From Spirochaetia bacterium (GTDB lineage Bacteria > Spirochaetota > Spirochaetia > Sphaerochaetales > Sphaerochaetaceae): DNA of 64,000 nt. Under the pieces are notes generated by a model. The model was not told where the DNA came from. It ran no database searches and saw nothing but the letters and a program-made list of their open reading frames with translations. The first letter of the stretch is position 1; each line of letters opens with the position of its first letter. The position numbers and the translations under genes are program-made. The stretch covers positions 3,086,784-3,150,783 of the forward strand of contig JAKVOU010000001.1 in the NCBI GenBank assembly GCA_022482625.1. The letters run 5' to 3'. Below, one piece after another: positions 1-64,000 of this stretch.

Positions 1-1748
1 TGTTTGGTACGCTCATTGCCTACCGTGGTATCTATTATTTTGGTCCGTTGCTGGTAGGGCTCCTTGGGTTTGTGTTGCATGAGGGATATTCCCTGCGTAA
101 GCATATTGCTTCTGATGCACTGCAAAGAGCCAAGACCATGGCACCTTTGATTCCTATGATATTGTCTCTTTTCGTCTTTTTCTGCGGAGCCGTGCTTCTT
201 TTTTCAGTGGCAACTCCTTCAGTTAAGTCACGCTTGGAATTGCTTAATCTTTTTATTCCTCTGCAATTGCTGGAAGTTTCCCATTTCGCGGCAAGCATTA
301 CCGGATTGGCATTGCTGGTCGTAGCTGATGCCTTGAGACGACGAATAGACGGAGCTTATTATATGACGCTTGCCTTGCTTGGACTTGGTGCTGCCTTTTC
401 ATTGCTGAAGGGATTTGATTGGGAAGAGGCAATTATTCTTTCCTGTGTATTCTTGCTGATGCTTCCTTCTCGTCGTCTTTTTTATCGTCATGCTGCCTTG
501 CTGTCTCCCGGGACGGGAGTTCCATGGCTTGCCGCGGTTGGAACCGTGTTGTTCGTAGCTGTATGGCTTGGTATTTTTTCTTATAAACATGTGCAGTATT
601 CGGGAGAATTGTGGTGGGAATTTGCTTTCCGAAAAGATGCTCCCCGTTCTTTGAGGGCTGGCCTTGGTGTAAGTGTTGCTGCTGCAGCCGTTGCGCTGAG
701 GATGTTGCTTACCTCGGTTGCAAAGTTACCCTACCGGACTTATGAAAGTTGTCGGGAAAAGGTCGATGACATATTGAAACATGCTTCCTGCGCCTCGGCA
801 AATCTAGCACTGCTCGGTGACAAGTATTTTTTCTTTTCTGAAGACAATACGTCTTTCATCATGTATGGGAAGATCAACAATATGCTGGTCATAATGGGGG
901 ATCCTGTCGGAAACCGTGATGCTTTTCCCGGCATGCTTTGGTCATTCCATGAAATGGCTCATCGTGAAGGTGTCCGATTGGTTTGGTATGAGGTTTCTTC
1001 TGAAAATCTCCCTTTGTTCATTGAACTTGGACTTCATATCTTCAAGATAGGAGAAGATGCCGTAGTCAACTTGGGAGACTTTACTCTTGAAGGTGCTGCC
1101 GGCAAGAGCCTCAGGCCGCCTCGGAACAAAATGATCAGGGAACAGTATACATTTTCCATACTTGCCAAGAATGAGGTTTCAGAAAGACTTGAGGAACTGA
1201 AGGCTGTTTCCGATGATTGGATTGCCGCCAGACACCTTACGGAAAAAGGTTTCTCCCTTGGATTTTTTGACGAAACCTATCTGAAGCATTTTCCATGTGC
1301 AATTGTCGAGCAAGGAGGGCAGATCGTAGCATTTGCCAATCTTTGGGCCAGTGGTGACGGAAAAGAGCTTTCGGTGGATCTGATGCGATATAGGCAACAT
1401 GTTTCCAATGGAATCATGGAATACCTTTTTATCGAGTGCATGCTATGGGGAAAACAACAGGGATATGCACGTTTTGACCTCGGTATGGCACCTTTGTCAG
1501 GTCTTGATGCCAGGGAAGGAGCCCCTCTTTGGAACAAGGGGGTCAATTTTCTTTTCCAACGGGGAGAAGGCAGCTATAATTTTCAGGGACTCAGGGCCTT
1601 CAAGAACAAATTCAGACCAGAATGGCAACCTGCTTATCTTGCAGTGCCTCCTGCGGTTAATACCGCAACTCTTCCTGTTGTGGCTATGGAAATTGCCCAG
1701 CTGGTAGGAAAAGGCAAACCCCAAGCTGGGGCTGTGGGACACTTTTAG
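1..1748 (+). CDS. mprF: MprF-like phosphatidylglycerol lysyltransferase/flippase, 5' end outside window
   Basis: The reading frame is already open at base 3, so the N-terminus lies upstream of the window. The first encoded residues (TLIAYRGIYYFGPLL) resemble the end of the MprF flippase domain. Several hydrophobic membrane segments follow to about residue 235 of the visible part. A soluble C-terminal aminoacyl-phosphatidylglycerol synthase domain (DUF2156, GNAT-like fold) comes next, with LLGDKYFFFSEDNTSF and later FDLGMAPLSGL. Proteins of this family transfer an amino acid, usually lysine, from charged tRNA to phosphatidylglycerol at the inner membrane and flip the product outward, lowering surface charge. 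The amino acid used cannot be read from sequence. The gene ends 17 bases before the convergent ABC-3C cassette. Confidence 0.85.
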   Translation, partial: FGTLIAYRGIYYFGPLLVGLLGFVLHEGYSLRKHIASDALQRAKTMAPLIPMILSLFVFFCGAVLLFSVATPSVKSRLELLNLFIPLQLLEVSHFAASITGLALLVVADALRRRIDGAYYMTLALLGLGAAFSLLKGFDWEEAIILSCVFLLMLPSRRLFYRHAALLSPGTGVPWLAAVGTVLFVAVWLGIFSYKHVQYSGELWWEFAFRKDAPRSLRAGLGVSVAAAAVALRMLLTSVAKLPYRTYESCREKVDDILKHASCASANLALLGDKYFFFSEDNTSFIMYGKINNMLVIMGDPVGNRDAFPGMLWSFHEMAHREGVRLVWYEVSSENLPLFIELGLHIFKIGEDAVVNLGDFTLEGAAGKSLRPPRNKMIREQYTFSILAKNEVSERLEELKAVSDDWIAARHLTEKGFSLGFFDETYLKHFPCAIVEQGGQIVAFANLWASGDGKELSVDLMRYRQHVSNGIMEYLFIECMLWGKQQGYARFDLGMAPLSGLDAREGAPLWNKGVNFLFQRGEGSYNFQGLRAFKNKFRPEWQPAYLAVPPAVNTATLPVVAMEIAQLVGKGKPQAGAVGHF

Positions 1749-1765
1749 AGGATATGTTTAATCAA

Positions 1766-3514
1766 CTATATCCTTCCTGTGGCCTGTTTGTGTTCAGTTT
1801 CTTCAATTCTAAACAATTTGCTGTCTTGGGATAATTCAAGAACTACAGTATCTGGTCTCAGTAGACCTTCAGGTACTTTGTCTCTGAGCATAGGCAGTAT
1901 GAGCTGGATATTGTTTTCCATGACAAAATCTGCGACTTTCTGCAGTTGATTATTATGGAGTAGTTCTTTTTTGTCATTCATTAGGAATTCCATGCATGGA
2001 ATGTGTTCTTTCCTTGCAAATAAAATATAAGCTAAATCAAAACAAAGTATTTCTCCCTGTTTTTTACCTGAACTCATATTTGCATTGAAAGATTTGAATT
2101 CATATAGCTTTCCAGTTTTTTTGTCTGTTACAATTTCTTTCGTGAGATAGTATAATTCACCATACAATGTTTTGGAAATGGTGGAAAAAAATGTGTTGAA
2201 GGTGTCTATTTTTTTTTGTAGTCTTGTATCGAAATCCTGTGAAAAAAGTGGATCATTTATTTTTTGTAATTGTCCTTTTTCATTTGCAATGGATTTCTCA
2301 GTCGTTTCAATCTGATCAAGTATGCCTTCATATTCACCTTTTATCCGATAATTTTCATTAAGCTCTTCAATTATCTGTTCAAGTGTATCGAATGTTTCAT
2401 GTTTTTTGATAGTAATGCTTAATTCCTTTTCTTGGATAAGGAGGACATTCAGTTTTTCATCATTGCTTTCAATCTGCTTGATAATATCGGATAAATCAGA
2501 TGAAATATACTTTACTTTTTGCTGAATCATTTTGTTATGATATTCAACCAAATCATCAAAGGTTTTTTGTATGCCTGCAACATTATTCGAAGCTTCGGTG
2601 TACAGGTCTTTCAACTGTTTAAGATTGATATTCGATATTTGTTTGCTTAACTCTGCAACAGCTTCTTCTATAAGTTGCTTTCGCATTTTTAATCGACTCT
2701 GTATGGAAGATGTTTTATTAATAGCATATTTTATATTGTCAAGTTGCATTACATGATTTTTGAACTTCGCATCAATATCAAGTGATTCTTTTCTTTTATT
2801 CAACTTGTCAATATCTTGGGTTATTAAAGTTAGGCCGATTTTGTAAGCGGCTTTGGATTTTGTTTTGGTAAGTCTGTTGAGATAATTCAAGTCTTCTTTC
2901 AATTTTTCAATAAGATTCTGTTTTTGTTCACTTCCTTGAAACGGGCAACCAAGCAAATAGACGTAGAGTGTTTCATATTCTTCAAGGGTCGTATATTTAT
3001 CCAATGTCTTGATTGTTTTTTCAAGGTTTTCTTCTCGGTAACGAAGATTATGCGAAACAAGTTGCCTAAAAGTCGGTTTTTTATTTTGCAAGTCAGGATA
3101 AAAGCAATGAATAAGTGTTGTGTCAAAGTCCTTGAGGGAGATTTGTTTTCCGTTTATTTTTCTGATGGCAGCAGGGCGGTTAAGAAAATTACGTTCAATA
3201 GTAACTGTTTGAGCATTCTCGGCATGCAAATTGTCAGCAAACGTTGCTTTGATATGGATATCATGTGCAATAAGAAAATTTTTGACAAGTTCATATTCAT
3301 CTTTTTCGTTTTCTTTATCTTTGTATAAAATCCCAGGCTTTGCACCAAAGCAAAAATCAACAAGTTCAATGACTGTCGTTTTGCCAACATTATTACCTGT
3401 TTTTTTGGTTTCAATGGCAGAAGTCGTATCAATAATCAAATTGAGACCAGCATGGAAACGGATAGAACGAATTATTTGATTTCCAGTATATATTTCCAAT
3501 GATTTTATGAACAT
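1766..3514 (-). CDS. DUF2326-type ABC ATPase of an ABC three-component (ABC-3C) system
   Basis: This 582-residue SMC/RecN-like ABC ATPase has a Walker A at about residues 40-47 (GNNVGKTT). A long charged coiled-coil region runs from about 200 to 420. Near the C-terminus come a signature-like SSGKKQGE and a Walker-B-like stretch around CMEFLMNDKKEL. The layout matches DUF2326 ATPases of the ABC-3C conflict systems, where the ATPase is thought to sense altered nucleic acid and license an effector. It is the third gene of a minus-strand operon and overlaps the middle-component gene by 10 bases. The start at 3514 has a GGAAGG ribosome site about 8 bases upstream. Defence against phage or plasmids is the family-level expectation and is not shown here. 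The gene is AT-richer than its surroundings, which fits horizontal transfer. Confidence 0.8.
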   Translation of the reverse strand: MFIKSLEIYTGNQIIRSIRFHAGLNLIIDTTSAIETKKTGNNVGKTTVIELVDFCFGAKPGILYKDKENEKDEYELVKNFLIAHDIHIKATFADNLHAENAQTVTIERNFLNRPAAIRKINGKQISLKDFDTTLIHCFYPDLQNKKPTFRQLVSHNLRYREENLEKTIKTLDKYTTLEEYETLYVYLLGCPFQGSEQKQNLIEKLKEDLNYLNRLTKTKSKAAYKIGLTLITQDIDKLNKRKESLDIDAKFKNHVMQLDNIKYAINKTSSIQSRLKMRKQLIEEAVAELSKQISNINLKQLKDLYTEASNNVAGIQKTFDDLVEYHNKMIQQKVKYISSDLSDIIKQIESNDEKLNVLLIQEKELSITIKKHETFDTLEQIIEELNENYRIKGEYEGILDQIETTEKSIANEKGQLQKINDPLFSQDFDTRLQKKIDTFNTFFSTISKTLYGELYYLTKEIVTDKKTGKLYEFKSFNANMSSGKKQGEILCFDLAYILFARKEHIPCMEFLMNDKKELLHNNQLQKVADFVMENNIQLILPMLRDKVPEGLLRPDTVVLELSQDSKLFRIEETEHKQATGRI

Positions 3515-3735
3515 AAGATTACCCTTCCATTGTCTTTGACTTCTGCGATATTAAGTAGAAACAGCCAATCAAGACTTAGCAAATAACTGGAGAAACTTAT
3601 AGTTGAATTTTTTTCCTTGAGCATTTGAAACAAATCAACAAGCGGAATGGTATTGTTTTTTTTGAGATATTTGAGAATAAGCCCACCGATATAATATAAT
3701 GTAAATTCTGGTTGGATGTTGTCAGGTAACAGCAT
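3505..3735 (-). CDS. ABC-3C middle component (MC6-like small protein)
   Basis: This small protein of 76 residues begins MLLPDNIQPE and ends with the hydrophobic pattern SSYLLSLDWLFLLNIAEV. Both features are typical of the short middle components, MC6-like, that link the ABC ATPase to the effector in ABC-3C systems. An upstream in-frame start at 3783 would add 16 residues and overlap the SMEK gene more deeply. The start at 3735 is preferred because CCGGAG lies 10 bases upstream and the homology begins there. It overlaps the SMEK gene by 14 bases and the ATPase gene by 10, as expected for a translationally coupled three-gene unit. The assignment leans on size, pattern and context more than on any strong motif. 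Confidence 0.7.
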   Translation of the reverse strand: MLLPDNIQPEFTLYYIGGLILKYLKKNNTIPLVDLFQMLKEKNSTISFSSYLLSLDWLFLLNIAEVKDNGRVILCS

Positions 3736-4690
3736 AGTTATAATGCTCCGGATTCTTAAAAATTTTGCAGCGGATAAAGGCATCTACTACCACGATAGAT
3801 ACACATAAATCAAGTTCTTCCAATGGCAAGGGAATGTAATTATTACTTTTTTGAATTATTTGCTCTGCATGGTTAATAATTGCATAAAAAATATCATACT
3901 CTTTTTTCTGTTCATGTACGAGTCGGTGGTAAAGTTTTGATAGCATATGGTACACTGCCAAACGTTTATTTATTCCCAGTTTATCACATTCCCGATATTT
4001 TTCATCCAAACGGCCATAAAAATCCTTGTACAAAGGTATTTCTGGTATATCATTCAGATTGTTGAAATCTATTTTCCGTTGAATTTCATATTGATTAGGC
4101 TCTGGTTTATCAATATTATCACTCAAGTCCGCTTCTGCAAGGATATTGATAATACAAGACAGGTCGCTGTCTACTTTTTCTATTGATATGTCTGATTCGA
4201 ATTCTTTTTTCAGAAACAGATAAATTTTCCTTTGTTTTGGAGCTGACATAACTTGGATCTGGCGTAGCAAGGATGGAATATCATAAATATCCTGATAAGG
4301 ATCAAAATCCATTTCATTTGGATTAGAGAAAGAAATATCTTTTAATCTTGAAGCATCTTTTGAAATACAGATAAACATAAATCTGTATGCTCTGTAATTT
4401 TTAAGATTGTCTTTTATCAGTGCTGTCGCTAGTTTTTCCTTGCTGTTTTGAGCAGATACCTGTACTACTATTTTATTTTCTCTATCGATAAGGTCAATTG
4501 ATGTCATGTTTTGTTTTTCAGTATTGATATTTTTCAATTTGTATTGAAAAATCAGATTGAACATATCAGCAAAAAAAGATTCAGATAAGATATGGATGTC
4601 AGTACAATTAATTTTACCACGTATTTCTATTTCATATGCGAGAGAACTTAATTTTTCTGTGATATAGTTAAAATAAAATAATCTATCCAT
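3722..4690 (-). CDS. SMEK-domain protein, probable effector of the ABC-3C system
   Basis: This 322-residue protein heads the cassette. Residues about 1-140 match the SMEK-domain pattern: an N-terminal helical part, then IDLIDRENKIVVQVSAQNS with a following K, resembling a restriction-endonuclease-like D...(E/Q)xK core. The C-terminal half is helical and unrecognised. SMEK proteins occur with ABC-3C ATPases, where they are thought to act as the nuclease-like or otherwise toxic component. Catalysis is inference. The start at 4690 is chosen over 4711 because AAGGA lies 8 bases upstream of 4690. The 4711 codon sits immediately after a -10 element (TATACT) and would fall at or before the transcription start. 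Confidence 0.75.
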   Translation of the reverse strand: MDRLFYFNYITEKLSSLAYEIEIRGKINCTDIHILSESFFADMFNLIFQYKLKNINTEKQNMTSIDLIDRENKIVVQVSAQNSKEKLATALIKDNLKNYRAYRFMFICISKDASRLKDISFSNPNEMDFDPYQDIYDIPSLLRQIQVMSAPKQRKIYLFLKKEFESDISIEKVDSDLSCIINILAEADLSDNIDKPEPNQYEIQRKIDFNNLNDIPEIPLYKDFYGRLDEKYRECDKLGINKRLAVYHMLSKLYHRLVHEQKKEYDIFYAIINHAEQIIQKSNNYIPLPLEELDLCVSIVVVDAFIRCKIFKNPEHYNYAVT

Positions 4691-4715
4691 CTCAATATTC
4701 CTTACCAACATGTTC

Positions 4716-4724
4716 AGTATAACA
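4716..4724 (-). promoter_or_regulatory. Extended -10 of the ABC-3C operon
   Basis: On the minus strand TGTTATACT is an extended -10 element. No good -35 is visible at 17 bases. Transcription would begin near 4709 and give a leader of about 20 bases with an AAGGA ribosome site before the 4690 start codon. Confidence 0.5.
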
Positions 4725-4908
4725 TGAAGTTGACATTTCTTATAGTAATTATTATTTGTTTGTCTATTTTGATTTACTGTTCTATACAGTTTTATAGCAA
4801 TGTCTGTTTCCTGTTTTTTTTGAGATGAGTTTTTTCCTTGTCAAGAGAGATAATCGGAAGAGGATAATGGAGTATACTGATTGTCCATCAATATTCCTAT
4901 CTTTTCTA

Positions 4909-4940
4909 GAAAAACGCACCACCCATATTGCGGGGTGGTG
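4909..4940 (-). terminator. Rho-independent terminator of the alpha/beta hydrolase gene
   Basis: An 8-bp stem (CACCACCC at 4917-4924 with GGGTGGTG at 4933-4940) and an 8-base loop are followed on the minus strand by cgTTTTTct. It lies 34 bases past the hydrolase stop and separates that gene from the ABC-3C promoter. Confidence 0.85.
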
Positions 4941-4973
4941 GATTATATTTCACTTTTTGTTGGACCAATAAGT

Positions 4974-5783
4974 TCAACTATGTATTCTGTTCTTGATCCA
5001 TGCAATGGCATCACCTATGGTTTCGTCATGGCAATACTCATTGAAGATTTCATGGAACAAGCCTCCGTAGATTTTCATCTGCTTGTCTTTTGAAGCTGCA
5101 TGTGCAAAGAACTCGAACGTATCCTTGGGATCGACCAATCCATCCTTCTCTCCATGAAGCATCAGCACAGGGAAGGAGAATGAAGAAACTGCTTGTCCAA
5201 ACCATTTCAGTCCGTCTTGGATTGCATAACACAGTCCGATGGTGAATGTCATCGTGTTGTAAGGATCCTTTCCGTACCAGTCTGCTACTTCCTTGACGGA
5301 GCAGACTCCTGCACCCAGCTGGTTGGGAAGTTTCGTGTGGGGATCCTGTCCTTGTGGCACTCCAGAGATGAGATGTCTGTTATCGCCTGTAAGGGCGCCG
5401 CTGGCAACGATGCCTGCAAGTTTCTTGTCCGGATACTTTGCACCATAAAGGGCTACTGCAAAACCTCCCATGCTATGCCCGAGCAGGAATACCGGTTTTC
5501 CTGGATTTTCTGCAATGGCCATATCGACGAAAACATTGACATCACCAAGCATCTGCATATAGTCATCATAGTAGGTCCTTTCTCCTTCGCTGCGTCCATG
5601 TCCCCTATGGTCGAAGCGATAGGTACCGATACCGGCCTGATGGAATTTCTTTGCCAGATAATCATATCGTCCCTGATGCTCACACAGTCCATGTACGATT
5701 ACACAGACGGCCTTGTCCTTCTGGTCCGTTTCCCTGTTCAGAAAAAGCTTGGTACCGTCGAAGGAACTTATCATTGTTTGCAT
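4974..5783 (-). CDS. Alpha/beta hydrolase, monoacylglycerol-lipase/serine-aminopeptidase S33 type
   Basis: This 269-residue cytoplasmic hydrolase of the Hydrolase_4 type has the pattern VHGLCEHQGRY, the oxyanion segment FDHRGHGRSEG, the nucleophile elbow GHSMGG, an acid residue in LHGEKDGLVDP and the catalytic His in GGLFHEIFNE. The triad is therefore complete. Relatives cleave monoacylglycerols or other carboxyl esters; the substrate here is unknown. The ATG at 5783 is preferred because GGAGG lies 8 bases upstream, while an in-frame TTG at 5789 would sit only 2 bases from it. It is a single-gene unit with its own terminator, placed between two defence-like loci with no evident link to them. 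Confidence 0.88.
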   Translation of the reverse strand: MQTMISSFDGTKLFLNRETDQKDKAVCVIVHGLCEHQGRYDYLAKKFHQAGIGTYRFDHRGHGRSEGERTYYDDYMQMLGDVNVFVDMAIAENPGKPVFLLGHSMGGFAVALYGAKYPDKKLAGIVASGALTGDNRHLISGVPQGQDPHTKLPNQLGAGVCSVKEVADWYGKDPYNTMTFTIGLCYAIQDGLKWFGQAVSSFSFPVLMLHGEKDGLVDPKDTFEFFAHAASKDKQMKIYGGLFHEIFNEYCHDETIGDAIAWIKNRIHS

Positions 5784-5956
5784 ATGCAATACCTCCGTCC
5801 TTAATCATCTCACGTTTGGGTCCAAAGTCAAGGTGAAAAGCAAGACTTGATTTTACTGAAGTTATATTATCCTATTTAGCTAATATTTTATGGCATAAAA
5901 AGAAGTTTATAATAAAATTTAGTTGTAGCAAAAGCTTTAATTGCAGGTTTTGAGAA

Positions 5957-5985
5957 TTGTTTAAGTGACTCAAGTATGTTAAAAT
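5957..5985 (+). promoter_or_regulatory. Promoter of the twin-ATPase operon
   Basis: TTGTTT at 5957-5962 and TAAAAT at 5980-5985 are 17 bases apart. They would start a transcript near 5992 with an AAGGG ribosome site 8 bases before the ATG at 6017. Confidence 0.6.
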
Positions 5986-6016
5986 TAACTGAATTCCAAG
6001 AAAAAGGGAAAACACC

Positions 6017-6790
6017 ATGAATTATGAAGAATTTTACGGACAGTATCTGAATCTTGAAAATAAACTGGCAGTTGCCAGTAAGAATGCTCTTAAGCAGCAA
6101 AAATCAATTGCAAAAGATTTAGCCCAAGGGGATCTTTATTCTTTTGAGAAAAGTATGACGGAAATGCAGTCTGCTCTGTCGGAACTACAATTGCAGTTGC
6201 AAGAACTAAAACAACTATCTGACAATTTTGATGGTACTGCATACCTTGAAGAAGGTGATTTTGCACGGCAGCTGTTGTCTGAATGTGAAAGGAAAAATGT
6301 TGATATCAAGGGTGATTTCCCTGTATTTGAGATATTGCCGTTTACTGTTGCCGTTGATAAGAATACCCAACAGATAAGTATCGATCGAAAAAAATATAAA
6401 ACTATTCGTCCTAAATATATTGTCAATACTATCGTCAAGATGCAAGATAAACTTAAGTCAGCTTCTTTTGCAGCCGTACGTTTTGCCACTGAAATATCAA
6501 AAGTGTATGACATATTATTAGTTCTTCATGGACAAAAGGAAGGAACTGATATGTATTTGATGGATATTTATCAACTCATGGTGCCCATGGCTCGATCGAG
6601 AAAAGACTATTCCAAGCAAAACTTTGCATATGATATTTCACGGCTTGCAGTTGCTGGACAAATTGTGTTACGGGATGGAAGGACTTTTCAGTTGGGAACT
6701 TCCAGAAACAATGTGAAGAAAGGCATACGGACATTGAATCCGAATGGCAAAGAAGAATTTTTTGCAACAATCAGGTTTTATGTGGCTTGA
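6017..6790 (+). CDS. Unrecognised coiled-coil protein, first gene of the twin-ATPase cassette
   Basis: This 257-residue protein was not recognised. Residues about 10-75 are rich in Leu, Gln, Lys and Glu and look like a coiled coil (MQSALSELQLQLQELKQL). The rest is mixed alpha/beta, with a C-terminal segment like a small winged or DNA-binding fold (ISRLAVAGQIVLRDGR). There is no signal peptide and no catalytic motif was seen. It is followed 50 bases later by two P-loop ATPase genes that continue in the same direction without a terminator, so it is probably a subunit of the same system. A role in DNA or substrate recognition for the ATPases is a guess from position only. Confidence 0.55.
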   Translation: MNYEEFYGQYLNLENKLAVASKNALKQQKSIAKDLAQGDLYSFEKSMTEMQSALSELQLQLQELKQLSDNFDGTAYLEEGDFARQLLSECERKNVDIKGDFPVFEILPFTVAVDKNTQQISIDRKKYKTIRPKYIVNTIVKMQDKLKSASFAAVRFATEISKVYDILLVLHGQKEGTDMYLMDIYQLMVPMARSRKDYSKQNFAYDISRLAVAGQIVLRDGRTFQLGTSRNNVKKGIRTLNPNGKEEFFATIRFYVA

Positions 6791-6840
6791 CAAGGAATTG
6801 TAAGTTATAAAGGGCAGTGGACAGAATAAAGGATATCATA

Positions 6841-8019
6841 ATGGTAGGTAACGATATTATCCCTATGCAAAATAACAGCAGTGACAGGATTGTCGACTTT
6901 TGGAATGCAAGGTATCTGCATGAATTTATTCCTGCTGGAGGAAGTAAGATTAAATTCGTAACAGGCTTGGAAGAAAGCGGAAAAACATCAATGCTCCGAC
7001 AAGCGACAGCCGAAGCAAAAGAAGCTGGATTCTTGACTGTCTTTTTTTCTGCAAGAGATATCTGGCTTTATGACTTTAAGTTTGTTTTCTTTGAAATATT
7101 ACGGCAGGCTAGGCTTGAACATCTTATTATACGTTGCTCGGATGCTATCATTCGCCAAATGGGTTTTGATTCGGCAAATATTCCTACAGGGAAGACTTTT
7201 ATTGATTTTTTAGCTTCTGAAAATAGAAATGATGCACTTGAAAGACTTGAAATAAGAAATCTGCTCAGGAAGCGGTTCAAGGAAAATCCAGTGATGGATA
7301 ATAGTTTTGCTATTGCCTGTTCTTTGCTGTGTGGAGATTGCCTTGGTCAACCGAAACTTGAGCCTGAAAGCAAGGAACATATTTTTGCATGGCTTACTGG
7401 ACAGAAAGGGTTTAGGGTTACTTCTTTGAGGCCTCTTGGTTTCTCACCTGTAAGAATTAGTAAATTCAATGCACGTAGAATGTTGATGTCATTATGTGAG
7501 TTGGCAAGAATCAGCGGATATGCAGGGTTGTTTATTGCAATCGATGATGTGGATGTGCTTGTAGATAAAGCAAATTATGGTTTGTTGCACTACACAAAGA
7601 TGCGTAGGGAAGATACCTATGAAAGTATCAGGGAATTGGTTGATGATATTGATAATTTTAACAATATTATGTTTGTCTTTGGATTTGACCGAAGTTTGAT
7701 TGATGATGAGAAGATGGGATTGAAATCTTATCAAGCTCTTTGGATGCGAATCCAGAACGAAGTGGTTTCTGAGAGATTTAATAAATTTGCTGATGTGATT
7801 GACCTGAATAGACTTGCTTCTTCCATGTATACACCTGAAATGTTGATTGAACTTTCTCAACAGCTCTGTAGCAATGTTAAGGAAGGGAAAATACCTGTTC
7901 CGATAAATGCCGACATGGCTGAACAAATACTTACATTATCAAGGCTAAATGGTAAGTCAATTCCTTTATTGGTCAGACAGGCTACGTTAGGGAGTCTGAT
8001 GGAAAAACAGGAGCAGTAA
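6841..8019 (+). CDS. P-loop ATPase, companion of a BrxD-like protein
   Basis: This 392-residue protein has a Walker A near residue 40 (GLEESGKTS) and a Walker B in the second half (LFIAIDDVDVLVD). It continues with FVFGFDRSLIDDE and a helical C-terminus, typical of STAND/AAA-like ATPases of the BrxC/BrxD (DUF2791) group. The assignment to that group is weaker than for the next gene. An in-frame GTG at 6817 sits only two bases behind its only possible ribosome site. The ATG at 6841 has AAGGA 7 bases upstream and is used here. It lies one base from the next gene (stop 8019, start 8021), so the two ATPases are surely co-expressed and likely form a complex. Confidence 0.65.
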   Translation: MVGNDIIPMQNNSSDRIVDFWNARYLHEFIPAGGSKIKFVTGLEESGKTSMLRQATAEAKEAGFLTVFFSARDIWLYDFKFVFFEILRQARLEHLIIRCSDAIIRQMGFDSANIPTGKTFIDFLASENRNDALERLEIRNLLRKRFKENPVMDNSFAIACSLLCGDCLGQPKLEPESKEHIFAWLTGQKGFRVTSLRPLGFSPVRISKFNARRMLMSLCELARISGYAGLFIAIDDVDVLVDKANYGLLHYTKMRREDTYESIRELVDDIDNFNNIMFVFGFDRSLIDDEKMGLKSYQALWMRIQNEVVSERFNKFADVIDLNRLASSMYTPEMLIELSQQLCSNVKEGKIPVPINADMAEQILTLSRLNGKSIPLLVRQATLGSLMEKQEQ

Positions 8020-8020
8020 T

Positions 8021-9208
8021 ATGGACTTTGATTTTGAAGCAAGGACGATTATAGAAGCACTTCGATCGGGTATTCCCTCCAGAGCTGTAGGTAAATATTT
8101 TGCTCAGGCAAGGCCAAGGGTTTTAGCAGATATTGAACATGATATCACTATGGTTGGAAAAACGGGGCAATCTTCAGGCAAGATTATCAGCGGAAAATAT
8201 GGTGAAGGGAAAACCCATTTGCTCAATACAATTTTTAACTACGCACATGACAACAATATGGTAGTATCCATGATTTCCCTGAGCAAGGAAACTCCTTTCA
8301 ATAAACTTTACGATATCTATAGAAAGTTGATGGCGAATACTTATTTGCCCGGCAAAAAGCAACCTGGATTTATTCATGTATTCCAGGAAAAGCTGACTCT
8401 AAATTCCAATATTTCCTCAAATATGTTACTTTATTGTCTTGAACGGCTTGATACTGACAGGTTGTTTTTCCTTTTGAAAGACTATATTCATACCAATGAT
8501 ATGGATGAAAAGGCTTTGCTTCAGTCTGATTTGGAAGGTGATTTTATACCAAACACAATGGTTAAGTCGATTTATTTTCGAGTATTTAACCAAAGAGCAA
8601 AGTTTAAGGTTAATTTTGTCAAATCACGACATTACCAAGATTATTATTACTTAATGAGCAACTTATTCAAGAACCTTGGTTATGATGGATGGGTGATACT
8701 CTTTGATGAAACTGAATTGCTTGGGCGTCTTGGTAACAAAACACGAATGGATGCTTATCGCAATATGGGACGCTTCCTTTTTCCTGCAGACAGTTTGGAA
8801 TCCGTATATACACTGTTTGCGATAAGTTCTTCATATGTTGAAGATGTCATTGAGGGGAAAAAGGACAATGCGGTCATTGATAAGTATTTCTCTGAGACGC
8901 CAGAAGTTTATCTTAAGGTAATCGAAAAAATTAAAGAGGCTGATCAGTTGAGTCCTTTGACTGAAGATGAAATGCGCTCTATACTCTCCAAGATTGTCCT
9001 GTTCCATTTTAAAAGTTATGATTGGCATACCGAAGTTGATATGAATGATTTTTATGACAAGGTATCTGCGGGCGGTTATCTACTTCGTTCCAAAATTAGA
9101 GCAGCCATTGAATATCTTGATATCCTTTACCAATATAGAATGAAAAGTCACATTACGATTAATAAAATTGATAGTACTATTTTCGAGAAAGAGTTTTCAG
9201 ATGAGTAA
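8021..9208 (+). CDS. BrxD-like ATP-binding protein (DUF2791)
   Basis: This 395-residue ATPase starts with the BrxD-like segment RTIIEALRSGIPSRAV. It has a Walker A in ISGKYGEGKTHLL, the family hallmark SKETPF near residue 90 and a Walker B/following helix in VILFDETELLGRLG. In type II BREX and related islands BrxD accompanies a large helicase (BrxHI), and the two act against phage. Here no helicase, PglZ or methyltransferase follows; only a short stub remains (see the next entry). GGAG 7 bases upstream supports the ATG. With the two preceding genes it forms a three-gene operon of lower GC than the housekeeping genes nearby. Confidence 0.8.
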   Translation: MDFDFEARTIIEALRSGIPSRAVGKYFAQARPRVLADIEHDITMVGKTGQSSGKIISGKYGEGKTHLLNTIFNYAHDNNMVVSMISLSKETPFNKLYDIYRKLMANTYLPGKKQPGFIHVFQEKLTLNSNISSNMLLYCLERLDTDRLFFLLKDYIHTNDMDEKALLQSDLEGDFIPNTMVKSIYFRVFNQRAKFKVNFVKSRHYQDYYYLMSNLFKNLGYDGWVILFDETELLGRLGNKTRMDAYRNMGRFLFPADSLESVYTLFAISSSYVEDVIEGKKDNAVIDKYFSETPEVYLKVIEKIKEADQLSPLTEDEMRSILSKIVLFHFKSYDWHTEVDMNDFYDKVSAGGYLLRSKIRAAIEYLDILYQYRMKSHITINKIDSTIFEKEFSDE

Positions 9209-9365
9209 TCATTTCCCCAATTATTATTCGAAGTTTAAGCGTAACTGTGCTATCAATATATACCATGTTGGTTTTTCTGTGTCACTATGTGTACAAATTA
9301 ATACACTAACTATAATCAACACATGGATATATTTATTTGGTGAAGTTGTAACTACTTTTGCTTGA
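9201..9365 (+). pseudogene. 5' stub of a lost fourth gene in the BrxD-like operon
   Basis: An ATG at 9201 overlaps the stop of the BrxD-like gene by 8 bases, the usual spacing of coupled operon genes. The frame encodes 54 residues: a plausible protein start (MSNHFPNYYSKFKR) and then low-complexity, AT-rich sequence up to a TGA at 9363. In relatives a BrxHI-type helicase often follows brxD. The first residues are loosely compatible with such an N-terminus, but this is far too short to prove. The simplest reading is a deletion that removed the rest of the operon and joined it to the promoter of the next gene. It could also be a chance frame. Confidence 0.35.
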
Positions 9366-9370
9366 TTGTC

Positions 9371-9400
9371 TTGACATATGACTGAAAATTCGTCTAGTTT
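9371..9400 (+). promoter_or_regulatory. Candidate promoter of the diguanylate cyclase gene
   Basis: A perfect TTGACA (9371-9376) is followed 18 bases later by the weak -10 TAGTTT (9395-9400). A GGAG ribosome site precedes the ATG at 9422. Confidence 0.45.
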
Positions 9401-9421
9401 AATCGACGGAGATTTCTATAC

Positions 9422-10780
9422 ATGATGAGACTTACGAAACGGGTATTTTCTGATCTTGCCATCTGGATGATGGGGTTTGGTATTTTGGTGGGGATACTGT
9501 TTCCCTTTTTCATGAGATTGCTTGGCATTTCCGATTCCATTGTCATGACATGGTGGTTCTTTACTGTCTGCATGATTGCAGGCCTTTGTGTCGGATTCGT
9601 CAATATATTGCTGGCAAAGCGTGTAGTCGGTCAACGTCTGAATGTCCTGGCGTCTCATATGAAGGACATAAGCGGACATCTCAAAAGTCTTGAGCACAAG
9701 GAAAACTTTGACTGTTCTCCTCTCAAATGTCATATACCTGTGGATTCCGAGGATGCCATAGGTGCCAGTTCCCTCGCATTCAATAACCTTGTTGATACGC
9801 TGGCCGATACCATGAATGCAGAGATTAGCATCAGGAACTATACCCAGATGTTGACTAGCCACTTGGAAACGACAGGATTGTGTCGAAGTGCTTTGTTGCG
9901 CCTGATTGACATGCTCGACGCCCAGGGGGGTGCCATATTGGTGGATGAAGAAGGTGAGCTGACTGTCCATTGTGCATCTGGTCTTACTGGAACTGACCGA
10001 TTGCAGGATAATCCCCTGGTGTTGGATACTCTCAGGACTATGAAAGATAGGCTCATCGATATTCCTAGTGACATTGAACTGGATGGGGTAGTGACTTCCT
10101 TCAGGCCTCATCAGGTAATGGTCCGACCGATAATTTATAAGCAGCTTCCTCTTGGAGTTATCCTTTTGGCTACTTCAGGCTGTTTCAAAGGTGAGTTGTT
10201 TGCTAATCTTGATGTCTTTGCAAAGAGCCTTGCCCTTGCCCTGCACAATGCGATGACCCATGACCAGGTACAGAAGCTTGCCGCGGTCGATCCATTGACA
10301 AGTGCATATAACCGCAGGTTCGGCTATGCCCGTCTGCATGAGGAATTCAACCGTGCGGCAAAACAGGAAAGTGCATTGGGCCTTCTGATGATTGATGTGG
10401 ACAAGTTCAAGCAGATCAATGATGTCTATGGGCATTCAGTGGGAGACCGGGTATTGAGAAGTATCGTTACCTCAATCAGAAGTCAGCTGAGGGAAGGTGA
10501 TATCGTTGTCCGCTTGGGCGGTGATGAATTCATGGTAATTCTTCTTGGTGCATCCAGGATGGACAGCGGGGTATTGGCCGAAAATATCCGCCGTCAGGTT
10601 GACGAGAGGAGAATCTCTTATGGTGAACAGGCAATAGAAGTTTCCATCAGCGTAGGTGCCGTATCTTTCCCTGAATTTGATGTTGACAATGAGAATGACC
10701 TTGTTGAAGCCGCAGACAAGGCTTTGTACATTGTCAAGAATGCTGGCCGCAACAAGGTTTCAGTCTTTGACATTTCTTAG
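9422..10780 (+). CDS. Membrane-bound diguanylate cyclase (GAF-like + GGDEF)
   Basis: This 452-residue protein has two N-terminal membrane segments (about 10-35 and 43-63) and a short linker helix. A GAF-like sensor region spans about 140-280, with an intact GGDEF domain at 290-450. The active-site motif is RLGGDEFMV, and REGD five residues upstream matches the RxxD product-inhibition site. It should condense two GTP into c-di-GMP at the inner membrane in response to a signal sensed by the central domain, whose ligand is unknown. It stands alone, and its stop overlaps that of the convergent pyk by 4 bases (TTAG), leaving no room for a terminator between them. An EAL phosphodiesterase at 61950-63821 provides the opposing activity. 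Confidence 0.9.
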   Translation: MMRLTKRVFSDLAIWMMGFGILVGILFPFFMRLLGISDSIVMTWWFFTVCMIAGLCVGFVNILLAKRVVGQRLNVLASHMKDISGHLKSLEHKENFDCSPLKCHIPVDSEDAIGASSLAFNNLVDTLADTMNAEISIRNYTQMLTSHLETTGLCRSALLRLIDMLDAQGGAILVDEEGELTVHCASGLTGTDRLQDNPLVLDTLRTMKDRLIDIPSDIELDGVVTSFRPHQVMVRPIIYKQLPLGVILLATSGCFKGELFANLDVFAKSLALALHNAMTHDQVQKLAAVDPLTSAYNRRFGYARLHEEFNRAAKQESALGLLMIDVDKFKQINDVYGHSVGDRVLRSIVTSIRSQLREGDIVVRLGGDEFMVILLGASRMDSGVLAENIRRQVDERRISYGEQAIEVSISVGAVSFPEFDVDNENDLVEAADKALYIVKNAGRNKVSVFDIS

Positions 10781-12225
10781 ATTTCAACGACTTTGATCAT
10801 GTTTGTCATACCTGGGTATCCCACAGGCACTCCCGCTGTTACTACTACTTTCTGACCTGCTGTGACCATGGCATGTTCCTTTAGATAAGCCGGAGCAAAA
10901 GCGAGCAAGTCATCGACTGTCTTCAGGTCATCTGCTATGAGGACAGGCGTGACGCCCCAAGCCAAAGCCAGTTTCCTGGCAGTCTGGACCACAGGTGTAA
11001 AGGCAATTATAGGTATGCCTGGGCGAAACTTGATGATTCGTCTGGCCGTACTGCCGGACTGGGTAAAGCAGGCAATGTACGAGGCATGCAGTGCCATTGC
11101 AAGTTCCCTTGTTGCAAGTCCTACAGCTTCGGTCGTTGTCCTTTTCAAACGCAGGTCTATGTATTCCCTGTTGGCGTTCTGGCCGATGACCGCCCGATAG
11201 AATTCATCGCTTTGTTCTGTCCTGCAGGTTATCCTGTGCATGATCTGGACAGCTCTGATAGGAAATGCTCCCGCAGCAGTTTCTCCGCTGAGCATCACTG
11301 CGCTTGTACCATCAAGGACCGCATTTGCCACATCGGCAGCTTCCGCTCTTGTGGGCCGGGGATTTTCGATCATGGAATCCAACATCTGGGTGGCCGTAAT
11401 TACCGGCAAACCTCCCTCAAGACATGCATGTATGATTTCTTTTTGGGCAATCGGTACCTCTTCAAGCTGCATTTCCACACCCAAGTCACCTCTGGCTACC
11501 ATGATGGCACCGGCTTCCTTGATTATCTCGTGGATATCCTTTACTGCTTCAGGTTTCTCAATCTTTGCAATGATAGGAATTACCTTCCCGTATTTGCTGA
11601 GCATGTAGGCTTTCAGAGCTTTGACATCATCCGCTTTCCTGACAAAGGACAGGGCAACATAGTCAAGGTCATTGTCAAAGGCGAAGTCCAAGTCTCTGAT
11701 ATCTTTTTCCGTGAAGGATGATAGGTGGGACAAGGGCACGCCGACCGGATTTACACCTTTCCTGGGCTTCAGTTCTCCTCCTTCGATAATCTTGCATATG
11801 ATATCTTTCCCGCTGACCTGCTGCACTGATAATTCAAGCAGGCCATCGTCGATAAGTATCCTGCTGCCACAGGAGATTTCTTCATGGAGATAGGGATAGT
11901 CAATGCTGATACGCTGATCGGTACCTAGGAATGGCTCCGTTGTGACCGTAATGGTATTTCCTTTTTCAAGCATAAAGGATGGTTGTGAGAGTTGCCCGAT
12001 TCTTATCTTTGGTCCCTGAAGATCTTGAAAAACTGTTACCTGTATCTGTAATTCTCCAGCAGCTTTTCTTACCATGTCAAGTCGCTGTTGCTGTTCATCC
12101 CGAGTGCCATGACTGAAATTAAGTCTCAGAGCACGGGCTCCTGCTTCAATGACGGCCTTGATTGTCTGGTAGTCGTTGGTGGCTGGTCCAAGGGTTGCCA
12201 CGATTTTTGTATACATTTCATCCAT
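10777..12225 (-). CDS. pyk: Pyruvate kinase
   Basis: This 482-residue pyruvate kinase makes ATP and pyruvate from phosphoenolpyruvate and ADP in the last step of glycolysis. The N-terminus reads MYTKIVATLGPA and the substrate region LRLNFSHGT. The metal-binding segment is IAKIEKPEAV and the family signature MVARGDLGVE, followed by ATQMLDSMIENPRPTRAE. The length is normal and no extra C-terminal PEP-utiliser domain is present. The ATG has AAGGA 9 bases upstream and a promoter at 12255-12283. It is transcribed alone, and its stop overlaps that of the diguanylate cyclase gene. Confidence 0.97.
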   Translation of the reverse strand: MDEMYTKIVATLGPATNDYQTIKAVIEAGARALRLNFSHGTRDEQQQRLDMVRKAAGELQIQVTVFQDLQGPKIRIGQLSQPSFMLEKGNTITVTTEPFLGTDQRISIDYPYLHEEISCGSRILIDDGLLELSVQQVSGKDIICKIIEGGELKPRKGVNPVGVPLSHLSSFTEKDIRDLDFAFDNDLDYVALSFVRKADDVKALKAYMLSKYGKVIPIIAKIEKPEAVKDIHEIIKEAGAIMVARGDLGVEMQLEEVPIAQKEIIHACLEGGLPVITATQMLDSMIENPRPTRAEAADVANAVLDGTSAVMLSGETAAGAFPIRAVQIMHRITCRTEQSDEFYRAVIGQNANREYIDLRLKRTTTEAVGLATRELAMALHASYIACFTQSGSTARRIIKFRPGIPIIAFTPVVQTARKLALAWGVTPVLIADDLKTVDDLLAFAPAYLKEHAMVTAGQKVVVTAGVPVGYPGMTNMIKVVEI

Positions 12226-12254
12226 TTCAAATTTTCCTTTACCCCTTTGCCTTA

Positions 12255-12283
12255 ATCGTATCTGGGTTGCCCTGACAACGCAA
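12255..12283 (-). promoter_or_regulatory. pyk promoter
   Basis: On the minus strand TTGCGT (12283-12278) and TACGAT (12260-12255) are 17 bases apart and point at pyk, with an AAGGA ribosome site between them and the ATG. Confidence 0.55.
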
Positions 12284-12345
12284 GGTGCTTACGATATTTT
12301 TTGTTCGTTTTGTTTCCAGGGGAGAACTGTAAGGTCTGTTGCAAT

Positions 12346-13176
12346 CTATTTGGCAACTGTTCCATTTTCACTGAACATGCAGGTATAGTACCTGGGTGTA
12401 AAACCGGTGAACCGTTTGAAGGTCGTAATGAAATGACTTTGGTCTGAAAATCCACATTGCAGGGCTGTTTCGACGGGAGCGCAGCCTTGCTGAAGCATTT
12501 TCTCTGCATGTTCCAACCTGATGGAAAGCAAGTATCGATAAGGAGAAATTCCTATTTTCCTTGTGAACTGCCTGCTCAGGTATGATTTGGAGCAGCCTAC
12601 GAGCCCAGCCAACTCCTCAATGCTGAGATTTTCTGTCCAATGTGCTGCAATGTAGGTTGTGATCGTGGCTATTGCATCAGTGGCTACAGCTTGTTGCTTT
12701 TGTTTGTTTTCTTTCTGTTCCAGTACCTGTTCCAGAATCTGGTAAAGCAATTCCTGTTTCTGGAGCCTTGTCCCTGCTCCAGCTTTGATGAGATCAAAAA
12801 GCTGAGAAAGCGTTTGGTACAGTTCTTGGTCATTTATTACGGGAGCAGTGAAATAGGCAGAAGGAATTCCTTCGGGATAGATATCTTTGCTGTATTTCAG
12901 CATTATCTGTCTTGAAAGGGTTATGGCCCGATAGTCCAGGGGTGTATTGTCCAAGGAATTGCAGGTGTGCGGTTCCCCTGCATTGAACAGGACTATGCTT
13001 TGGGAGCCTGTTAAGTATGTCCTGTGTCTGCAGACTGTTTTTTCGGCTCCTTTTTCAATGAAGCCGATGACATGGAAATCATGGATATGCGTCGGGAAAT
13101 CCTGCAGGATACCCTTGAGCCTATAGGCATCAATACCAAGTTCATCATCGTGGTATATATACCGTTGCGGTTTCAT
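12346..13176 (-). CDS. AraC-family transcriptional regulator with cupin sensor
   Basis: This 276-residue regulator has an N-terminal cupin-like sensor domain (FPTHIHDFHVIGFIEKG, with the His residues of AraC-type binding domains). The C-terminal AraC double helix-turn-helix spans about 175-270 (LAGLVGCSKSYLSRQFTRK and ALQCGFSDQSHFITTFKRF). Its ATG overlaps the stop of the upstream permease gene (ATGA, 13173-13176), so the two are co-translated. This layout is common for regulators controlling a neighbouring DMT exporter. The ligand is unknown, perhaps an amino acid or a drug-like compound handled by the permease. Confidence 0.88.
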   Translation of the reverse strand: MKPQRYIYHDDELGIDAYRLKGILQDFPTHIHDFHVIGFIEKGAEKTVCRHRTYLTGSQSIVLFNAGEPHTCNSLDNTPLDYRAITLSRQIMLKYSKDIYPEGIPSAYFTAPVINDQELYQTLSQLFDLIKAGAGTRLQKQELLYQILEQVLEQKENKQKQQAVATDAIATITTYIAAHWTENLSIEELAGLVGCSKSYLSRQFTRKIGISPYRYLLSIRLEHAEKMLQQGCAPVETALQCGFSDQSHFITTFKRFTGFTPRYYTCMFSENGTVAK

Positions 13177-14039
13177 CCCTGTCTTATCATCCTCCGTTCA
13201 TAATAGAATGTCGGTCCTAGGATAAGCAGACCACCTGCAAGTTGCAAGAGGGAGGATGGTTCCTTGAGGATGACAATACCGAAGAAAATACCGGAAAGAG
13301 GTTCAAGATAGCTGAGTGAGACAATTTCAATGGCTTCAAGCTTTCGGTAACTTGAGAAATACAGGAAATATGCAAGACCTGTATGGACGAAACCGAGGAT
13401 CAGAAGCATCAGGAACTGAATATTGCCAAGTGCAAGAACGTGTTTCAGGGAACCTGTTGCTATCTGATAAGGCAGGAGTATTACAGCTGCACCGATGAAC
13501 TGCAGGAAAGTTCCCTGCAATGTCGTGAGGTTGGTATCTTCAGTACTTATCTTTCGGTTGAGCAGGACGATTGCTGCATACAGCAGACCGGATACTCCTG
13601 CTCCGATTATGCCGATGCCAAGAGTATTGTGTGCCCCGATGAGAAGCATGAGTCCGAGGAAACAGAAAATGACTGTCAGGATCTGCAGACGGTCTGCTTT
13701 TTCATGAAGAATGAAAGGAGAGGCTATGAGCACATAGACCGGGCAAAGATTGTAGATGAGTATTGCCGTAGAGACCGTGGTGTATCTGTATCCTATGAAA
13801 AGAGCTGCCCATGCAAGGCCGATGAGCGTGCCGCTGATGACGTATAGTCTGCTGGCTTTTTGCTTGAAGATTTCCTTATGTTGTTTTGTACAGAGCATGA
13901 TAAACCACAGAAGTGGCAAAGCCAGGACTGCCCTGTAGAAAGCAAGTTCAAATGGATCAAGAGGTATCAGCCGAGAGAAGAGGCCTATGCTGCCCCAAAG
14001 CAGCATACAGGCAATGAGAAGTAGTCTGTTTTTTTTCAT
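13173..14039 (-). CDS. DMT-superfamily (EamA) permease
   Basis: This 288-residue inner-membrane protein has about ten hydrophobic segments arranged as two EamA repeats. It starts MKKNRLLLIACMLLWGSIGL, the usual EamA opening, and carries a conserved Pro/Glu-containing segment in the second half (SLSYLEPLSGIFFG). Such permeases export amino acids or related metabolites. The substrate cannot be predicted. The downstream AraC regulator overlaps by 4 bases and probably controls the pair. There is no ribosome site before the ATG. A TATACT -10 lies 7 bases upstream, so the transcript may be leaderless. Confidence 0.88.
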   Translation of the reverse strand: MKKNRLLLIACMLLWGSIGLFSRLIPLDPFELAFYRAVLALPLLWFIMLCTKQHKEIFKQKASRLYVISGTLIGLAWAALFIGYRYTTVSTAILIYNLCPVYVLIASPFILHEKADRLQILTVIFCFLGLMLLIGAHNTLGIGIIGAGVSGLLYAAIVLLNRKISTEDTNLTTLQGTFLQFIGAAVILLPYQIATGSLKHVLALGNIQFLMLLILGFVHTGLAYFLYFSSYRKLEAIEIVSLSYLEPLSGIFFGIVILKEPSSLLQLAGGLLILGPTFYYERRMIRQG

Positions 14040-14046
14040 GTACGGG

Positions 14047-14052
14047 AGTATA
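14047..14052 (-). promoter_or_regulatory. -10 element of the EamA/AraC operon, 7 bases before the ATG
   Basis: TATACT on the minus strand ends 7 bases before the ATG at 14039. The -35 is weak (AATACA, 17 bases upstream). No Shine-Dalgarno lies between, which fits a leaderless mRNA. Confidence 0.5.
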
Positions 14053-14123
14053 CAGTTAAAAGGGCCTTCTGTATTTTAACATAGTGAACAATTGTCTTTC
14101 AGTATGGCTCTGCTTTTTTCCTT

Positions 14124-14543
14124 TTACGTCATGGAACGGATGAATCCATAGGCAAAGCTGATTGCTCTGACGGTCAGATGCTCGCACAGGTGCGGTGGGT
14201 CATCTGCCTTGAAGCCGCCAGGCCGCAGACTGCTGCATGCAAGGGACGAAAATTCCTTGCAGAAAGCCTGTGCAAATTGTCTGCAGATTGTGCTGATTGC
14301 AGCATCATCCATGCCTTTTCTTGCAAAATGGATACCGATAAACATAAGGGAACCTTCGACAAGCCCGCATTGGGCTCCTGCTCCTCCTGCCCCGTGCATG
14401 CCGATTGCGGCCTGCAATGTCTGTTGTTCCATCGGCTCTTTGAAAAGCGTGCCGAGTATCAGCAGCGTACAGCGCGCACAGTTGATGTCTTTGTCCCAAT
14501 AATAGGTATGGACTTGTCTTTCAATTATCTGTATGTCCGTCAT
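14124..14543 (-). CDS. C_GCAxxG_C_C family protein, putative redox-active
   Basis: This 139-residue protein carries the spaced-cysteine layout of the C_GCAxxG_C_C family (PF09719): an early INCARCT, a central glycine-rich AGGAGAQCGLVEG, and later single Cys residues. Members are often found with redox enzymes or transporters and are thought to be redox-active; no reaction is established. A longer frame begins at 14642, but the ATG at 14543 has AAGGAG 10 bases upstream and matches the family start. The motif reads AQCG instead of the usual GCA, a small deviation. It is divergent from the wHTH regulator at 14668. Confidence 0.75.
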   Translation of the reverse strand: MTDIQIIERQVHTYYWDKDINCARCTLLILGTLFKEPMEQQTLQAAIGMHGAGGAGAQCGLVEGSLMFIGIHFARKGMDDAAISTICRQFAQAFCKEFSSLACSSLRPGGFKADDPPHLCEHLTVRAISFAYGFIRSMT

Positions 14544-14630
14544 TGTGTTCCATCTCCTTGGTGGAACAGTATAAGGTATGATATGGATCAAGGGAAGCGA
14601 CTGGCTGGATTTGCTGATATGACAAATATA

Positions 14631-14668
14631 TTGACGTAACAATTATTATTATGTTATATTATTTGTTA
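14631..14668 (+). promoter_or_regulatory. Promoter and candidate operator of the wHTH/MFS operon
   Basis: TTGACG (14631-14636) and TATATT (14655-14660, with an upstream TG giving TGTTATATT) are 18 bases apart. The ATG follows 7 bases after the -10. The interval holds repeated inverted TAACA/TGTTA half-sites (TAACAA at 14637-14642, TGTTA at 14652-14656, TTGTTA at 14663-14668), a likely binding site for the encoded regulator. Confidence 0.6.
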
Positions 14669-15192
14669 TGAAAACAATTACATTGACTACAGATGCACAG
14701 CTGCGGATTTACATGCAGCCGTTGCGGCAGAAGATTCTCAGGCTTCTTTCCATCAAAGGGCCGATGACGGCAAAGATGGTTGCAGATACTCTGTCAATTA
14801 CAAGTTCCAGTGCCAAGCACCATCTTCTCAGGTTGGAATCGATCGGAGTTGTCGAAGTCGACCATACTCAGCAGATTCACGGTATTACGGCAACCTTTTT
14901 CCGTAATGCACCGGTGACAGTCAGCCTTGGTAGTGATTTTTCCGAAGATCGGGAAATCCTGGCACAGGATTTGCTCAGAGATGTTCAAGAGGGATTCTTC
15001 AGGAAAATACACAATGCAAAGAAAGGCCAATCTTCCAGCTTTGAAGGGGATATGCTGACTGGCGTGCTCCATCTGACGCAGAGTGAAGCCGATGAGCTTT
15101 ATGAATTGATCAGGACATATATTAGTTCCCATGAGACAAAGAAAGAAGAAAGTTTGCCATTTGTCTATTCTTTGGTAGCCTATCGTGAATGA
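14668..15192 (+). CDS. ArsR-like winged-helix transcriptional regulator
   Basis: This 174-residue protein has a winged helix-turn-helix in residues about 14-70 (KILRLLSIKGPMTAKMVADT, then SSSAKHHLLRLESIGVVEV), of the ArsR/HTH_20 kind. A helical C-terminal domain of unknown ligand follows. It is co-transcribed with the MFS transporter, whose GTG overlaps its stop by 8 bases, so it probably represses or activates that transporter in response to its substrate. No ribosome site precedes the ATG; the -10 lies 7 bases upstream. The next in-frame Met (14713) would cut into the DNA-binding domain. Leaderless translation is therefore the best reading. Confidence 0.82.
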   Translation: MKTITLTTDAQLRIYMQPLRQKILRLLSIKGPMTAKMVADTLSITSSSAKHHLLRLESIGVVEVDHTQQIHGITATFFRNAPVTVSLGSDFSEDREILAQDLLRDVQEGFFRKIHNAKKGQSSSFEGDMLTGVLHLTQSEADELYELIRTYISSHETKKEESLPFVYSLVAYRE

Positions 15193-16414
15193 GACGAAAT
15201 CCTTTGCCAGACAGCTTGCTGTCATTGGATTGGGATATTTTTGCACAGGGATTACCATCCCTGCGTTGAGCCTTGTCATAACAAGCAAGGGATTCTCTCT
15301 CCTTCAGCTGAGTTCAGCAATGCTCTGCTATTCCGTGACTACAATACTCCTTGAAGTTCCCAGTGGCATTTTCTGTGATGCAAAAGGTCGCCGTTCCAGC
15401 TATGGTTTGGGATTGGTGTTTGCTATTGTCAGCACTGCTTGCTTGTTTTCACCATCATTCTGGTTGCTTTGTGTCGGATTTGCACTGGGAGGATTCGGAC
15501 GAGCTTTTTCAAGCGGAAGTCTGGATGCTTTGGTCATCGAGGATTATCTGCATGGTGGAGGAAGCATGGGACATGTCGTCATGTGGACTGAAATCATCTC
15601 TGATGCAGCTCTTGGCATAGGAGCCTTGGCCGGTGGTTTGCTCCTAGCAGTGGGGAAAGACGGCCCTCACCTTACTGATGTACTTCTCGGTGTAAGGGTT
15701 TTCCTGCTTTCAGTCTGTTTGCTTTTGCTCCGGTTCTGGGTTCGAAAGGACAGGGGAGGGTCGAAAGAGTATGTAGGCTTTTCGGCACAGGCAAGGTTGG
15801 TAACAGCCAAGATGCATACCAATGGCATTATGGTGTGGTATCTGTTTTTTACCTTGCTGCTTGGATTTCAGCTGGCCTCACTTGAAAGCTACTGGCAGCC
15901 ATATCTGAAGTCTTTGCTGTCTGCCTCCTCTGAGTATTGGATCTTGGGAGTCATAGGTGCTTCCATCTTTCTTGTAAGTGTCATCGGTTCCGTTGCTGGC
16001 AAATTCTTCCAACGTTATGGCAGGCTACCACAACTGTTGCTTCTGAGTTTCGGTATTGCCTTTCTGCTTGAACTGTCCTTACCCTATACGAAGACACTGT
16101 TCATTTTTTGCATTCCCTATGTACTTATCTACTTCAACCTTGGCGTTGCTTCCGTTGTCGGCGGATGCCTGTTCAATGGAAGCCTTGATGATGCTGTCCG
16201 TTCTTCGTCATTGAGTCTCAATTCCTTTGCACTTCAGTTCGGTGCCGTGCTATCCAATCTGTTTGCCATGGCAATACTGCATCATGGTACGATTGTCACT
16301 TTGTGGATATCTGTTTCCTTGATATGTTGCTTTTCCCTGGTTGCCGGTGCCATACCGTTCATCAGGGTAGCATCGGAGCAACAAGACAAATCTTGTTCAG
16401 GTATTGTAAAGTAA
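15185..16414 (+). CDS. MFS transporter
   Basis: This 409-residue inner-membrane protein has about twelve hydrophobic segments. It shows the MFS cytoplasmic loop signature after the second segment (GIFCDAKGRRSSYGLGLV, equivalent to G-x3-D-x2-GRR). It most resembles drug or metabolite efflux members; the substrate is unknown. It starts with GTG at 15185, overlapping the upstream regulator gene by 8 bases. With no clear ribosome site of its own, it is probably translated by coupling. The regulator/transporter pairing suggests an inducible efflux unit. Confidence 0.88.
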   Translation: MNETKSFARQLAVIGLGYFCTGITIPALSLVITSKGFSLLQLSSAMLCYSVTTILLEVPSGIFCDAKGRRSSYGLGLVFAIVSTACLFSPSFWLLCVGFALGGFGRAFSSGSLDALVIEDYLHGGGSMGHVVMWTEIISDAALGIGALAGGLLLAVGKDGPHLTDVLLGVRVFLLSVCLLLLRFWVRKDRGGSKEYVGFSAQARLVTAKMHTNGIMVWYLFFTLLLGFQLASLESYWQPYLKSLLSASSEYWILGVIGASIFLVSVIGSVAGKFFQRYGRLPQLLLLSFGIAFLLELSLPYTKTLFIFCIPYVLIYFNLGVASVVGGCLFNGSLDDAVRSSSLSLNSFALQFGAVLSNLFAMAILHHGTIVTLWISVSLICCFSLVAGAIPFIRVASEQQDKSCSGIVK

Positions 16415-16534
16415 TGGTTCCCTCGCAAAGAGAGCTGGTGCCTGTTTTTTTAAGGTCTTTTGCATTGTCATTTGACAATTCTGTCTTATTCGGTAATCAT
16501 AAAACAAGGATTGCTTTGAGGAGGTAACTGTTCG

Positions 16535-17653
16535 ATGGCATATTTGGGTGAAGGAATCAGGAAACTTGGATTCGGATTCATGCGTCTTCCGATGAAAGGA
16601 ACGGATGTCGATATAGAACAGACGAAAGAAATGGTCGATCTCTTCCTTGGAAAGGGTTTTACTTATTTTGACACGGCTTATGGTTATTTGGGGGGCAAGT
16701 CAGAAGAAGCAATCAAAATTGCACTGGTTGACCGCTATCCTCGGGAAAAATTCCAGCTTGCAACCAAACTGCCTGCATGGGAAGGTGCCTCTACCACCGA
16801 AGAAGCCCGGAATATGTTCTTTACATCCTTGAAAAGGACCGGTGCCGGCTATTTTGATTTTTATCTGCTTCATAACCTTGGTGATGAACGCACTGAATAT
16901 TTTGACAGGTTTGGCATTTGGGATTTTGTACAGGAACAGAAACGGAAGGGGCTGATAAGACATGTCGGATTTTCTTTCCATGACAAGGCAGATGTCCTTG
17001 ATGCACTACTGATTGCCCATCCGGAGGTGGAATTCGTTCAATTGCAGATCAACTATGCCGATTGGGGAAGTGATTCTGTCCAATCCCACAAGTGCTATGA
17101 TGTAGCAAGGAAGCATGGGAAGCCTGTAGTTATCATGGAACCGGTCAAGGGTGGTTCATTGGCTGATTTGCCGCCGAAAGCTGCTTCGGTTTTCAGAAAA
17201 ACAGAGCCGGAGGCATCCGTTGCTTCGTGGGCACTTCGTTACGTAGCTTCCCTTGAGGGGCTGATTACGGTATTGAGTGGAATGTCAACGCTTGATCAAG
17301 TAAAGGATAATGTTGCAACCTTTGAGCATTTCAAATCCCTTGATGCCTCTGAACGGGAGACTATTGAACAAGTAAGGAATATCCTGGATAAAGTGCCGAA
17401 AGTTCCTTGTACTGATTGCCGTTATTGCAGGGAAGGGTGTCCTCAGGGCATTGATATTCCTGGGATTTTCTCAGCTATGAATAATTTCATGGTCTTTGAT
17501 AACCTCAAGGGAGCCAAAGGTTCATACAGCTGGGCAACAAGGAAAGGTAGCAAGGCGTCTTCCTGCATTGCCTGCGGGCAGTGTGAATCAGTTTGTCCAC
17601 AGCATATACCTATCATCGAGGAACTGAAGAAGGCCACAGTCCTGTTTGAGTAG
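16535..17653 (+). CDS. Aldo/keto reductase with C-terminal 2x[4Fe-4S] domain
   Basis: This 372-residue protein is a fusion. Residues 1-275 form an aldo/keto reductase barrel, with LGFGFMRLP at the start, the catalytic Asp/Tyr segment FDTAYGY and the Lys in LATKLP. The C-terminal ferredoxin-like domain has two cysteine sets, CTDCRYCREGCP and CIACGQCESVCP. This architecture is frequent in strict anaerobes and suggests electron flow between reduced iron-sulfur carriers and a carbonyl substrate. The substrate is unknown. A GAGGAGG ribosome site precedes the ATG. It stands alone between the MFS gene and the AraC gene. Confidence 0.92.
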   Translation: MAYLGEGIRKLGFGFMRLPMKGTDVDIEQTKEMVDLFLGKGFTYFDTAYGYLGGKSEEAIKIALVDRYPREKFQLATKLPAWEGASTTEEARNMFFTSLKRTGAGYFDFYLLHNLGDERTEYFDRFGIWDFVQEQKRKGLIRHVGFSFHDKADVLDALLIAHPEVEFVQLQINYADWGSDSVQSHKCYDVARKHGKPVVIMEPVKGGSLADLPPKAASVFRKTEPEASVASWALRYVASLEGLITVLSGMSTLDQVKDNVATFEHFKSLDASERETIEQVRNILDKVPKVPCTDCRYCREGCPQGIDIPGIFSAMNNFMVFDNLKGAKGSYSWATRKGSKASSCIACGQCESVCPQHIPIIEELKKATVLFE

Positions 17654-17697
17654 CTTTGATGCAAGTGCCCGGGATATATGAGGTCCAGGGAGGGAGG

Positions 17698-17735
17698 TTG
17701 ACAGTCTACCTTGTTTTGTTATACATTGCTAACAA
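17698..17735 (+). promoter_or_regulatory. araC-type promoter overlapped by palindrome TTGTTA-N8-TAACAA
   Basis: TTGACA (17698-17703) and TATACA (17720-17725, preceded by TG) are 16 bases apart. A perfect 6-bp inverted repeat TTGTTA (17716-17721)/TAACAA (17730-17735) covers the -10 and ends at the base before the ATG. The same palindrome stands before the ABC transporter operon at 18760, so it is probably the regulator's own operator. Confidence 0.65.
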
Positions 17736-18734
17736 ATGAAAGATATCCGACATGCTTATTCATTCCAAGAATTGTATTCATTCTTTTTCGAGGACTTGTA
17801 CGGTAATTCTATATGTTCAAGTTATGCAATGCGCCTTGTTGATGGAACAGGACGTATGGAACGTTACCGTATCCTGGATGGAATAGACCTGATATACAAT
17901 GATTTTGCTACTGACGTTCCCATGCATGGATCGGGTTGTGATACCGACTTGATGGAGATCAATCATTGTGTCGAAGGTTCTTTTTCCTGTACGTTCGATG
18001 ATGGTAGCATTCTTCATATGGGAGAAGGGGACCTTGCCGTCAATTCCTTGTCACATAGGATTTCTTCATCACGTTTTCCGTTGGGCAGGTACAAAGGAAT
18101 CTGCCTGGTGATACATCCCCGGGAAGCCGCACGGAGCATGGAGCGTTTCCCTTCCGAAATTACTGTTGATATTCCTTTGCTTGCACGGCGGTTCAGGGAA
18201 GAAGCTGCCTGTCTGCAGATACATGCGGTTGCTGAGGTGCAGCATATTTTTTCAGACCTTTATCTGCATTCTCCCGTCAAATACAGAAGCCTGTTCATAC
18301 TGAAGTTGCTGGAATTGTTTCTATATGTTTCCCGAGCCATAAACGAGAATAGCAGGGAGCAGCCGCAGAAGCCAAATATTTCTTCCAGGCAACTGGAGAC
18401 TATTCGCGCTGTTGAAGCTTTCTTGGTTGCCGAACACGAACGCAAGGTGCCTGTATGTGAACTATGCGACCGATTTGGTATCGGAATGTCTACTTTGAAG
18501 AAAAGGTTCAAAGGTGTGTATGGGTGTCCTGTTGCGACTTATCACAAAGTCCTGCGGATGCAGGAGGCAGCTCGGCTACTGCGCCAGAGTGACAATAGCA
18601 TTATGATGATTGCTGGTCTTGTCGGCTATGAAAACCCAAGCAAGTTTGCCGCTGCTTTCAAGGCTTTGATGGGAGTATCTCCAACACAATATAGAAATAA
18701 CCGTTCAGATCAGCAAAAAGGCCATTTGGAGTAG
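17736..18734 (+). CDS. AraC-family regulator, probable controller of the downstream ABC pair
   Basis: This 332-residue protein has an N-terminal sensor half (HGSGCDTDLMEINHCVEG) and a C-terminal AraC DNA-binding domain at about 225-325. The first helix-turn-helix is LCDRFGIGMSTLKKRFKGVY and the second covers AGLVGYENPSKFAAAFK. This type is related to YbtA/PchR-like regulators, which sense siderophores and sit beside paired ABC half-transporters, as here. The ATG directly follows the palindrome and lies 10 bases after the -10. There is no ribosome site, so the mRNA would have almost no leader. Iron or siderophore as ligand is an inference from context. Confidence 0.85.
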   Translation: MKDIRHAYSFQELYSFFFEDLYGNSICSSYAMRLVDGTGRMERYRILDGIDLIYNDFATDVPMHGSGCDTDLMEINHCVEGSFSCTFDDGSILHMGEGDLAVNSLSHRISSSRFPLGRYKGICLVIHPREAARSMERFPSEITVDIPLLARRFREEAACLQIHAVAEVQHIFSDLYLHSPVKYRSLFILKLLELFLYVSRAINENSREQPQKPNISSRQLETIRAVEAFLVAEHERKVPVCELCDRFGIGMSTLKKRFKGVYGCPVATYHKVLRMQEAARLLRQSDNSIMMIAGLVGYENPSKFAAAFKALMGVSPTQYRNNRSDQQKGHLE

Positions 18735-18759
18735 AAAAGGAAAAACCTGCCATGTATTA

Positions 18760-18779
18760 TTGTTAGCAACTATTAACAA
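18760..18779 (+). promoter_or_regulatory. Second copy of the TTGTTA-N8-TAACAA palindrome
   Basis: TTGTTA (18760-18765), 8 bases, then TAACAA (18774-18779). The first ten bases TTGTTAGCAA are identical to the reverse complement of the site at 17716-17735. It lies between a possible -10 (TATTAT, 18755-18760, no -35) and the ribosome site of the ABC operon, consistent with direct control by the AraC protein. Confidence 0.6.
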
Positions 18780-18798
18780 TACTGCAAGGAGGTTGTAC

Positions 18799-20601
18799 AT
18801 GCAGAAACAGGAAAAAAACGGCATTTCCCGATTGTTGCAGTTTGCGGGGCACCAGGCTCCGTTGGTACTTGTTTCGATGGTATTTTCTGCCGTCAGTGCC
18901 TTGCTGAATCTAGTCCCGTTCGTATGTGTTTATCTTGTCGTGGAACAAGTTCTGCAGTCCTTTTCCACCGGCGTTCTTGATACAGCATTGCTTCAGACCT
19001 ATGGTATCTATGCAGTCGTTGCGGCAGGAAGCGGTTTCTTGATGTATGGATTTGGCTTACTTTTTTCTCATTATGCTGCTTTTTGTACGGCAAGAAATAT
19101 GAGAAGTCAAGTCATGCACCATATCGTCTGTTTGCCTATGGGTTTCTATACTGGTACTACCAGTGGACGGTTGCGTAAGATCATTGATGAGAATACCCAG
19201 CAGACAGAGACGTTTTTGGCTCATCAGATACCTGATAGCATAGGAGCTTTCATTACTCCTGTTGCCTTGATGGTTCTGCTTCTGTTTTTTGACTGGAGAC
19301 TTGGTATCGCAAGTCTGATTCCTTTGTTGTTCGGCTTTGTAATCTTTGCAAGGATGATGAAAATTGAATCCAATACGTTTCTCCGGAAATACCAGGATTC
19401 CCTTGAGGACATGAACCGTGAGGCTGTTGAGTATGTGCGCGGTATCTCCGTGGTCAAGGTCTTCGGCCAGACTGTCCGTTCTTTCAAAAGTTTTCATAAG
19501 GCAATCATGGATTATAAGGATTATGTCATTGCCTATACATTGTCTTGGCAGAAACCCATGACGTATTTCAATGTTGCCGTAAATGCGACTTTTTATCTGT
19601 TGATTCCTTGCGGGATAATTTTTGCAAGGAACGGTGCAGACTTGCAGGCCGTCCTTAGCTTGATTTTCTATCTTATCCTTACACCTGCCTGTGCAGGTTT
19701 CTTGATGAAGGTCATGTATATGTCATCATATAAGATGATGACTGCTGAAGCCATCGCCAGGATTGATGAGTTGCTTGCCGAACGGCCATTGCCTGAGCCC
19801 AAGGCACCAATCAACCCGCAAGGAGCCTCCGTGGTCTTTGACCACGTCAGTTTTTCTTATCCTGGAACTGGAAAGAAAGTTTTGTCTGATGTGTCATTTT
19901 CTGTTCAGGAGGGTTGCACCCTGGCTTTGGTTGGGCCTTCAGGAGGCGGCAAGACTACCATTGCTTCTCTTATTCCCCGGTTCTGGGATGTCGATGCCGG
20001 TAGTGTTCTTGTCGGAGGCGTAGATATCAAGCAAGTTGCCAGTGAGACTTTGATGCAGCAACTTTCCTTTGTTTTTCAGGATTCAGGACTAATCAAGGGA
20101 TCGGTTGCAGACAACATCCGACTTTCCCGTCCGAATGCTAATCTACAGGAAGTCATTGCTGCTGCCCATGCTGCACAATGTGATGAACTTATCATGAGGT
20201 TGCATGACGGTCTTGATACTGTAATCGGTGAAAAAGGAATATATCTTTCCGGTGGAGAGCAGCAGCGGGTAATCCTTGCACGTGCCATACTCAAGAATGC
20301 CCCGATTATCATCCTTGATGAGGCAACGGCCTTTGCCGATCCTGAGAACGAGTACCTGATTCAAAAAGCCTTTGAGAAGCTTACAAAGGGAAAAACTGTC
20401 ATCATGATTGCCCATCGCCTTACTACGGTACGTCATGCGGACGAGATCCTTGTGGTCGACGACGGAAAAATCTGTGAACATGGATCCCATGACCAACTGG
20501 TTGCGGCGGCAGGACGGTATGCCTCGATGTGGCAGTCATACAAGAAGGCTGCTGACTGGAATCTCAAGGAAGAGATACATGTGGACAGGAGGAATGCGTG
20601 A
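18799..20601 (+). CDS. ABC transporter, fused permease/ATPase (first of pair)
   Basis: This 600-residue half-transporter has six membrane segments in residues about 25-320 and a C-terminal nucleotide-binding domain. The Walker A is GPSGGGKTT, the signature LSGGEQQR, the Walker B IIILDEATA, followed by the switch His in MIAHRLTTV. It forms a heterodimer with the next gene product. Tandem exporter-fold ABC proteins under a YbtA-like AraC regulator are known from yersiniabactin-type iron import (YbtP/YbtQ), but most relatives export drugs or peptides, so direction and substrate are open. The start is the ATG at 18799, with AAGGAGG 6 bases upstream; an upstream TTG at 18760 lies inside the palindrome and is rejected. 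Confidence 0.9.
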   Translation: MQKQEKNGISRLLQFAGHQAPLVLVSMVFSAVSALLNLVPFVCVYLVVEQVLQSFSTGVLDTALLQTYGIYAVVAAGSGFLMYGFGLLFSHYAAFCTARNMRSQVMHHIVCLPMGFYTGTTSGRLRKIIDENTQQTETFLAHQIPDSIGAFITPVALMVLLLFFDWRLGIASLIPLLFGFVIFARMMKIESNTFLRKYQDSLEDMNREAVEYVRGISVVKVFGQTVRSFKSFHKAIMDYKDYVIAYTLSWQKPMTYFNVAVNATFYLLIPCGIIFARNGADLQAVLSLIFYLILTPACAGFLMKVMYMSSYKMMTAEAIARIDELLAERPLPEPKAPINPQGASVVFDHVSFSYPGTGKKVLSDVSFSVQEGCTLALVGPSGGGKTTIASLIPRFWDVDAGSVLVGGVDIKQVASETLMQQLSFVFQDSGLIKGSVADNIRLSRPNANLQEVIAAAHAAQCDELIMRLHDGLDTVIGEKGIYLSGGEQQRVILARAILKNAPIIILDEATAFADPENEYLIQKAFEKLTKGKTVIMIAHRLTTVRHADEILVVDDGKICEHGSHDQLVAAAGRYASMWQSYKKAADWNLKEEIHVDRRNA

Positions 20602-22328
20602 TGCTTCAGAAACAATTTGCACTCAGTGATGCGGGAATCCGATCCTTGCATCAGGGAATTGTATGGAACACGCTGTCAAATTTGGCATTGATGTTTCCTG
20701 CAGGGCTTTCAATCGGAGTCATTCAGATGCTCCTGGCACCATATCTCGGTATTGCCATGCCAAAGTTAAGTCTGGCCTTGGTTCTCTTGGTAGAGACAGC
20801 CATTCTGTTTTTGCTTTATTTCTTTAATTACAAAGAATACGGAGCTACCTATGTGGCAGCTTATGAGGAAAGTGCAACACGGCGGATTACACTTGCCGAG
20901 AAACTACGAAAACTACCCCTTTCGTTTTTCGGGAACCGAGATTTGAGTGACTTGACTACTACGATGATGGGAGATTGCACAGCTTTGGAGCACACTTTTT
21001 CCCATGCTGTACCCCAGCTTTTTGGCGCTGTGGTTTCAATCATTGTCGTTGCTATATTACTCTTTCTCTTTGATTGGCGCATGAGTCTGGCGCTGTTTGT
21101 CCCGCTTCCTGTTTCACTGTCTGTCGTCATCGGCAGCAAACGTCTTCAGGATCATTTCGGAAACAAAAAAATCAAAGCCGGACTTGCGGCTGCAGACGGT
21201 ATCCAAGAGTGTCTTGAACGTATAAAGGACCTGAAATCCTGCGGCAGGGAAGAAGCCTATCTTGACGGTCTTGATACAAAGTTCAATGCAACGGTTCATG
21301 CATCCCTTATTGCCGAGACCGTAGGAGGTCTGTTGGTTGCTTCTGCAACCATCATCCTCAAGTTTGGTTTTGCGCTTGTCATCCTGACTGGAGCAACCTT
21401 GTTCGGCAATGGTTCCGTTGACTTCATGACTTATTTGATTTTCTTGATAGTTGCAGCAAGGATCTATGATCCTTTGGTGACGGTCATGATGCAGATTGCC
21501 GAATTGTTCTCTGCACAGCTGCAGATCCGGCGCACTAAAGAACTTGAAGAACATCCAGTCCAGAAAGGCCGTGATACCTGTAGCCCGAAGGGATATGATA
21601 TCGTGTTCAATCATGTTACTTTTGCCTATAATCATGAGAGAGTCTTGGATGATGTATCCTTTGTAGCCCGACAGGGTGAAGTGACCGCATTGATCGGTCC
21701 CTCAGGCAGCGGAAAGAGCACGGCTGCAAAGCTTGCTGCCCGTTTCTGGGATCCTTTGTCAGGGGAGATTGCTCTCGGTGGTGAAAAGGTGACACAAATA
21801 GAACCTGAAGCGCTGCTCAGGCATTTCTCTATCGTTTTCCAGGATGTCGTCCTGTTCAACGGTACAATCATGGAAAATATCAGGATCGGTAGACGGGATG
21901 CCAGTGATAAGGAAGTGCGGCGTGCTGCAGCACTGGCAGAGTGTGGGTTCATTGAGCGGTTTTTGAGTAGATACGATACGGTCATAGGAGAAAACGGAGC
22001 AACTTTGTCAGGAGGAGAACGCCAGCGCATTTCAATTGCCCGTGCCCTTCTGAAGGATGCTCCTGTTATTTTGCTTGATGAAGCGACGGCTTCCCTTGAT
22101 GTAGAAAATGAAACGCAGATTCAAAAAGCGCTTTCGACCCTGATCAAAAACAAGACGGTCCTGGTGATTGCCCATAGGCTGCGGACTGTCGAGGATGTTG
22201 ATCATATTGTAGTCCTGGAACATGGTGAAGTCGTGGAAGACGGTACACCGTCCGCTCTCCGGAACCACAAAGGACTGTATGCACGTTTGCTGTCTTTGCA
22301 GCAACGTGCAGAAGCTTGGACTTTGTAA
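20601..22328 (+). CDS. ABC transporter, fused permease/ATPase (second of pair)
   Basis: This 575-residue partner of the preceding gene has the same layout: six membrane segments and then an ATPase domain. It shows GPSGSGKST (Walker A), LSGGERQR (signature), VILLDEATAS (Walker B) and VIAHRL. The ATG at 20601 overlaps the upstream stop by one base (TGATG) and has AGGAGG 8 bases upstream; a GTG at 20598 is possible. Both ATP sites of the heterodimer look intact from the motifs. The operon ends with a strong terminator at 22359-22395. Confidence 0.9.
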   Translation: MLQKQFALSDAGIRSLHQGIVWNTLSNLALMFPAGLSIGVIQMLLAPYLGIAMPKLSLALVLLVETAILFLLYFFNYKEYGATYVAAYEESATRRITLAEKLRKLPLSFFGNRDLSDLTTTMMGDCTALEHTFSHAVPQLFGAVVSIIVVAILLFLFDWRMSLALFVPLPVSLSVVIGSKRLQDHFGNKKIKAGLAAADGIQECLERIKDLKSCGREEAYLDGLDTKFNATVHASLIAETVGGLLVASATIILKFGFALVILTGATLFGNGSVDFMTYLIFLIVAARIYDPLVTVMMQIAELFSAQLQIRRTKELEEHPVQKGRDTCSPKGYDIVFNHVTFAYNHERVLDDVSFVARQGEVTALIGPSGSGKSTAAKLAARFWDPLSGEIALGGEKVTQIEPEALLRHFSIVFQDVVLFNGTIMENIRIGRRDASDKEVRRAAALAECGFIERFLSRYDTVIGENGATLSGGERQRISIARALLKDAPVILLDEATASLDVENETQIQKALSTLIKNKTVLVIAHRLRTVEDVDHIVVLEHGEVVEDGTPSALRNHKGLYARLLSLQQRAEAWTL

Positions 22329-22358
22329 TCCAATCACTTCTTTTCCTTGATTTTTGTT

Positions 22359-22395
22359 TCGGCCATGGTTTTTCGACACCGTGGCCGATTTTCTT
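22359..22395 (+). terminator. Terminator of the ABC transporter operon
   Basis: A 10-bp stem (TCGGCCATGG with CCGTGGCCGA, one G-T pair) and a 10-base loop are followed by TTTTCTT, 31 bases past the stop. Confidence 0.85.
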
Positions 22396-22514
22396 GAACT
22401 TGTCAGAGAGATTCTTATAACGGTATATAATATGGTGTTACCTTGCTGCTGATTGTATACGATGCGATATGACCATTGGCTAAACAAAGAATTCGGAAGA
22501 CCATGTGTTGTCTG

Positions 22515-22958
22515 TCAAAAGAAGAAGGGGAAAAGCATCCTTGTTTCCTTGCAATAGGAAACGTAGGCATTGCCGAACTGGTTTTTCATGGTTTTTTCCT
22601 CGAATGCGATACAATGCCCATAAGCCAGGATGACCAAGCCGATCACGACCAGAAGGCCGAGTAGGCTTCCGATGTCCATACATGCTATGCCTATCCAAGA
22701 AAGAACGGCTTTGAGCGATGAATCCTTGACCAGCAGCAAGGGAAATATTCCAGGTATGAAAAAGAGAAGGAAACAGCTGATGGCATTTGTAGTTATGACA
22801 GTATAAATTGATTTGTCATCGACATTAGTTGATTTTTTTCAATTATGCTTTGTTGTTGTCTTTATAAGCAATTCTGCGGCAAGCCAAATGACAAAACTTA
22901 TATTGAAGTACAGTGCTTGGGCTGTGCCAGCAAACCATTGTGGACCAAGTAAGTACAT
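22515..22958 (-). pseudogene. Decayed isoprenylcysteine-carboxylmethyltransferase-like membrane protein
   Basis: Reading from the ATG at 22958, a hydrophobic N-terminus (MYLLGPQWFAGTAQALYF...) runs 39 codons to an in-frame TGA at 22841-22839. It then continues in the same frame for 107 codons to a natural end. The C-terminal part carries the family pattern FEEKTMKNQFGNAYVSYCKE. The usual RHPxYxG motif is missing from this frame, but RHSMYGH is readable in another frame at the right place, implying two small compensating indels. One stop and two shifts in one short gene argue for decay, not sequencing error. Enzymes of this family methylate lipids or prenylated groups at membranes. It sits between the ABC operon and the tRNA with no partner. 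Confidence 0.55.
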
Positions 22959-23141
22959 GATTTTATTTTCCTTATGTCGATAGTATGCTTATTCTCTGGC
23001 AACGGATTAGAAATGATAATCTGTGAATATGACATTTGATACAAAGTTGATAAAAAAAGAAGCTAGCTAGTGCTTCCTGTTTGTTTTTTGTCTGATTCTC
23101 CAGAGATAACCAGCAGTCCTTATCGGACTATTCTATAAGTT

Positions 23142-23215
23142 TGGGCCCAGTAGGACTTGAACCTACGACCCACGGATTATGAGTCCGATGCTCTAACCAA
23201 CTGAGCTATGGGCCC
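23142..23215 (-). tRNA. tRNA with CAU anticodon (Met elongator or Ile2)
   Basis: A 74-base tRNA on the minus strand. The acceptor stem GGGCCCA/TGGGCCC is perfect, the D-arm reads AGCTCAGTTGGTTAGAGC, the anticodon CAT is at 23181-23179, and the T-arm reads GTAGGTTCAAGTCCTAC. The 3' CCA is not encoded. CAU is used by elongator tRNA-Met and by tRNA-Ile2, whose C is modified to lysidine. The T-arm resembles known Ile2 tRNAs, but identity cannot be fixed from this alone. Confidence 0.93.
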
Positions 23216-23273
23216 GGCAGGAGGGATTTTCACCTATCTCCGACCATTGTTTGTTGCTCGCGCAACGCCCGTA

Positions 23274-23302
23274 TTTGTATCTTATTTCAGCAAAAGTGTC
23301 AA
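23274..23302 (-). promoter_or_regulatory. tRNA gene promoter
   Basis: On the minus strand a perfect TTGACA (23302-23297), 17 bases, then TACAAA (23279-23274), pointing at the tRNA about 60 bases downstream. Confidence 0.6.
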
Positions 23303-23629
23303 CTGGCTTCAGTAATGATTGCCATAGTTGTTGTATCAGGTATAAATGTCGGGATGTACTCTGTAGCTTGGCATGGAATATTATCTTGTATTCTTAGACA
23401 TACGCTGACCTACAGGCAGCTGATACATATAGGAAAAGTTTGAGTATTTACTGCAACGATATGCTTTCGATAAATCAATAAGAAATGTTCATTTTCTTTG
23501 AATTCTGAAGAGCTGATCAAAAATATTCTTCCTTTACAGGGTGTTCTATGCTACTATTACACATATATTGCTGTTTATGTTTTCTTGATTCTGTAGAAAT
23601 AGGACCGAATGTGGTCCAGGAGAATACCC
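23303..23629. other. Intergenic stretch without recognisable gene
   Basis: About 330 bases between the tRNA promoter and the outer-membrane protein gene. Short frames here show no family pattern. The stretch should hold the promoter of the 23630 gene, but no convincing -35/-10 pair stands out. An AGGAG ribosome site at 23618-23622 fixes the next start. Confidence 0.4.
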
Positions 23630-24682
23630 ATGAAGAAAGTCATTCCGATGTTGCTGGTTGCAATGTTTTGTACAATCATTCCCGTATCTGCATCCGACGT
23701 ACATTTTGTATTTGGAAGCGGTTCTTTATGGTATCTCAATGCAGGAGGAGGTTACAAAGGCTTTACTGCAATAAAAGGCAATACGACGGATTTTCAAGCA
23801 TTGCTTGGCTTGGGGTATATTTCCAGGGATCTCTGGCAGAATAGCTCAGGGGGAGGACTTGCCGATTCCAGTATTGAAAATGAATATCTTAGAGCTGATC
23901 TGACACTGAAGGCCAAGCAGGGATTCTTCAATGATGATTTGACCTGCTATGCAGGGGCAACCAGTGAATTTGATTATCATCTTTCCGGCCTCCAGCCTGA
24001 TTCTTCCGTCTATCCAGATCTGAATGACACCACGCAGCTTGCCCAGACCCTTTTTGCGGGAGCCCTGTACGACCGTATGGATGACAAAGGTTTCGTGCAG
24101 AACGGGTACAGCATCGAATTGAAAGGCAGTGCAGGTCCCAGTTTGCTTAATGAAGCATCATCTTTTGTAAGTTTCCATGCGGAAGCCAGAGGTGCAAAGA
24201 CACTGTTTTATATTCCTACGACAAGAGGAAAGGAGAATCTTTTTTCGATAGTTCTTGTTGACCGAGCCATGCTTGACTATACCAAGGGTGACAAGGTTCC
24301 GCTTTCTTTCCAGAAGCATATTTCATTGGGGTCCAACGTGCGAGGATATGCATCCTATTCCTACAATACAGAATTCACTGCAGTGAACAATTTTGATATC
24401 AGATTCAGTACCTATGAATTTGATTCCTTGCCTTTTTCTTTGCTTGCTTTTCCCCGGGTCGTCATTTTCTTTGATGTCGGATATGCGGGCGGCAATTACC
24501 TGAACAGTGATGTGTCCTGTACTGACAATATACTTGCTTCGACAGGTATCCAGATGACAGTTTCCGTCAATGATTTCATCGATCTTGGTTATCAGATGGC
24601 TTATCTGCTTGTCGATGCAGATTATGCAGGTGGGAGTGACACCCATCTCACAGGAGAATTTCTGCTGAGGCTTGCATTCTGA
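23630..24682 (+). CDS. Outer-membrane beta-barrel protein, surface-antigen-like
   Basis: This 350-residue protein begins with a signal peptide (MKKVIPMLLVAMFCTIIPVSASD, cleavage near VSA). The rest alternates polar and aromatic residues in about a dozen possible beta strands and ends with Phe (LLRLAF), a common outer-membrane insertion signal. A segment SNVRGYASYSYN resembles the vRGY motif of BamA/Omp85 C-terminal barrels, but no POTRA domains precede it. A small Omp85-like or spirochaete-specific barrel is possible. Its function is unknown. The ATG at 23630 has AGGAG 7 bases upstream; an in-frame ATG at 23609 would lack a site. It is a single gene, 90 bases before lysS. Confidence 0.65.
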   Translation: MKKVIPMLLVAMFCTIIPVSASDVHFVFGSGSLWYLNAGGGYKGFTAIKGNTTDFQALLGLGYISRDLWQNSSGGGLADSSIENEYLRADLTLKAKQGFFNDDLTCYAGATSEFDYHLSGLQPDSSVYPDLNDTTQLAQTLFAGALYDRMDDKGFVQNGYSIELKGSAGPSLLNEASSFVSFHAEARGAKTLFYIPTTRGKENLFSIVLVDRAMLDYTKGDKVPLSFQKHISLGSNVRGYASYSYNTEFTAVNNFDIRFSTYEFDSLPFSLLAFPRVVIFFDVGYAGGNYLNSDVSCTDNILASTGIQMTVSVNDFIDLGYQMAYLLVDADYAGGSDTHLTGEFLLRLAF

Positions 24683-24735
24683 ATACCAACGGAAAAGAAG
24701 ATTTTTCTTTTGGAAGCGGATGACTTTCCTGTCGG

Positions 24736-24764
24736 TTGAAACGTAGATACAACTTGTATATAAT
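24736..24764 (+). promoter_or_regulatory. lysS promoter, 8 bases before the ATG
   Basis: TTGAAA (24736-24741), 17 bases, perfect TATAAT (24759-24764). Transcription would begin about 24771, one or two bases before the ATG at 24773, and there is no Shine-Dalgarno. This is the clearest leaderless-transcript arrangement in the window. Confidence 0.75.
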
Positions 24765-24772
24765 CAGCAGCT

Positions 24773-26353
24773 ATGAGTGAAAAGAAAATTGCATCTGTAC
24801 ACTGGGCAGATATCTACGCTGATAAGATTATCCGTGAAAAGGGTGAGAAGGATTGTTATACCTGTGCGAGCGGCATTACGCCTTCAGGTACCGTACATAT
24901 CGGAAATTTCAGAGAAATTATTTCAGTTGAACTGGTTGCCAGAGCTTTGCATGACAAGGGGAAGAAGGTAAGGTTCATCTATAGCTGGGATGACTATGAT
25001 GTATTTAGAAAGGTCCCCAAGGATATGCCGGAACAGGAATTGCTCCAGAGCTATCTGAGAAAGCCGATAACTTTTGTCCCTGATACGCTCGGCAGGGCTG
25101 AAAACTATGCCAGGGGAAATGAACTGGATGTAGAAAAAATACTGCCGGAAGTCGGTGTCAAGCCTGAGTTCCTTTATCAGGCAGAACGATATAGAAGCAG
25201 CCTCTATGCTGATGGCATACGGAAGGCCCTGTCACACAGGGAAGAAATCCGCACGATACTGAATGAGTTCAGGACCACCCCGTTACCTGATGACTGGTGG
25301 CCGATTTCCATTTTTTCATCTTTTACAGGCAAAGATACGACTACTGTACTTGGCTGGGATGGAGAATGGAAGGTTACCTACCGTGATGATGAGACAAATC
25401 AGGAAGAAACGATTGACCTTCGGACTACACCCAATACAAAACTTCCTTGGAGAGTTGATTGGCCGATGCGATGGGCTCGTGAGGATGTTGATTTTGAACC
25501 TGCAGGAAAGGACCATCATAGTGAAGGTGGTTCCTTCGATACCAGCAGAAGGGTAGTCGAACTTTTCGGTGGAAAAGCTCCGGTTTCATTCCAATATGAT
25601 TTCATCTCAGTGAAGGGTAGGGGTGGCAAGATGTCATCCTCAAAGGGTGGCGTGATCAGCCTCTACGATGTGCTTGAAATCTATACACCTGAAATATGCA
25701 GATACCTGTTCGTCGGTACGCGGCCCAATGCGGAATTTGCCATTTCCTTTGACCTTGACGTACTCAAGATCTATGAGGACTATGACAACTGTGAACGGAT
25801 ATATTTCGGTCTGACCAAAGTCAATGACAAAAAGAAAGCAAAGAATGACAGGATCTTTGAACTAAGCCAGGTCCATGATATTCCTACTGAACCTTCCTAT
25901 CAGATTCCTTTCAGACATCTGTGCAACCTGTTGCAGATACATGAAGGTAATATCGATTCAGTATTTGCTTCACTTCCAGATCTGAAGGATTGCCAGGTTG
26001 AGAGACTTCGCAGGAAATGTTCCTGTGCCTGGAATTGGATTACTACTTTTGCACCGGAAGATTTCCGTTTCTCCCTTGCTGCGGCTGACAGCCAGCCTGT
26101 AGATGTGTCTGATGCAGAACGTGTTGCCATCAGATCTTTGGCGGCAACGGTGGACAAGATGGATGCTTATGCCAATGACAAGGAGTTTACCCAGGCGATA
26201 TATGACTGTGCCACTGACAACGGTCTCGAACCAGCTACGTTCTTCAGAATTGTATATCTTGCCTTGATACACAAGGAAAGGGGCCCTAAGCTTGCTTCGT
26301 TTATCCAGACCTGCGGTAAAGAGAAAATCCTGCCGATACTTGCAAGATATTAA
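24773..26353 (+). CDS. lysS: Lysyl-tRNA synthetase, class I
   Basis: This 526-residue enzyme charges tRNA-Lys with lysine. It is the class I form, with the HIGH-like motif as VHIGNF near residue 42 and the KMSKS-like motif KMSSSKGG near 290. A helical anticodon-binding region follows. Most bacteria use an unrelated class II enzyme; the class I form is found in archaea, spirochaetes and some alphaproteobacteria. It is one of the better clues to the organism. The promoter is strong and lies directly before the ATG. A terminator follows at 26379. Confidence 0.95.
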   Translation: MSEKKIASVHWADIYADKIIREKGEKDCYTCASGITPSGTVHIGNFREIISVELVARALHDKGKKVRFIYSWDDYDVFRKVPKDMPEQELLQSYLRKPITFVPDTLGRAENYARGNELDVEKILPEVGVKPEFLYQAERYRSSLYADGIRKALSHREEIRTILNEFRTTPLPDDWWPISIFSSFTGKDTTTVLGWDGEWKVTYRDDETNQEETIDLRTTPNTKLPWRVDWPMRWAREDVDFEPAGKDHHSEGGSFDTSRRVVELFGGKAPVSFQYDFISVKGRGGKMSSSKGGVISLYDVLEIYTPEICRYLFVGTRPNAEFAISFDLDVLKIYEDYDNCERIYFGLTKVNDKKKAKNDRIFELSQVHDIPTEPSYQIPFRHLCNLLQIHEGNIDSVFASLPDLKDCQVERLRRKCSCAWNWITTFAPEDFRFSLAAADSQPVDVSDAERVAIRSLAATVDKMDAYANDKEFTQAIYDCATDNGLEPATFFRIVYLALIHKERGPKLASFIQTCGKEKILPILARY

Positions 26354-26378
26354 ATTCTTTTGCTTGATGGAAATGAAA

Positions 26379-26412
26379 GGGAAGAGGTCCTCGGTATCTC
26401 TTCCTTTTTTGC
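26379..26412 (+). terminator. lysS terminator
   Basis: A 7-bp stem GGAAGAG (26380-26386)/CTCTTCC (26398-26404) with an 11-base loop is followed by TTTTTT. Confidence 0.8.
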
Positions 26413-26473
26413 CTTTTTGCTATTTTGTAAGTATCTTGTAGATATTCTGAAATAATTATGACGGAGTTTAGCG

Positions 26474-27046
26474 ATGAAAGTACTTATGATCAATGGCAGC
26501 CCTCGTGAACATGGTTGTACCTATACAGCACTCGATGAGATTGCCAAGACTTTGAAAGATGAGGGATTGGAAAGTGAGATACTGTATGTGGGAAACGTTC
26601 AGAAAGCACAGGACAGACAATTTGTTGCACAGGTAGCCCAGAAACTGAGGGAAGCTGATGGCTTCGTAGTCGGAAGTCCTGTCTACTATGCGGCACCTTC
26701 CCAAATTACCGTAACGTTGCTGGTGAATCTTTTCGGTATATTGAAAAGTGAAGATATAAGGCTGAAACCTGCGGCAGGTGTTGCTTCTGCAAGAAGAGCC
26801 GGGACTACATCGACCATTGACCAGATCAACAAATTTTTCCTCTATGGGCAGATGCCTGTCGTCTCTTCACAATATTGGCCCATGGTGCATGGCAACAGTC
26901 CTGCCGATGTGCTGAAGGATGAAGAAGGATTGCAGATCATGCGGACCCTTGCAAGAAACATGGCTTGGATGATCAAGAGTTTCAGCAAGGCTGCACTTCC
27001 GAAGCCTAAGACAGAGACCATCATGAGGACAAACTTCATCCGTTAG
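26474..27046 (+). CDS. NADPH-dependent FMN reductase/flavodoxin-family protein
   Basis: This 190-residue protein has a flavodoxin-like fold. The FMN phosphate loop is GSPREHGCTYTAL at residues 9-21, and DGFVVGSPVYYAAPSQ near 65-80 is the conserved flavin-ring region. Relatives reduce FMN, quinones or iron-sulfur centres with NAD(P)H. The substrate here is unknown. A GGAG site precedes the ATG. It is a single gene whose stop overlaps that of the convergent era by 4 bases (TTAG). Confidence 0.85.
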   Translation: MKVLMINGSPREHGCTYTALDEIAKTLKDEGLESEILYVGNVQKAQDRQFVAQVAQKLREADGFVVGSPVYYAAPSQITVTLLVNLFGILKSEDIRLKPAAGVASARRAGTTSTIDQINKFFLYGQMPVVSSQYWPMVHGNSPADVLKDEEGLQIMRTLARNMAWMIKSFSKAALPKPKTETIMRTNFIR

Positions 27047-27924
27047 TTGATGAGTTTGTCCAAAAGGAAGGAATTCTTTCGCCACTTGGGCTGGGCCTTG
27101 ACCCTGAGATCCAGATTCAGTTGCTTTCCTGGAAATATCTTTTTTATGGCATTGAAGGAATGTACTCTGATTTTCTTGATGGTTGAGCCGCCCTTGCCCA
27201 CGATGATTCCCTTTTGGCTTTCTCTTTCTACGATGATGAAGGCCCGGACCCAGACCTCTTCCTGCTGTGGATTGTACTCCAGGTCGGCAATATCCACATA
27301 GACAGCATGTGGTAATTCCTGCGTGACCATGGCAATGGTCTTGCCTCGGATGATTTCACTGATCCTGAATTCAAGAGGTCTGTCAGTGTAGGAATCCTCG
27401 GGATAAGCCAATTCTCCTTCAGGAGCCAGGGCAAAGAGCTCGATGAGCAGATCATCAATGCCTTTGTCTTCCTTTGCACTGATGATGTGGATCTTGGCTT
27501 GTCGGATATGAGTTTCAAGGAAAGCTTTCGCTGCATCGATTTGTGAGGGAAGAAGTAAGTCTGACTTGTTTATGCAACATACGATGGGTGCCTTGGCGCT
27601 GCTGACAATTGATGCGATGGTTTCTTCTTCCTTTCCTGCCGGTCTGGTGGCATCGAGCATGTAGATAATTATGTCGGTTTCCTCAAGGGAAGCTCTTGCA
27701 ACTTCCTGAAGCTTGAGGTTGAGTTTCTGTTCATTGAGGTGATAACCAGGGGTATCAGTGAAAATCAATTGGCCCCGTTGGTCGGTATAAATGCCACGGA
27801 TGGCATTGCGTGTCGTCTGAGGTGTGCTTGCCGTAATAGATACAGGCATTTCCGTGATAGTATTGACAAGTGTGCTTTTGCCACTGGAAGGCCTGCCGAT
27901 GATGGCTACTGTGCCACATTTCAT
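27043..27924 (-). CDS. era: GTPase Era
   Basis: This 293-residue ribosome-assembly GTPase binds 16S rRNA near its 3' end. Its G motifs are GRPSSGKST (G1), DTPGYH (G3), NKSD (G4) and ISAKED (G5). A C-terminal KH domain contains IIVGKGGSTIKKIR. Its size is normal. A GGGAG ribosome site stands 7 bases before the ATG. It is monocistronic as far as the sequence shows, convergent with the flavodoxin-like gene. Confidence 0.96.
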   Translation of the reverse strand: MKCGTVAIIGRPSSGKSTLVNTITEMPVSITASTPQTTRNAIRGIYTDQRGQLIFTDTPGYHLNEQKLNLKLQEVARASLEETDIIIYMLDATRPAGKEEETIASIVSSAKAPIVCCINKSDLLLPSQIDAAKAFLETHIRQAKIHIISAKEDKGIDDLLIELFALAPEGELAYPEDSYTDRPLEFRISEIIRGKTIAMVTQELPHAVYVDIADLEYNPQQEEVWVRAFIIVERESQKGIIVGKGGSTIKKIRVHSFNAIKKIFPGKQLNLDLRVKAQPKWRKNSFLLDKLIN

Positions 27925-28123
27925 GATTATGCTCCCGGGAGAAAAAGGGAATTCTTCTTCTGTGTAATCTGATATGCATGGTAGTCTATCCTATGAGGAA
28001 ATGCAATGATTTTACTGGTGGGTTGTGAAAAAGTTAAGGGGAACATCAGGGTGCTGGGTTTTCATTCAAACTATTATCAGATACAGTAAGTCAGTGGCCA
28101 TGGGCCCTATTCAGGAGAAAAAT

Positions 28124-28714
28124 ATGCAGTTGAACGACGAAGAGGAAAAAAAAGAAGAAAAGAAGGAACAGGATCCTGCAACCAATGAGAAACTGCTGAA
28201 GACAAGGCAGATACTGCTCAGTGGTGAAATAAACAAGGAAAGTGCCGAAGGTATCATCAAGCAGTTGCTGGTCATGGAGGCTGATGACCCTGACAAGGAA
28301 ATTACAATATTCATAAATAGCCCGGGAGGGGATGTCGATGCCGGCTATGCAATCTACGATATGGTCCGGTTCATTTCATGTCCCGTTACTATGGTCGGTG
28401 CGGGGTTGGTTGCCTCTGCTGCTTCTTTGATTTTTCTTGCAGTCCCGAAGGAAAAGAGGATCGGCTTGCCGAATTCAACCTATCTTATCCATCAGCCGAT
28501 GAGCGGGATGAAGGGTGTTGCTTCTGACATCGAGATTTATTCCAAGCAGATAGAAAAGCTGAGGGTCAAGCTTGATGCCGTTATCGCAGAAGCGACGGGC
28601 AAAAGCTTGGAAGAAGTAAGCGGAGATACGGAACGGGACCATTGGTTATTCAGCGAAGATGCCAAGACCTATGGATTGGTTGACCGAATTGTTTCGTCCA
28701 GATCCGATATCTAG
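28124..28714 (+). CDS. clpP: ATP-dependent Clp protease proteolytic subunit
   Basis: This 196-residue ClpP is the serine peptidase of the Clp complex. Its segments are FINSPGGDVDAGYAIYD, the nucleophile Ser in GLVASAAS, the catalytic His in YLIHQP and the acid residue in GDTERDHW, so the triad is present. Two features differ from the standard form: an acidic and lysine-rich N-terminus (NDEEEKKEEKKEQ), and ASAAS in place of the usual AASMG around the nucleophile. Both suggest a second, divergent ClpP. The start at 28124 has AGGAG 6 bases upstream; upstream in-frame codons would add up to 33 non-conserved residues. No clpX follows. A terminator is at 28736-28775. Confidence 0.9.
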   Translation: MQLNDEEEKKEEKKEQDPATNEKLLKTRQILLSGEINKESAEGIIKQLLVMEADDPDKEITIFINSPGGDVDAGYAIYDMVRFISCPVTMVGAGLVASAASLIFLAVPKEKRIGLPNSTYLIHQPMSGMKGVASDIEIYSKQIEKLRVKLDAVIAEATGKSLEEVSGDTERDHWLFSEDAKTYGLVDRIVSSRSDI

Positions 28715-28735
28715 GAAAACTCTCTGTTGCTTCAA

Positions 28736-28775
28736 GGGTCTCTGTTCCGCTGTGAGCGGTACGGAGGCCTTTTTG
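28736..28775 (+). terminator. clpP terminator
   Basis: A two-part stem (CTCTG/CGGAG around CCGCT-gtg-AGCGG, closed by GG/CC) is followed by TTTTTG. Confidence 0.8.
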
Positions 28776-28831
28776 TTTGTGTGCTCAACTGAAAAGGGAC
28801 CCTTTTCCGTTACATATAACGGGAGGGGACC

Positions 28832-29821
28832 ATGTTGGTATGCATGTTGCTGTCGATATTTCTGTTGTGTTCCTGCAGTCTGCCTGCTGAAAAACCTTGC
28901 AGTTGTTTTTCCATTATGAGCTGGAACGTCCAGAACCTGATGGATGCCAAGTTGGATGGCAGTGAATATGATGAATACAAACCTGGGAACGGTTGGGATG
29001 AGGTTGCATATCGACGGCGGCTGAAACTTGCTGCAGATATCATTGATGATGTTGATGCAGACCTTGTTCTCTTGCAGGAAGTTGAGAATTCCCAAGTGTT
29101 GGCAGATCTGTCGGAGAAATATCTTTCCCGGTATGGTTATAAATGGTATGGGACAATAAAGAAAAAAGGGAATGCAATTGCCCTTGGTTTCTTGTCCAAG
29201 GAGAAGCCGGCCGATCTTCTTGTCCATGGGGTATCTGGTGCCCGTTCCGTATTGGAAATTGACTTTTCCTTTGCGGATGACAAGCTGGTGGTACTGACGT
29301 GTCATGGAAAAAGCCGTCTGGGAGATGCAAGGGAAAGTGCACGGCTTAGGTTGGAACTGTCAAAGACACTTTCTGCACAGCTTGCACTGCATGAAAATGA
29401 CCTTGTACTTTGTGCGGGGGACTTCAATGGAAATGTCGGGGATGACAGTCAGATAGGTCAACCCCCTATCGTTGATGTTGCCAGCGCGGAATATCACCGC
29501 TTTGTCGATAAAGGTTCTCTATGTGTGTCGGGAGATAGAAACTACCTCGTCGGAAAGACACTTTACAGTCCTGAATTGGATGATGGAATAAAACTTACAA
29601 AACCTGGTACATACTACTACAGTGGAGAAGGATGGCAGTATTTTGACCATATCTATACTTCTGCTGCCGGATTTGATGGCAATGGGATGGAGTTTGAAGC
29701 TTTTGATATCTATGCTCCGGAAAAGCTTTGTAAGGTCGAAGGTGTCCCTTATGCGTGGGACAGAAGCGGGCTTGCCGGAATAAGCGATCACTTTCCAGTT
29801 GTCCTGCAACTGAAGAAATAA
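28832..29821 (+). CDS. Exported endonuclease/exonuclease/phosphatase-family lipoprotein
   Basis: This 329-residue protein starts with a short hydrophobic signal ending in a lipobox-like LLCSC, so it is probably anchored at a membrane facing the periplasm. The remainder is an EEP-fold domain: IMSWNVQNLMD at the start, LLQEVEN (metal-binding Glu), GDFNGN (catalytic Asp/Asn) and the terminal ISDHFPVV (catalytic Asp-His). The active site is therefore complete. Targets of exported relatives include nucleic acids, sphingomyelin or phosphoinositides; none is indicated here. A GGAGG site precedes the ATG. It is convergent with rex. Confidence 0.85.
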   Translation: MLVCMLLSIFLLCSCSLPAEKPCSCFSIMSWNVQNLMDAKLDGSEYDEYKPGNGWDEVAYRRRLKLAADIIDDVDADLVLLQEVENSQVLADLSEKYLSRYGYKWYGTIKKKGNAIALGFLSKEKPADLLVHGVSGARSVLEIDFSFADDKLVVLTCHGKSRLGDARESARLRLELSKTLSAQLALHENDLVLCAGDFNGNVGDDSQIGQPPIVDVASAEYHRFVDKGSLCVSGDRNYLVGKTLYSPELDDGIKLTKPGTYYYSGEGWQYFDHIYTSAAGFDGNGMEFEAFDIYAPEKLCKVEGVPYAWDRSGLAGISDHFPVVLQLKK

Positions 29822-29822
29822 A

Positions 29823-29850
29823 GGAGAGAGCTGCAAGACAGCGTCTCTCC
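29823..29850 (-). terminator. Terminator between the EEP lipoprotein gene and rex
   Basis: A 7-bp stem GGAGAGA/TCTCTCC with an inner GCTG/CAGC is followed on the minus strand by TTTATTTCTT. It serves rex and may also stop the convergent gene. Confidence 0.75.
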
Positions 29851-29859
29851 CCTTGGTTG

Positions 29860-30537
29860 CTATTCAATATCATCCTGTCCTGGCGCTTCAGCTGCCGGAG
29901 TCTTTGATCTCTTGGGAAACCGAAGTTCGTAGAATATCTGTTCTAGTGAAAGGCTTAGGTTGATGTTGTGTACGACTGACAAGTTGCCATCAGGCATTTC
30001 TACAGGCTTGAGTGTGACGGGACTGAAATTCAGTATCCCCGTTACACCTGCAGTCAAAAGCCGCTGATACGTATCTGCAGCCGCAATTTCTGGTACCGTG
30101 ATGATACCTACACGGACATTCATGGCTTCAACTACTTCATCAAGTCTTGAAAGGGGATAAATAGGAGTCGGTTGAGAAGCATCACTGTAGACCTGTGGAT
30201 CATTATCAAAACCGGCAACGACTTTGATGCCGTCAGGTTCGAATCCGTTATAGTGCATCAGCGCCAGGCCGATTCTTCCACAACCGATAATGATTGTATT
30301 CTGAGGATCTCCCTTCCCTAACAAATCGGAAAGAGACTGCAGGAGATCGGTGATTTCGTAACCACCTCTTTTCTGTCCGTGGATTGACAACTGCGAAAAG
30401 TCCTTTCGCACGACAGCTGGAGAAACTCCGGCAGCATCGGCAAGATTGTGTGCGAAGACTTTTTCGAGACCTATTGATCTAAGTCTGTTGAGTGCCCTGT
30501 AATAGCGAGTAATTCTTATTAACTGGTCATTGTTCAT
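29860..30537 (-). CDS. rex: Redox-sensing transcriptional repressor Rex
   Basis: This 225-residue repressor senses the NADH/NAD+ ratio. It has an N-terminal winged helix (GVSPAVVRKDFSQL), a Rossmann NAD(H) domain with GCGRIGLAL, and a C-terminal domain-swapping helix (LEQIFYELRF). High NADH releases it from operators before fermentation and hydrogenase genes. It lies divergent to the NADH-linked hydrogenase operon across an AT-rich 480-base region, so that operon is the likely target. The ATG at 30537 has AAGGA 7 bases upstream; a start at 30561 lacks a site. The C-terminal tail is a little longer than usual. Confidence 0.94.
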   Translation of the reverse strand: MNNDQLIRITRYYRALNRLRSIGLEKVFAHNLADAAGVSPAVVRKDFSQLSIHGQKRGGYEITDLLQSLSDLLGKGDPQNTIIIGCGRIGLALMHYNGFEPDGIKVVAGFDNDPQVYSDASQPTPIYPLSRLDEVVEAMNVRVGIITVPEIAAADTYQRLLTAGVTGILNFSPVTLKPVEMPDGNLSVVHNINLSLSLEQIFYELRFPKRSKTPAAEAPGQDDIE

Positions 30538-31021
30538 TATTTTTTCCTTGTTATGTGTCATATGTTATAATAAACTATATAATAAGTCAATAAAATGATG
30601 GTTATCGAAGAAAAATAGAAAAAAAATGGAGAATGAATGTATTAACAACAGAAATCTTCATCATTTTGTCTCTAAGTATTTTTACAACGATACTTTAGAT
30701 TGTCGATAATGACTAGATTTGTATAATGATAATATTGTACTGCTTGTTCAATATTTTAAAATTATGATAAAAAAAGTAAAAATTTTTATCAATAAAATAA
30801 CTTAGGAAACAAGTATAAAAATTATTATTTTATATTTATGTGATTTGATTCATATTAAACTGTATATAATCCAATATTATGAATATTTTATTACGTTGAT
30901 AAGATATAAAAGGGAATAATTCTTTCAGTCTTATGTACAAATATTTTAATCAATGGTACAATTGGTGCCACTAACGAAAGCTTGTTTTTACTGTGGTTCG
31001 GTAAGGACAATTGGAGGGTAC
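30538..31021. promoter_or_regulatory. AT-rich divergent control region between rex and the hydrogenase operon
   Basis: About 480 bases without a supported gene and very AT-rich. A perfect TATAAT lies at 30865-30870, with only a weak -35. It is flanked by a 7-bp inverted repeat, ATTCATA (30848-30854) and TATGAAT (30878-30884), a candidate operator. Full Rex-type palindromes (TTGTTAA-N4-TTAACAA style) were not found. Only half-sites are visible, TTAACAA near 30633 and TTGTT near 30755. Confidence 0.5.
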
Positions 31022-31489
31022 ATGTCTGAGAAAACAGAAAAGTTCTCGCCTGAGTTGATGGCGTTCATCGACGAATGGCGGAACAAACCGGGTAATCTCA
31101 TCATGATTCTGCATAAGGTACAAGGTGAATTTGGCTATGTCTCTCGTGAATCAGCGGAAGAAGTATCCAAATTGATTGATGTCCCTTTGGCAAAAATCTG
31201 GGGAGTTTTGACGTTTTATCATTTCTTCAAGCTTACGAAGCCTGGGAAAATCAACATTCAGGTCTGTCTTGGTACTGCCTGCTATCTCAAGGGTAGTGAG
31301 GGTATCATTGAGGAAATTCACAACCAGCTCGGCCTTGATGTCGGAAAAGTGACCGAGGATGGTAAGTTTTCCTTGGAGGCTGTCCGTTGCATAGGTTGCT
31401 GTGGTTTGGCTCCTGTAATGACTGTGGCCGGTGAGGTCTATGGCAAGCTGACGAAAAGTCAGATACCTGCTATCTTGCAGAAGTATTGA
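31022..31489 (+). CDS. hydC: NADH-dependent [FeFe] hydrogenase, NuoE-like subunit (HydC/HndA)
   Basis: This 155-residue thioredoxin-like [2Fe-2S] protein is equivalent to NuoE. The four ligand cysteines are in CLGTACYLKG and CIGCCG. With HydB and HydA it forms the soluble trimeric hydrogenase that couples NADH and reduced ferredoxin oxidation to H2 production (electron confurcation), or the reverse. The start at 31022 has GGAGG 4 bases upstream; an upstream in-frame ATG at 30953 adds non-conserved residues. It is the first gene of a five-gene operon that ends at the terminator at 36078. Confidence 0.92.
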   Translation: MSEKTEKFSPELMAFIDEWRNKPGNLIMILHKVQGEFGYVSRESAEEVSKLIDVPLAKIWGVLTFYHFFKLTKPGKINIQVCLGTACYLKGSEGIIEEIHNQLGLDVGKVTEDGKFSLEAVRCIGCCGLAPVMTVAGEVYGKLTKSQIPAILQKY

Positions 31490-31504
31490 AGAAGGAAACA
31501 TAGG

Positions 31505-32086
31505 ATGCATCGGTATGTGACTGATTTTATCCTTGACATTGTCCAGAATTCTTTTGAAGCAGACAGTAATAACGTGGAACTGGTGCTTAGGGAGGATGAC
31601 AGATATCTTGACATGACAGTCAGGGACGATGGAAAAGGAATGAGCCACCAGATGCTGGAAAAGGTCCTTGATCCCTATCAGACTGATGGAATCAAACATA
31701 TAAAAAGGAAAGTTGGGCTAGGGCTTCCGTTCCTCGTGCAGGCAACAAGATCGGCAGGAGGAAGTTTTGATATACAATCGGAAGTCAGCAAAGGTACAGT
31801 AGTAAAGTGTAGGTTTGACCTATGTAACATTGACACTCCTCCGATGGGGGATATCCCTTCTACGTTGCTTGCCTTGGTGAGTCATCCGGCTGCCAAGGGA
31901 GTTGAGATTGAAAGGAGCCTGTCAACGTCAAAGGGAAGTGATTCCTATCACCTTTCAAGGGAGAAGTTGCTTGAAGTCTTGGGGTCCTTTACTACGGTAG
32001 CTACACTGAACCTGCTGATGGAGTATCTCCAATCGCAGGAAGAAGCGCTCGACAGATTCAAGGTGGATCATATTCCGGTCCTATGA
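31505..32086 (+). CDS. GHKL-type ATP-binding protein of the hydrogenase operon
   Basis: This 193-residue protein has a histidine-kinase-like ATPase fold only. The N-box is DIVQNSFEAD, the G1 box DDGKGM and the G2 box VGLGLPFL. There is no dimerisation/phosphoacceptor domain and no sensor, so it is not a classical kinase; an anti-sigma-factor-like kinase or a chaperone-like ATPase is possible. Similar genes recur between the NuoE-like and NuoF-like genes of [FeFe]-hydrogenase operons in Thermotogae and Firmicutes. This suggests a conserved but undefined part in making or regulating the enzyme. It follows hydC by 15 bases. Confidence 0.8.
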   Translation: MHRYVTDFILDIVQNSFEADSNNVELVLREDDRYLDMTVRDDGKGMSHQMLEKVLDPYQTDGIKHIKRKVGLGLPFLVQATRSAGGSFDIQSEVSKGTVVKCRFDLCNIDTPPMGDIPSTLLALVSHPAAKGVEIERSLSTSKGSDSYHLSREKLLEVLGSFTTVATLNLLMEYLQSQEEALDRFKVDHIPVL

Positions 32087-32107
32087 AAGGAATGAATGGA
32101 GAAAAAA

Positions 32108-32503
32108 ATGGCAAAAATGACACTTGAAGATCTTAGGAAACTGAGAGAATCAAAACAGGATGCGCTTCGCAAGAGAGATGTGGAAGGCAAGGATTGTCAG
32201 GTTATCGTCGGCATGGGTACCTGCGGTATTGCAGCAGGAGCCAAGGTCGTACTTGATGCTTTCCTCAGTGAACTTGAAGCCAAGGGAATCGAGAATGTCT
32301 CGGTTACCCAGACAGGCTGCATGGGACTTTGCCATGTAGAACCTACGGTTGAAGTCATCGTACCGGGTATGCCTGATGTCATCTATGGCAACGTAGATGC
32401 GAAGGTAGTGAAGCAGATTGTTGCAGACCATATCATCGGCAAGAAGCTGGTGTCCGAACATGTATTCGACAAGCCTGCCGCAGATATTCTTAAGAAGGAC
32501 TAA
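32108..32503 (+). CDS. [2Fe-2S] ferredoxin-like subunit (HndB-like)
   Basis: This 131-residue thioredoxin-like ferredoxin has cysteines in GTCGIAAGA and TGCMGLCHVEP, the pattern of HndB and of the N-terminal part of HydB. It probably carries electrons in, or stabilises, the hydrogenase complex. GGAG lies 6 bases before the ATG at 32108. An ATG at 32096 with AAGGA at 4 bases is an alternative and adds four residues. It lies between the GHKL gene and hydB, with only 3 bases to the next gene. Confidence 0.82.
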   Translation: MAKMTLEDLRKLRESKQDALRKRDVEGKDCQVIVGMGTCGIAAGAKVVLDAFLSELEAKGIENVSVTQTGCMGLCHVEPTVEVIVPGMPDVIYGNVDAKVVKQIVADHIIGKKLVSEHVFDKPAADILKKD

Positions 32504-32506
32504 GCA

Positions 32507-34294
32507 ATGGCATTCAGAAACTATATCTTGGTTTGCGGAGGTACCGGTTGTGAATCCAGCCGCTCCGAGGAGATTTATCAGAATCTCATAAAGGAATGTG
32601 AGGCCCAGGGCGTCAAGGATGAAGTACAGGTCATCAAGACCGGATGCTTTGGATTCTGCGAACAGGGCCCTATTGTCAAGATTCTTCCTGAGGATGCTTT
32701 CTATGTCAAGGTAAAACCCGAGGATGCCAAGGAACTTGTGGCCGAGCATATTATCAAAGGCCGTGAAGTTACAAGGCTTCTGTATGATAAGAACCAGAGC
32801 AAGAGGAATACAAAGGTAGAGGATATCCAGTTCTATCAGAAACAGTTTAGGATTGTCCTTCGTAACTGCGGTAAGATAGATCCTGAGAACATCGATGAGT
32901 ATATTGCACGTGATGGTTATGAAGCTTTGGAAAAAGCTTTGTTCGAGATGACTCCCGAACAGATCGTTGATGAACTCAAGACTGCTGGACTTCGGGGACG
33001 TGGCGGTGCAGGTTTCCCGACCTGGATGAAATGGAATTTTACCAAGAGTTCTCCTGGTGAGATCAAGTATGTCGTATGCAATGCCGATGAGGGCGATCCT
33101 GGTGCTTATATGGACCGTTCGACTTTGGAAGGCGATCCGCATTCCGTGCTTGAGGCCATGACGATTTGTGGCAAGGCAATCGGAGCCCATCAGGGATTCA
33201 TTTACATCAGGGCTGAATATCCATTGGCAATTCATCGTCTTGAAGTTGCCATGAAACAGTCCCGTGAATATGGATTGCTCGGTAAGGATATTTTGGGCAG
33301 TGGTTTTGATTTTGATATTGAAATCAGACTTGGTGCCGGTGCCTTTGTCTGTGGCGAGGAAACAGCCTTGCTTCAGTCGATTGAAGGGCATCGTGGTATG
33401 CCGCAGCCTCGTCCACCATTCCCTGCCGTCAAAGGTCTGTGGGGTAAACCGACATGTATCAATAATGTTGAGACCTTTGCAAACGTTGCTGTCATTATCA
33501 ACAAGGGTGGCAATTGGTTCAATAAGATAGGAACTGATGACAGCCATGGTACCAAGGTATTTGCCTTGACTGGTAAGATTGCAAATTCTGGGTTGGTTGA
33601 AGTTCCTATGGGGACCACACTGAGAGAAATCGTATTTGATATCGGTGGTGGTATTGCCAATGGCAAGAAGTTCAAAGCCGTACAGACCGGAGGTCCTTCT
33701 GGTGGTGTCATTACCGAAGAGAACCTTGATACTCCTATTGATTTCGGTGGCTTGATCAAAATCGGCTCCATGATGGGAAGTGGTGGTATGATCGTCATGG
33801 ATGAGGATGACTGTATCGTCGACGTGGCAAAGTTCTACTTGAACTTTTCTGTGGACGAATCCTGTGGCAAATGTGCTCCTTGCCGTATCGGCGGACGTTC
33901 ATTGCTGCATATCCTGGATAAGATTACCTGTGGAAATGGAACTTTGGAGGATATCGATACCATCCATAAGATTGCTCATGCCATGCAGAAAGGTGCACTC
34001 TGTGCCCTTGGGCAGACTACACCGAATCCGGTACTTTCAGGACTTCGGTACTTCCCTGAGGAATACAGGGCCCACATTGTGGACAAGAAGTGCCCGGCAG
34101 GCAAGTGCAAGAAACTGATTACCTATGTAATCGATCCTGCAAAATGTATCGGTTGTACAGCTTGTGCACGCAAGTGTCCTGTCGGAGCGATTTCCGGAGA
34201 AAGGAAACAACCCCATAAGATCAACACTGCTGCATGTATCAAATGCGGTGCCTGCTATGCCACCTGCAAATTCGGTGCCATTTCAATCCACTAA
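32507..34294 (+). CDS. hydB: NADH-dependent [FeFe] hydrogenase, NuoF-like subunit (HydB/HndC)
   Basis: This 595-residue flavoprotein is the NADH- and FMN-binding subunit. An N-terminal [2Fe-2S] domain (GGTGCESS, KTGCFGFCEQG) is followed by the NuoF core. That core shows GLRGRGGAGFPTWMKW (NADH), NADEGDPGAYMDR (FMN), GAGAFVCGEETALL and the [4Fe-4S] motif ESCGKCAPCRIG. A C-terminal 2x[4Fe-4S] ferredoxin domain has CIGCTACARKCP and CIKCGACYATCK. This is the normal HydB architecture for an electron-bifurcating enzyme. It is 22 bases upstream of hydA. Confidence 0.95.
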   Translation: MAFRNYILVCGGTGCESSRSEEIYQNLIKECEAQGVKDEVQVIKTGCFGFCEQGPIVKILPEDAFYVKVKPEDAKELVAEHIIKGREVTRLLYDKNQSKRNTKVEDIQFYQKQFRIVLRNCGKIDPENIDEYIARDGYEALEKALFEMTPEQIVDELKTAGLRGRGGAGFPTWMKWNFTKSSPGEIKYVVCNADEGDPGAYMDRSTLEGDPHSVLEAMTICGKAIGAHQGFIYIRAEYPLAIHRLEVAMKQSREYGLLGKDILGSGFDFDIEIRLGAGAFVCGEETALLQSIEGHRGMPQPRPPFPAVKGLWGKPTCINNVETFANVAVIINKGGNWFNKIGTDDSHGTKVFALTGKIANSGLVEVPMGTTLREIVFDIGGGIANGKKFKAVQTGGPSGGVITEENLDTPIDFGGLIKIGSMMGSGGMIVMDEDDCIVDVAKFYLNFSVDESCGKCAPCRIGGRSLLHILDKITCGNGTLEDIDTIHKIAHAMQKGALCALGQTTPNPVLSGLRYFPEEYRAHIVDKKCPAGKCKKLITYVIDPAKCIGCTACARKCPVGAISGERKQPHKINTAACIKCGACYATCKFGAISIH

Positions 34295-34315
34295 GGTACC
34301 GGGAGGACAAGAGTA

Positions 34316-36061
34316 ATGGTAAATGTAAAAATAGACGGAATTCCAGTAGAAGTGGAGGAAGGAACGAGTGTATTGAATGCGGCCAAGAAAGCCGGTGTTC
34401 GTATTCCGACCCTTTGCTATCATCCGGATCTTGTTCCTTTTGCTTCCTGCGGCATGTGTATCTGCAAGCAGGAAGGCAAAGCCAAGATTATTCGTGCGTG
34501 TTCGACTCCTGTCAATGAAGGTTTGAGCGTCATTACCAATGATCCCGAACTTTTTGAAGTCAGGAAGACGATCCTTGAGCTCATGTTGAGCAATCACCCA
34601 TCCTCATGCTTGACTTGTATAAGGAACGGTAATTGTGAGCTCCAGACTCTTGCTGCCGAATTTGGCATCAGGGAGCAGCCGTTTGAAGTCAGGCTCACTA
34701 CCAAGCCGAAGGATACTTCGACTCCTTCTTTGGTGCTTGATCCATCAAAGTGCATCAAGTGTGGTCGCTGTGTACAGGTCTGCCAGGATCTTCAGGGGGT
34801 ATTTGCTCTTGAATTCATCGGTCGTGGTGATAGTACATGTATGGCTCCTGCTGCGATGCTGAAACTTGCTGACAGTCCTTGTGTAAAATGCGGACAGTGT
34901 GCTGCCCATTGCCCTGTCGGTGCCATCTATGAAAAGGATGAAACCGATTTGCTCAGGGCAGCAGTTGCTGATCCTGACAAGAAAGTCGTGGTACAGATGG
35001 CACCGGCTACGCGTGTCGGTATTTCTGAAGAGTTCGGCTATAAACCTGGTACCATATCGACTGGCAAGATGTATGCAGCATTGAGAAAACTGGGTTGTGA
35101 TGTGGTCTTTGATACCAATTTCAGTGCAGACCTTACTATTATGGAGGAAGGCAGTGAATTGGTGAAACGGTTGACTACCAAAGGTAGTGTGCTGCCACAG
35201 TTTACTTCCTGCTGTCCTGCATGGGTTGATTATGTTGAAAAATACTATCCTGATCTGATGGAGAATCTTTCGACAGCAAAGTCACCTATGATGATGCAGG
35301 GAGCTGTTACAAAGACCTACTATGCAGAAGCTAGCAAAACCGATCCATCCAAGATCTTCAGTGTCGCAATCATGCCCTGTACTGCCAAGAAAGCAGAACG
35401 GATAAGAGATGACAACATGAAGGTATCTGGGTACAGCGATGTGGATTTGGTTCTTACGACGCGTGAACTTGCTCGGATGATCAGAACTGCAGGAATTGAT
35501 TTTGAAGCACTTCCTGAAGAGAACGCTGACAGCCCGATCGGTGAGTACAGCGGCGCAGGAACTATTTTCGGCAATACCGGCGGTGTTATGGAAGCTGCCA
35601 TCAGAACAGCCTATAATCTTGTTACCAACGAGGAACTGGACAATGTTGAAGTGGAATCCGTGCGTGGTATGGATAACTTCAGAACCGGAGAAGTTGATAT
35701 CAAGGGTACCAAGGTCAGAGTTGCCGTCGTACATGGGTTGTCCAATGCAAAGCAGGTCTGTGATGAGATCCGCGCTGCAAAGGCTGCCGGGAAACAGGCT
35801 CCATATGAGTTTATTGAAGTCATGGCCTGTCGTGGCGGTTGTATCGCAGGCGGTGGACAGCCGTATGGTGCAGACGATACTGTCAGGCAGGAGCGTATCG
35901 ATGGCCTCTATGAGGATGATGAGCAGTCAAGTGTGAGACGTTCTCATGAAAATCCATCGATCAAGAAGATCTACGCTGAGTATCTTGATAGTCCATTGTC
36001 AGAAAAGGCACATCATCTGCTTCATACAACCTATGAGGAGATTCCTGTGTACAAGGCCTGA
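34316..36061 (+). CDS. hydA: [FeFe] hydrogenase catalytic subunit (HydA/HndD, trimeric A3 type)
   Basis: This 581-residue subunit makes or uses H2. It has an N-terminal [2Fe-2S] domain (SCGMCICKQ), a His/Cys cluster site (HPSSCLTCIRNGNC), two [4Fe-4S] motifs (CIKCGRCVQVC, CVKCGQCAAHCP) and the H-cluster motifs FTSCCPAWVDY, MPCTAKKAE and MACRGGCIAGGGQP. All H-cluster cysteines are present. There is no C-terminal extra [2Fe-2S] domain of the sort seen in the Thermotoga enzyme. The maturases HydE, HydF and HydG are not in the window. A strong terminator follows. Confidence 0.96.
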   Translation: MVNVKIDGIPVEVEEGTSVLNAAKKAGVRIPTLCYHPDLVPFASCGMCICKQEGKAKIIRACSTPVNEGLSVITNDPELFEVRKTILELMLSNHPSSCLTCIRNGNCELQTLAAEFGIREQPFEVRLTTKPKDTSTPSLVLDPSKCIKCGRCVQVCQDLQGVFALEFIGRGDSTCMAPAAMLKLADSPCVKCGQCAAHCPVGAIYEKDETDLLRAAVADPDKKVVVQMAPATRVGISEEFGYKPGTISTGKMYAALRKLGCDVVFDTNFSADLTIMEEGSELVKRLTTKGSVLPQFTSCCPAWVDYVEKYYPDLMENLSTAKSPMMMQGAVTKTYYAEASKTDPSKIFSVAIMPCTAKKAERIRDDNMKVSGYSDVDLVLTTRELARMIRTAGIDFEALPEENADSPIGEYSGAGTIFGNTGGVMEAAIRTAYNLVTNEELDNVEVESVRGMDNFRTGEVDIKGTKVRVAVVHGLSNAKQVCDEIRAAKAAGKQAPYEFIEVMACRGGCIAGGGQPYGADDTVRQERIDGLYEDDEQSSVRRSHENPSIKKIYAEYLDSPLSEKAHHLLHTTYEEIPVYKA

Positions 36062-36077
36062 ACGGTCTGATTTACGA

Positions 36078-36113
36078 GGTCCGATTCCTAAAAGAGGGAG
36101 TCGGACTTTTTTT
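36078..36113 (+). terminator. Terminator of the hydrogenase operon
   Basis: Stem GTCCGA (36079-36084)/TCGGAC (36101-36106), extended inward by TCC/GGA, followed by seven T residues. Confidence 0.9.
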
Positions 36114-36263
36114 GCTTTTTATTTGCTTGATTGGGTAAAGTTCCTGTGTCAAAATGATCCCTTTTCCAAAAGGGAGTTCACGAATTGCCTGATAGGTGAT
36201 ATCATAAAAAGATATTGTTGCCATTTTAACTGATGGGTAGCATAACCTGAATCCGAGGTGTGT

Positions 36264-36710
36264 ATGAGACTAAAGAATACGTTGAATCCAAATCTTGTAA
36301 AGATTGGATTGGAAGGTACAGGAAAGGAAGAAATTATCAGGGAGTTGCTAGGTCTATTGAAAGCTGATGGAAAGCTTGGTGATATCGAGAAGGCCTTTGC
36401 AGATGTGATGGAACGAGAAGCAAAAATGTCAACGGGCATACAGCACGGGGTAGCGATTCCCCATGCAAAGACTTCAGAAGTGAAGGAACTTGTTGCCTGT
36501 ATTGGTATCAAAAAAGAAGGTGTTGACTTTGCTTCCTTGGATGGGAAGCCAAGTGAATTGTTCATCATGACATTGTCCCCGAAAGACCGTATCGGTCCGC
36601 ATGTACAGTTTCTTGCTGAGATCAGCAGAATAATTAAGAAAGAAGAGGCCAGAACGCAATTGTTGGAGGCAACAACAGTTCAAGAAGTGCTATCAGTCTT
36701 TGGTTTGTAA
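36264..36710 (+). CDS. PTS IIA domain protein, PtsN/fructose type (copy 1)
   Basis: This 148-residue single-domain EIIA of the fructose/mannitol (PtsN) family has its phosphorylatable His in GVAIPHAKT near residue 66. No IIB or IIC gene is nearby. It is followed 18 bases later by a Kef/NapA-type cation antiporter, and together they look like an operon. PtsN-type proteins regulate potassium and other transport by direct binding, so this copy may adjust the antiporter according to PTS phosphorylation. The ATG at 36264 has GAGGTG 5 bases upstream. A close paralogue is encoded at 40690. Confidence 0.85.
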   Translation: MRLKNTLNPNLVKIGLEGTGKEEIIRELLGLLKADGKLGDIEKAFADVMEREAKMSTGIQHGVAIPHAKTSEVKELVACIGIKKEGVDFASLDGKPSELFIMTLSPKDRIGPHVQFLAEISRIIKKEEARTQLLEATTVQEVLSVFGL

Positions 36711-36728
36711 AAAAGGAAGGAGTTTCGT

Positions 36729-38357
36729 ATGTCTGAAAGAATGATGGTGCTTGTGCTCCAATTGGGTGTCATTCTTATCGTTTCTAAATTTGTCGGATAT
36801 GTTTTTTCACGGTATCTCAGGCAACCCAAGGTCCTGGGTGAGCTGGTTGCCGGAATGTTGATAGGCCCTTACTTGCTGGGGTCGATACCTCTGGGAAGCT
36901 TTGGGCCGCTGTTTCCCTTGATAACGGATTCAACAATACCCGTTTCGGCTGAATTATATGCCATATCGACATTGGGATCCATATTCTTGCTTTTTGATTC
37001 TGGATTGGAAACGGATTTGCCGACATTTCTCAGGTTCAGCGGCAAAGCAACGGTTGTTGGTTTCGGAGGCGTAATATTGTCTTTTCTCCTGGGAGACGGA
37101 ATCACCTATCTGCTTTGTAGTGATGTGCACTCTGTGCTGGCACCTGAGGCTATGTTCCTTGGGACAGTCTGTACTGCTACCAGTATCGGTATTACGGCAA
37201 GAATCTTGGGAGAAACGAAAAAAATCGGTACACCTGAAGGTGTGACAATCATGGCTGCAGCAGTACTTGATGATGTTATTTCCATTGTATTGCTTTCCGT
37301 TGTAGTTGGCGTAGCATCTGTTGAGATGAATGGAGGAGCAATACAATGGAGTGTCATAGGCTCTGTTGCAGTACGGGCAATTGCATTCTGGCTGGCTTGT
37401 ATGGTAGCTGGTATCATTATTGCCCCTTTTTATACAAAAGGAATGAAAAGGTTCCATTCTTTACCATTGATCAGTGAAATCTCTTTTGGTATTGCGCTCT
37501 TACTTGCTGGCTTTTCTGAAATGGCAGGTCTTGCCATGATTATCGGTGCTTATATTACCGGTCTTGCTCTTAGCCAGACAGATGTCGCACATAGTATCAG
37601 TACGAGAATGCAATCTGTCGGAGAATTCTTCGTGCCGGTTTTCTTTGCTGTAATGGGAATGATGGTCAACTTTGATGCTTTGAAATCTGTTTTTGGCTTT
37701 GCTTTGATCTTTTCCTTGATTGCATTCCTTGGAAAACTCTTGGGATGTGGATTGCCCTCCCTGCTTGTAGGATTCAATTTGCGAGGGGCACTGCGTATTG
37801 GAACAGGAATGTTGCCTAGGGGAGAAGTAACTCTCATTGTAGCTGGTATCGGCCTTGCTTCCGGTGCAATTGCGCATGATATGTTCGGTGTTGCTGTCAT
37901 GACTATGTTGGTAGCTTCCATTGCCGCTCCTCCGTTGCTGATTGAAGCATTCAAGGGCGGAGAAAGTGGCTATCGTAAGAGCCTGCAGCGGCCAGAGCAG
38001 AAAGACAGGGTCTCGATTGAACTTGAATTCCCTACTACGCGGATTGCTGAATTCTTTACTGAGTCGTTGATTGCAAGTTTCATTCAGGAAGGTTTCTTTA
38101 CCTCCAGCATTGAATCTGTTGACCCGACATGGCAGATTAGAAAAGAAAATACGGTTCTTTTGTTGAAGTTGCTTAAGGGCAAAGAAGATTCCTGTATGGT
38201 TTCAATAGGCTGTGGTGCAGAAGATCAGGACTTTGTTCGGTTGATGATGGTTGATGCCATGGCTGATTTCAGTGATTTTGCCCAAACTGTTTCTTCGATG
38301 AAAAATGAAGAGATGATGAGTGCAAAGCTCTTGATGCAGATGTTTGACGAAGCATAA
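36729..38357 (+). CDS. Cation:proton antiporter (CPA2 family)
   Basis: This 542-residue inner-membrane protein has about twelve hydrophobic segments in residues 1-400. They include the paired acidic residues in AAVLDDVISIVLLS that mark CPA2 exchangers. A cytoplasmic C-terminal region of about 140 residues lacks the RCK/TrkA-N pattern of Kef proteins. It should exchange Na+ or K+ for H+. The pairing with an EIIA protein suggests metabolic control. The AGGAG ribosome site is good. A long hairpin without a T-run follows at 38370. Confidence 0.87.
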   Translation: MSERMMVLVLQLGVILIVSKFVGYVFSRYLRQPKVLGELVAGMLIGPYLLGSIPLGSFGPLFPLITDSTIPVSAELYAISTLGSIFLLFDSGLETDLPTFLRFSGKATVVGFGGVILSFLLGDGITYLLCSDVHSVLAPEAMFLGTVCTATSIGITARILGETKKIGTPEGVTIMAAAVLDDVISIVLLSVVVGVASVEMNGGAIQWSVIGSVAVRAIAFWLACMVAGIIIAPFYTKGMKRFHSLPLISEISFGIALLLAGFSEMAGLAMIIGAYITGLALSQTDVAHSISTRMQSVGEFFVPVFFAVMGMMVNFDALKSVFGFALIFSLIAFLGKLLGCGLPSLLVGFNLRGALRIGTGMLPRGEVTLIVAGIGLASGAIAHDMFGVAVMTMLVASIAAPPLLIEAFKGGESGYRKSLQRPEQKDRVSIELEFPTTRIAEFFTESLIASFIQEGFFTSSIESVDPTWQIRKENTVLLLKLLKGKEDSCMVSIGCGAEDQDFVRLMMVDAMADFSDFAQTVSSMKNEEMMSAKLLMQMFDEA

Positions 38358-38369
38358 GAACCGACGGTA

Positions 38370-38399
38370 AGCTTGCCGCGACCTAGGGCCGGGCAAGCT
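38370..38399. terminator. Hairpin between convergent antiporter and lipoprotein genes
   Basis: An 8-bp stem AGCTTGCC/GGCAAGCT has a 14-base loop. It has no T-run on either strand, so it may act with Rho or as an mRNA-stabilising end. Confidence 0.5.
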
Positions 38400-38415
38400 G
38401 TCTAATCAGGTCTTT

Positions 38416-40488
38416 TTATCTGTTCATCCTGCAGATAACTATCTTTGCATCATCCTCGCTGGTCAGAATCATAAGGTCATGGGTATAACTGAATGACAGA
38501 TCTGATGGACAGAAGTCTCCTAGCTCTGTCGTGGCAATATAATTCAAAGTCGGAGCCTCCAAATCATCAAGGTCATCATCTTCAATGGCAAAGCAATGTA
38601 TTGCATTGCTTTCATTGCTTAAGGCATACAGATATTTTGGATCTGATCCTGTTGTGTCTGGAGCCCAGTCTAGGTGGATGACTTTGCCCAATTTCGGAAT
38701 GCCTTCGTTGTTGCTTGTGTAAGAATGCTTTATTGAAACAGCAAGAGGAGATGTACTGGTCTTGACCAACACATCAATCCCATCTGCAGTACCTACAAAT
38801 GCAGATGTATTGCTGATCGGCAAAGTACATAAAGCCGAAAAATCAGGATATGCAACCGGTGCCGCCAGCTGTGTCAGGCGAAGGTCTCCGTTTACATCAA
38901 TGTCCATCGTGAAATATGTGTCACTGACTGTTGCAACAGAATGACCGAGTGGACTTGAAGCGCCTTGCAAAGGACCTCCGTCCTTACATGTTTTGTAGGT
39001 ATGGCATACAAGCTGGAGAGTAGAATTGAATTCATCCTGGTCTGTAGCATCAAGGGAAAATTTCATCAGATAGTTTGCGCCATATCCGATGACCCATATT
39101 CCTTCGTCGCCATTATAGGCAAGATCTCCGGCTCCGCAGGTATATACCTTTCCATTGTACGAATAAGACAACAGATGCTTGTATTTCAATACAAGGTTAT
39201 CGTTGGCAAATTGGTAGACATATAGGGTGTTTGTAGTAGTCTCGCTTATAGCCAGCAGACTGAGCGAATCAAAATATAACATGTCGGTAACTTTTCCCAA
39301 AGGCAGGGCACTGCTGTTCGAGAATGTTTTGATGACGTCCAGGGTATTTCCAACAAATCTACAAAGTTGCAATGTCTTGTTTGAACCGGAATAAACCAAG
39401 AATCTGTTGTCTGGCAGGAATGTTACTGTTTCATGCCCGCCAAGCTTGAGATTGCTGTTGCTCTGGTCAAAGGTCTCAATGACCTGTGGAGTTTGCAAAG
39501 GCGTGTCCAAGGTAGTAATGAAAGTCTTGGTCGTTGAGGCAGAAGCTCCCAGGGCAGGTCTTTCGACTACGGCATCCAGCCGGTGTTTTCCAAGTTTTGG
39601 AGTAAGGGAACAGGTTGTTCCTGAAGTTGTATATTTGCCATCAAGATACCAATTTGTCGTGGAATCAGTAGGTATAGGATAACCTAGTTCACTGGAAAGT
39701 GAAGCTGTTATGGTTTGTCCGAAAAGGACTGAGTCTTCGATTCCTTCAATGCTATAGGACAGTGGTACGCCTGATTTGTCTATCAATTGCAATGATGAGT
39801 CTTGTGTCGGCAATTTGTCCAAGTTGAAATCAATGGCTCCGTTGCTGGTCTTGCTTTGGACTATCCTGATAGCTTCGACTCCGCCGGCAACCGAAATATC
39901 ATTGTCTTTCAGAGTTGCTGTTACCGTATAGGAACCTGCATTCCATGTTGCACGGTACTGTGCAGTACCTCCGGTACCATCAAAGGCTGTCGGTTCGATT
40001 GTTTCTTCATTGCCGTCTTGGTATTTTTTCTGTAATACCAATGCGGGTGACTTGACGCAGGAGGCATCCCAGTTGAAGTCAATTTGTACATCACCTCTTC
40101 CGACAAGAGTATCCAGTTCGATTCTTGCGATTATCGGATCATTGCCAAGTTGTACAGCTTTTGTCCCTTGGATGATGGATAAACCATTTTCATTCTTTCC
40201 TGTTGCAGTAATGGTCCATCTACCGATCTTAAGACCTTTCAGCTGTACTTTTGTCTTGCTGGTCTCTATGGTAATGTGGTCATCTGCCGTAGGACCTGTA
40301 CATTCAACTGTATACTGTTCGATATTGAGTGGTGTTGATTGCGGTAGTATTGACCTTGCTGCTGCAGCTGTTTCCTGGGTCAATTCCAATTCGATGTCTG
40401 ATGTCTTTGGATTCTGATTACAACTTATGAAGGCAAATGCCGACAGGGCAATCATGCATAGGGGAATGATTTTCTTTTTATGTTCCAT
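38416..40488 (-). CDS. Large lipoprotein with probable C-terminal beta-propeller
   Basis: This 690-residue protein has a lipoprotein signal (ending AFISC, with Cys near residue 23). It continues with Ig-like, beta-rich segments to about residue 330 (TSKTKVQLKGLKIGRWTITA and similar). The C-terminal half has repeated blocks of the form 'value then displayed string' (FLPDNRFLVYSGSNKTLQLC, DMLYFDSLSLLAISETTTNT), suggesting a beta-propeller. No catalytic residue was seen. It is likely exposed at the outer membrane or in the periplasm. A binding or structural role is a guess. GGAGG precedes the ATG. It is transcribed alone. Confidence 0.65.
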   Translation of the reverse strand: MEHKKKIIPLCMIALSAFAFISCNQNPKTSDIELELTQETAAAARSILPQSTPLNIEQYTVECTGPTADDHITIETSKTKVQLKGLKIGRWTITATGKNENGLSIIQGTKAVQLGNDPIIARIELDTLVGRGDVQIDFNWDASCVKSPALVLQKKYQDGNEETIEPTAFDGTGGTAQYRATWNAGSYTVTATLKDNDISVAGGVEAIRIVQSKTSNGAIDFNLDKLPTQDSSLQLIDKSGVPLSYSIEGIEDSVLFGQTITASLSSELGYPIPTDSTTNWYLDGKYTTSGTTCSLTPKLGKHRLDAVVERPALGASASTTKTFITTLDTPLQTPQVIETFDQSNSNLKLGGHETVTFLPDNRFLVYSGSNKTLQLCRFVGNTLDVIKTFSNSSALPLGKVTDMLYFDSLSLLAISETTTNTLYVYQFANDNLVLKYKHLLSYSYNGKVYTCGAGDLAYNGDEGIWVIGYGANYLMKFSLDATDQDEFNSTLQLVCHTYKTCKDGGPLQGASSPLGHSVATVSDTYFTMDIDVNGDLRLTQLAAPVAYPDFSALCTLPISNTSAFVGTADGIDVLVKTSTSPLAVSIKHSYTSNNEGIPKLGKVIHLDWAPDTTGSDPKYLYALSNESNAIHCFAIEDDDLDDLEAPTLNYIATTELGDFCPSDLSFSYTHDLMILTSEDDAKIVICRMNR

Positions 40489-40677
40489 ATGAACCTCCTT
40501 CCCTTATATGCAGATTCGCGGTCACATCTGTTTGGCTGTTTCTTCTCCCTTTGTTGTTTGATTGCAGTAGAACGATATATATCTATTTTGTATATAAGCA
40601 GATACCTGAAGTGTTCGAAACTGCTTTCAAATTGGTATTGGTGCAGATGTGATATGGAAAAGGGGAAAGCTTTATGT

Positions 40678-40683
40678 TATGAT
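40678..40683 (+). promoter_or_regulatory. Extended -10 directly before the second IIA gene
   Basis: TATGAT preceded by TG (TGTTATGAT) lies 6 bases before the ATG at 40690. The -35 is poor and there is no ribosome site, so the transcript may be leaderless. Confidence 0.45.
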
Positions 40684-40689
40684 GGCCGT

Positions 40690-41145
40690 ATGAAACTGAA
40701 TGAAATTTTGAGTGTACCATTGATATCAGTTGATTTGAAGGCAACTGACAAAGAGGGTGTTCTGGAAGAACTGCTGGATCTTCTTTGTTCCAGTGGTAAA
40801 GTACATGACCGTACCCTTGCTCTCCGCCTGTTGCAGGAACGTGAGGAAAAGATGTCTACAGGTCTCCAGGATGGAATTGCGATTCCTCATGCGAAGACCG
40901 ATGCCGTACAGGAACTTATTGCCTGCATCGGTATAAAAAAAGAAGGCTTGGATTTTTTATCGGCTGACGGTAAGCCGGCAAAAATTTTTGTCATGGCGTT
41001 GTCTCCCTCTGATTGTGTAAGCCAGCATCTGAAGTTTCTGGCAGATATCGGTGCTGTACTCAGTGTACCGCTCAACCGTAAGAAGTTGCTTAGGGCCAGT
41101 TCTCCTGAGCAGGTACTTTCGGTTTTTCTAGGACTTCCGAATTGA
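40690..41145 (+). CDS. PTS IIA domain protein, PtsN/fructose type (copy 2)
   Basis: This 151-residue EIIA has the active His in GIAIPHAKT. It is a clear paralogue of the 36264 protein, sharing EREEKMSTGLQ-like and ACIGIKKEG segments. The two genes lie 4 kb apart on either side of a lipoprotein gene. Its stop overlaps a TTG start of a small membrane protein. No sugar-specific IIB/IIC partners are visible, so a regulatory role is more likely than sugar transport. Frames further upstream (40480, 40654) lack ribosome sites and conservation. Confidence 0.85.
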   Translation: MKLNEILSVPLISVDLKATDKEGVLEELLDLLCSSGKVHDRTLALRLLQEREEKMSTGLQDGIAIPHAKTDAVQELIACIGIKKEGLDFLSADGKPAKIFVMALSPSDCVSQHLKFLADIGAVLSVPLNRKKLLRASSPEQVLSVFLGLPN

Positions 41146-41702
41146 AATATCTGCTTCAGTTTATGATGCTTGCATCTGGTTTTGTCATTATATTTGTCCC
41201 TAGGGAAGTCATTGGTCGAATATGGTATTTTATGTTTTTCCCTTTGCTGGCTTTGTGCGGTTTTCTATATGTCCGTCTGATGTTTCAAGTCGGAGACAAG
41301 GAAGTCACAAAGGTTTTGAATAGCAAGCCTGTTTTTTCATTTCCCTGTGGAAGAGCTTCTTCCGTTGATAGACAGATTGCAGAAAAGGGACGATTGGCTG
41401 TCAATGATGACAAAATTTACTTTATAACGAAAAGGAATGGAAAACTGGTAATAGCCTTTGAGGAGAAAATCAAGGATTTGGATGGATTTTCCGTAGGTAC
41501 ATTCAAGGATGAGCAGACTGGTTTCTTTTTCCATAAGGGGAAGGAAGAATTCGGTTTCAGCTGCAGGCAGGTTGATAAAGTTCGGGACAGGCTGGTCCAA
41601 GCTCTTGGCTGGGAAGATGAGGTTCCTTTCCATGGTGATGTTTCTGTAGGGGATGATGCTGCGACAGCTCCCGTTTTCGGTGATGATGACATTGACAATT
41701 GA
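41142..41702 (+). CDS. Membrane-anchored protein of unknown function, PH-like soluble part
   Basis: This 186-residue protein was not recognised. Two hydrophobic segments occupy residues about 3-50 (FMMLASGFVIIFVP, WYFMFFPLLALCGFLYV). They are followed by a beta-rich domain (GRLAVNDDKIYFITKRNGKLVIAF, shortened in this quote) that resembles a PH-like fold, and by an acidic tail. It starts with TTG at 41142, inside the stop of the IIA gene (TTGA), with AGGA 8 bases upstream. It is therefore coupled to the EIIA protein and may be its membrane-bound target. That link is inference from position only. Confidence 0.5.
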   Translation: MKYLLQFMMLASGFVIIFVPREVIGRIWYFMFFPLLALCGFLYVRLMFQVGDKEVTKVLNSKPVFSFPCGRASSVDRQIAEKGRLAVNDDKIYFITKRNGKLVIAFEEKIKDLDGFSVGTFKDEQTGFFFHKGKEEFGFSCRQVDKVRDRLVQALGWEDEVPFHGDVSVGDDAATAPVFGDDDIDN

Positions 41703-41730
41703 TTGCTGATTATCTGCAATATATTGATGA

Positions 41731-41759
41731 AATCTGGTAGAGATACCGGATTTTTTTTC
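41731..41759 (+). terminator. Terminator of the second IIA operon
   Basis: An 8-bp stem ATCTGGTA/TACCGGAT (one G-T pair) with loop GAGA, followed by a T-run. Confidence 0.88.
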
Positions 41760-41887
41760 TTTATGTCAACAGGAAGCTTGTTTCTTTTCCTTAGTAGGAT
41801 GAGTGCTGATTACCGGGGCCATAAGTCTCGTGATTAAGTCGAAAACTAGGGAGTGTGCATAATTTATTTTAATGTACGTAATGATTC

Positions 41888-42463
41888 ATGAGAATAAAAA
41901 AGCATCTGATTGCTAAGATCTACATCCTGTTGCTTTGCCTTTTTCCTTGTGCCGGGCAAGCCTTTGCTGAAAGTCGTATGGCTCATTTTTCCATTGCGGC
42001 TGACGTGGCCTATACAGATCCTTTCATAAGCAAGCTTGTCTATAACCATGTCTGTGCCACGGTGAACCTTGACAAAAATTTTTCATTACGGGTTCCCCTT
42101 GTCTATGCTATTTCGTTGGATGACAGGGACGTTTCCTTGCTGTCAAGCGGTGTGCAACTTGATTATTATCCATTTCAGTTGCCGTTGTTCATTTCCTTGT
42201 CAATGGTCGATGTCGCATATCTTTTCGGTATAGATGCACCGTTGGAACGTCTGCAGTACTTGGATGAAGTTGCTATCGGTTATCACTGGGATATTTCTGA
42301 TGGTTTTTTCGTTGAACCTGCTGTAGTGCTGTTTGATCCCAGTGGTGTCTATGCTGATGCCTATGAAGCAGTTACCGAAAGCTTCGGTGATTTTCCAAAG
42401 ATAAGATTTGAACTTCATATAGGATTCAATCTATTTGATTTTCCTGAAGAAAGAAAACAGTAA
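41888..42463 (+). CDS. Small exported protein, probable outer-membrane barrel
   Basis: This 191-residue protein has a clear signal peptide (KIYILLLCLFPCAGQAFAES). Its mature part alternates hydrophobic and polar residues in possible beta strands (FSLRVPLVYAISL, YYPFQLPLFISLSMVD). It was not matched to a family. Acidic and aromatic residues are common, as in small spirochaete outer-membrane barrels of the OmpW/OmpA-barrel size. It does not end in Phe. It lies just after a terminator, so it has its own promoter, which is not obvious in sequence. Confidence 0.5.
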   Translation: MRIKKHLIAKIYILLLCLFPCAGQAFAESRMAHFSIAADVAYTDPFISKLVYNHVCATVNLDKNFSLRVPLVYAISLDDRDVSLLSSGVQLDYYPFQLPLFISLSMVDVAYLFGIDAPLERLQYLDEVAIGYHWDISDGFFVEPAVVLFDPSGVYADAYEAVTESFGDFPKIRFELHIGFNLFDFPEERKQ

Positions 42464-42569
42464 ATGTGGCAGGTCCTCATCAGGTAAGGGGTACCTTGGA
42501 ATACTGATGTCGCTTGTAAGCAAAAGGAGGTAGACGGCAGGAGCCGAGGGTGTCCTGTCGGAGCAATGT

Positions 42570-43433
42570 ATGAAAAAAATGACAAGGAACATCTTCAGTT
42601 GGATACTGGTAGGGATGTTGGTTTTCGTGTTAAGCGGTTGTTCCCAAGGCTGGGATGAAACCTTGAAGCCTCGGATAAGTGATGAGGAGCTTCTTCCTGC
42701 AGTTGAAAGAATCGTCGATGAACAACTTGATCAGGTATTGCCTTTCCTTGACGTACAGACCCGTGACAGCCTGAAAAGTTCAGATGATGAGGAACTTACA
42801 GGCAAGAAGGTGGTCGAGGAAACACTTGGAGAAAGCAATGGACATGCCTATCTTCAGTTTTGCTATGATGTTGCCTATACGCAGGATGGTGATATCGAAG
42901 AATTCGTTGAGAATGCAAAGCAACTGTTGCCAGAGGAAGAAGCCTCAGAGTTAGATGAGAAGGTTGAAGAAACAAAGGCTGTACTGGAAAGTAACTTTGA
43001 AGATGTAGGAAGAGGAGTGCCGCCTAGCCAGAGGGCTGCGTTCAATAAAGATGTAAGGCGTCTGGTCGTGAGGACATTGGTCTTGTTTGTAGCCGGAATG
43101 GTATATTCTGCTATTCCCACGACAATGTTCTGGGGAAAGGTCTCGGCGGCATCAGCAATTGCAGTAGCTGCCGGAGTTGTATCGTGTACAATCATGAACC
43201 TGTACCAATACTATAAGTATGGAGGTGATATGGATGAGTCATTCGGTGTCTGGATGAAAGAAGTTTCCACAGAACCGGAAATAGCTTATGCGATGGCGAG
43301 CTCAATCATAACGATGGGTAAGACCCTTCATCGAAGTTCCGTTGTAACAGGGATTTCAATATGCGTGTTTTCGCTTTATAATGTACTGGATATGGTAAAG
43401 GACTTGCTCAAAAAATATACGTTTACGAGTTGA
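42570..43433 (+). CDS. Lipoprotein of unknown function with membrane segments
   Basis: This 287-residue protein has a lipobox (VFVLSGC, Cys near 24), then an acidic helical region to about 150 (LLPEEEASELDEKVEETKA). Three hydrophobic stretches follow (VRTLVLFVAGMVYSAIP, AASAIAVAAGVVSCTIM, VVTGISICVFSLYNVLD). A lipoprotein with internal hydrophobic helices is unusual, and the family is not recognised. The ATG at 42570 has GGAG 6 bases upstream. It sits in a run of envelope genes ahead of pepT. Confidence 0.5.
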   Translation: MKKMTRNIFSWILVGMLVFVLSGCSQGWDETLKPRISDEELLPAVERIVDEQLDQVLPFLDVQTRDSLKSSDDEELTGKKVVEETLGESNGHAYLQFCYDVAYTQDGDIEEFVENAKQLLPEEEASELDEKVEETKAVLESNFEDVGRGVPPSQRAAFNKDVRRLVVRTLVLFVAGMVYSAIPTTMFWGKVSAASAIAVAAGVVSCTIMNLYQYYKYGGDMDESFGVWMKEVSTEPEIAYAMASSIITMGKTLHRSSVVTGISICVFSLYNVLDMVKDLLKKYTFTS

Positions 43434-43491
43434 ATATGGATATGTTCCGTTGTCCTGGAAGCTTAGCCTTTGCCTGTCTTAGGAGTATGGA

Positions 43492-44739
43492 ATGGAAAAG
43501 AAAAGATTGACAGAAGCTTTGCTTTCAAGATTTCTTTGTTATGCACGTATTGATTCGATGAGTGATGAAAAGATTGCCGATAAGGGGACGAAGCCTTCTA
43601 CTGCCTGCCAACTGGATATGTTCAAACAACTGAGAAGGGATTTGATTTCTTTGGGAATTGAGGATATCGAGGATGGGGGCTATTACCTCCTGGCCAGGAT
43701 CAAGGCAAATGTAAAGGGAGTACCGTGCATAGGCTTGATGGCCCATGTCGACACTGCACATGATGTAGAGGGAAATGGTGTCAAACCCATTGTCCATGAA
43801 AATTATGATGGCAATGATATTATCCTTGATGGTGTTACCATTACCCGTGCTGACAATCCTGAACTTGGTGATTATGTCGGCAGTACGGTAGTTACTTCTG
43901 ATGGGACAACACTCCTTGGTGCCGATGACAAAGCCGGTGTTGCGGAAATCATGGTGGTAGCCCAGCAACTGATGGAAGATACCTCATTGCACCATGGGGA
44001 AGTTGAGTTTATATTTACCAGCGATGAAGAAACTGGACATGGGATGGACCGTTTCCCTTATGAACATCTGCATTGCAGTACCTGCTATACGCTTGATGGT
44101 GGAGCCAGATATATCATTGAAACAGAATGTTTCAATGCCAGTCATGCAAAAGTGCTTTTTGAAGGGAAATCCTACCATTTCGGAGCTGCAAGGAATAGGA
44201 TGATCAATGCACTTAACCTTGCATCTAAATTCCTGCAGGCACTGCCGGCAGGTGAACAGCCTGATACCACTGAAGGCCGTGAGGGGTATTTTGGTCCGGA
44301 ACAACTCCAAGGTACTGTTGCCCATGCGCAACTGGATCTCTTGGTGAGAGATTTTGACTTGGATCAATTGGAGCGACGGGAAAATCTGCTCAGGCAGATT
44401 GCTGCAAGCCTCCAACAGACTTATCCTGGATCCAAGGTTTCTGTCGTGATTTCAAGACAATATTACAATATGCTCGAAATTGCAAAGCAGCATCCTTCAG
44501 CTGTACAGAATGTTCTGGAAGCAGGCAGACGATTATCCCAGCCTTTAAGTTTTGCAGTCATAAGGGGAGGAACCGATGGGGCCAGAATGGCAAATGAAGC
44601 GGATATTCCATGCCCGAATCTTTATACCGGCGGATACAATTACCATTCTCTATATGAATGGTGTGCCCTTGATGCCATGGCTGATGCTACGGCACTGGTG
44701 TTGGGAATCCTTGCCGTGGCTGCTGTTACTCAAGCATGA
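43492..44739 (+). CDS. pepT: Peptidase T (tripeptide aminopeptidase)
   Basis: This 415-residue M20-family zinc peptidase removes the N-terminal residue from tripeptides in the cytoplasm. The metal ligands are recognisable: HVDTAHD (first His/Asp), LLGADDKAGVAEIM (bridging Asp), DEETGHG (catalytic Glu pair) and the late His in GGYNYHSLYEW. The length matches family members. AGGAG lies 6 bases before the ATG. Its stop overlaps the start of the next gene (ATGA), so it heads an operon with two exported proteins. Confidence 0.95.
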   Translation: MEKKRLTEALLSRFLCYARIDSMSDEKIADKGTKPSTACQLDMFKQLRRDLISLGIEDIEDGGYYLLARIKANVKGVPCIGLMAHVDTAHDVEGNGVKPIVHENYDGNDIILDGVTITRADNPELGDYVGSTVVTSDGTTLLGADDKAGVAEIMVVAQQLMEDTSLHHGEVEFIFTSDEETGHGMDRFPYEHLHCSTCYTLDGGARYIIETECFNASHAKVLFEGKSYHFGAARNRMINALNLASKFLQALPAGEQPDTTEGREGYFGPEQLQGTVAHAQLDLLVRDFDLDQLERRENLLRQIAASLQQTYPGSKVSVVISRQYYNMLEIAKQHPSAVQNVLEAGRRLSQPLSFAVIRGGTDGARMANEADIPCPNLYTGGYNYHSLYEWCALDAMADATALVLGILAVAAVTQA

Positions 44740-45677
44740 AACGTCATCTCCTGCTGTTTCTGATACTTGTATCTTTTTTCCCTTTTTCTTTGTCTGCACT
44801 GAAAGTGCAAGGAGAGGATTTATCTGCGGAACTTGAAGGTGGAATTGCCCAGGCTGTGTTTGAAGGGTGCAAGGACAGAATTGATTTGAAAGATGTACAG
44901 GTGCATGTATCCGATCTGATTGATGATGGAAAGCAAATCAGCTTTACATTGTCAATGGAGAAAAGTAACAAGGAACCTCTTTCATTTGATGTTTGGGCAC
45001 AGGATGAAATACAGATGAAACAGCAGATTGTGATGAATCTGCGCTATGTGCTGTTGCCGTGGCTTGATGATTGTGGGCAACCGTCAATTGCCTATGCCGA
45101 TGACCCTATATATTCTTTCAAACAGGTAGATGATTTCAGTGTAGGTGAATATTGTCGATTGGTTTCCTGTCAGGGAAAAAAACTTGGACTTGGAAGGATC
45201 GTAGCATCATATGATGACTATGATTCGTTGCAACGTATTCGGGGGACAGGCTTTGCCCCTGGTACACGACTGGGGCAGGGACCCCAATGGCAGATAGGTC
45301 TTGGAGCTGATTATTTGATTGATACCGGTACTTATGGCTGTACGGTTTCAGTTGCGTATTCCCATCTGCCATTCTGTAAACTTCCATGGTCCTTGTTCCA
45401 GCCGATTATGGAATTTAGTTTTTCCCAACAAAAGCTTGGTTTGGGTTTCCAGTATGATCTGCCGTTTTCTATATTTGGATGGAGAGGCGGTACATTCATC
45501 ACTGACGGAGGACTTTTTGCTCGGGGGATGCTGGAAACTGATTTAGAAAGTCTGTCAGCTTCATACGCTATAGGTTATCGTTGGATGTTGAATGAAAAAC
45601 TATATCTTTGGTCGGATGTAGGACAGACATCAGATGGAATTACTGAAGTCGGCCTTGGGCTGACAGTCATGGAATAG
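44736..45677 (+). CDS. Exported protein of unknown function, probable outer-membrane association
   Basis: This 313-residue protein has a signal peptide (MKRHLLLFLILVSFFPFSLSA). Residues about 25-140 form a mixed domain containing a GEDLSAELEGGIAQ-type start. The C-terminal 150 residues have glycine- and aromatic-rich strands (QWQIGLGADYLIDTGTYG, KLGLGFQYDLPFSIFGWRG) typical of a small outer-membrane barrel. It was not matched to a family. It is translationally coupled to pepT and lies 7 bases ahead of an LPP20-like lipoprotein gene. A joint envelope function with that lipoprotein is plausible. Confidence 0.5.
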   Translation: MKRHLLLFLILVSFFPFSLSALKVQGEDLSAELEGGIAQAVFEGCKDRIDLKDVQVHVSDLIDDGKQISFTLSMEKSNKEPLSFDVWAQDEIQMKQQIVMNLRYVLLPWLDDCGQPSIAYADDPIYSFKQVDDFSVGEYCRLVSCQGKKLGLGRIVASYDDYDSLQRIRGTGFAPGTRLGQGPQWQIGLGADYLIDTGTYGCTVSVAYSHLPFCKLPWSLFQPIMEFSFSQQKLGLGFQYDLPFSIFGWRGGTFITDGGLFARGMLETDLESLSASYAIGYRWMLNEKLYLWSDVGQTSDGITEVGLGLTVME

Positions 45678-45684
45678 GAAAAAT

Positions 45685-47049
45685 ATGAAAAAACTGGGTG
45701 TTTTGCTGTGCATCAGTCTGGTTTTAATGATTTCCTGTATTTCTACAGGTTCCGAACGACTGTCTGACAGACCATATTGGATTGATCATCAGGTAAAAAT
45801 CGAAGGTAAGGTCTGTTATCATGGTTTCGGAGAAGCTGTAAAATCGCAGGATGCAGTTTTCAATGCATGCAAATTTGCATTGCAGGTCTTTATGAAAGAA
45901 AGAGGTAATGGCGATGTATCCGTATTGGCGGATGAACTTGCCAGGACTTCTGAGGCTGAGAATGGACGTTTCAAGCTCGAATATCAATATATGGAACAAG
46001 GACGGGACGGCAGCTGGGAAGCCTATGTCCTGATGTCCGTAACGGATACTTATGATAAGCAAAGCCGTGATGAATATAAAGAAGCCGTTGCTTCCTGTGA
46101 GGCAAAGGTCCAGGAACTTATCAACAGCAGTGATGCCGCTTATAGACAGAATAATGACTATCAAGCAATCGTAGATTTGCTTGATGCCTATATGCTGGCA
46201 CGAAAAGGGCCGATAGGTGAGGCTGCTTTCAGCTTGCAAGTCCTGCTGGACCGTGCCATAAAGATGATTGGTAATCTTTCTGTTTCGATAAAGGATCTTG
46301 AAAGAAGCAAGGCTACCTGTACTATCAGAGTGCGAAGAAATTCGGGATTTATCCACCCTAATGTCGTCGGTGCAAAGTTCTTTGTAACTTATCGTGCATT
46401 CAATGCTGTAAATGCTTCTTATACGGCTTCCTATAGTTTTGTTACACAGAAGGACGGACAATTCCATTTGTCGATTCCGAATAGGCAGTTGACGGCATCG
46501 GGTATTATGACCGTGAGGCTTGATTTGACCCAGCAGCTGGAAAAATTGAAAGAAGCTGGTTATATGGATGCTTACGACCAAGTAGAAGCCGCTAATCATG
46601 GACGTATAATCAGTTATGACAAGCAGATACTGCTTAATGGGAAAAAACTGGCATTGGATACACTGGCCAATGATGCGACACAGAATCCGTTGGACACTTC
46701 CGGTATGGATAACATATTGTCATCATTTCTTCTTTCTTGTGATAATTCTGTCTATACACTTGCGATAAAACAGGATGATGTGGATGAAATCCTTGCTCAG
46801 GCAAAGTTGCACGGATGTGAGTATGCTGTACTGTGCAAAGCAGAAATTGTTGACGAACAAATGGGTACCGATGCCTCTGCCTTGGTTTCAGGTTCCGTGG
46901 AACTTTACCGTGTTTCGGATGGTAACAAGCTCTTTGTTTCCGATTTGCAGCAGTTCTGTGCAAACGGACAAGACCAGGCGGAAGCCCGCAAAAAGGCTTT
47001 TGCCGGTATAGCCAATAGACTATGTGCTGTATTGCTGTCCTCTACCTGA
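45685..47049 (+). CDS. LPP20-like lipoprotein
   Basis: This 454-residue protein has a lipobox (LVLMISC, Cys near 18). Its first region, PYWIDHQVKIEGKVCYHGFG followed by a helix of Ala residues, matches the LPP20-type lipoprotein domain found in surface proteins of several Gram-negatives. The C-terminal half includes a second domain with a CsgG/LpoB-like feel (LHGCEYAVLCKAEIVDEQMG). Its function is unknown; such proteins often help assemble envelope structures. AGGA precedes the ATG. Its end overlaps the convergent GDPD gene by 8 bases. Confidence 0.6.
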   Translation: MKKLGVLLCISLVLMISCISTGSERLSDRPYWIDHQVKIEGKVCYHGFGEAVKSQDAVFNACKFALQVFMKERGNGDVSVLADELARTSEAENGRFKLEYQYMEQGRDGSWEAYVLMSVTDTYDKQSRDEYKEAVASCEAKVQELINSSDAAYRQNNDYQAIVDLLDAYMLARKGPIGEAAFSLQVLLDRAIKMIGNLSVSIKDLERSKATCTIRVRRNSGFIHPNVVGAKFFVTYRAFNAVNASYTASYSFVTQKDGQFHLSIPNRQLTASGIMTVRLDLTQQLEKLKEAGYMDAYDQVEAANHGRIISYDKQILLNGKKLALDTLANDATQNPLDTSGMDNILSSFLLSCDNSVYTLAIKQDDVDEILAQAKLHGCEYAVLCKAEIVDEQMGTDASALVSGSVELYRVSDGNKLFVSDLQQFCANGQDQAEARKKAFAGIANRLCAVLLSST

Positions 47050-47809
47050 ACAGACCGGTTCCTTGAAGCAACAGGGGATTATTGCTGATGACACCACTTA
47101 CACCCAGATTGACTACCCGTTTTGCTTCCGTAGGATCATCCACGGTCCAGCAGACAACATCATAATCATCAACACTCATCTTTTCCATGAATTTTTCAGT
47201 GACTTGAATGTGCTCAGGTTTTAGATAGCTGCAGTGGCAGAGATGTCTTCCGAAACCTTTTCTCAATAGCCAAGGAACTTCCCGATTGTTGCTGAAGATG
47301 ACTGCATCTCTGAATGAATAGTTGCTTGTTTTTTCAAAAGCTCTCAATGCAAAGGGGTTGAAGGATGAAATGGTACAGTTGAGGACAAGCCCATGTGATT
47401 TGATGATTTCATAAGTAGACTTGGCAAGTTCTCCGACATATATTTTTGGACTCTTGAGTTCAATATCATAGGTAACAGAGTCTTTGCACAAGTCAAAGAC
47501 TTCGCCCAGAAGAGGAATTGTTTCACCTTTGAACGCTTTGCCTTTATGTAAACCAACATCGAGGGATTTGATTTCGTCAAGTGTCAGGTCCTCGACGATA
47601 AGGTTCTTTCCGCTGACTCTTTGCAGATTGCTGTCATGCACAACGACTATTTCGCCTGTCTTGACACGATGGACATCCAGTTCAATGCCATGGATCCTAT
47701 GTTCCAGGCAGAGTCCAAAAGCAGTCAGGGTATTCTCCGGTGCAAGCGTGCTGAGTCCTCGGTGACCGTAAAGCAAAGGTCTGCTGTCTTTGATATTATT
47801 CATATTCAA
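47042..47809 (-). CDS. Glycerophosphodiester phosphodiesterase
   Basis: This 255-residue GDPD barrel releases glycerol-3-phosphate and an alcohol from glycerophosphodiesters. It has YGHRGLSTLAPENTL (catalytic His and Arg), IELDVHRVKTG (metal-binding Glu/Asp), the second catalytic His in VVVHDSNL and the metal-binding Glu in YDIELKSP. There is no signal peptide, so it acts in the cytoplasm like UgpQ. The TTG at 47809 has AGGA 6 bases upstream; an ATG at 47803 is an alternative but is 12 bases from it. The 3' end overlaps the LPP20-like gene. Confidence 0.92.
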   Translation of the reverse strand: MNMNNIKDSRPLLYGHRGLSTLAPENTLTAFGLCLEHRIHGIELDVHRVKTGEIVVVHDSNLQRVSGKNLIVEDLTLDEIKSLDVGLHKGKAFKGETIPLLGEVFDLCKDSVTYDIELKSPKIYVGELAKSTYEIIKSHGLVLNCTISSFNPFALRAFEKTSNYSFRDAVIFSNNREVPWLLRKGFGRHLCHCSYLKPEHIQVTEKFMEKMSVDDYDVVCWTVDDPTEAKRVVNLGVSGVISNNPLLLQGTGLFR

Positions 47810-47981
47810 ACCGTATCCTGAAAGGTCAGGTTTTGCAATAAGGTTTTGTCTGTTGGCTTTGGGGGGACACTATATGTCCCTGCTTATGAAGTATACTTAA
47901 GAACTGTGAGGTGGCTTGCAGCTGCCTATGACTTGATTACAGCTGTATATTTTGCTATCGTTTCGAAATATGGAGGGGTTG

Positions 47982-50921
47982 ATGAGTGACCTTAAATTCT
48001 CTGTAGGCGATGAAATCAATGGCTTTCGCCTGGAACAGATTGATGAACTGCCTGACTACCATGGTCTAGGATATCTTTTCAAGCATGTCAGGACTGGGAT
48101 GGAAGTCTACCAGGTAGCTAATGATGACCGTGAGCTTTTCTTTTCTTATGTATTCAGGACCACTCCGACCAATGACAGCGGAGTTGCCCATATAATTGAG
48201 CACAGCGTGCTTTCCGGTTCGGAAAAATATCCTCTGCGTGATCCTTTCATGGAACTTCAGAAAGGAAGTGCAAATACTTTTATGAATGCTCTTACCTATC
48301 CTGAAAAAACACTTTTTCCGGGTGCCAGTCCTTTGCCAAAGGATTTCGAGCACTTGTTCAAGGTATATACTGATGCAGTCTTTGCCCCATTGCTCAGGGA
48401 AGAGACTTTCTTGCAGGAAGGCATCAGGCTTACGTGTGATGATGATGATAATTTCCGGTTTGAAGGCGTCGTATTCAATGAAATGCTCGGAGATTTTTCT
48501 GATGCTGGCAATGTCATCTTTTCCAGTATCATCAGGATGCTTTTCCCTGATTCGCTCTATTCATTTGTCAGCGGTGGTGATCCTGCCAAGATAATCAATT
48601 TGAATTATCAGCAGTTCAAAGCTTATTACTACCAGCACTATCACCCGAACAACTGTCGCCTGTTCCTTTATGGAAAATTGAGGATAGGTGAATACTTTGA
48701 TTTCCTTGATAAGGAATATCTGTCCAGCCGTTCTCTCATACAAGCCCCGCCTGCAAAACTTGAAAGCCTGGATTGGGATACTCCGCGTACTACCAGTGTG
48801 ACTTGTCCCAAGGATGGCTCAAAAGGTTCAAGTGTCCTTCTGGCATTCAGTACAGCGAAATCAGATGATAGCTTGGAAGTACTGACGCTCTCCTGCCTGA
48901 CTGATCTGCTTATCGGTTCACCGGGAACTCCTCTATACAAAGCTATGATTGATTCAAAGCTTGGAGAGGATGTTTCCAATGTCTGTGGGATGAGTTCCGA
49001 TTTCTATCAAATGCCGTTTATCGTCGGATTTTCTGGTGCTGATCCTGCAAATGCTGAAAAAATTGAAGATTTTCTCCTTGGGAAGATGAAGGAAATAGCA
49101 AAAGATGGTTTTGATGCTGAACAAGTAGCAGGAACTCTGAAACGACTTCGCTTCCAGGAACTTGAAATTCCTGGAGGTAAACCTATGGGCTTTGTTGCTC
49201 TGCGAAGATGTCTGAGAGGGTGGCTGAGCGGACATGGACCAGAGCATACCATTGCAACAGGAAGCGTCTTGCGCGAGCTTGAGAAAAAACTCAAGGAAAA
49301 TCCTCGTTATTTTGAAGATTGGATGCAGGAACATCTTATCAACAACAATCACAGGTTGTTGCTGACAGCTGTACCTGATGAAAAACACCTTGAAAGACAG
49401 AAGAAGGTCATTGCTTCCAAGTTGACTGCCATGACAGTGGATTTGGATGTGGATGCAAGGAAAAAACTTCGTGAAAAGACAGTGGGCTTTGAAGCTTTTC
49501 AGAAAAGCAGTGACAGTCCGGAAGTCCTTTCTACGATTCCGCATTTGCATATCGATGATCTTCCCCGAGAGATTATACCGTCCGTTCATAAGAAAAGCAG
49601 TGATCTTGGTTGTGTGATCTGGAAACTTGAAATGCCCACCAATGGTATTTCCTATGTCAATTTTGCCTTGCATCTTGAAGATCTGAGTATGGATGAATTG
49701 CTTCTGATGCCGCTGTTGAACAGTGTATTTGATATGTCAGGGGTAGGAGAACTTGATTATATCCAGGTAACTACCAAGATGAAAAACCTGACAGGAAGTT
49801 TCCAGCTGATGATGGAGGGGGGAGAAACTGTCGATGGAAATGAGATGCTTTGCCTGCTGGGGCAGGCAAAGATGCTTGATGCTGATCTGGAAGAAGCCCT
49901 CGGTTTTATCAGCAGGATCATACGGGAAGCCCATATGGATGATTTGGAACGAATCTGGGCTGCCGTGGTTGATAGCAAGGGTATCTATGCCTCTGCGGCA
50001 GCTTATAATGGACATCGTCTCGCGTCGATTGCTGCTTCCAGTGTTTTTTCCAACCAGAACTTTGAAGTGGAATATCTGTTGGGAATCAGGCAGTGGAAAT
50101 TTCTTGCCAGTCTTCAGCGTGAGGATATGCCACGGATTTCAAAAGAACTGATAGCCCTTCAGAAGAAATTGACAAACCGTAATCGCTTGGAAATTCACCT
50201 TACCTGCGATGGGCAGATGATGAATGAAAACAAAAAGAAACTGCATGATTTCATCAAGAGTTTTCCTCTTGGAGAAAAGATTGCCTGTGCTGAAAGATAT
50301 TATCCTGAGGTTGCTCAAAGGAAAAGCTGTACGGTCAGTATCATGACCTTGCCCTCTGATGTCAGCTATACCAGCATGGTACTTCCAGGCGCGGGGCTTA
50401 AGGAAAAGGACAATGCGGTTCAGCGCATTTTGGCTTCCATACTGTCTGGCAATGACTTATGGTCTGTCATAAGGGGACAGGGCGGTGCCTATGGCGTAGA
50501 TTGCTACGTAGAAAATCTGGAACGTCTGTTTATCTTTACGTCCTATCGGGATCCGAACATAGCATCAACGCTTTCATATTTCCGTCAGGTATTGGAAAAA
50601 TATTCAAAGACAGATGTTGATGAAGAAAGACTGGAAGATGCCATTGTCAGCAATGTATCCAGCGACCTCAGGCCGTTTGGTCCTGCACAACAGTCATTGA
50701 TAGATTTCAGAAGGATTCTTTACGGAATAACTGATGATATACGCCGTTTCTCCAGAAACTCGATTCTTGCTGTCACCGCAGCTGATGTACGGGAAGAGGC
50801 AAAGCTTCTGCTTGATTCACCTCTGAGCTCTTATGCAGTGCTTACCGGAGAGCAACTCTTTGAAATTGAAAAAGAAAAGCTTGAAATCCTTCATGTTACT
50901 CCATCAGCTCTTCCTCTATAA
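47982..50921 (+). CDS. M16C-family metallopeptidase (presequence-protease-like)
   Basis: This 979-residue zinc peptidase carries the inverted motif HIIEH near residue 70 and downstream glutamates of the M16 active site. It has four M16-type half-domains in one chain, as in human PreP and bacterial insulinase-type enzymes. There is no signal peptide, so it probably degrades peptides in the cytoplasm. The C-terminal half shows the substrate-binding pair in GQGGAYGVDCY. The ATG at 47982 is chosen because GGAGG lies 5 bases upstream; in-frame codons at 47952 and 47970 are upstream of it. It is transcribed alone with a terminator. Confidence 0.92.
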   Translation: MSDLKFSVGDEINGFRLEQIDELPDYHGLGYLFKHVRTGMEVYQVANDDRELFFSYVFRTTPTNDSGVAHIIEHSVLSGSEKYPLRDPFMELQKGSANTFMNALTYPEKTLFPGASPLPKDFEHLFKVYTDAVFAPLLREETFLQEGIRLTCDDDDNFRFEGVVFNEMLGDFSDAGNVIFSSIIRMLFPDSLYSFVSGGDPAKIINLNYQQFKAYYYQHYHPNNCRLFLYGKLRIGEYFDFLDKEYLSSRSLIQAPPAKLESLDWDTPRTTSVTCPKDGSKGSSVLLAFSTAKSDDSLEVLTLSCLTDLLIGSPGTPLYKAMIDSKLGEDVSNVCGMSSDFYQMPFIVGFSGADPANAEKIEDFLLGKMKEIAKDGFDAEQVAGTLKRLRFQELEIPGGKPMGFVALRRCLRGWLSGHGPEHTIATGSVLRELEKKLKENPRYFEDWMQEHLINNNHRLLLTAVPDEKHLERQKKVIASKLTAMTVDLDVDARKKLREKTVGFEAFQKSSDSPEVLSTIPHLHIDDLPREIIPSVHKKSSDLGCVIWKLEMPTNGISYVNFALHLEDLSMDELLLMPLLNSVFDMSGVGELDYIQVTTKMKNLTGSFQLMMEGGETVDGNEMLCLLGQAKMLDADLEEALGFISRIIREAHMDDLERIWAAVVDSKGIYASAAAYNGHRLASIAASSVFSNQNFEVEYLLGIRQWKFLASLQREDMPRISKELIALQKKLTNRNRLEIHLTCDGQMMNENKKKLHDFIKSFPLGEKIACAERYYPEVAQRKSCTVSIMTLPSDVSYTSMVLPGAGLKEKDNAVQRILASILSGNDLWSVIRGQGGAYGVDCYVENLERLFIFTSYRDPNIASTLSYFRQVLEKYSKTDVDEERLEDAIVSNVSSDLRPFGPAQQSLIDFRRILYGITDDIRRFSRNSILAVTAADVREEAKLLLDSPLSSYAVLTGEQLFEIEKEKLEILHVTPSALPL

Positions 50922-50928
50922 AATGATA

Positions 50929-50952
50929 CAACCGGAGCAGTAGCTCCGGTTG
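50929..50952. terminator. Bidirectional hairpin after the M16C gene
   Basis: A perfect 10-bp stem CAACCGGAGC/GCTCCGGTTG with loop AGTA. The T-rich tail is weak on both strands (CCTTTGATTTT on plus, TATCATTTTAT on minus). It separates two convergent genes. Confidence 0.8.
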
Positions 50953-50977
50953 CCTTTGATTTTATAGTATATGATTC

Positions 50978-51322
50978 TCAATAAACGGGTGGTAATCCTT
51001 CCTGGAATAGCAATGCACTTGCACGATAGGAAGAGTATTTTGTCGCTATGATTGCTATATCTAATTCTTGGGCCATTTCAATCATTGCCTTGCTTGGTGT
51101 CTTATCCCTGACTATCAATATATTGGAGATATCACTCATTTCTGCTGTCCGGATTACTTGGTTGGTAGCCAGACCTGTAATGAGCAGGACGTCATCCTCC
51201 AGAATGGTCAGTACATCACTCATAAGGTCACTCGAAAATCCATGTTTTACTTCCTTTTCCAAATGATCCTCATGGCAAAGTAGCTGTCCGTTGACAATTC
51301 TAACTACATCTTTCAGTTTCAT
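50978..51322 (-). CDS. DRTGG-domain protein
   Basis: This 114-residue protein consists of a single DRTGG-type domain. It opens with MKLKDVVRIVNGQLL and has the central LLITGLATNQVIRTAE followed by ILIVRDKTPSK. In other anaerobes free-standing DRTGG proteins commonly accompany HydABC-type hydrogenase genes and GHKL ATPases, and may bind a nucleotide. Here it lies 15 kb from the hydrogenase operon. No catalytic residue was identified. The gene is single, on the minus strand, convergent with the M16C gene. Confidence 0.8.
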   Translation of the reverse strand: MKLKDVVRIVNGQLLCHEDHLEKEVKHGFSSDLMSDVLTILEDDVLLITGLATNQVIRTAEMSDISNILIVRDKTPSKAMIEMAQELDIAIIATKYSSYRASALLFQEGLPPVY

Positions 51323-51559
51323 GTAAACAGTATAGCATCATTTTGCATAATTTGAATAGCTGTTTCCTTGGATTGAACCTATATTGATGTATAAATATCG
51401 AACGTAGACTAATATAACAGGTAAAAGATACGATTTGGCTGGACTTATAGGCTGATCTGTTGTAAGGTTATCACTGGATTTGTTGCAGGATGGGGTCTTT
51501 GCAGATGGGGTGATGCGAGATTCTTGGCAACAAAACTGCTTATTCCTGAGGTACGCAAC

Positions 51560-52369
51560 ATGAAGCTAGCTATGAAGACAAGCATTGCATCCCTGTTTTT
51601 TTCCGCCATTGCCTGCCTTGCAGTTTTTCCGGCGCCCAACGCAGAAGAGAAGAATACTGATTCTGCTCAGCTTGTGGCGACCGTTATGGACAACCAGAAG
51701 ATGCATGTCGTTACCGTAAACGACTTGGATGATTTGGAATTGCCTACGACATTGGAACAGAAGTTCAGTTATGCTTATTCCTATCTTTTGTTTCTCTCAA
51801 CGATTCAGCAAAATGTAGCCTTGGATGGCAAATACTATGCAAAAGGTGCATTGGATGCTGCAAATTCCCGTTGCCTGTATACAAAGGAAGAACTTGCCCA
51901 GATCATTCAGGAAATGCAGAAGAAGCTTATCTTGCAGGCTCAGAATGAATATAATAAGAAGGCAGAGGACAACCAGAAAAAGACACAGGTATTCTTGAAA
52001 GAAAATGCATCAAAGGAAGGTATAGAACAGACTGGAGATGGCATTCAATATAAAGTTCTAAGTGAGGGTGACGGGCCGATGCCTCAGGCTGGTCAGAATG
52101 TAAAGATCAGCTATAAGATTACAACACTTGACGGCAAAGTCGTTGACCAATCGAACGGCGAACAGGTGTTTTCAATGGATTCTCTTTCATCTGTATTTTC
52201 GGGTGCATTGAAGATCATGCATACCGGAGCAGAGAACTTGTTCTATGTACCATCTGCACTGGTCAATGGGATAAACAGGTTCCAGGGACTGGAACCGAAT
52301 ATATTGCTTCTGATTGATGTCAAATTATCGGAAATCATACCGGTAAAGACAACCGAGTCTCACCAGTAG
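51560..52369 (+). CDS. Exported FKBP-type peptidyl-prolyl isomerase-like protein
   Basis: This 269-residue protein has a signal peptide (MKTSIASLFFSAIACLAVF). A helical N-terminal dimerisation region follows, like FkpA/Mip (residues about 60-150), and then an FKBP domain near 165-260 (VLSEGDGPMPQAGQNVKISY). Several residues that line the FKBP pocket, such as the usual FDSS motif, are replaced (VVDQSNG), so isomerase activity may be low. It probably acts as a periplasmic chaperone. The ATG at 51560 is used, with GAGG 8 bases upstream; the longer frame from 51524 adds residues before the signal peptide. The HdeD-like gene follows 16 bases later. Confidence 0.82.
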   Translation: MKLAMKTSIASLFFSAIACLAVFPAPNAEEKNTDSAQLVATVMDNQKMHVVTVNDLDDLELPTTLEQKFSYAYSYLLFLSTIQQNVALDGKYYAKGALDAANSRCLYTKEELAQIIQEMQKKLILQAQNEYNKKAEDNQKKTQVFLKENASKEGIEQTGDGIQYKVLSEGDGPMPQAGQNVKISYKITTLDGKVVDQSNGEQVFSMDSLSSVFSGALKIMHTGAENLFYVPSALVNGINRFQGLEPNILLLIDVKLSEIIPVKTTESHQ

Positions 52370-52385
52370 GGAGGAAGTATCTATT

Positions 52386-53003
52386 ATGAGTGGGGAAAAA
52401 AGTACGTATGGTTTTTTCAAGAACAGTTTTCTTGTTCGCCTGATATTGGGAGTACTCCTGATTGTCCTAGGCTTATATCTTCTGTTGGCCAATAGCGAAC
52501 ATGTTCTGGCTATCCTGATTGTTATTTTTGGTATAGGAAGCATCATTACCGGAGCGCGGGAATTGTTCCAGCAATCAATCTATGCTGAATTCCATCTTGC
52601 ACATACTACCTCAGTCATCGTTGCTGTGGTCGATCTTGTCGTCGGAATCCTAGTGCTTGTCTATCCACATACATCAGCCTCCATAGCCGTGAAGGCCGTT
52701 TTTTATCTTCTTGCAATACAGCTTGCTGTTTCAGGAATCTCAAATGCATTCATGGCGTTGACTGTCAAACGGAAAAGCGGTCTTCCTATCCTGAGTCAGA
52801 TGATTCTTGCTCTTGTTGATATCCTGCTTGCCATCATCTGTATTATGTTCAGTGCGGATTTAGCCAGTATCATACTGAAGATAATCGGAGTAGGCATACT
52901 TGTCGGTGGGATAGGCATGTTCCTGTATGGCCTGAGGCTGAACAGGCTCAGGAAAGAGGCAAAGGCGAAGACGATTGAAGGAGATGTCGAACCCTTGGAA
53001 TGA
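52386..53003 (+). CDS. HdeD/DUF308-family membrane protein
   Basis: This 205-residue inner-membrane protein has about six hydrophobic helices in three pairs (LILGVLLIVLGLYLLL; AILIVIFGIGSIITGA and so on), the layout of HdeD/DUF308 proteins linked to acid resistance in enterics. The short soluble C-terminus is charged. Its role here is unknown. It is probably co-transcribed with the FKBP-like gene (16-base gap, AGGAAG site). No terminator was seen before the his promoter at 53032. Confidence 0.82.
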   Translation: MSGEKSTYGFFKNSFLVRLILGVLLIVLGLYLLLANSEHVLAILIVIFGIGSIITGARELFQQSIYAEFHLAHTTSVIVAVVDLVVGILVLVYPHTSASIAVKAVFYLLAIQLAVSGISNAFMALTVKRKSGLPILSQMILALVDILLAIICIMFSADLASIILKIIGVGILVGGIGMFLYGLRLNRLRKEAKAKTIEGDVEPLE

Positions 53004-53031
53004 TCGTTTTTCTCTAATATTACGCAATGTA

Positions 53032-53058
53032 TTGACACAACTTAGGTGAAAGTATAAG
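53032..53058 (+). promoter_or_regulatory. his operon promoter
   Basis: A perfect TTGACA (53032-53037) is followed by TATAAG at 53053-53058 (spacing 15), or by TAAGGT with spacing 17. Transcription would start near 53065-53067, only a few bases before the leader-peptide ATG at 53068. Confidence 0.65.
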
Positions 53059-53067
53059 GTGCACAGT

Positions 53068-53112
53068 ATGAAGATTACAACAACCAGAATCCATCATCAT
53101 TACGTGTTTTAA
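53068..53112 (+). CDS. hisL: Histidine operon leader peptide
   Basis: A 14-codon reading frame encodes MKITTTRIHHHYVF, with three consecutive His codons (53092-53100) close before the stop TAA. It lies between the his promoter and a strong hairpin upstream of hisG. Ribosome stalling at the His codons when charged tRNA-His is scarce would decide which RNA structure forms, as in enterobacterial hisL. AGGTG stands 6 bases before the ATG, but it may be at or before the transcription start. The frame is too short for gene-finding programs. Its composition and position are hard to explain by chance. Confidence 0.85.
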   Translation: MKITTTRIHHHYVF

Positions 53113-53179
53113 CCGACCTAAGCGTGGTGTGGATTGTTGTTCATGTGCAAGGGCCCCCGCTTAGCGGGGGCCTTAATTT
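53081..53179 (+). promoter_or_regulatory. his attenuator with alternative hairpins
   Basis: Region 1 (CAAC at 53081-53084 and AATCCA at 53088-53093) pairs with TGGATT-GTTG (53130-53139). An antiterminator pairing joins CTAAGCG-T-GG (53118-53127) to the left arm of the terminator (53155-53164; 9 of 10 bases pair). The terminator is the 9-bp stem GGCCCCCGC-TTA-GCGGGGGCC (53152-53172) followed by TTAATTTA. The terminator arm is therefore shared by two exclusive structures, the hallmark of attenuation. The T-run is modest. Confidence 0.8.
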
Positions 53180-53196
53180 ATATTCGGGAGTGAGAA

Positions 53197-54057
53197 ATGG
53201 AACCGAGACTGAAGATTGCATTGCAGAAAAAAGGCAGGCTGAGTGAACAAAGTTTGGAAATCATCAAGACCTGTGGTATCAAGTTTGGCTGTGACTCCAG
53301 GGTCCTGAAGGAGTCTGCTTCAAATTTCCCGCTTGATTTTCTGTATGTGCGTGATGATGATATTCCCCGTTACGTCGAAGAGGGCGTAGCTGATGTGGGG
53401 ATCGTCGGGCGTAATGAATTCGATGAACAGGGACTTGACCTGAAAGTTATCAAAGACTTGGGCTTTGCTTCCTGCCGGCTTTCGGTTGCGGTTCCTCATG
53501 ATTTCGCCTATGCAGGCCTGCAATCTCTTGAAGGGATGCGCATAGCTACCAGCTATCCCCATATCCTTGGAAAAATTCTGAAAGAGCATGGAGTATCCGC
53601 ATCTTTCGTTACGGTTACCGGTTCTGTTGAGATTACTCCTGCTATCGGAGTTGCTGATGCTATCTGTGACTTGGTTTCCACAGGTGCTACCTTGGCTATG
53701 AACGGACTGAGGGAAGTAGAGCCGATTTATTATAGCAGTGCGGTGATGATTGCCAGTAGAGATCTGGGAGCTGCACAAGGGGATATCCTGACAAGGCTGC
53801 TGCTGCGGATTGATGCTGTGATGCAGGCAAGGAACTATAAATATATCATGTTCAATTTACCGGAGGAGCAACTTGATCAGGTTGCCAAGATTGTAGGTGG
53901 TATGAAAAGTCCTACGGTAACTCCTTTGATGGAAAAAGGATGGATTTCTGTTCAGACTGTTATCAGTGAAGATACATTCTGGGAAGATTTCGAACAGCTC
54001 AAGGCCTTGGGTGCCCAAGGTATCCTTGTCACACCTATTGAAAAGATGACGGAGTAA
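53197..54057 (+). CDS. hisG: ATP phosphoribosyltransferase (long form)
   Basis: This 286-residue enzyme catalyses the first step of histidine synthesis, joining ATP and PRPP. It is the long HisG form, with two catalytic lobes (IALQKKGRLSEQS at the start; ICDLVSTGATLAMNG, the PRPP loop) and a C-terminal ACT-like regulatory domain (YKYIMFNLPEEQLDQVAKIV). That domain gives feedback inhibition by histidine, so no HisZ partner is needed. It is the first gene of the operon, 25 bases after the attenuator stem. GGGAG precedes the ATG. Confidence 0.96.
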   Translation: MEPRLKIALQKKGRLSEQSLEIIKTCGIKFGCDSRVLKESASNFPLDFLYVRDDDIPRYVEEGVADVGIVGRNEFDEQGLDLKVIKDLGFASCRLSVAVPHDFAYAGLQSLEGMRIATSYPHILGKILKEHGVSASFVTVTGSVEITPAIGVADAICDLVSTGATLAMNGLREVEPIYYSSAVMIASRDLGAAQGDILTRLLLRIDAVMQARNYKYIMFNLPEEQLDQVAKIVGGMKSPTVTPLMEKGWISVQTVISEDTFWEDFEQLKALGAQGILVTPIEKMTE

Positions 54058-54061
54058 GCTT

Positions 54062-55366
54062 ATGATGCTGGATTTTACCTATGATCCGAAAGGGGATGCC
54101 CTGCAAAGGTTGCTTTCCCGGAGTATGGCGGATGACCAGGCTGTCAAGGAGACTGTCTGCAAGGTACTTGCAAAGGTCAAGACTGAAGGCGATACTGCCT
54201 TGTTTGACTTTGCACGGCAATTTGATCATGTGGAGCTTTCCGCTTTGCGGGTCACGCAGGAAGAAATTGCAGAGGCAAAAAGGCTTGTTGATCCGAGGCT
54301 CAAGAAAGCAATCTGCCAAGCTGCCGACAATATCACAGCTTTTCATAAAGCAGAATTGCCTCAAGCGGAGTATCTGGAACCCATGGAAGGCATAGAACTT
54401 TCTCGGAAGATTGTCCCGATTTCATCTGTGGGACTGTATGTCCCAGGAGGGACTGCCCCTTTGTTTTCGACAGTACTTATGTTGTCTTTGCCAGCAAAGG
54501 TTGCCGGGTGCCGGTCCGTGACGCTTTGTACACCTCCAGGGAAAGATGGGACCATACATCCGGCTCTGCTTTTTGCTGCAGATCTTGGAGGCGTCACTAA
54601 CATCTACAAATGCGGTGGAGCGCAGGCAATTGCGGCCATGGCTTACGGAACACAGACCATAGCTCCTGTAGAAAAGATATTCGGGCCTGGAAATCGCTTT
54701 GTTACCACTGCAAAGATGTTGGTCAGTGAAACAGTTGCCATTGATATGCCTGCGGGTCCAAGTGAAGTAATGGTCATAGCTGACCCGACTTCTGACCCTG
54801 CATTCGTTGCCAGTGATTTTCTCAGTCAGGCAGAACATGGCAAAGACAGTCAGTCAATGCTTGTTGTCATTGGAGATGAAAAAGAAGCAACAGCATACAT
54901 GCAGAAGATTGAACGGGCTTTGGAAAAACAACTGTCACAGTTGCCTCGGCATGAATATCTGCTTCCTTCCCTTGCACATTCCCATGCCTTGGCGGTGCCT
55001 TCTCTTGAACGTTGTGCACAGGTTGTCAATGCCTATGCACCCGAACACCTTGTCATCAATCTGAGTGAACCTGAAAAACTTGCTGATCTGGTAGAAAATG
55101 CCGGTTCAATTTTCCTAGGTCCTTGGTCCTGTGAAAGTGCCGGTGACTATGCCAGTGGTACAAACCATACACTTCCTACCAGAGGATGGGCCAGAAGCTA
55201 CAGCGGGGTGAGTACAGATTCTTTTCTGAAGAAAATAACGATTCAGAAACTTTCCAAGGCTGGGCTGGAGCATCTTTCAGATACGATTGTTACTATGGCT
55301 GAGGGTGAGATGCTTTCTGCCCATGCCAATGCAGTACAGGTCAGGCTGGGAAAGGAGAAGAAATAA
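54062..55366 (+). CDS. hisD: Histidinol dehydrogenase
   Basis: This 434-residue zinc enzyme oxidises histidinol to histidine in two NAD+-dependent steps, the last of the pathway. It shows GLYVPGGTAPLFSTVLM (cofactor region), GPSEVMVIAD, the zinc and catalytic segment LSQAEHGKDSQS, YAPEHLVIN and the terminal AHANAVQVRL (zinc His). It starts 4 bases after hisG, with GGAG 7 bases before the ATG, and shares one base with hisC (TAATG). Confidence 0.97.
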   Translation: MMLDFTYDPKGDALQRLLSRSMADDQAVKETVCKVLAKVKTEGDTALFDFARQFDHVELSALRVTQEEIAEAKRLVDPRLKKAICQAADNITAFHKAELPQAEYLEPMEGIELSRKIVPISSVGLYVPGGTAPLFSTVLMLSLPAKVAGCRSVTLCTPPGKDGTIHPALLFAADLGGVTNIYKCGGAQAIAAMAYGTQTIAPVEKIFGPGNRFVTTAKMLVSETVAIDMPAGPSEVMVIADPTSDPAFVASDFLSQAEHGKDSQSMLVVIGDEKEATAYMQKIERALEKQLSQLPRHEYLLPSLAHSHALAVPSLERCAQVVNAYAPEHLVINLSEPEKLADLVENAGSIFLGPWSCESAGDYASGTNHTLPTRGWARSYSGVSTDSFLKKITIQKLSKAGLEHLSDTIVTMAEGEMLSAHANAVQVRLGKEKK

Positions 55367-56415
55367 TGAAAGAATTACTCAGGGATAATATCCGCAACCT
55401 TGTACCATATCGCTGTGCCAGGGATGATTTCAGCGGTAAAGCAGAAGTGTTTGTGGATGCCAATGAGAACTGGAAGCAGTTTGTCGGCCAAACACAGTAT
55501 AACCGTTATCCTGATCCTGCTTCTGCTGCATTGCGAAAAGGTATCGAAGAGGTGATGGGGCTTCCTTTTGGGATGACTGTAGTCGGAAACGGCAGTGACG
55601 AGATCATAGATAATCTGATTCGGATGTTCTGTAATCCTGGGAAGGATGCCATCGTTATCTTTCCTCCTACCTATGGTGCCTATAAGGTGTTTGCCGATAT
55701 AAATGATGTCGCTTCGGTAGAACTTCCACTCAAGGAAGACTTCAGCCTTGATATGGAAAGTTTGAGGAAATTCTGCCATACAGCTGATTCAAAGTATAAG
55801 CTTATGTTTGTCTGCTCTCCTAATAATCCGAGCGGAAATGCACATCCTTTGGAACAGATAGAAGAAACTTGCCGATTATTCAAAGGTATCGTGGTGGTTG
55901 ACGAAGCCTATGTTGATTTTTCTGAAAAGGGGAGCGCACGCTCACTTCAGTCAAAATATGATAACTTGGTCATCCTTCGTACTTTTTCAAAATGCTGGGG
56001 ACTTGCGGGCGCTCGGATCGGTATCCTTGTAGCTTCTCCTGAACTTTGTGCCGTGATGCGGTCAATGAAATATCCGTATAATATCGGAAGGCCAAGCCAG
56101 GAAGTTGCCGTCAATTGCTTGCTTGCAGCGGATCAGGTACATAAGGAAATGAAAGCAATCATTGAAAGACGGGAACGATATCAGCAGCTTTACAAGACTC
56201 TTTCCTGTGTGAAGGAAGTTTATCCAAGCGATGCAAATTTTTTGCTTGTGAAGACTTCTGATGCTGATAGCATCTGGTCTTATCTTGCAGGAAAAGGAAT
56301 AATCGTGAGGAACCGTACCAATCAGTTCGGTTGCAGCGGCTGTCTGAGGATTTCGATTGGAAGCGAAGAAGAATGTCGGAAGACATATGAGGCCATTGCC
56401 TCATGGGAGGCATAA
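55366..56415 (+). CDS. hisC: Histidinol-phosphate aminotransferase
   Basis: This 349-residue PLP enzyme converts imidazole-acetol phosphate and glutamate to histidinol phosphate. It has the conserved VFVDANENW near the N-terminus, VGNGSDEIID, CSPNNPSGN, VVDEAYVDFSE and the PLP-lysine segment TFSKCWGLAGARIG. The length is normal. The ATG overlaps the hisD stop by one base, with AAAGGAG upstream. It ends by overlapping hisB in the same way. Confidence 0.96.
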   Translation: MKELLRDNIRNLVPYRCARDDFSGKAEVFVDANENWKQFVGQTQYNRYPDPASAALRKGIEEVMGLPFGMTVVGNGSDEIIDNLIRMFCNPGKDAIVIFPPTYGAYKVFADINDVASVELPLKEDFSLDMESLRKFCHTADSKYKLMFVCSPNNPSGNAHPLEQIEETCRLFKGIVVVDEAYVDFSEKGSARSLQSKYDNLVILRTFSKCWGLAGARIGILVASPELCAVMRSMKYPYNIGRPSQEVAVNCLLAADQVHKEMKAIIERRERYQQLYKTLSCVKEVYPSDANFLLVKTSDADSIWSYLAGKGIIVRNRTNQFGCSGCLRISIGSEEECRKTYEAIASWEA

Positions 56416-57563
56416 TGAAAGAACATCCGTTTGTCCCTGTTTTGTTTGTGGATAGGGAAGGGACAATACTTCAGGATACCCGCTTGGATGGATTTGGCAA
56501 AGTCCATTGGATCCCTGGCGTTTTTGCAGGACTTTCAAAGATCAGGAAGTTCGGAGATTTTTCTTTGGTTATGCTTTCCCAGCAGATGGGCGTCGGGACA
56601 GCTGCTTTTTCCCGTGAGTCGTTCCTTCCTGTACATCAATGGGTATTGGATACACTTGCTGGTGAGCGAATATGTTTCGATGATGTCCATGTTGATTTTT
56701 CCTTGGAAGGAGACAACTGTCCTGGACATTTGCCTTCTCCTTCCTTGTTGGCTTCCTATACTGCAGGGGCATATGATTTGGATCATTCTTTCCTGATCGG
56801 CGGCAAGCTGATGGATGTGGAGCTTGCGTCTTCTCTTGGATGTAAAGTCATCCTGTTTGCTGAGAAACAAGCCGGTGCAGCATTGCTTGCTGACAGAAAG
56901 GAACTTGCACCTGCAGTTGTTTTTATAAGCGATGATTGGCAGGAGATTGCATCCTTCCTGGTCGGAGGAGAAGAGCGGGAAGATCGCAAGGCCACGATAA
57001 TCCGCAATACGGCAGAGACAAGGATTACCTTATCCGTCAACCTTGATGGGACCGGCAAGGGAAACATGCATACAGGTATAGGATTCTTGGACCACATGCT
57101 GGCTCAGGTACTTCGTCATAGCCAGATTGATATGGATCTCTCGGCAGACGGTGACTTGGAGGTCGATGAGCATCATACCGTGGAAGATATTGCCATTGTC
57201 ATGGGGAGTGCAATCAAGCAGGCACTGGGGGATAAATGGGGTATATCCCGCTATGGTTTTGACCTGTTGCCTATGGATGATGTACTTGCCCAAGGTGCCA
57301 TTGACTTTTCGGGTCGACCATTCTTTCATTGGAATGTACCTTTCAGGAGAGAATATGTAGGAACGTTTCCGACTGAGATGTTTGGACATTTCTTCAAGTC
57401 ATTCAGTGATGCAGCTGCCTGCAACCTGGACCTCAAGGTAAGCCAGGGAAATGCCCATCATATGATTGAGGCTGTATTCAAATGCTTTGCGAAATCATTG
57501 AAGATGGCCGTCCATCGATATCCATATAGCAATGAGTTGCCGTCGACCAAAGGAGTACTGTGA
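56415..57563 (+). CDS. hisB: HisB: degenerate HAD histidinol-phosphatase domain fused to imidazoleglycerol-phosphate dehydratase
   Basis: This 382-residue two-domain protein is organised like enterobacterial HisB. The C-terminal dehydratase domain (about 190-380) looks intact: GIGFLDHMLAQ, DEHHTVEDIAI, GNAHHMIEAVFK. The N-terminal HAD phosphatase domain is altered at most motifs. DRDGT is DREGT (Asp13 kept, the acid/base Asp now Glu15). TNQDGLGT is SQQMGVGT. The zinc-binding CxH...CxC loop is reduced to a single Cys in DNCPGHLP. GDRxTD is GGKLMD. Phosphatase activity is therefore doubtful. The ATG at 56415 has GGAGG 4 bases upstream and shares a base with the hisC stop. Confidence 0.93.
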   Translation: MKEHPFVPVLFVDREGTILQDTRLDGFGKVHWIPGVFAGLSKIRKFGDFSLVMLSQQMGVGTAAFSRESFLPVHQWVLDTLAGERICFDDVHVDFSLEGDNCPGHLPSPSLLASYTAGAYDLDHSFLIGGKLMDVELASSLGCKVILFAEKQAGAALLADRKELAPAVVFISDDWQEIASFLVGGEEREDRKATIIRNTAETRITLSVNLDGTGKGNMHTGIGFLDHMLAQVLRHSQIDMDLSADGDLEVDEHHTVEDIAIVMGSAIKQALGDKWGISRYGFDLLPMDDVLAQGAIDFSGRPFFHWNVPFRREYVGTFPTEMFGHFFKSFSDAAACNLDLKVSQGNAHHMIEAVFKCFAKSLKMAVHRYPYSNELPSTKGVL

Positions 57564-58157
57564 TGATTGCCATAGTAAAATACAATGCGGGGAATGTACG
57601 GAGCGTGCTCTGTGCATTACAGAGACTGGGCGCAACAGCCAAGGTAAGTGATGACATCCAGTTCCTGAAAAAGGCCGACCATGTCATTTTTCCCTGGTGT
57701 AGGTGAGGCTTCTACAGCCATGGAGTATCTGCAGTCAAAAGGTCTGGACAAGGTGCTGGTTTCATTGAAACGACCTTTCCTTGGCATTTGCCTAGGACTT
57801 CAGCTCATGTGCCGTCATAGTGAGGAAAACGATGTGGATTGTCTGGGCATTTTCCCTACGCTTGTGCAGCGTTTTCCTCCATCTGAGGGAGTAAAGATTC
57901 CGCATGTAGGTTGGAATATGCTTGAAACAAAAGATGATCCTTTGCTGAAGAATGTTGCTGACGGGCAATTCTGCTACTTTGTGCATAGCTATTATGTGCC
58001 TTCATGCAGGGAGACTATAGCTGATTGTACCTATGATGGGATCAAATTCTCAGCTTCGTTGCACAAGGACAATTTCTGGGGATGCCAGTTCCATCCTGAA
58101 AAGAGCGGTCATGTAGGAGAACAGATATTGAAGAATTTCCTGGAGATCCGTCTATGA
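57563..58157 (+). pseudogene. hisH: Imidazole glycerol phosphate synthase subunit HisH, interrupted by a +1 frameshift
   Basis: HisH is the glutaminase that feeds ammonia to HisF. The ATG at 57563 (sharing a base with the hisB stop, AGGAG 7 bases upstream) opens a frame reading MIAIVKYNAGNVRSVLCALQ. It reaches DHVIFPWCR and a TGA at 57704. Removing one base in TTTTTCCC (57687-57694) restores IFPGVGEASTAMEY, the expected family sequence, and the rest is intact: GICLGLQLM (catalytic Cys), HVGWNML and QFHPEKSGHVG (catalytic His/Glu). One extra base in a homopolymer could be a sequencing or assembly error, a real mutation, or a recoding site (CCC-T). With all other his genes complete, an error or slippage seems likelier than pathway loss. 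Confidence 0.85.
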
Positions 58158-58891
58158 TCATCATACCTGCGATTGATTTGATTGACGGACAACTGGTCAG
58201 ACTGAGCAAAGGTGACTATAACAGCAAAAAGGCATATGGAAAGAATCCTGTGGATATGGCCTTGGCTTTTGAAGCTGCAGGACTCACACATCTGCATCTG
58301 GTTGATCTTGACGGGGCCAAGAGCGGAAGCCCGAAGAATCTTGGTGTCCTTGAAGCCATTGCTTCTGCTACTTCCCTTGAGATTGATTTCGGTGGAGGTG
58401 TCAAGACCACGGATGCGCTTGCTGCGGCTTTCTCTGCCGGAGCATCTAAAGTTACCTGTGGTTCCATAGCGGCATCAGACAGCAGGTTGGTCATGGAATG
58501 GCTTGATAAGTTCGGAGCTGGCAGGCTTGTCCTTGGAGCTGACAGCAGGAACGGCAGGATTGCAACCGTAGGTTGGCTTGAAACGACAGGGCTTGATGTT
58601 TTTTCTTTTATCGGCAGCTATCTGGAACGTGGCTTGAAGAGGGTCGTATGTACTGATATTTCCCGTGATGGCATGCTTGCTGGGCCGGCTTTTGAACTCT
58701 ATGACAAGCTGATTGCTACCTATGGAAAGAAAATTGAGCTGGTGGCCTCAGGAGGAGTCAGTTCCCTGGCTGATTTGGAAAAACTTGCGGGAAAGGGTGT
58801 CTTTGCAGCCATTGTAGGCAAGGCAATCTATGAAGGAAATGTAAGTTTGAAAGAACTGAAAGATTTCGAGGAGGAACATCATGCTGGCTAA
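58154..58891 (+). CDS. hisA: ProFAR isomerase (phosphoribosylformimino-AICAR-phosphate isomerase)
   Basis: This 245-residue beta/alpha barrel carries out the fourth step of the pathway. It has [15 protein letters not shown] with the first catalytic Asp, the phosphate sites FGGGVKT and ASGGVSSL, and [13 protein letters not shown] near the second catalytic Asp. It overlaps hisH by 4 bases (ATGA) and hisF by 11, so it is translated by coupling. Confidence 0.95.
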
Positions 58892-59657
58892 AAGGATCAT
58901 ACCTTGCCTTGATGTCAGGAACGGCAGGACTGTCAAGGGAATAAACTTTATCAATCTGAGGGATGCAGGTGATGCTGTCGAATTGGCAAAGATCTACAGT
59001 GACCAAGGAGCTGATGAACTGACGTTTCTTGATATCACTGCTACGGTTGAGGGACGAAGTACCTTTGCTTCACTGGTCAAGGATATTTCTTCGGCAATAA
59101 ACATTCCGTTTACAGTCGGTGGCGGTATCAGAAATGTAGCCGATGTAGGTGTATTGCTTGAAGCCGGGGCTGACAAGATATCGATCAACAGCAAGGCTGT
59201 TGCCCAACCTGCCATAATTGATGGACTTGCCCATAATTTCGGGAGTCAGTGTGTCGTATGTGCCATCGATGCACGGATGAATGATGAATTCTCAAAAGAT
59301 AATCTGCAAGGCTGGGAAGTCTATGTCAATGGTGGCCGTACACCGACCGGAATCGATGCCTTTGCATGGGCAAAGGAAGCTGAATCTCGTGGGGCAGGTG
59401 AAATATTGCTGACTTCAATGGACCATGACGGAACCAAAGGTGGTTTTGCCCTTGACCTAACCGCAAGAATTAGCGAAAGTGTCTCTATACCGGTAATTGC
59501 CAGTGGGGGAGCTGGCTGTATGGAAGATTTTATTGATGTCTTTACCAGAGGAAAGGCCGATGCAGCCCTTGCTGCTTCGATTTTTCATTTCGGGGAAATC
59601 AAGATTCCTGAGTTGAAGAAATACCTTTCTTTGCATGGAATAAGTGTCAGGACGTAG
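58881..59657 (+). CDS. hisF: Imidazole glycerol phosphate synthase subunit HisF
   Basis: This 258-residue cyclase barrel partners HisH. It uses ammonia to form imidazole glycerol phosphate and AICAR. Its motifs are [15 protein letters not shown] (catalytic Asp11), [30 protein letters not shown] (catalytic Asp130 region) and [11 protein letters not shown]. All are complete. If HisH were truly absent, HisF could still work on free ammonia but inefficiently. GAGGAGG precedes the ATG within hisA. Confidence 0.97.
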
Positions 59658-59669
59658 AGGGAGAGATGT

Positions 59670-60275
59670 ATGGAAGTCGATTTCAACAAGATGGGTGGCC
59701 TGGTACCGGCGATCGTACAGGATGCGAGAACCGGATGTGTGCTGATGCTTGGCTACATGAATGAGGAAAGCCTGAAGATTACCCAGGAAAGGAAACTGGT
59801 GACATTCTGGTCGCGGAGCAGGCAACAGCTATGGACGAAAGGTGAAACCAGCGGAAATTACCTGCAGCTGCGGGACATCAAGGTTGACTGTGACAAGGAT
59901 ACCTTGCTTGTCAAGGCAATTCCTATGGGACCGGTCTGCCATACTGGTGCCGATACTTGTTTCTTTGAAGACAACAAGATGGAAGACAGCGATACCAAGG
60001 ATTTCCTTTTCTATCTGGAAAGCATCATTGAGGACCGTAGGGATTATCCTGTGGAAGGTTCATATACCAACAGCCTTTTTTCCAGGGGTATCAACAGAAT
60101 TGCCAAGAAAGTCGGGGAAGAAGCTGTGGAATTGGTCATTGAATCCAAAGACAATGACAAATCCCTGCTTATTGGTGAGGCTGCTGACTTGCTTTATCAC
60201 TTGCAGGTGCTCCTGACATACAAGGATGTCAAACTTATGGAAGTCCTTGAATGTCTGAAGGAAAGGCATAGCTGA
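59670..60275 (+). CDS. hisI: HisIE: phosphoribosyl-AMP cyclohydrolase/phosphoribosyl-ATP pyrophosphohydrolase
   Basis: This 201-residue fusion performs steps two and three. The N-terminal cyclohydrolase domain (about 1-110) has GYMNEESL, FWSRSRQQLWTKGETSGN, DCDKDTLL and GPVCHTGADTCF, including zinc and magnesium ligands. The C-terminal pyrophosphohydrolase domain (about 115-201) has YTNSLFSRGINRIAKKVGEE. It is the last his gene, 12 bases after hisF. It ends 2 bases from convergent radC without a hairpin terminator. Confidence 0.95.
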   Translation: MEVDFNKMGGLVPAIVQDARTGCVLMLGYMNEESLKITQERKLVTFWSRSRQQLWTKGETSGNYLQLRDIKVDCDKDTLLVKAIPMGPVCHTGADTCFFEDNKMEDSDTKDFLFYLESIIEDRRDYPVEGSYTNSLFSRGINRIAKKVGEEAVELVIESKDNDKSLLIGEAADLLYHLQVLLTYKDVKLMEVLECLKERHS

Positions 60276-60277
60276 TT

Positions 60278-60973
60278 TCAGTCAAATGACAGCAAGTCTT
60301 TTTCTGCAAATGAGTAGTAACTTTCTGTACTGAAGACCAGATGGTCCAGTACTTTTATGCCTAGCAAACGTCCGCATTTTATCATCCTTTCTGTCAGCTG
60401 TCGGTCAGGTATGCTGGGTAAAAGATTTCCTGACGGATGGTTGTGTGCCAATATCAAAGCAACTCCTCTTTTTTCCAGAATCGGTGCAAATACATCACGA
60501 GGGTGCACTTGGCATTCATTGACAGTTCCTACTGCTGCGACGATTATTTCCAGTACTTCATGAGCACCATTCAGCCCTATTACAATAAATTGTTCCTGGG
60601 AACGGGAAGCATAATGCCTGATGACATTGAATACATCGGCAGCTTCCTGGATGACGGTTTTCTGTTCCCGTGGTGTCTTTCTCCGCCCTAGTTCCAAAGC
60701 TGCAGCGATAATGCATGCCTTTGCTGTTCCAAGTCCTTTTATCTGCATCAGTGCTGCCATGGAGGGCAGAGGCTCCTGGTCCAGGAGTTTTACCACTTCC
60801 TGGGAAATTTTTGTCACTGATTGGCTTTTGTTTCCTGAACTGATGAGTATGGCAAGCAGTTCTTCATCTGACAGATTTTCGGCTCCAATGTTTTCCAGGC
60901 GTTCACGAGGCCTGAGTTCCTGTGGCAGCTCATGTATCTTGAGCGTGGTCGCTTGTGTGATTGAGTAGTTCAT
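60278..60973 (-). CDS. radC: RadC/JAB-domain protein
   Basis: This 231-residue RadC-family protein has a helix-hairpin-helix-like N-terminus (LMQIKGLGTAKACIIAAALE) and a C-terminal JAB/MPN domain. The metal motif is complete: AHNHPSGNLLPSIPD (HxH-x-S-x7-D with an upstream Glu). It was named for DNA repair, but a direct repair role is not supported in E. coli. It is single and convergent with hisI. No good ribosome site is seen. A TATATA box lies 6 bases before the ATG, so it may be leaderless. Confidence 0.92.
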   Translation of the reverse strand: MNYSITQATTLKIHELPQELRPRERLENIGAENLSDEELLAILISSGNKSQSVTKISQEVVKLLDQEPLPSMAALMQIKGLGTAKACIIAAALELGRRKTPREQKTVIQEAADVFNVIRHYASRSQEQFIVIGLNGAHEVLEIIVAAVGTVNECQVHPRDVFAPILEKRGVALILAHNHPSGNLLPSIPDRQLTERMIKCGRLLGIKVLDHLVFSTESYYSFAEKDLLSFD

Positions 60974-60993
60974 ATTCCATATATACAGGATAC

Positions 60994-61022
60994 TTGTCAG
61001 TTTGCATGAAACATGCTAAACA
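60994..61022 (+). promoter_or_regulatory. Promoter of the MerR regulator gene
   Basis: TTGTCA (60994-60999), 17 bases, TAAACA (61017-61022, preceded by TG). The ATG follows 6 bases later with no ribosome site. Confidence 0.55.
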
Positions 61023-61028
61023 ATTCAC

Positions 61029-61481
61029 ATGGCAAAAGGAAAATATAGGATAGGATTGCTTGCACAGAAAGCACAGGTATCGATACGTACCGTACGTTAC
61101 TATGAGTCCCTTGGACTGATCAGTCCTACCGGTAGGTCTGAGGGTGGACAGCGATACTATGATGACAAAGACTTGCTTTATCTGCGCAGAATCCTGGAAC
61201 TGAAATCCTTGGATTTCAGCCTTGAACAGATAAAGATGATCGTACAGATGGGGGCAGATGACCTTTCCGGTGACAAACGTCGGACTGAACTGCTCCACCT
61301 GTATCGCAACAAACTGTCCCAGGCGTTGGATCGCAAGAACAATATTGAAGCACGGATAGATGAAATAAGTTGGCATATCCGACAATTGGAATCCGGCATT
61401 GACTTTCGCCAATGCCCAGGGGAAGACTGCAAGACCTGTCCTTTCAAGGAAAGCTGTCGTTTTTTCAGTGACTGCCCTTAG
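61029..61481 (+). CDS. MerR-family regulator with cysteine-rich C-terminal tail
   Basis: This 150-residue protein has the MerR helix-turn-helix (IGLLAQKAQVSIRTVRYYES, then GLISPTGRSEGGQRYYDDKD), a dimerisation helix at about 80-120 and a tail with five cysteines (QCPGEDCKTCPFKESCRFF, then one more in SDCP). The spacing (C-x4-C-x2-C-x5-C-x5-C) is not that of SoxR, but it could hold a metal or iron-sulfur centre. It is therefore likely a redox or metal sensor. The targets are unknown; it might act on its own promoter. Its stop overlaps that of the convergent zinc-ribbon gene by 4 bases (TTAG). Confidence 0.86.
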   Translation: MAKGKYRIGLLAQKAQVSIRTVRYYESLGLISPTGRSEGGQRYYDDKDLLYLRRILELKSLDFSLEQIKMIVQMGADDLSGDKRRTELLHLYRNKLSQALDRKNNIEARIDEISWHIRQLESGIDFRQCPGEDCKTCPFKESCRFFSDCP

Positions 61482-61906
61482 GTTTTCTTGACGAAAACCT
61501 TACCGCAATGCGGACAGGTGATTTTGATTTTTCCCTTGTTTTTAGGAACGCGACAGATTCCTTTGCAGCTGGGGCAGACGAGGAATACATATCCTTTTTT
61601 CCCTTCCCTATGATAATATTGCTGGTCATGGAACCATTTGCTTGGTTTTGCTGTCAATTCAAGGAATTTGTTGTTTTCTTTCAACCTGGTACCTTTGTTC
61701 GTTGAAAAGGTCCTGAAAATCTGAAGTATCAGAATAACAAGGGAGAGAAAAGAAAAAACTTGTCCGATTCCGAATTGGAAGGTGACGGCTGCCACAACCT
61801 GTAACAGAACACAAAGGAAGAGAAGGAACATGCCCAAGGCATCTGTTCCGTACCACTTGCTGCGCAGTTTCTGCAGCTTGTCTTTTAAGTCATCATGCTT
61901 GCTCAT
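61478..61906 (-). CDS. Small membrane protein with C-terminal zinc ribbon
   Basis: This 142-residue protein has two hydrophobic helices in residues about 25-65 (MFLLFLCVLLQVVAAVTF and SFLSLVILILQIF). A C-terminal zinc ribbon follows, with VCPSCKGICRVPKNKG and TCPHCGKVFVKKT giving four metal-binding cysteines plus one extra. The family is not known to me beyond the zinc ribbon. Proteins of this layout are widespread in Firmicutes and spirochaetes without a proven function. It is single and convergent with the MerR gene. Confidence 0.7.
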   Translation of the reverse strand: MSKHDDLKDKLQKLRSKWYGTDALGMFLLFLCVLLQVVAAVTFQFGIGQVFSFLSLVILILQIFRTFSTNKGTRLKENNKFLELTAKPSKWFHDQQYYHREGKKGYVFLVCPSCKGICRVPKNKGKIKITCPHCGKVFVKKT

Positions 61907-61949
61907 AGGAATACTATCGACAAAATCAAAAAAAATGGCAAGCCATAGA

Positions 61950-63821
61950 TCAACTCAAGGCTTTTAGGATAGCCTGTTTGTTGAGCAGCCTGGTAAAATG
62001 ATGCATCGGTATTGGCCTGCTGTACAGGAATCCCTGCTGGTAGGTTGCCATCATGGATTGGATCATCTGTGCCTGATGCTTGGTCTCGATACCTTCGACT
62101 ACCGTTGAAAGCCCAAGGTTATTGATGAGTTCAATCAGACCAGAAACCAAGATCCTGTAGCTGTCTTCCTCCTCACAGGGATATAGGAGCGAACGGTCAA
62201 GCTTGATGATATCGAATGGCAATCTCAGCACTGCGTCTAGGTTTGCATATCCGGTTCCGAAATCGTCGATGGCAAACTGAATGCCTGCTTGCTGGAGCTT
62301 AAGCATTGTTTCTTCGATGAACGGTACCTTGGAAGAAATACTTTCCGTGATTTCCAGTATAAATCTGGAAGGAGATACCTGATATTTCCCCATGAGAGAA
62401 AGAATGTCCTCGGCAAGGTGCGGGTTCAGGCAGTCGCTGACACTCAGGTTGATGCTGATCCTTTCGAAGTTCCTCGGCAACTGTGTTGATTTCAAGTATC
62501 TGCATGTTGCTTCGAGTATCTGGAATCCTATCTGATTTATCAATCCTTTTTCTTCAGCAATAGGAATGAATTGGTCCGGCATCAACAAGCCAAGTTCGTC
62601 ATCTTCAATCCGTGCCAAGGCTTCTGCACTGACAAAGGCATCTTTTTCTGGGCAATACAGCGGTTGCAGATATACTGAAAGTGAGTGGTCTTCCAAAGCT
62701 TTTCTCAGAGCATGTTCAATTTGTCTGTGATTCTTGAGGTCCTGCAGAAGCGTACCAGTGTCTGACATGACGGATAAACTCGGAATGGTCAGGTATTTGT
62801 CAAATAGAGAACATATTTCGTAGGCATCCGTTGCTCCCTGAAGATCTTCAGTACAGATGAGATGGACATTGACGACTATGTCCTTTTTGCCTTTTTCCCT
62901 GATGTTGATGGGGAGATGGTCCTCAAGGAAATCCCTGATATCCTGTTGGCTTTTTTCTGTAGAAGTCAGCAGGACAAAACTGTTGTGTCGGTATCTGAAA
63001 GCTTTGCATTTCCTGCAATCCGACAGCCAGTTGTCCAATTGTTTCTGTACCAACAGGGTATGCTTGAGGACTGATATGTTGCTTTCCGTACTGTTCTGTG
63101 TGGTGTCCAGCAAGATAGCCCGAAAGGAATTTTGTTGCCTAAGTAGGGATGAAATGTATCTTTCCAAGGTCCCTTCATCGCGGATGTTTTCTGATTCCAT
63201 GGAAAAATTTTCCCTGTTCTTAAGCAGTGCAAGAATTGCAAAGAATTGAAAAACAGGCAGCAATGCCATTGTTTTTTCTTGCACGAATAAAAAAGGAACA
63301 AGGAGCAGACTTAGATAAAAGATCAAGCCGGACAGTTGTTTCTTCGTATAGTTGTTTGCATGTTTCACGAGCATATGAACGGCTTGCATAAAGAATATCA
63401 ATGCTATGCTGCTTGCATACAGACGAAGCAACCATGACAATCGATGGATGTTTCCTGAGGTATTTTCCCGGTTGAAAGAAATGAAGAGCAAGCTTGCTCC
63501 CAACAGCATCAAGTCTCCTATATCTAAATGGAGCTTTCTTTTTTTATTCTGGTAGACAAGGCAAGAGACATATCTGGTAGCTAGATACGATATAAGCAAC
63601 AGGAATATCAACGTCATTTTCTCAAATGGAGCAGATATGAAATGTGACATACTGCCGATACCTATTGCTAGAACTGTCGAGCCAAATGAAAGCAAAGAAA
63701 CCTCAAACAGCAAGGAGAGTGCCCGTACAGAAGCTGTTTCTTCCTGATTGTCAAGATATCGGAAGAAAAGAATCAGTAGTATGACTAGACTGGCTGAGAG
63801 AAGAAAAAAATTGACTGTCAC
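61950..63821 (-). CDS. Membrane-bound EAL-domain c-di-GMP phosphodiesterase
   Basis: This 623-residue protein has about seven hydrophobic segments in residues 1-200. A weakly conserved middle domain (about 215-360) follows, at the position of a GGDEF domain but without that motif (FRYRHNSFVLLTS in its place). An EAL domain spans 365-620. The EAL active-site residues are all visible: VSAEALARI, INLSVSD, ILEITES, IDDFGTGYA, IKLDRSLL, VVEGIETK and YQQGFLYSRP. It should hydrolyse c-di-GMP, opposing the cyclase at 9422. The membrane part is a sensor of unknown ligand. The 180 AT-rich bases before its start probably hold the promoter. Confidence 0.9.
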   Translation of the reverse strand: MTVNFFLLSASLVILLILFFRYLDNQEETASVRALSLLFEVSLLSFGSTVLAIGIGSMSHFISAPFEKMTLIFLLLISYLATRYVSCLVYQNKKRKLHLDIGDLMLLGASLLFISFNRENTSGNIHRLSWLLRLYASSIALIFFMQAVHMLVKHANNYTKKQLSGLIFYLSLLLVPFLFVQEKTMALLPVFQFFAILALLKNRENFSMESENIRDEGTLERYISSLLRQQNSFRAILLDTTQNSTESNISVLKHTLLVQKQLDNWLSDCRKCKAFRYRHNSFVLLTSTEKSQQDIRDFLEDHLPINIREKGKKDIVVNVHLICTEDLQGATDAYEICSLFDKYLTIPSLSVMSDTGTLLQDLKNHRQIEHALRKALEDHSLSVYLQPLYCPEKDAFVSAEALARIEDDELGLLMPDQFIPIAEEKGLINQIGFQILEATCRYLKSTQLPRNFERISINLSVSDCLNPHLAEDILSLMGKYQVSPSRFILEITESISSKVPFIEETMLKLQQAGIQFAIDDFGTGYANLDAVLRLPFDIIKLDRSLLYPCEEEDSYRILVSGLIELINNLGLSTVVEGIETKHQAQMIQSMMATYQQGFLYSRPIPMHHFTRLLNKQAILKALS

Positions 63822-64000
63822 CGTTCGCTCCTTAGTCGAGAGAGAGGAAAACGACTTTCACCTTTTAATTGAGTATAGAGGATAAATTCGTTCATGTACA
63901 GACTTCTTACAAGAAAATAAGCAAAAAAGCATTACTTATGACATAAAAAACAAAATAAATGCTACTCTTTTATGGGAAATAGATATTTTTACGATGACAT

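Follow-up and report, generated by a model that had tools for sequence, protein, structure and literature searches.

Does a 14-codon reading frame with three consecutive histidine codons, found in the DNA of a spirochaete, control a his operon by ribosome-mediated transcription attenuation, and where would its transcript begin? Histidine attenuation of the E. coli type is textbook knowledge. It is usually presented as a proteobacterial story with some cases in Firmicutes (PMC9413887). The window analyzed here is a stretch of 64,000 nucleotides from a Spirochaetia bacterium; among named organisms, Sphaerochaeta, Pleomorphochaeta and other Spirochaetales are closest to it, in agreement with the spirochaete origin that an earlier sequence-only reading had assumed.

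A histidine leader in front of a complete his operon

The frame proposed by that reading is present in the sequence at 53068–53112, and it is followed by two alternative pairings and a terminator hairpin:

53068–53112, + strand: His leader peptide ORF, ATG to TAA, 14 codons, MKITTTRIHHHYVF; homologous ORFs in relatives
53092–53100, + strand: three consecutive His codons (CAT), the putative sensor codons; run of at least 3 in 47/49 relatives
53075–53101, + strand: 5′ arm of the anti-antiterminator, partner 53123–53148; −18.0 kcal/mol and swap test
53123–53148, + strand: 3′ arm of the anti-antiterminator; folding energy and swap test
53118–53131, + strand: 5′ arm of the antiterminator, core CTAAGCG at 53118–53124; folding and swap test
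53152–53165, + strand: 3′ arm of the antiterminator, identical with the terminator left arm plus loop, core CGCTTAG at 53158–53164; folding and swap test
53150–53174, + strand: predicted intrinsic terminator hairpin, then a poor U tract (AATTTATATT); folding and covariation in relatives

These elements lie directly 5′ of a complete hisG-D-C-B(NB)-H-A-F-IE operon, the genes of which all run in one direction, to 60275:

53186–53190, + strand: Shine–Dalgarno sequence of hisG, GGGAG; similar sequences before hisG in 46/49 relatives
53197–54057, + strand: hisG, long form (NCBIfam TIGR00070 and TIGR03455)
54062–55366, + strand: hisD (TIGR00069)
55366–56415, + strand: hisC (TIGR01141)
56403–57563, + strand: hisB, phosphatase–dehydratase fusion (HisNB); full-length match to PRK05446, 386 bits (below the cut-off of 443)
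57563–58157, + strand: hisH, its frame apparently shifted by one base within the T run 57687–57691; profile match and comparison with relatives
58154–58891, + strand: hisA (TIGR00007)
58881–59657, + strand: hisF (TIGR00735)
59670–60275, + strand: hisIE, bifunctional (PRK02759)

The hisH gene reads MIAIVKYNAGN...ADHVIF up to the one-base shift at 57687–57691 and PGVGEAST after it, and is intact in relatives (L202–L204); the frameshift is either a homopolymer error of the assembly or a real break.

Conservation of the leader among relatives

A search of the family (Sphaerochaetaceae) yielded 70 genomes with a long HisG and 10 with a short, distant one, and the regions upstream of hisG were taken for all 70 of the former. 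A short His-run ORF with a terminator hairpin is present in 69 of these 70, the ORF lying about 105–160 nt 5′ of hisG. The 49 non-redundant leaders have a mean length of 14.7 codons, with His making up 27% of their residues compared with 2% in the proteins of the operon; the longest His run is at least three in 47 of them, and residues other than His are unalike between genomes. On inspection, the sole long-HisG genome of the family with no His leader upstream is G087 (loci L104 and L206), where the attenuator has likely been lost. Relatives deprived of the His codons or of the antiterminator complementarity, named by the sequence-only reading as what would speak against it, are, with this one exception, not what the family contains: the leader is kept in 69/70, and both pairings are co-conserved (below).

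The leader follows the type of operon. None of the 11 family genomes with the short HisG has a His-run ORF upstream of it, and no ATG-started His-run ORF was found in 50 hisG upstream regions from other spirochaete families. A long, GTG-started His frame at one of these loci (L149) was taken as chance. In many of the non-family spirochaete genomes searched hisG is not the first gene; 30 non-family loci examined with longer flanks showed no His leader up to 1.5 kb upstream. Outside the phylum, a His-rich leader precedes most Bacteroidota and Calditrichota loci with a related HisG; in a phylum-wide sample, for instance, 26 of 29 have one (L172 is doubtful). L054 is without a leader, and no hisD was recognized behind its hisG. 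The same procedure found the leader of E. coli, used as positive control.

A promoter in fixed register with the leader AUG

The sequence-only reading had not noticed how close the promoter lies to the start codon; the predicted leaderless arrangement is seen through the register of promoter elements in relatives:

53032–53037, + strand: −35 element TTGACA; TTGAC conserved at −36/−35 from the leader ATG in relatives
53055–53060, + strand: −10 element TAAGGT (TAnnnT at −13); position conserved in 38/49 leaders
53053–53058, + strand: alternative −10 register TATAAG, from the sequence

In the window, a 17-nt spacer separates TTGACA from TAAGGT, and the leader ATG begins after 7 further nucleotides. 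TAAGGT is a weak hexamer that a strict consensus scan does not report. When upstream DNA is aligned on the leader ATG, TAnnnT occurs at −12 in 28/49 and at −13 in 5/49 leaders, and at −12 before hisG starts in 0/49. A sigma70-type TTGAC plus TAnnnT in the leaderless register is found in 38 of the 49 non-redundant leaders, a count for which the leader ATG was picked among in-frame ATGs, and three more have the −35 element only. If the most upstream in-frame ATG is strictly used, TAnnnT at −12 is still found in 24/49, compared with 1.4 expected per position; in several of the remaining leaders the more upstream ATG lies 5′ of the promoter and so outside the predicted transcript. Shine–Dalgarno-like sequences precede 46/49 hisG genes, versus 5–6/49 leader ORFs. 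The most likely first nucleotide of the transcript is the A of the leader AUG, with no Shine–Dalgarno sequence ahead of it.

The source genome harbors 78 exact TTGAC-N17–19-TAnnnT-N5–7-ATG sites, whereas the reversed pattern occurs 24 times, an approximately threefold excess, and several of the 78 are at evident gene starts; the genes there presumably include LacI- and TetR-like regulators and an alanyl-tRNA synthetase. Leaderless genes therefore seem common in this genome. No amino-acid run indicative of other leaderless attenuators was seen among 60 of the 78 sites. A published survey treats TANNNT about 12 bp 5′ of the start codon as a mark of leaderless genes, which it places at a few per cent in some spirochaetes (PMC3160421); the window leader, with TAnnnT at −13 and no Shine–Dalgarno sequence, agrees with this description.

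One group of leaders is organized differently. Seven loci of a single genus-level group (L029, L030, L047, L049, L050, L078 and L105) have an AGGAG-type Shine–Dalgarno sequence upstream of the leader; five of them were sampled in the HisG tree, where they make up one clade. Six of the seven carry the same type of promoter further out, beginning 49–74 nt 5′ of the leader ATG, and the subclade keeps both the His run and the terminator. The gain of a Shine–Dalgarno sequence together with the upstream move of the promoter suggests that one lineage switched from leaderless to Shine–Dalgarno-led initiation.

It might be argued from this subclade, which clearly has a 5′ untranslated region with a Shine–Dalgarno sequence, and from the imperfect −10 element of the window, that a classical His attenuator is present whose transcript has an ordinary 5′ untranslated region, its promoter lying further upstream and the TTGAC/TAnnnT pair being secondary or unused. 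We regard this as unlikely: both hexamers keep a fixed distance from the leader ATG across 38/49 diverged leaders, where Shine–Dalgarno sequences are missing, the promoter itself has shifted upstream in the subclade that possesses them, and the published TANNNT criterion points to a leaderless start (PMC3160421).

As a separate observation, five Bacteroidota (L061, L065, L067, L068 and L070) have a TAnnTTTG-like promoter box with its end about 5 nt from the start of the His leader, so that their leaders may be leaderless too; in other Bacteroidota 10–30 nt lie between box and leader start.

Competing RNA structures kept by compensating changes

The sequence-only reading had proposed mutually exclusive pairings in the manner of classical attenuation, and both hold up, in somewhat enlarged form. 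The pairing 53081–53093/53130–53139 is part of a longer helix, 53075–53101/53123–53148 (−18.0 kcal/mol). The pairing claimed between 53118–53127 and the left arm of the terminator has its core at 53118–53124/53158–53164, includes the terminator loop and extends to 53131/53152, the duplex amounting to −13.8 kcal/mol. With the ribosome occupying RNA to about 53104–53107, the position expected for a stall at the His codons, the antiterminator-state fold of 53104–53166 is calculated at −16.7 kcal/mol; without a stalled ribosome, folding predicts that the helix 53075–53101/53123–53148 takes up part of the antiterminator arm. The G+C-rich terminator stem, described earlier as 9 bp, has 9 Watson–Crick pairs, or 11 counting G–U and A–U, and −23.5 kcal/mol on its own.

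The whole leader folds at −47.1 kcal/mol compared with a shuffle mean of −31.7 kcal/mol (z −4.5) and is more stable than all 200 shuffles. Taken alone, the window anti-antiterminator is modestly better than dinucleotide shuffles (P = 0.03) and the antiterminator no better (P = 0.21); that both pairings exceed chance is established by comparison across species rather than by these shuffles.

A hairpin with a T-rich tail lies behind every leader examined. The consensus structure of the 49 aligned leaders is the terminator, 7/8 of its pairs being changed on both sides, and it alone was recovered by RNAalifold on MAFFT alignments because the middle part of the leaders is too diverged to align. As per-leader shuffles are too weak alone, both pairings were assessed by a swap test, in which the pairing of each leader with its own partner is compared with that to the partners of other leaders after removal of row and column means. 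Among Sphaerochaetaceae leaders of <0.88 similarity (49 leaders), this gave z −7.9 for the antiterminator and −7.2 for the anti-antiterminator; at <0.75 (27 leaders) the values were −6.3 and −4.7, and at <0.65, with 10 leaders only, −2.6 and −2.8. Inclusion of the Bacteroidota and Calditrichota leaders gave z values of −5.0 to −10.6. Own pairings beat foreign ones, which indicates that both alternative structures have been kept by compensating changes.

The strong 11-bp stem of the window hairpin runs into 53175–53184 (AATTTATATT), a U tract that is poor (TTAATTTATA) where most relatives have 5–9 T. This casts doubt on the efficiency of termination, and basal read-through may be higher in the window species than in its relatives. 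The poor U tract, and a hairpin end only about 12 nt from the hisG Shine–Dalgarno sequence, would also suit translational attenuation, in which a stalled ribosome frees or hides the ribosome-binding site of hisG rather than acting on termination. Such a mechanism appears improbable, given that T-rich terminators stand behind the leaders of relatives and that the conserved pairings engage the terminator arm, not the Shine–Dalgarno sequence. That a chance His-rich ORF lies beside the ordinary terminator of an upstream gene is scarcely credible: chance might, in isolation, produce three CAT codons with a hairpin behind them, and the window antiterminator does not exceed shuffles, but conservation in 69/70 genomes goes with the operon type, and diverged sequences maintain the two pairings.

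Proposed mechanism

Very probably, the his operon is controlled here by ribosome-mediated transcription attenuation of a leaderless kind. As judged from the promoter register, RNA polymerase would start at, or 1–2 bases from, the A of the leader AUG, and a 70S ribosome would consequently load on the 5′-terminal AUG without a Shine–Dalgarno sequence. A shortage of charged His-tRNA would stall the ribosome at 53092–53100, where it would mask 53075–53101; 53118–53131, thus freed, would pair with 53152–53165 and block the terminator, so that hisGDCBHAF(IE) would be transcribed. With ample histidine, the ribosome would go on to the stop codon and cover or release the region; the antiterminator arm would be taken up by the ribosome itself or by the 53075–53101/53123–53148 pairing, the hairpin 53150–53174 would form and transcription would stop 5′ of hisG.

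Relation to known attenuators

By every feature visible in its sequence this is a classical His attenuator, and one that lies outside the Rfam His_leader family. The search with that model, which the sequence-only reading had recommended, did not pick up the locus: RF00514 gave no match in the window at the gathering threshold (49 bits), nor in the leader up to an E value of 10, and no match in four family relatives (E values up to 0.5), whereas the E. coli control scored 131.6 bits. Weak matches to Thr_leader, STnc490 and other Rfam families (E values of 0.3–3.3) are far under threshold and were taken as chance. There was no match to a T-box riboswitch (His), and an Rfam scan of the whole window returned a tRNA only.

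With hisL of E. coli and Salmonella, the spirochaete leader shares the His-run peptide, the terminator with a competing antiterminator and an upstream pairing, and the position directly before hisG; the GDC(NB)HAF(IE) gene order and fusions behind E. coli hisL are identical to those of the window operon. It differs in being unrecognized by Rfam, in having no Shine–Dalgarno sequence and in a promoter that abuts the AUG. Leaderless leader peptides are known from S. meliloti trpL (PMC7298713) and have been considered in the case of C. glutamicum ilvBNC (PMC11857589); for mycobacterial poly-Cys short ORFs, PMC13236596 cites Canestrari 2020. In these, likewise, an ORF at the 5′ end of the RNA has an amino-acid codon run that controls the downstream operon, but they concern other amino acids and other phyla (Alphaproteobacteria and Actinomycetota), and the spirochaete start is deduced from promoters. 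Firmicutes His attenuators, reported as novel in 2022 (PMC9413887), and Firmicutes leader peptides including those of hisS/hisZ, from 2010 (PMC2965389), are similar in that short peptides with His codon runs precede an attenuator; they belong to different lineages, and the available portions of both papers do not mention a leaderless start. The open-access literature yielded no earlier description of His attenuation in Sphaerochaeta or spirochaetes, which is weak evidence as subscription papers are mostly outside it. The locus is most likely a leaderless variant of classical His attenuation.

Origin of the operon and its attenuator

In the HisG tree, one group with 100/100 support unites Sphaerochaetaceae with E. 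coli, Bacteroidota and Calditrichota, and long branches split the family's HisG from that of other spirochaetes. This grouping, along with the gene order and fusions that are held in common, suggests that operon and attenuator travelled together. Since an AU test does not reject a tree holding all spirochaetes together (P = 0.27), we infer horizontal transfer of the compact operon with its attenuator as likely but not proven. As the sequence-only reading claimed, an enteric design occurs in a spirochaete, but the surprise is smaller than its mention of a distant phylum suggests, because the gene order and fusions are enteric and the HisG lineage is common to Bacteroidota and E. coli.

Probably, the leaderless His attenuator is family-wide, with one subclade since switched to a Shine–Dalgarno sequence, and belongs to an operon-plus-attenuator module common to Spirochaetota, Bacteroidota, Calditrichota and Gammaproteobacteria, its RNA having diverged past database recognition. 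In one spirochaete family, nearly every operon of one type has His attenuation, which is also widespread among Bacteroidota, yet the standard RNA models miss it. A leaderless start is relevant to the question of how translation can keep up behind RNA polymerase from the outset of the transcript. The subclade with an acquired Shine–Dalgarno sequence offers a natural experiment on whether leaderless initiation alters the sensitivity of the attenuator.
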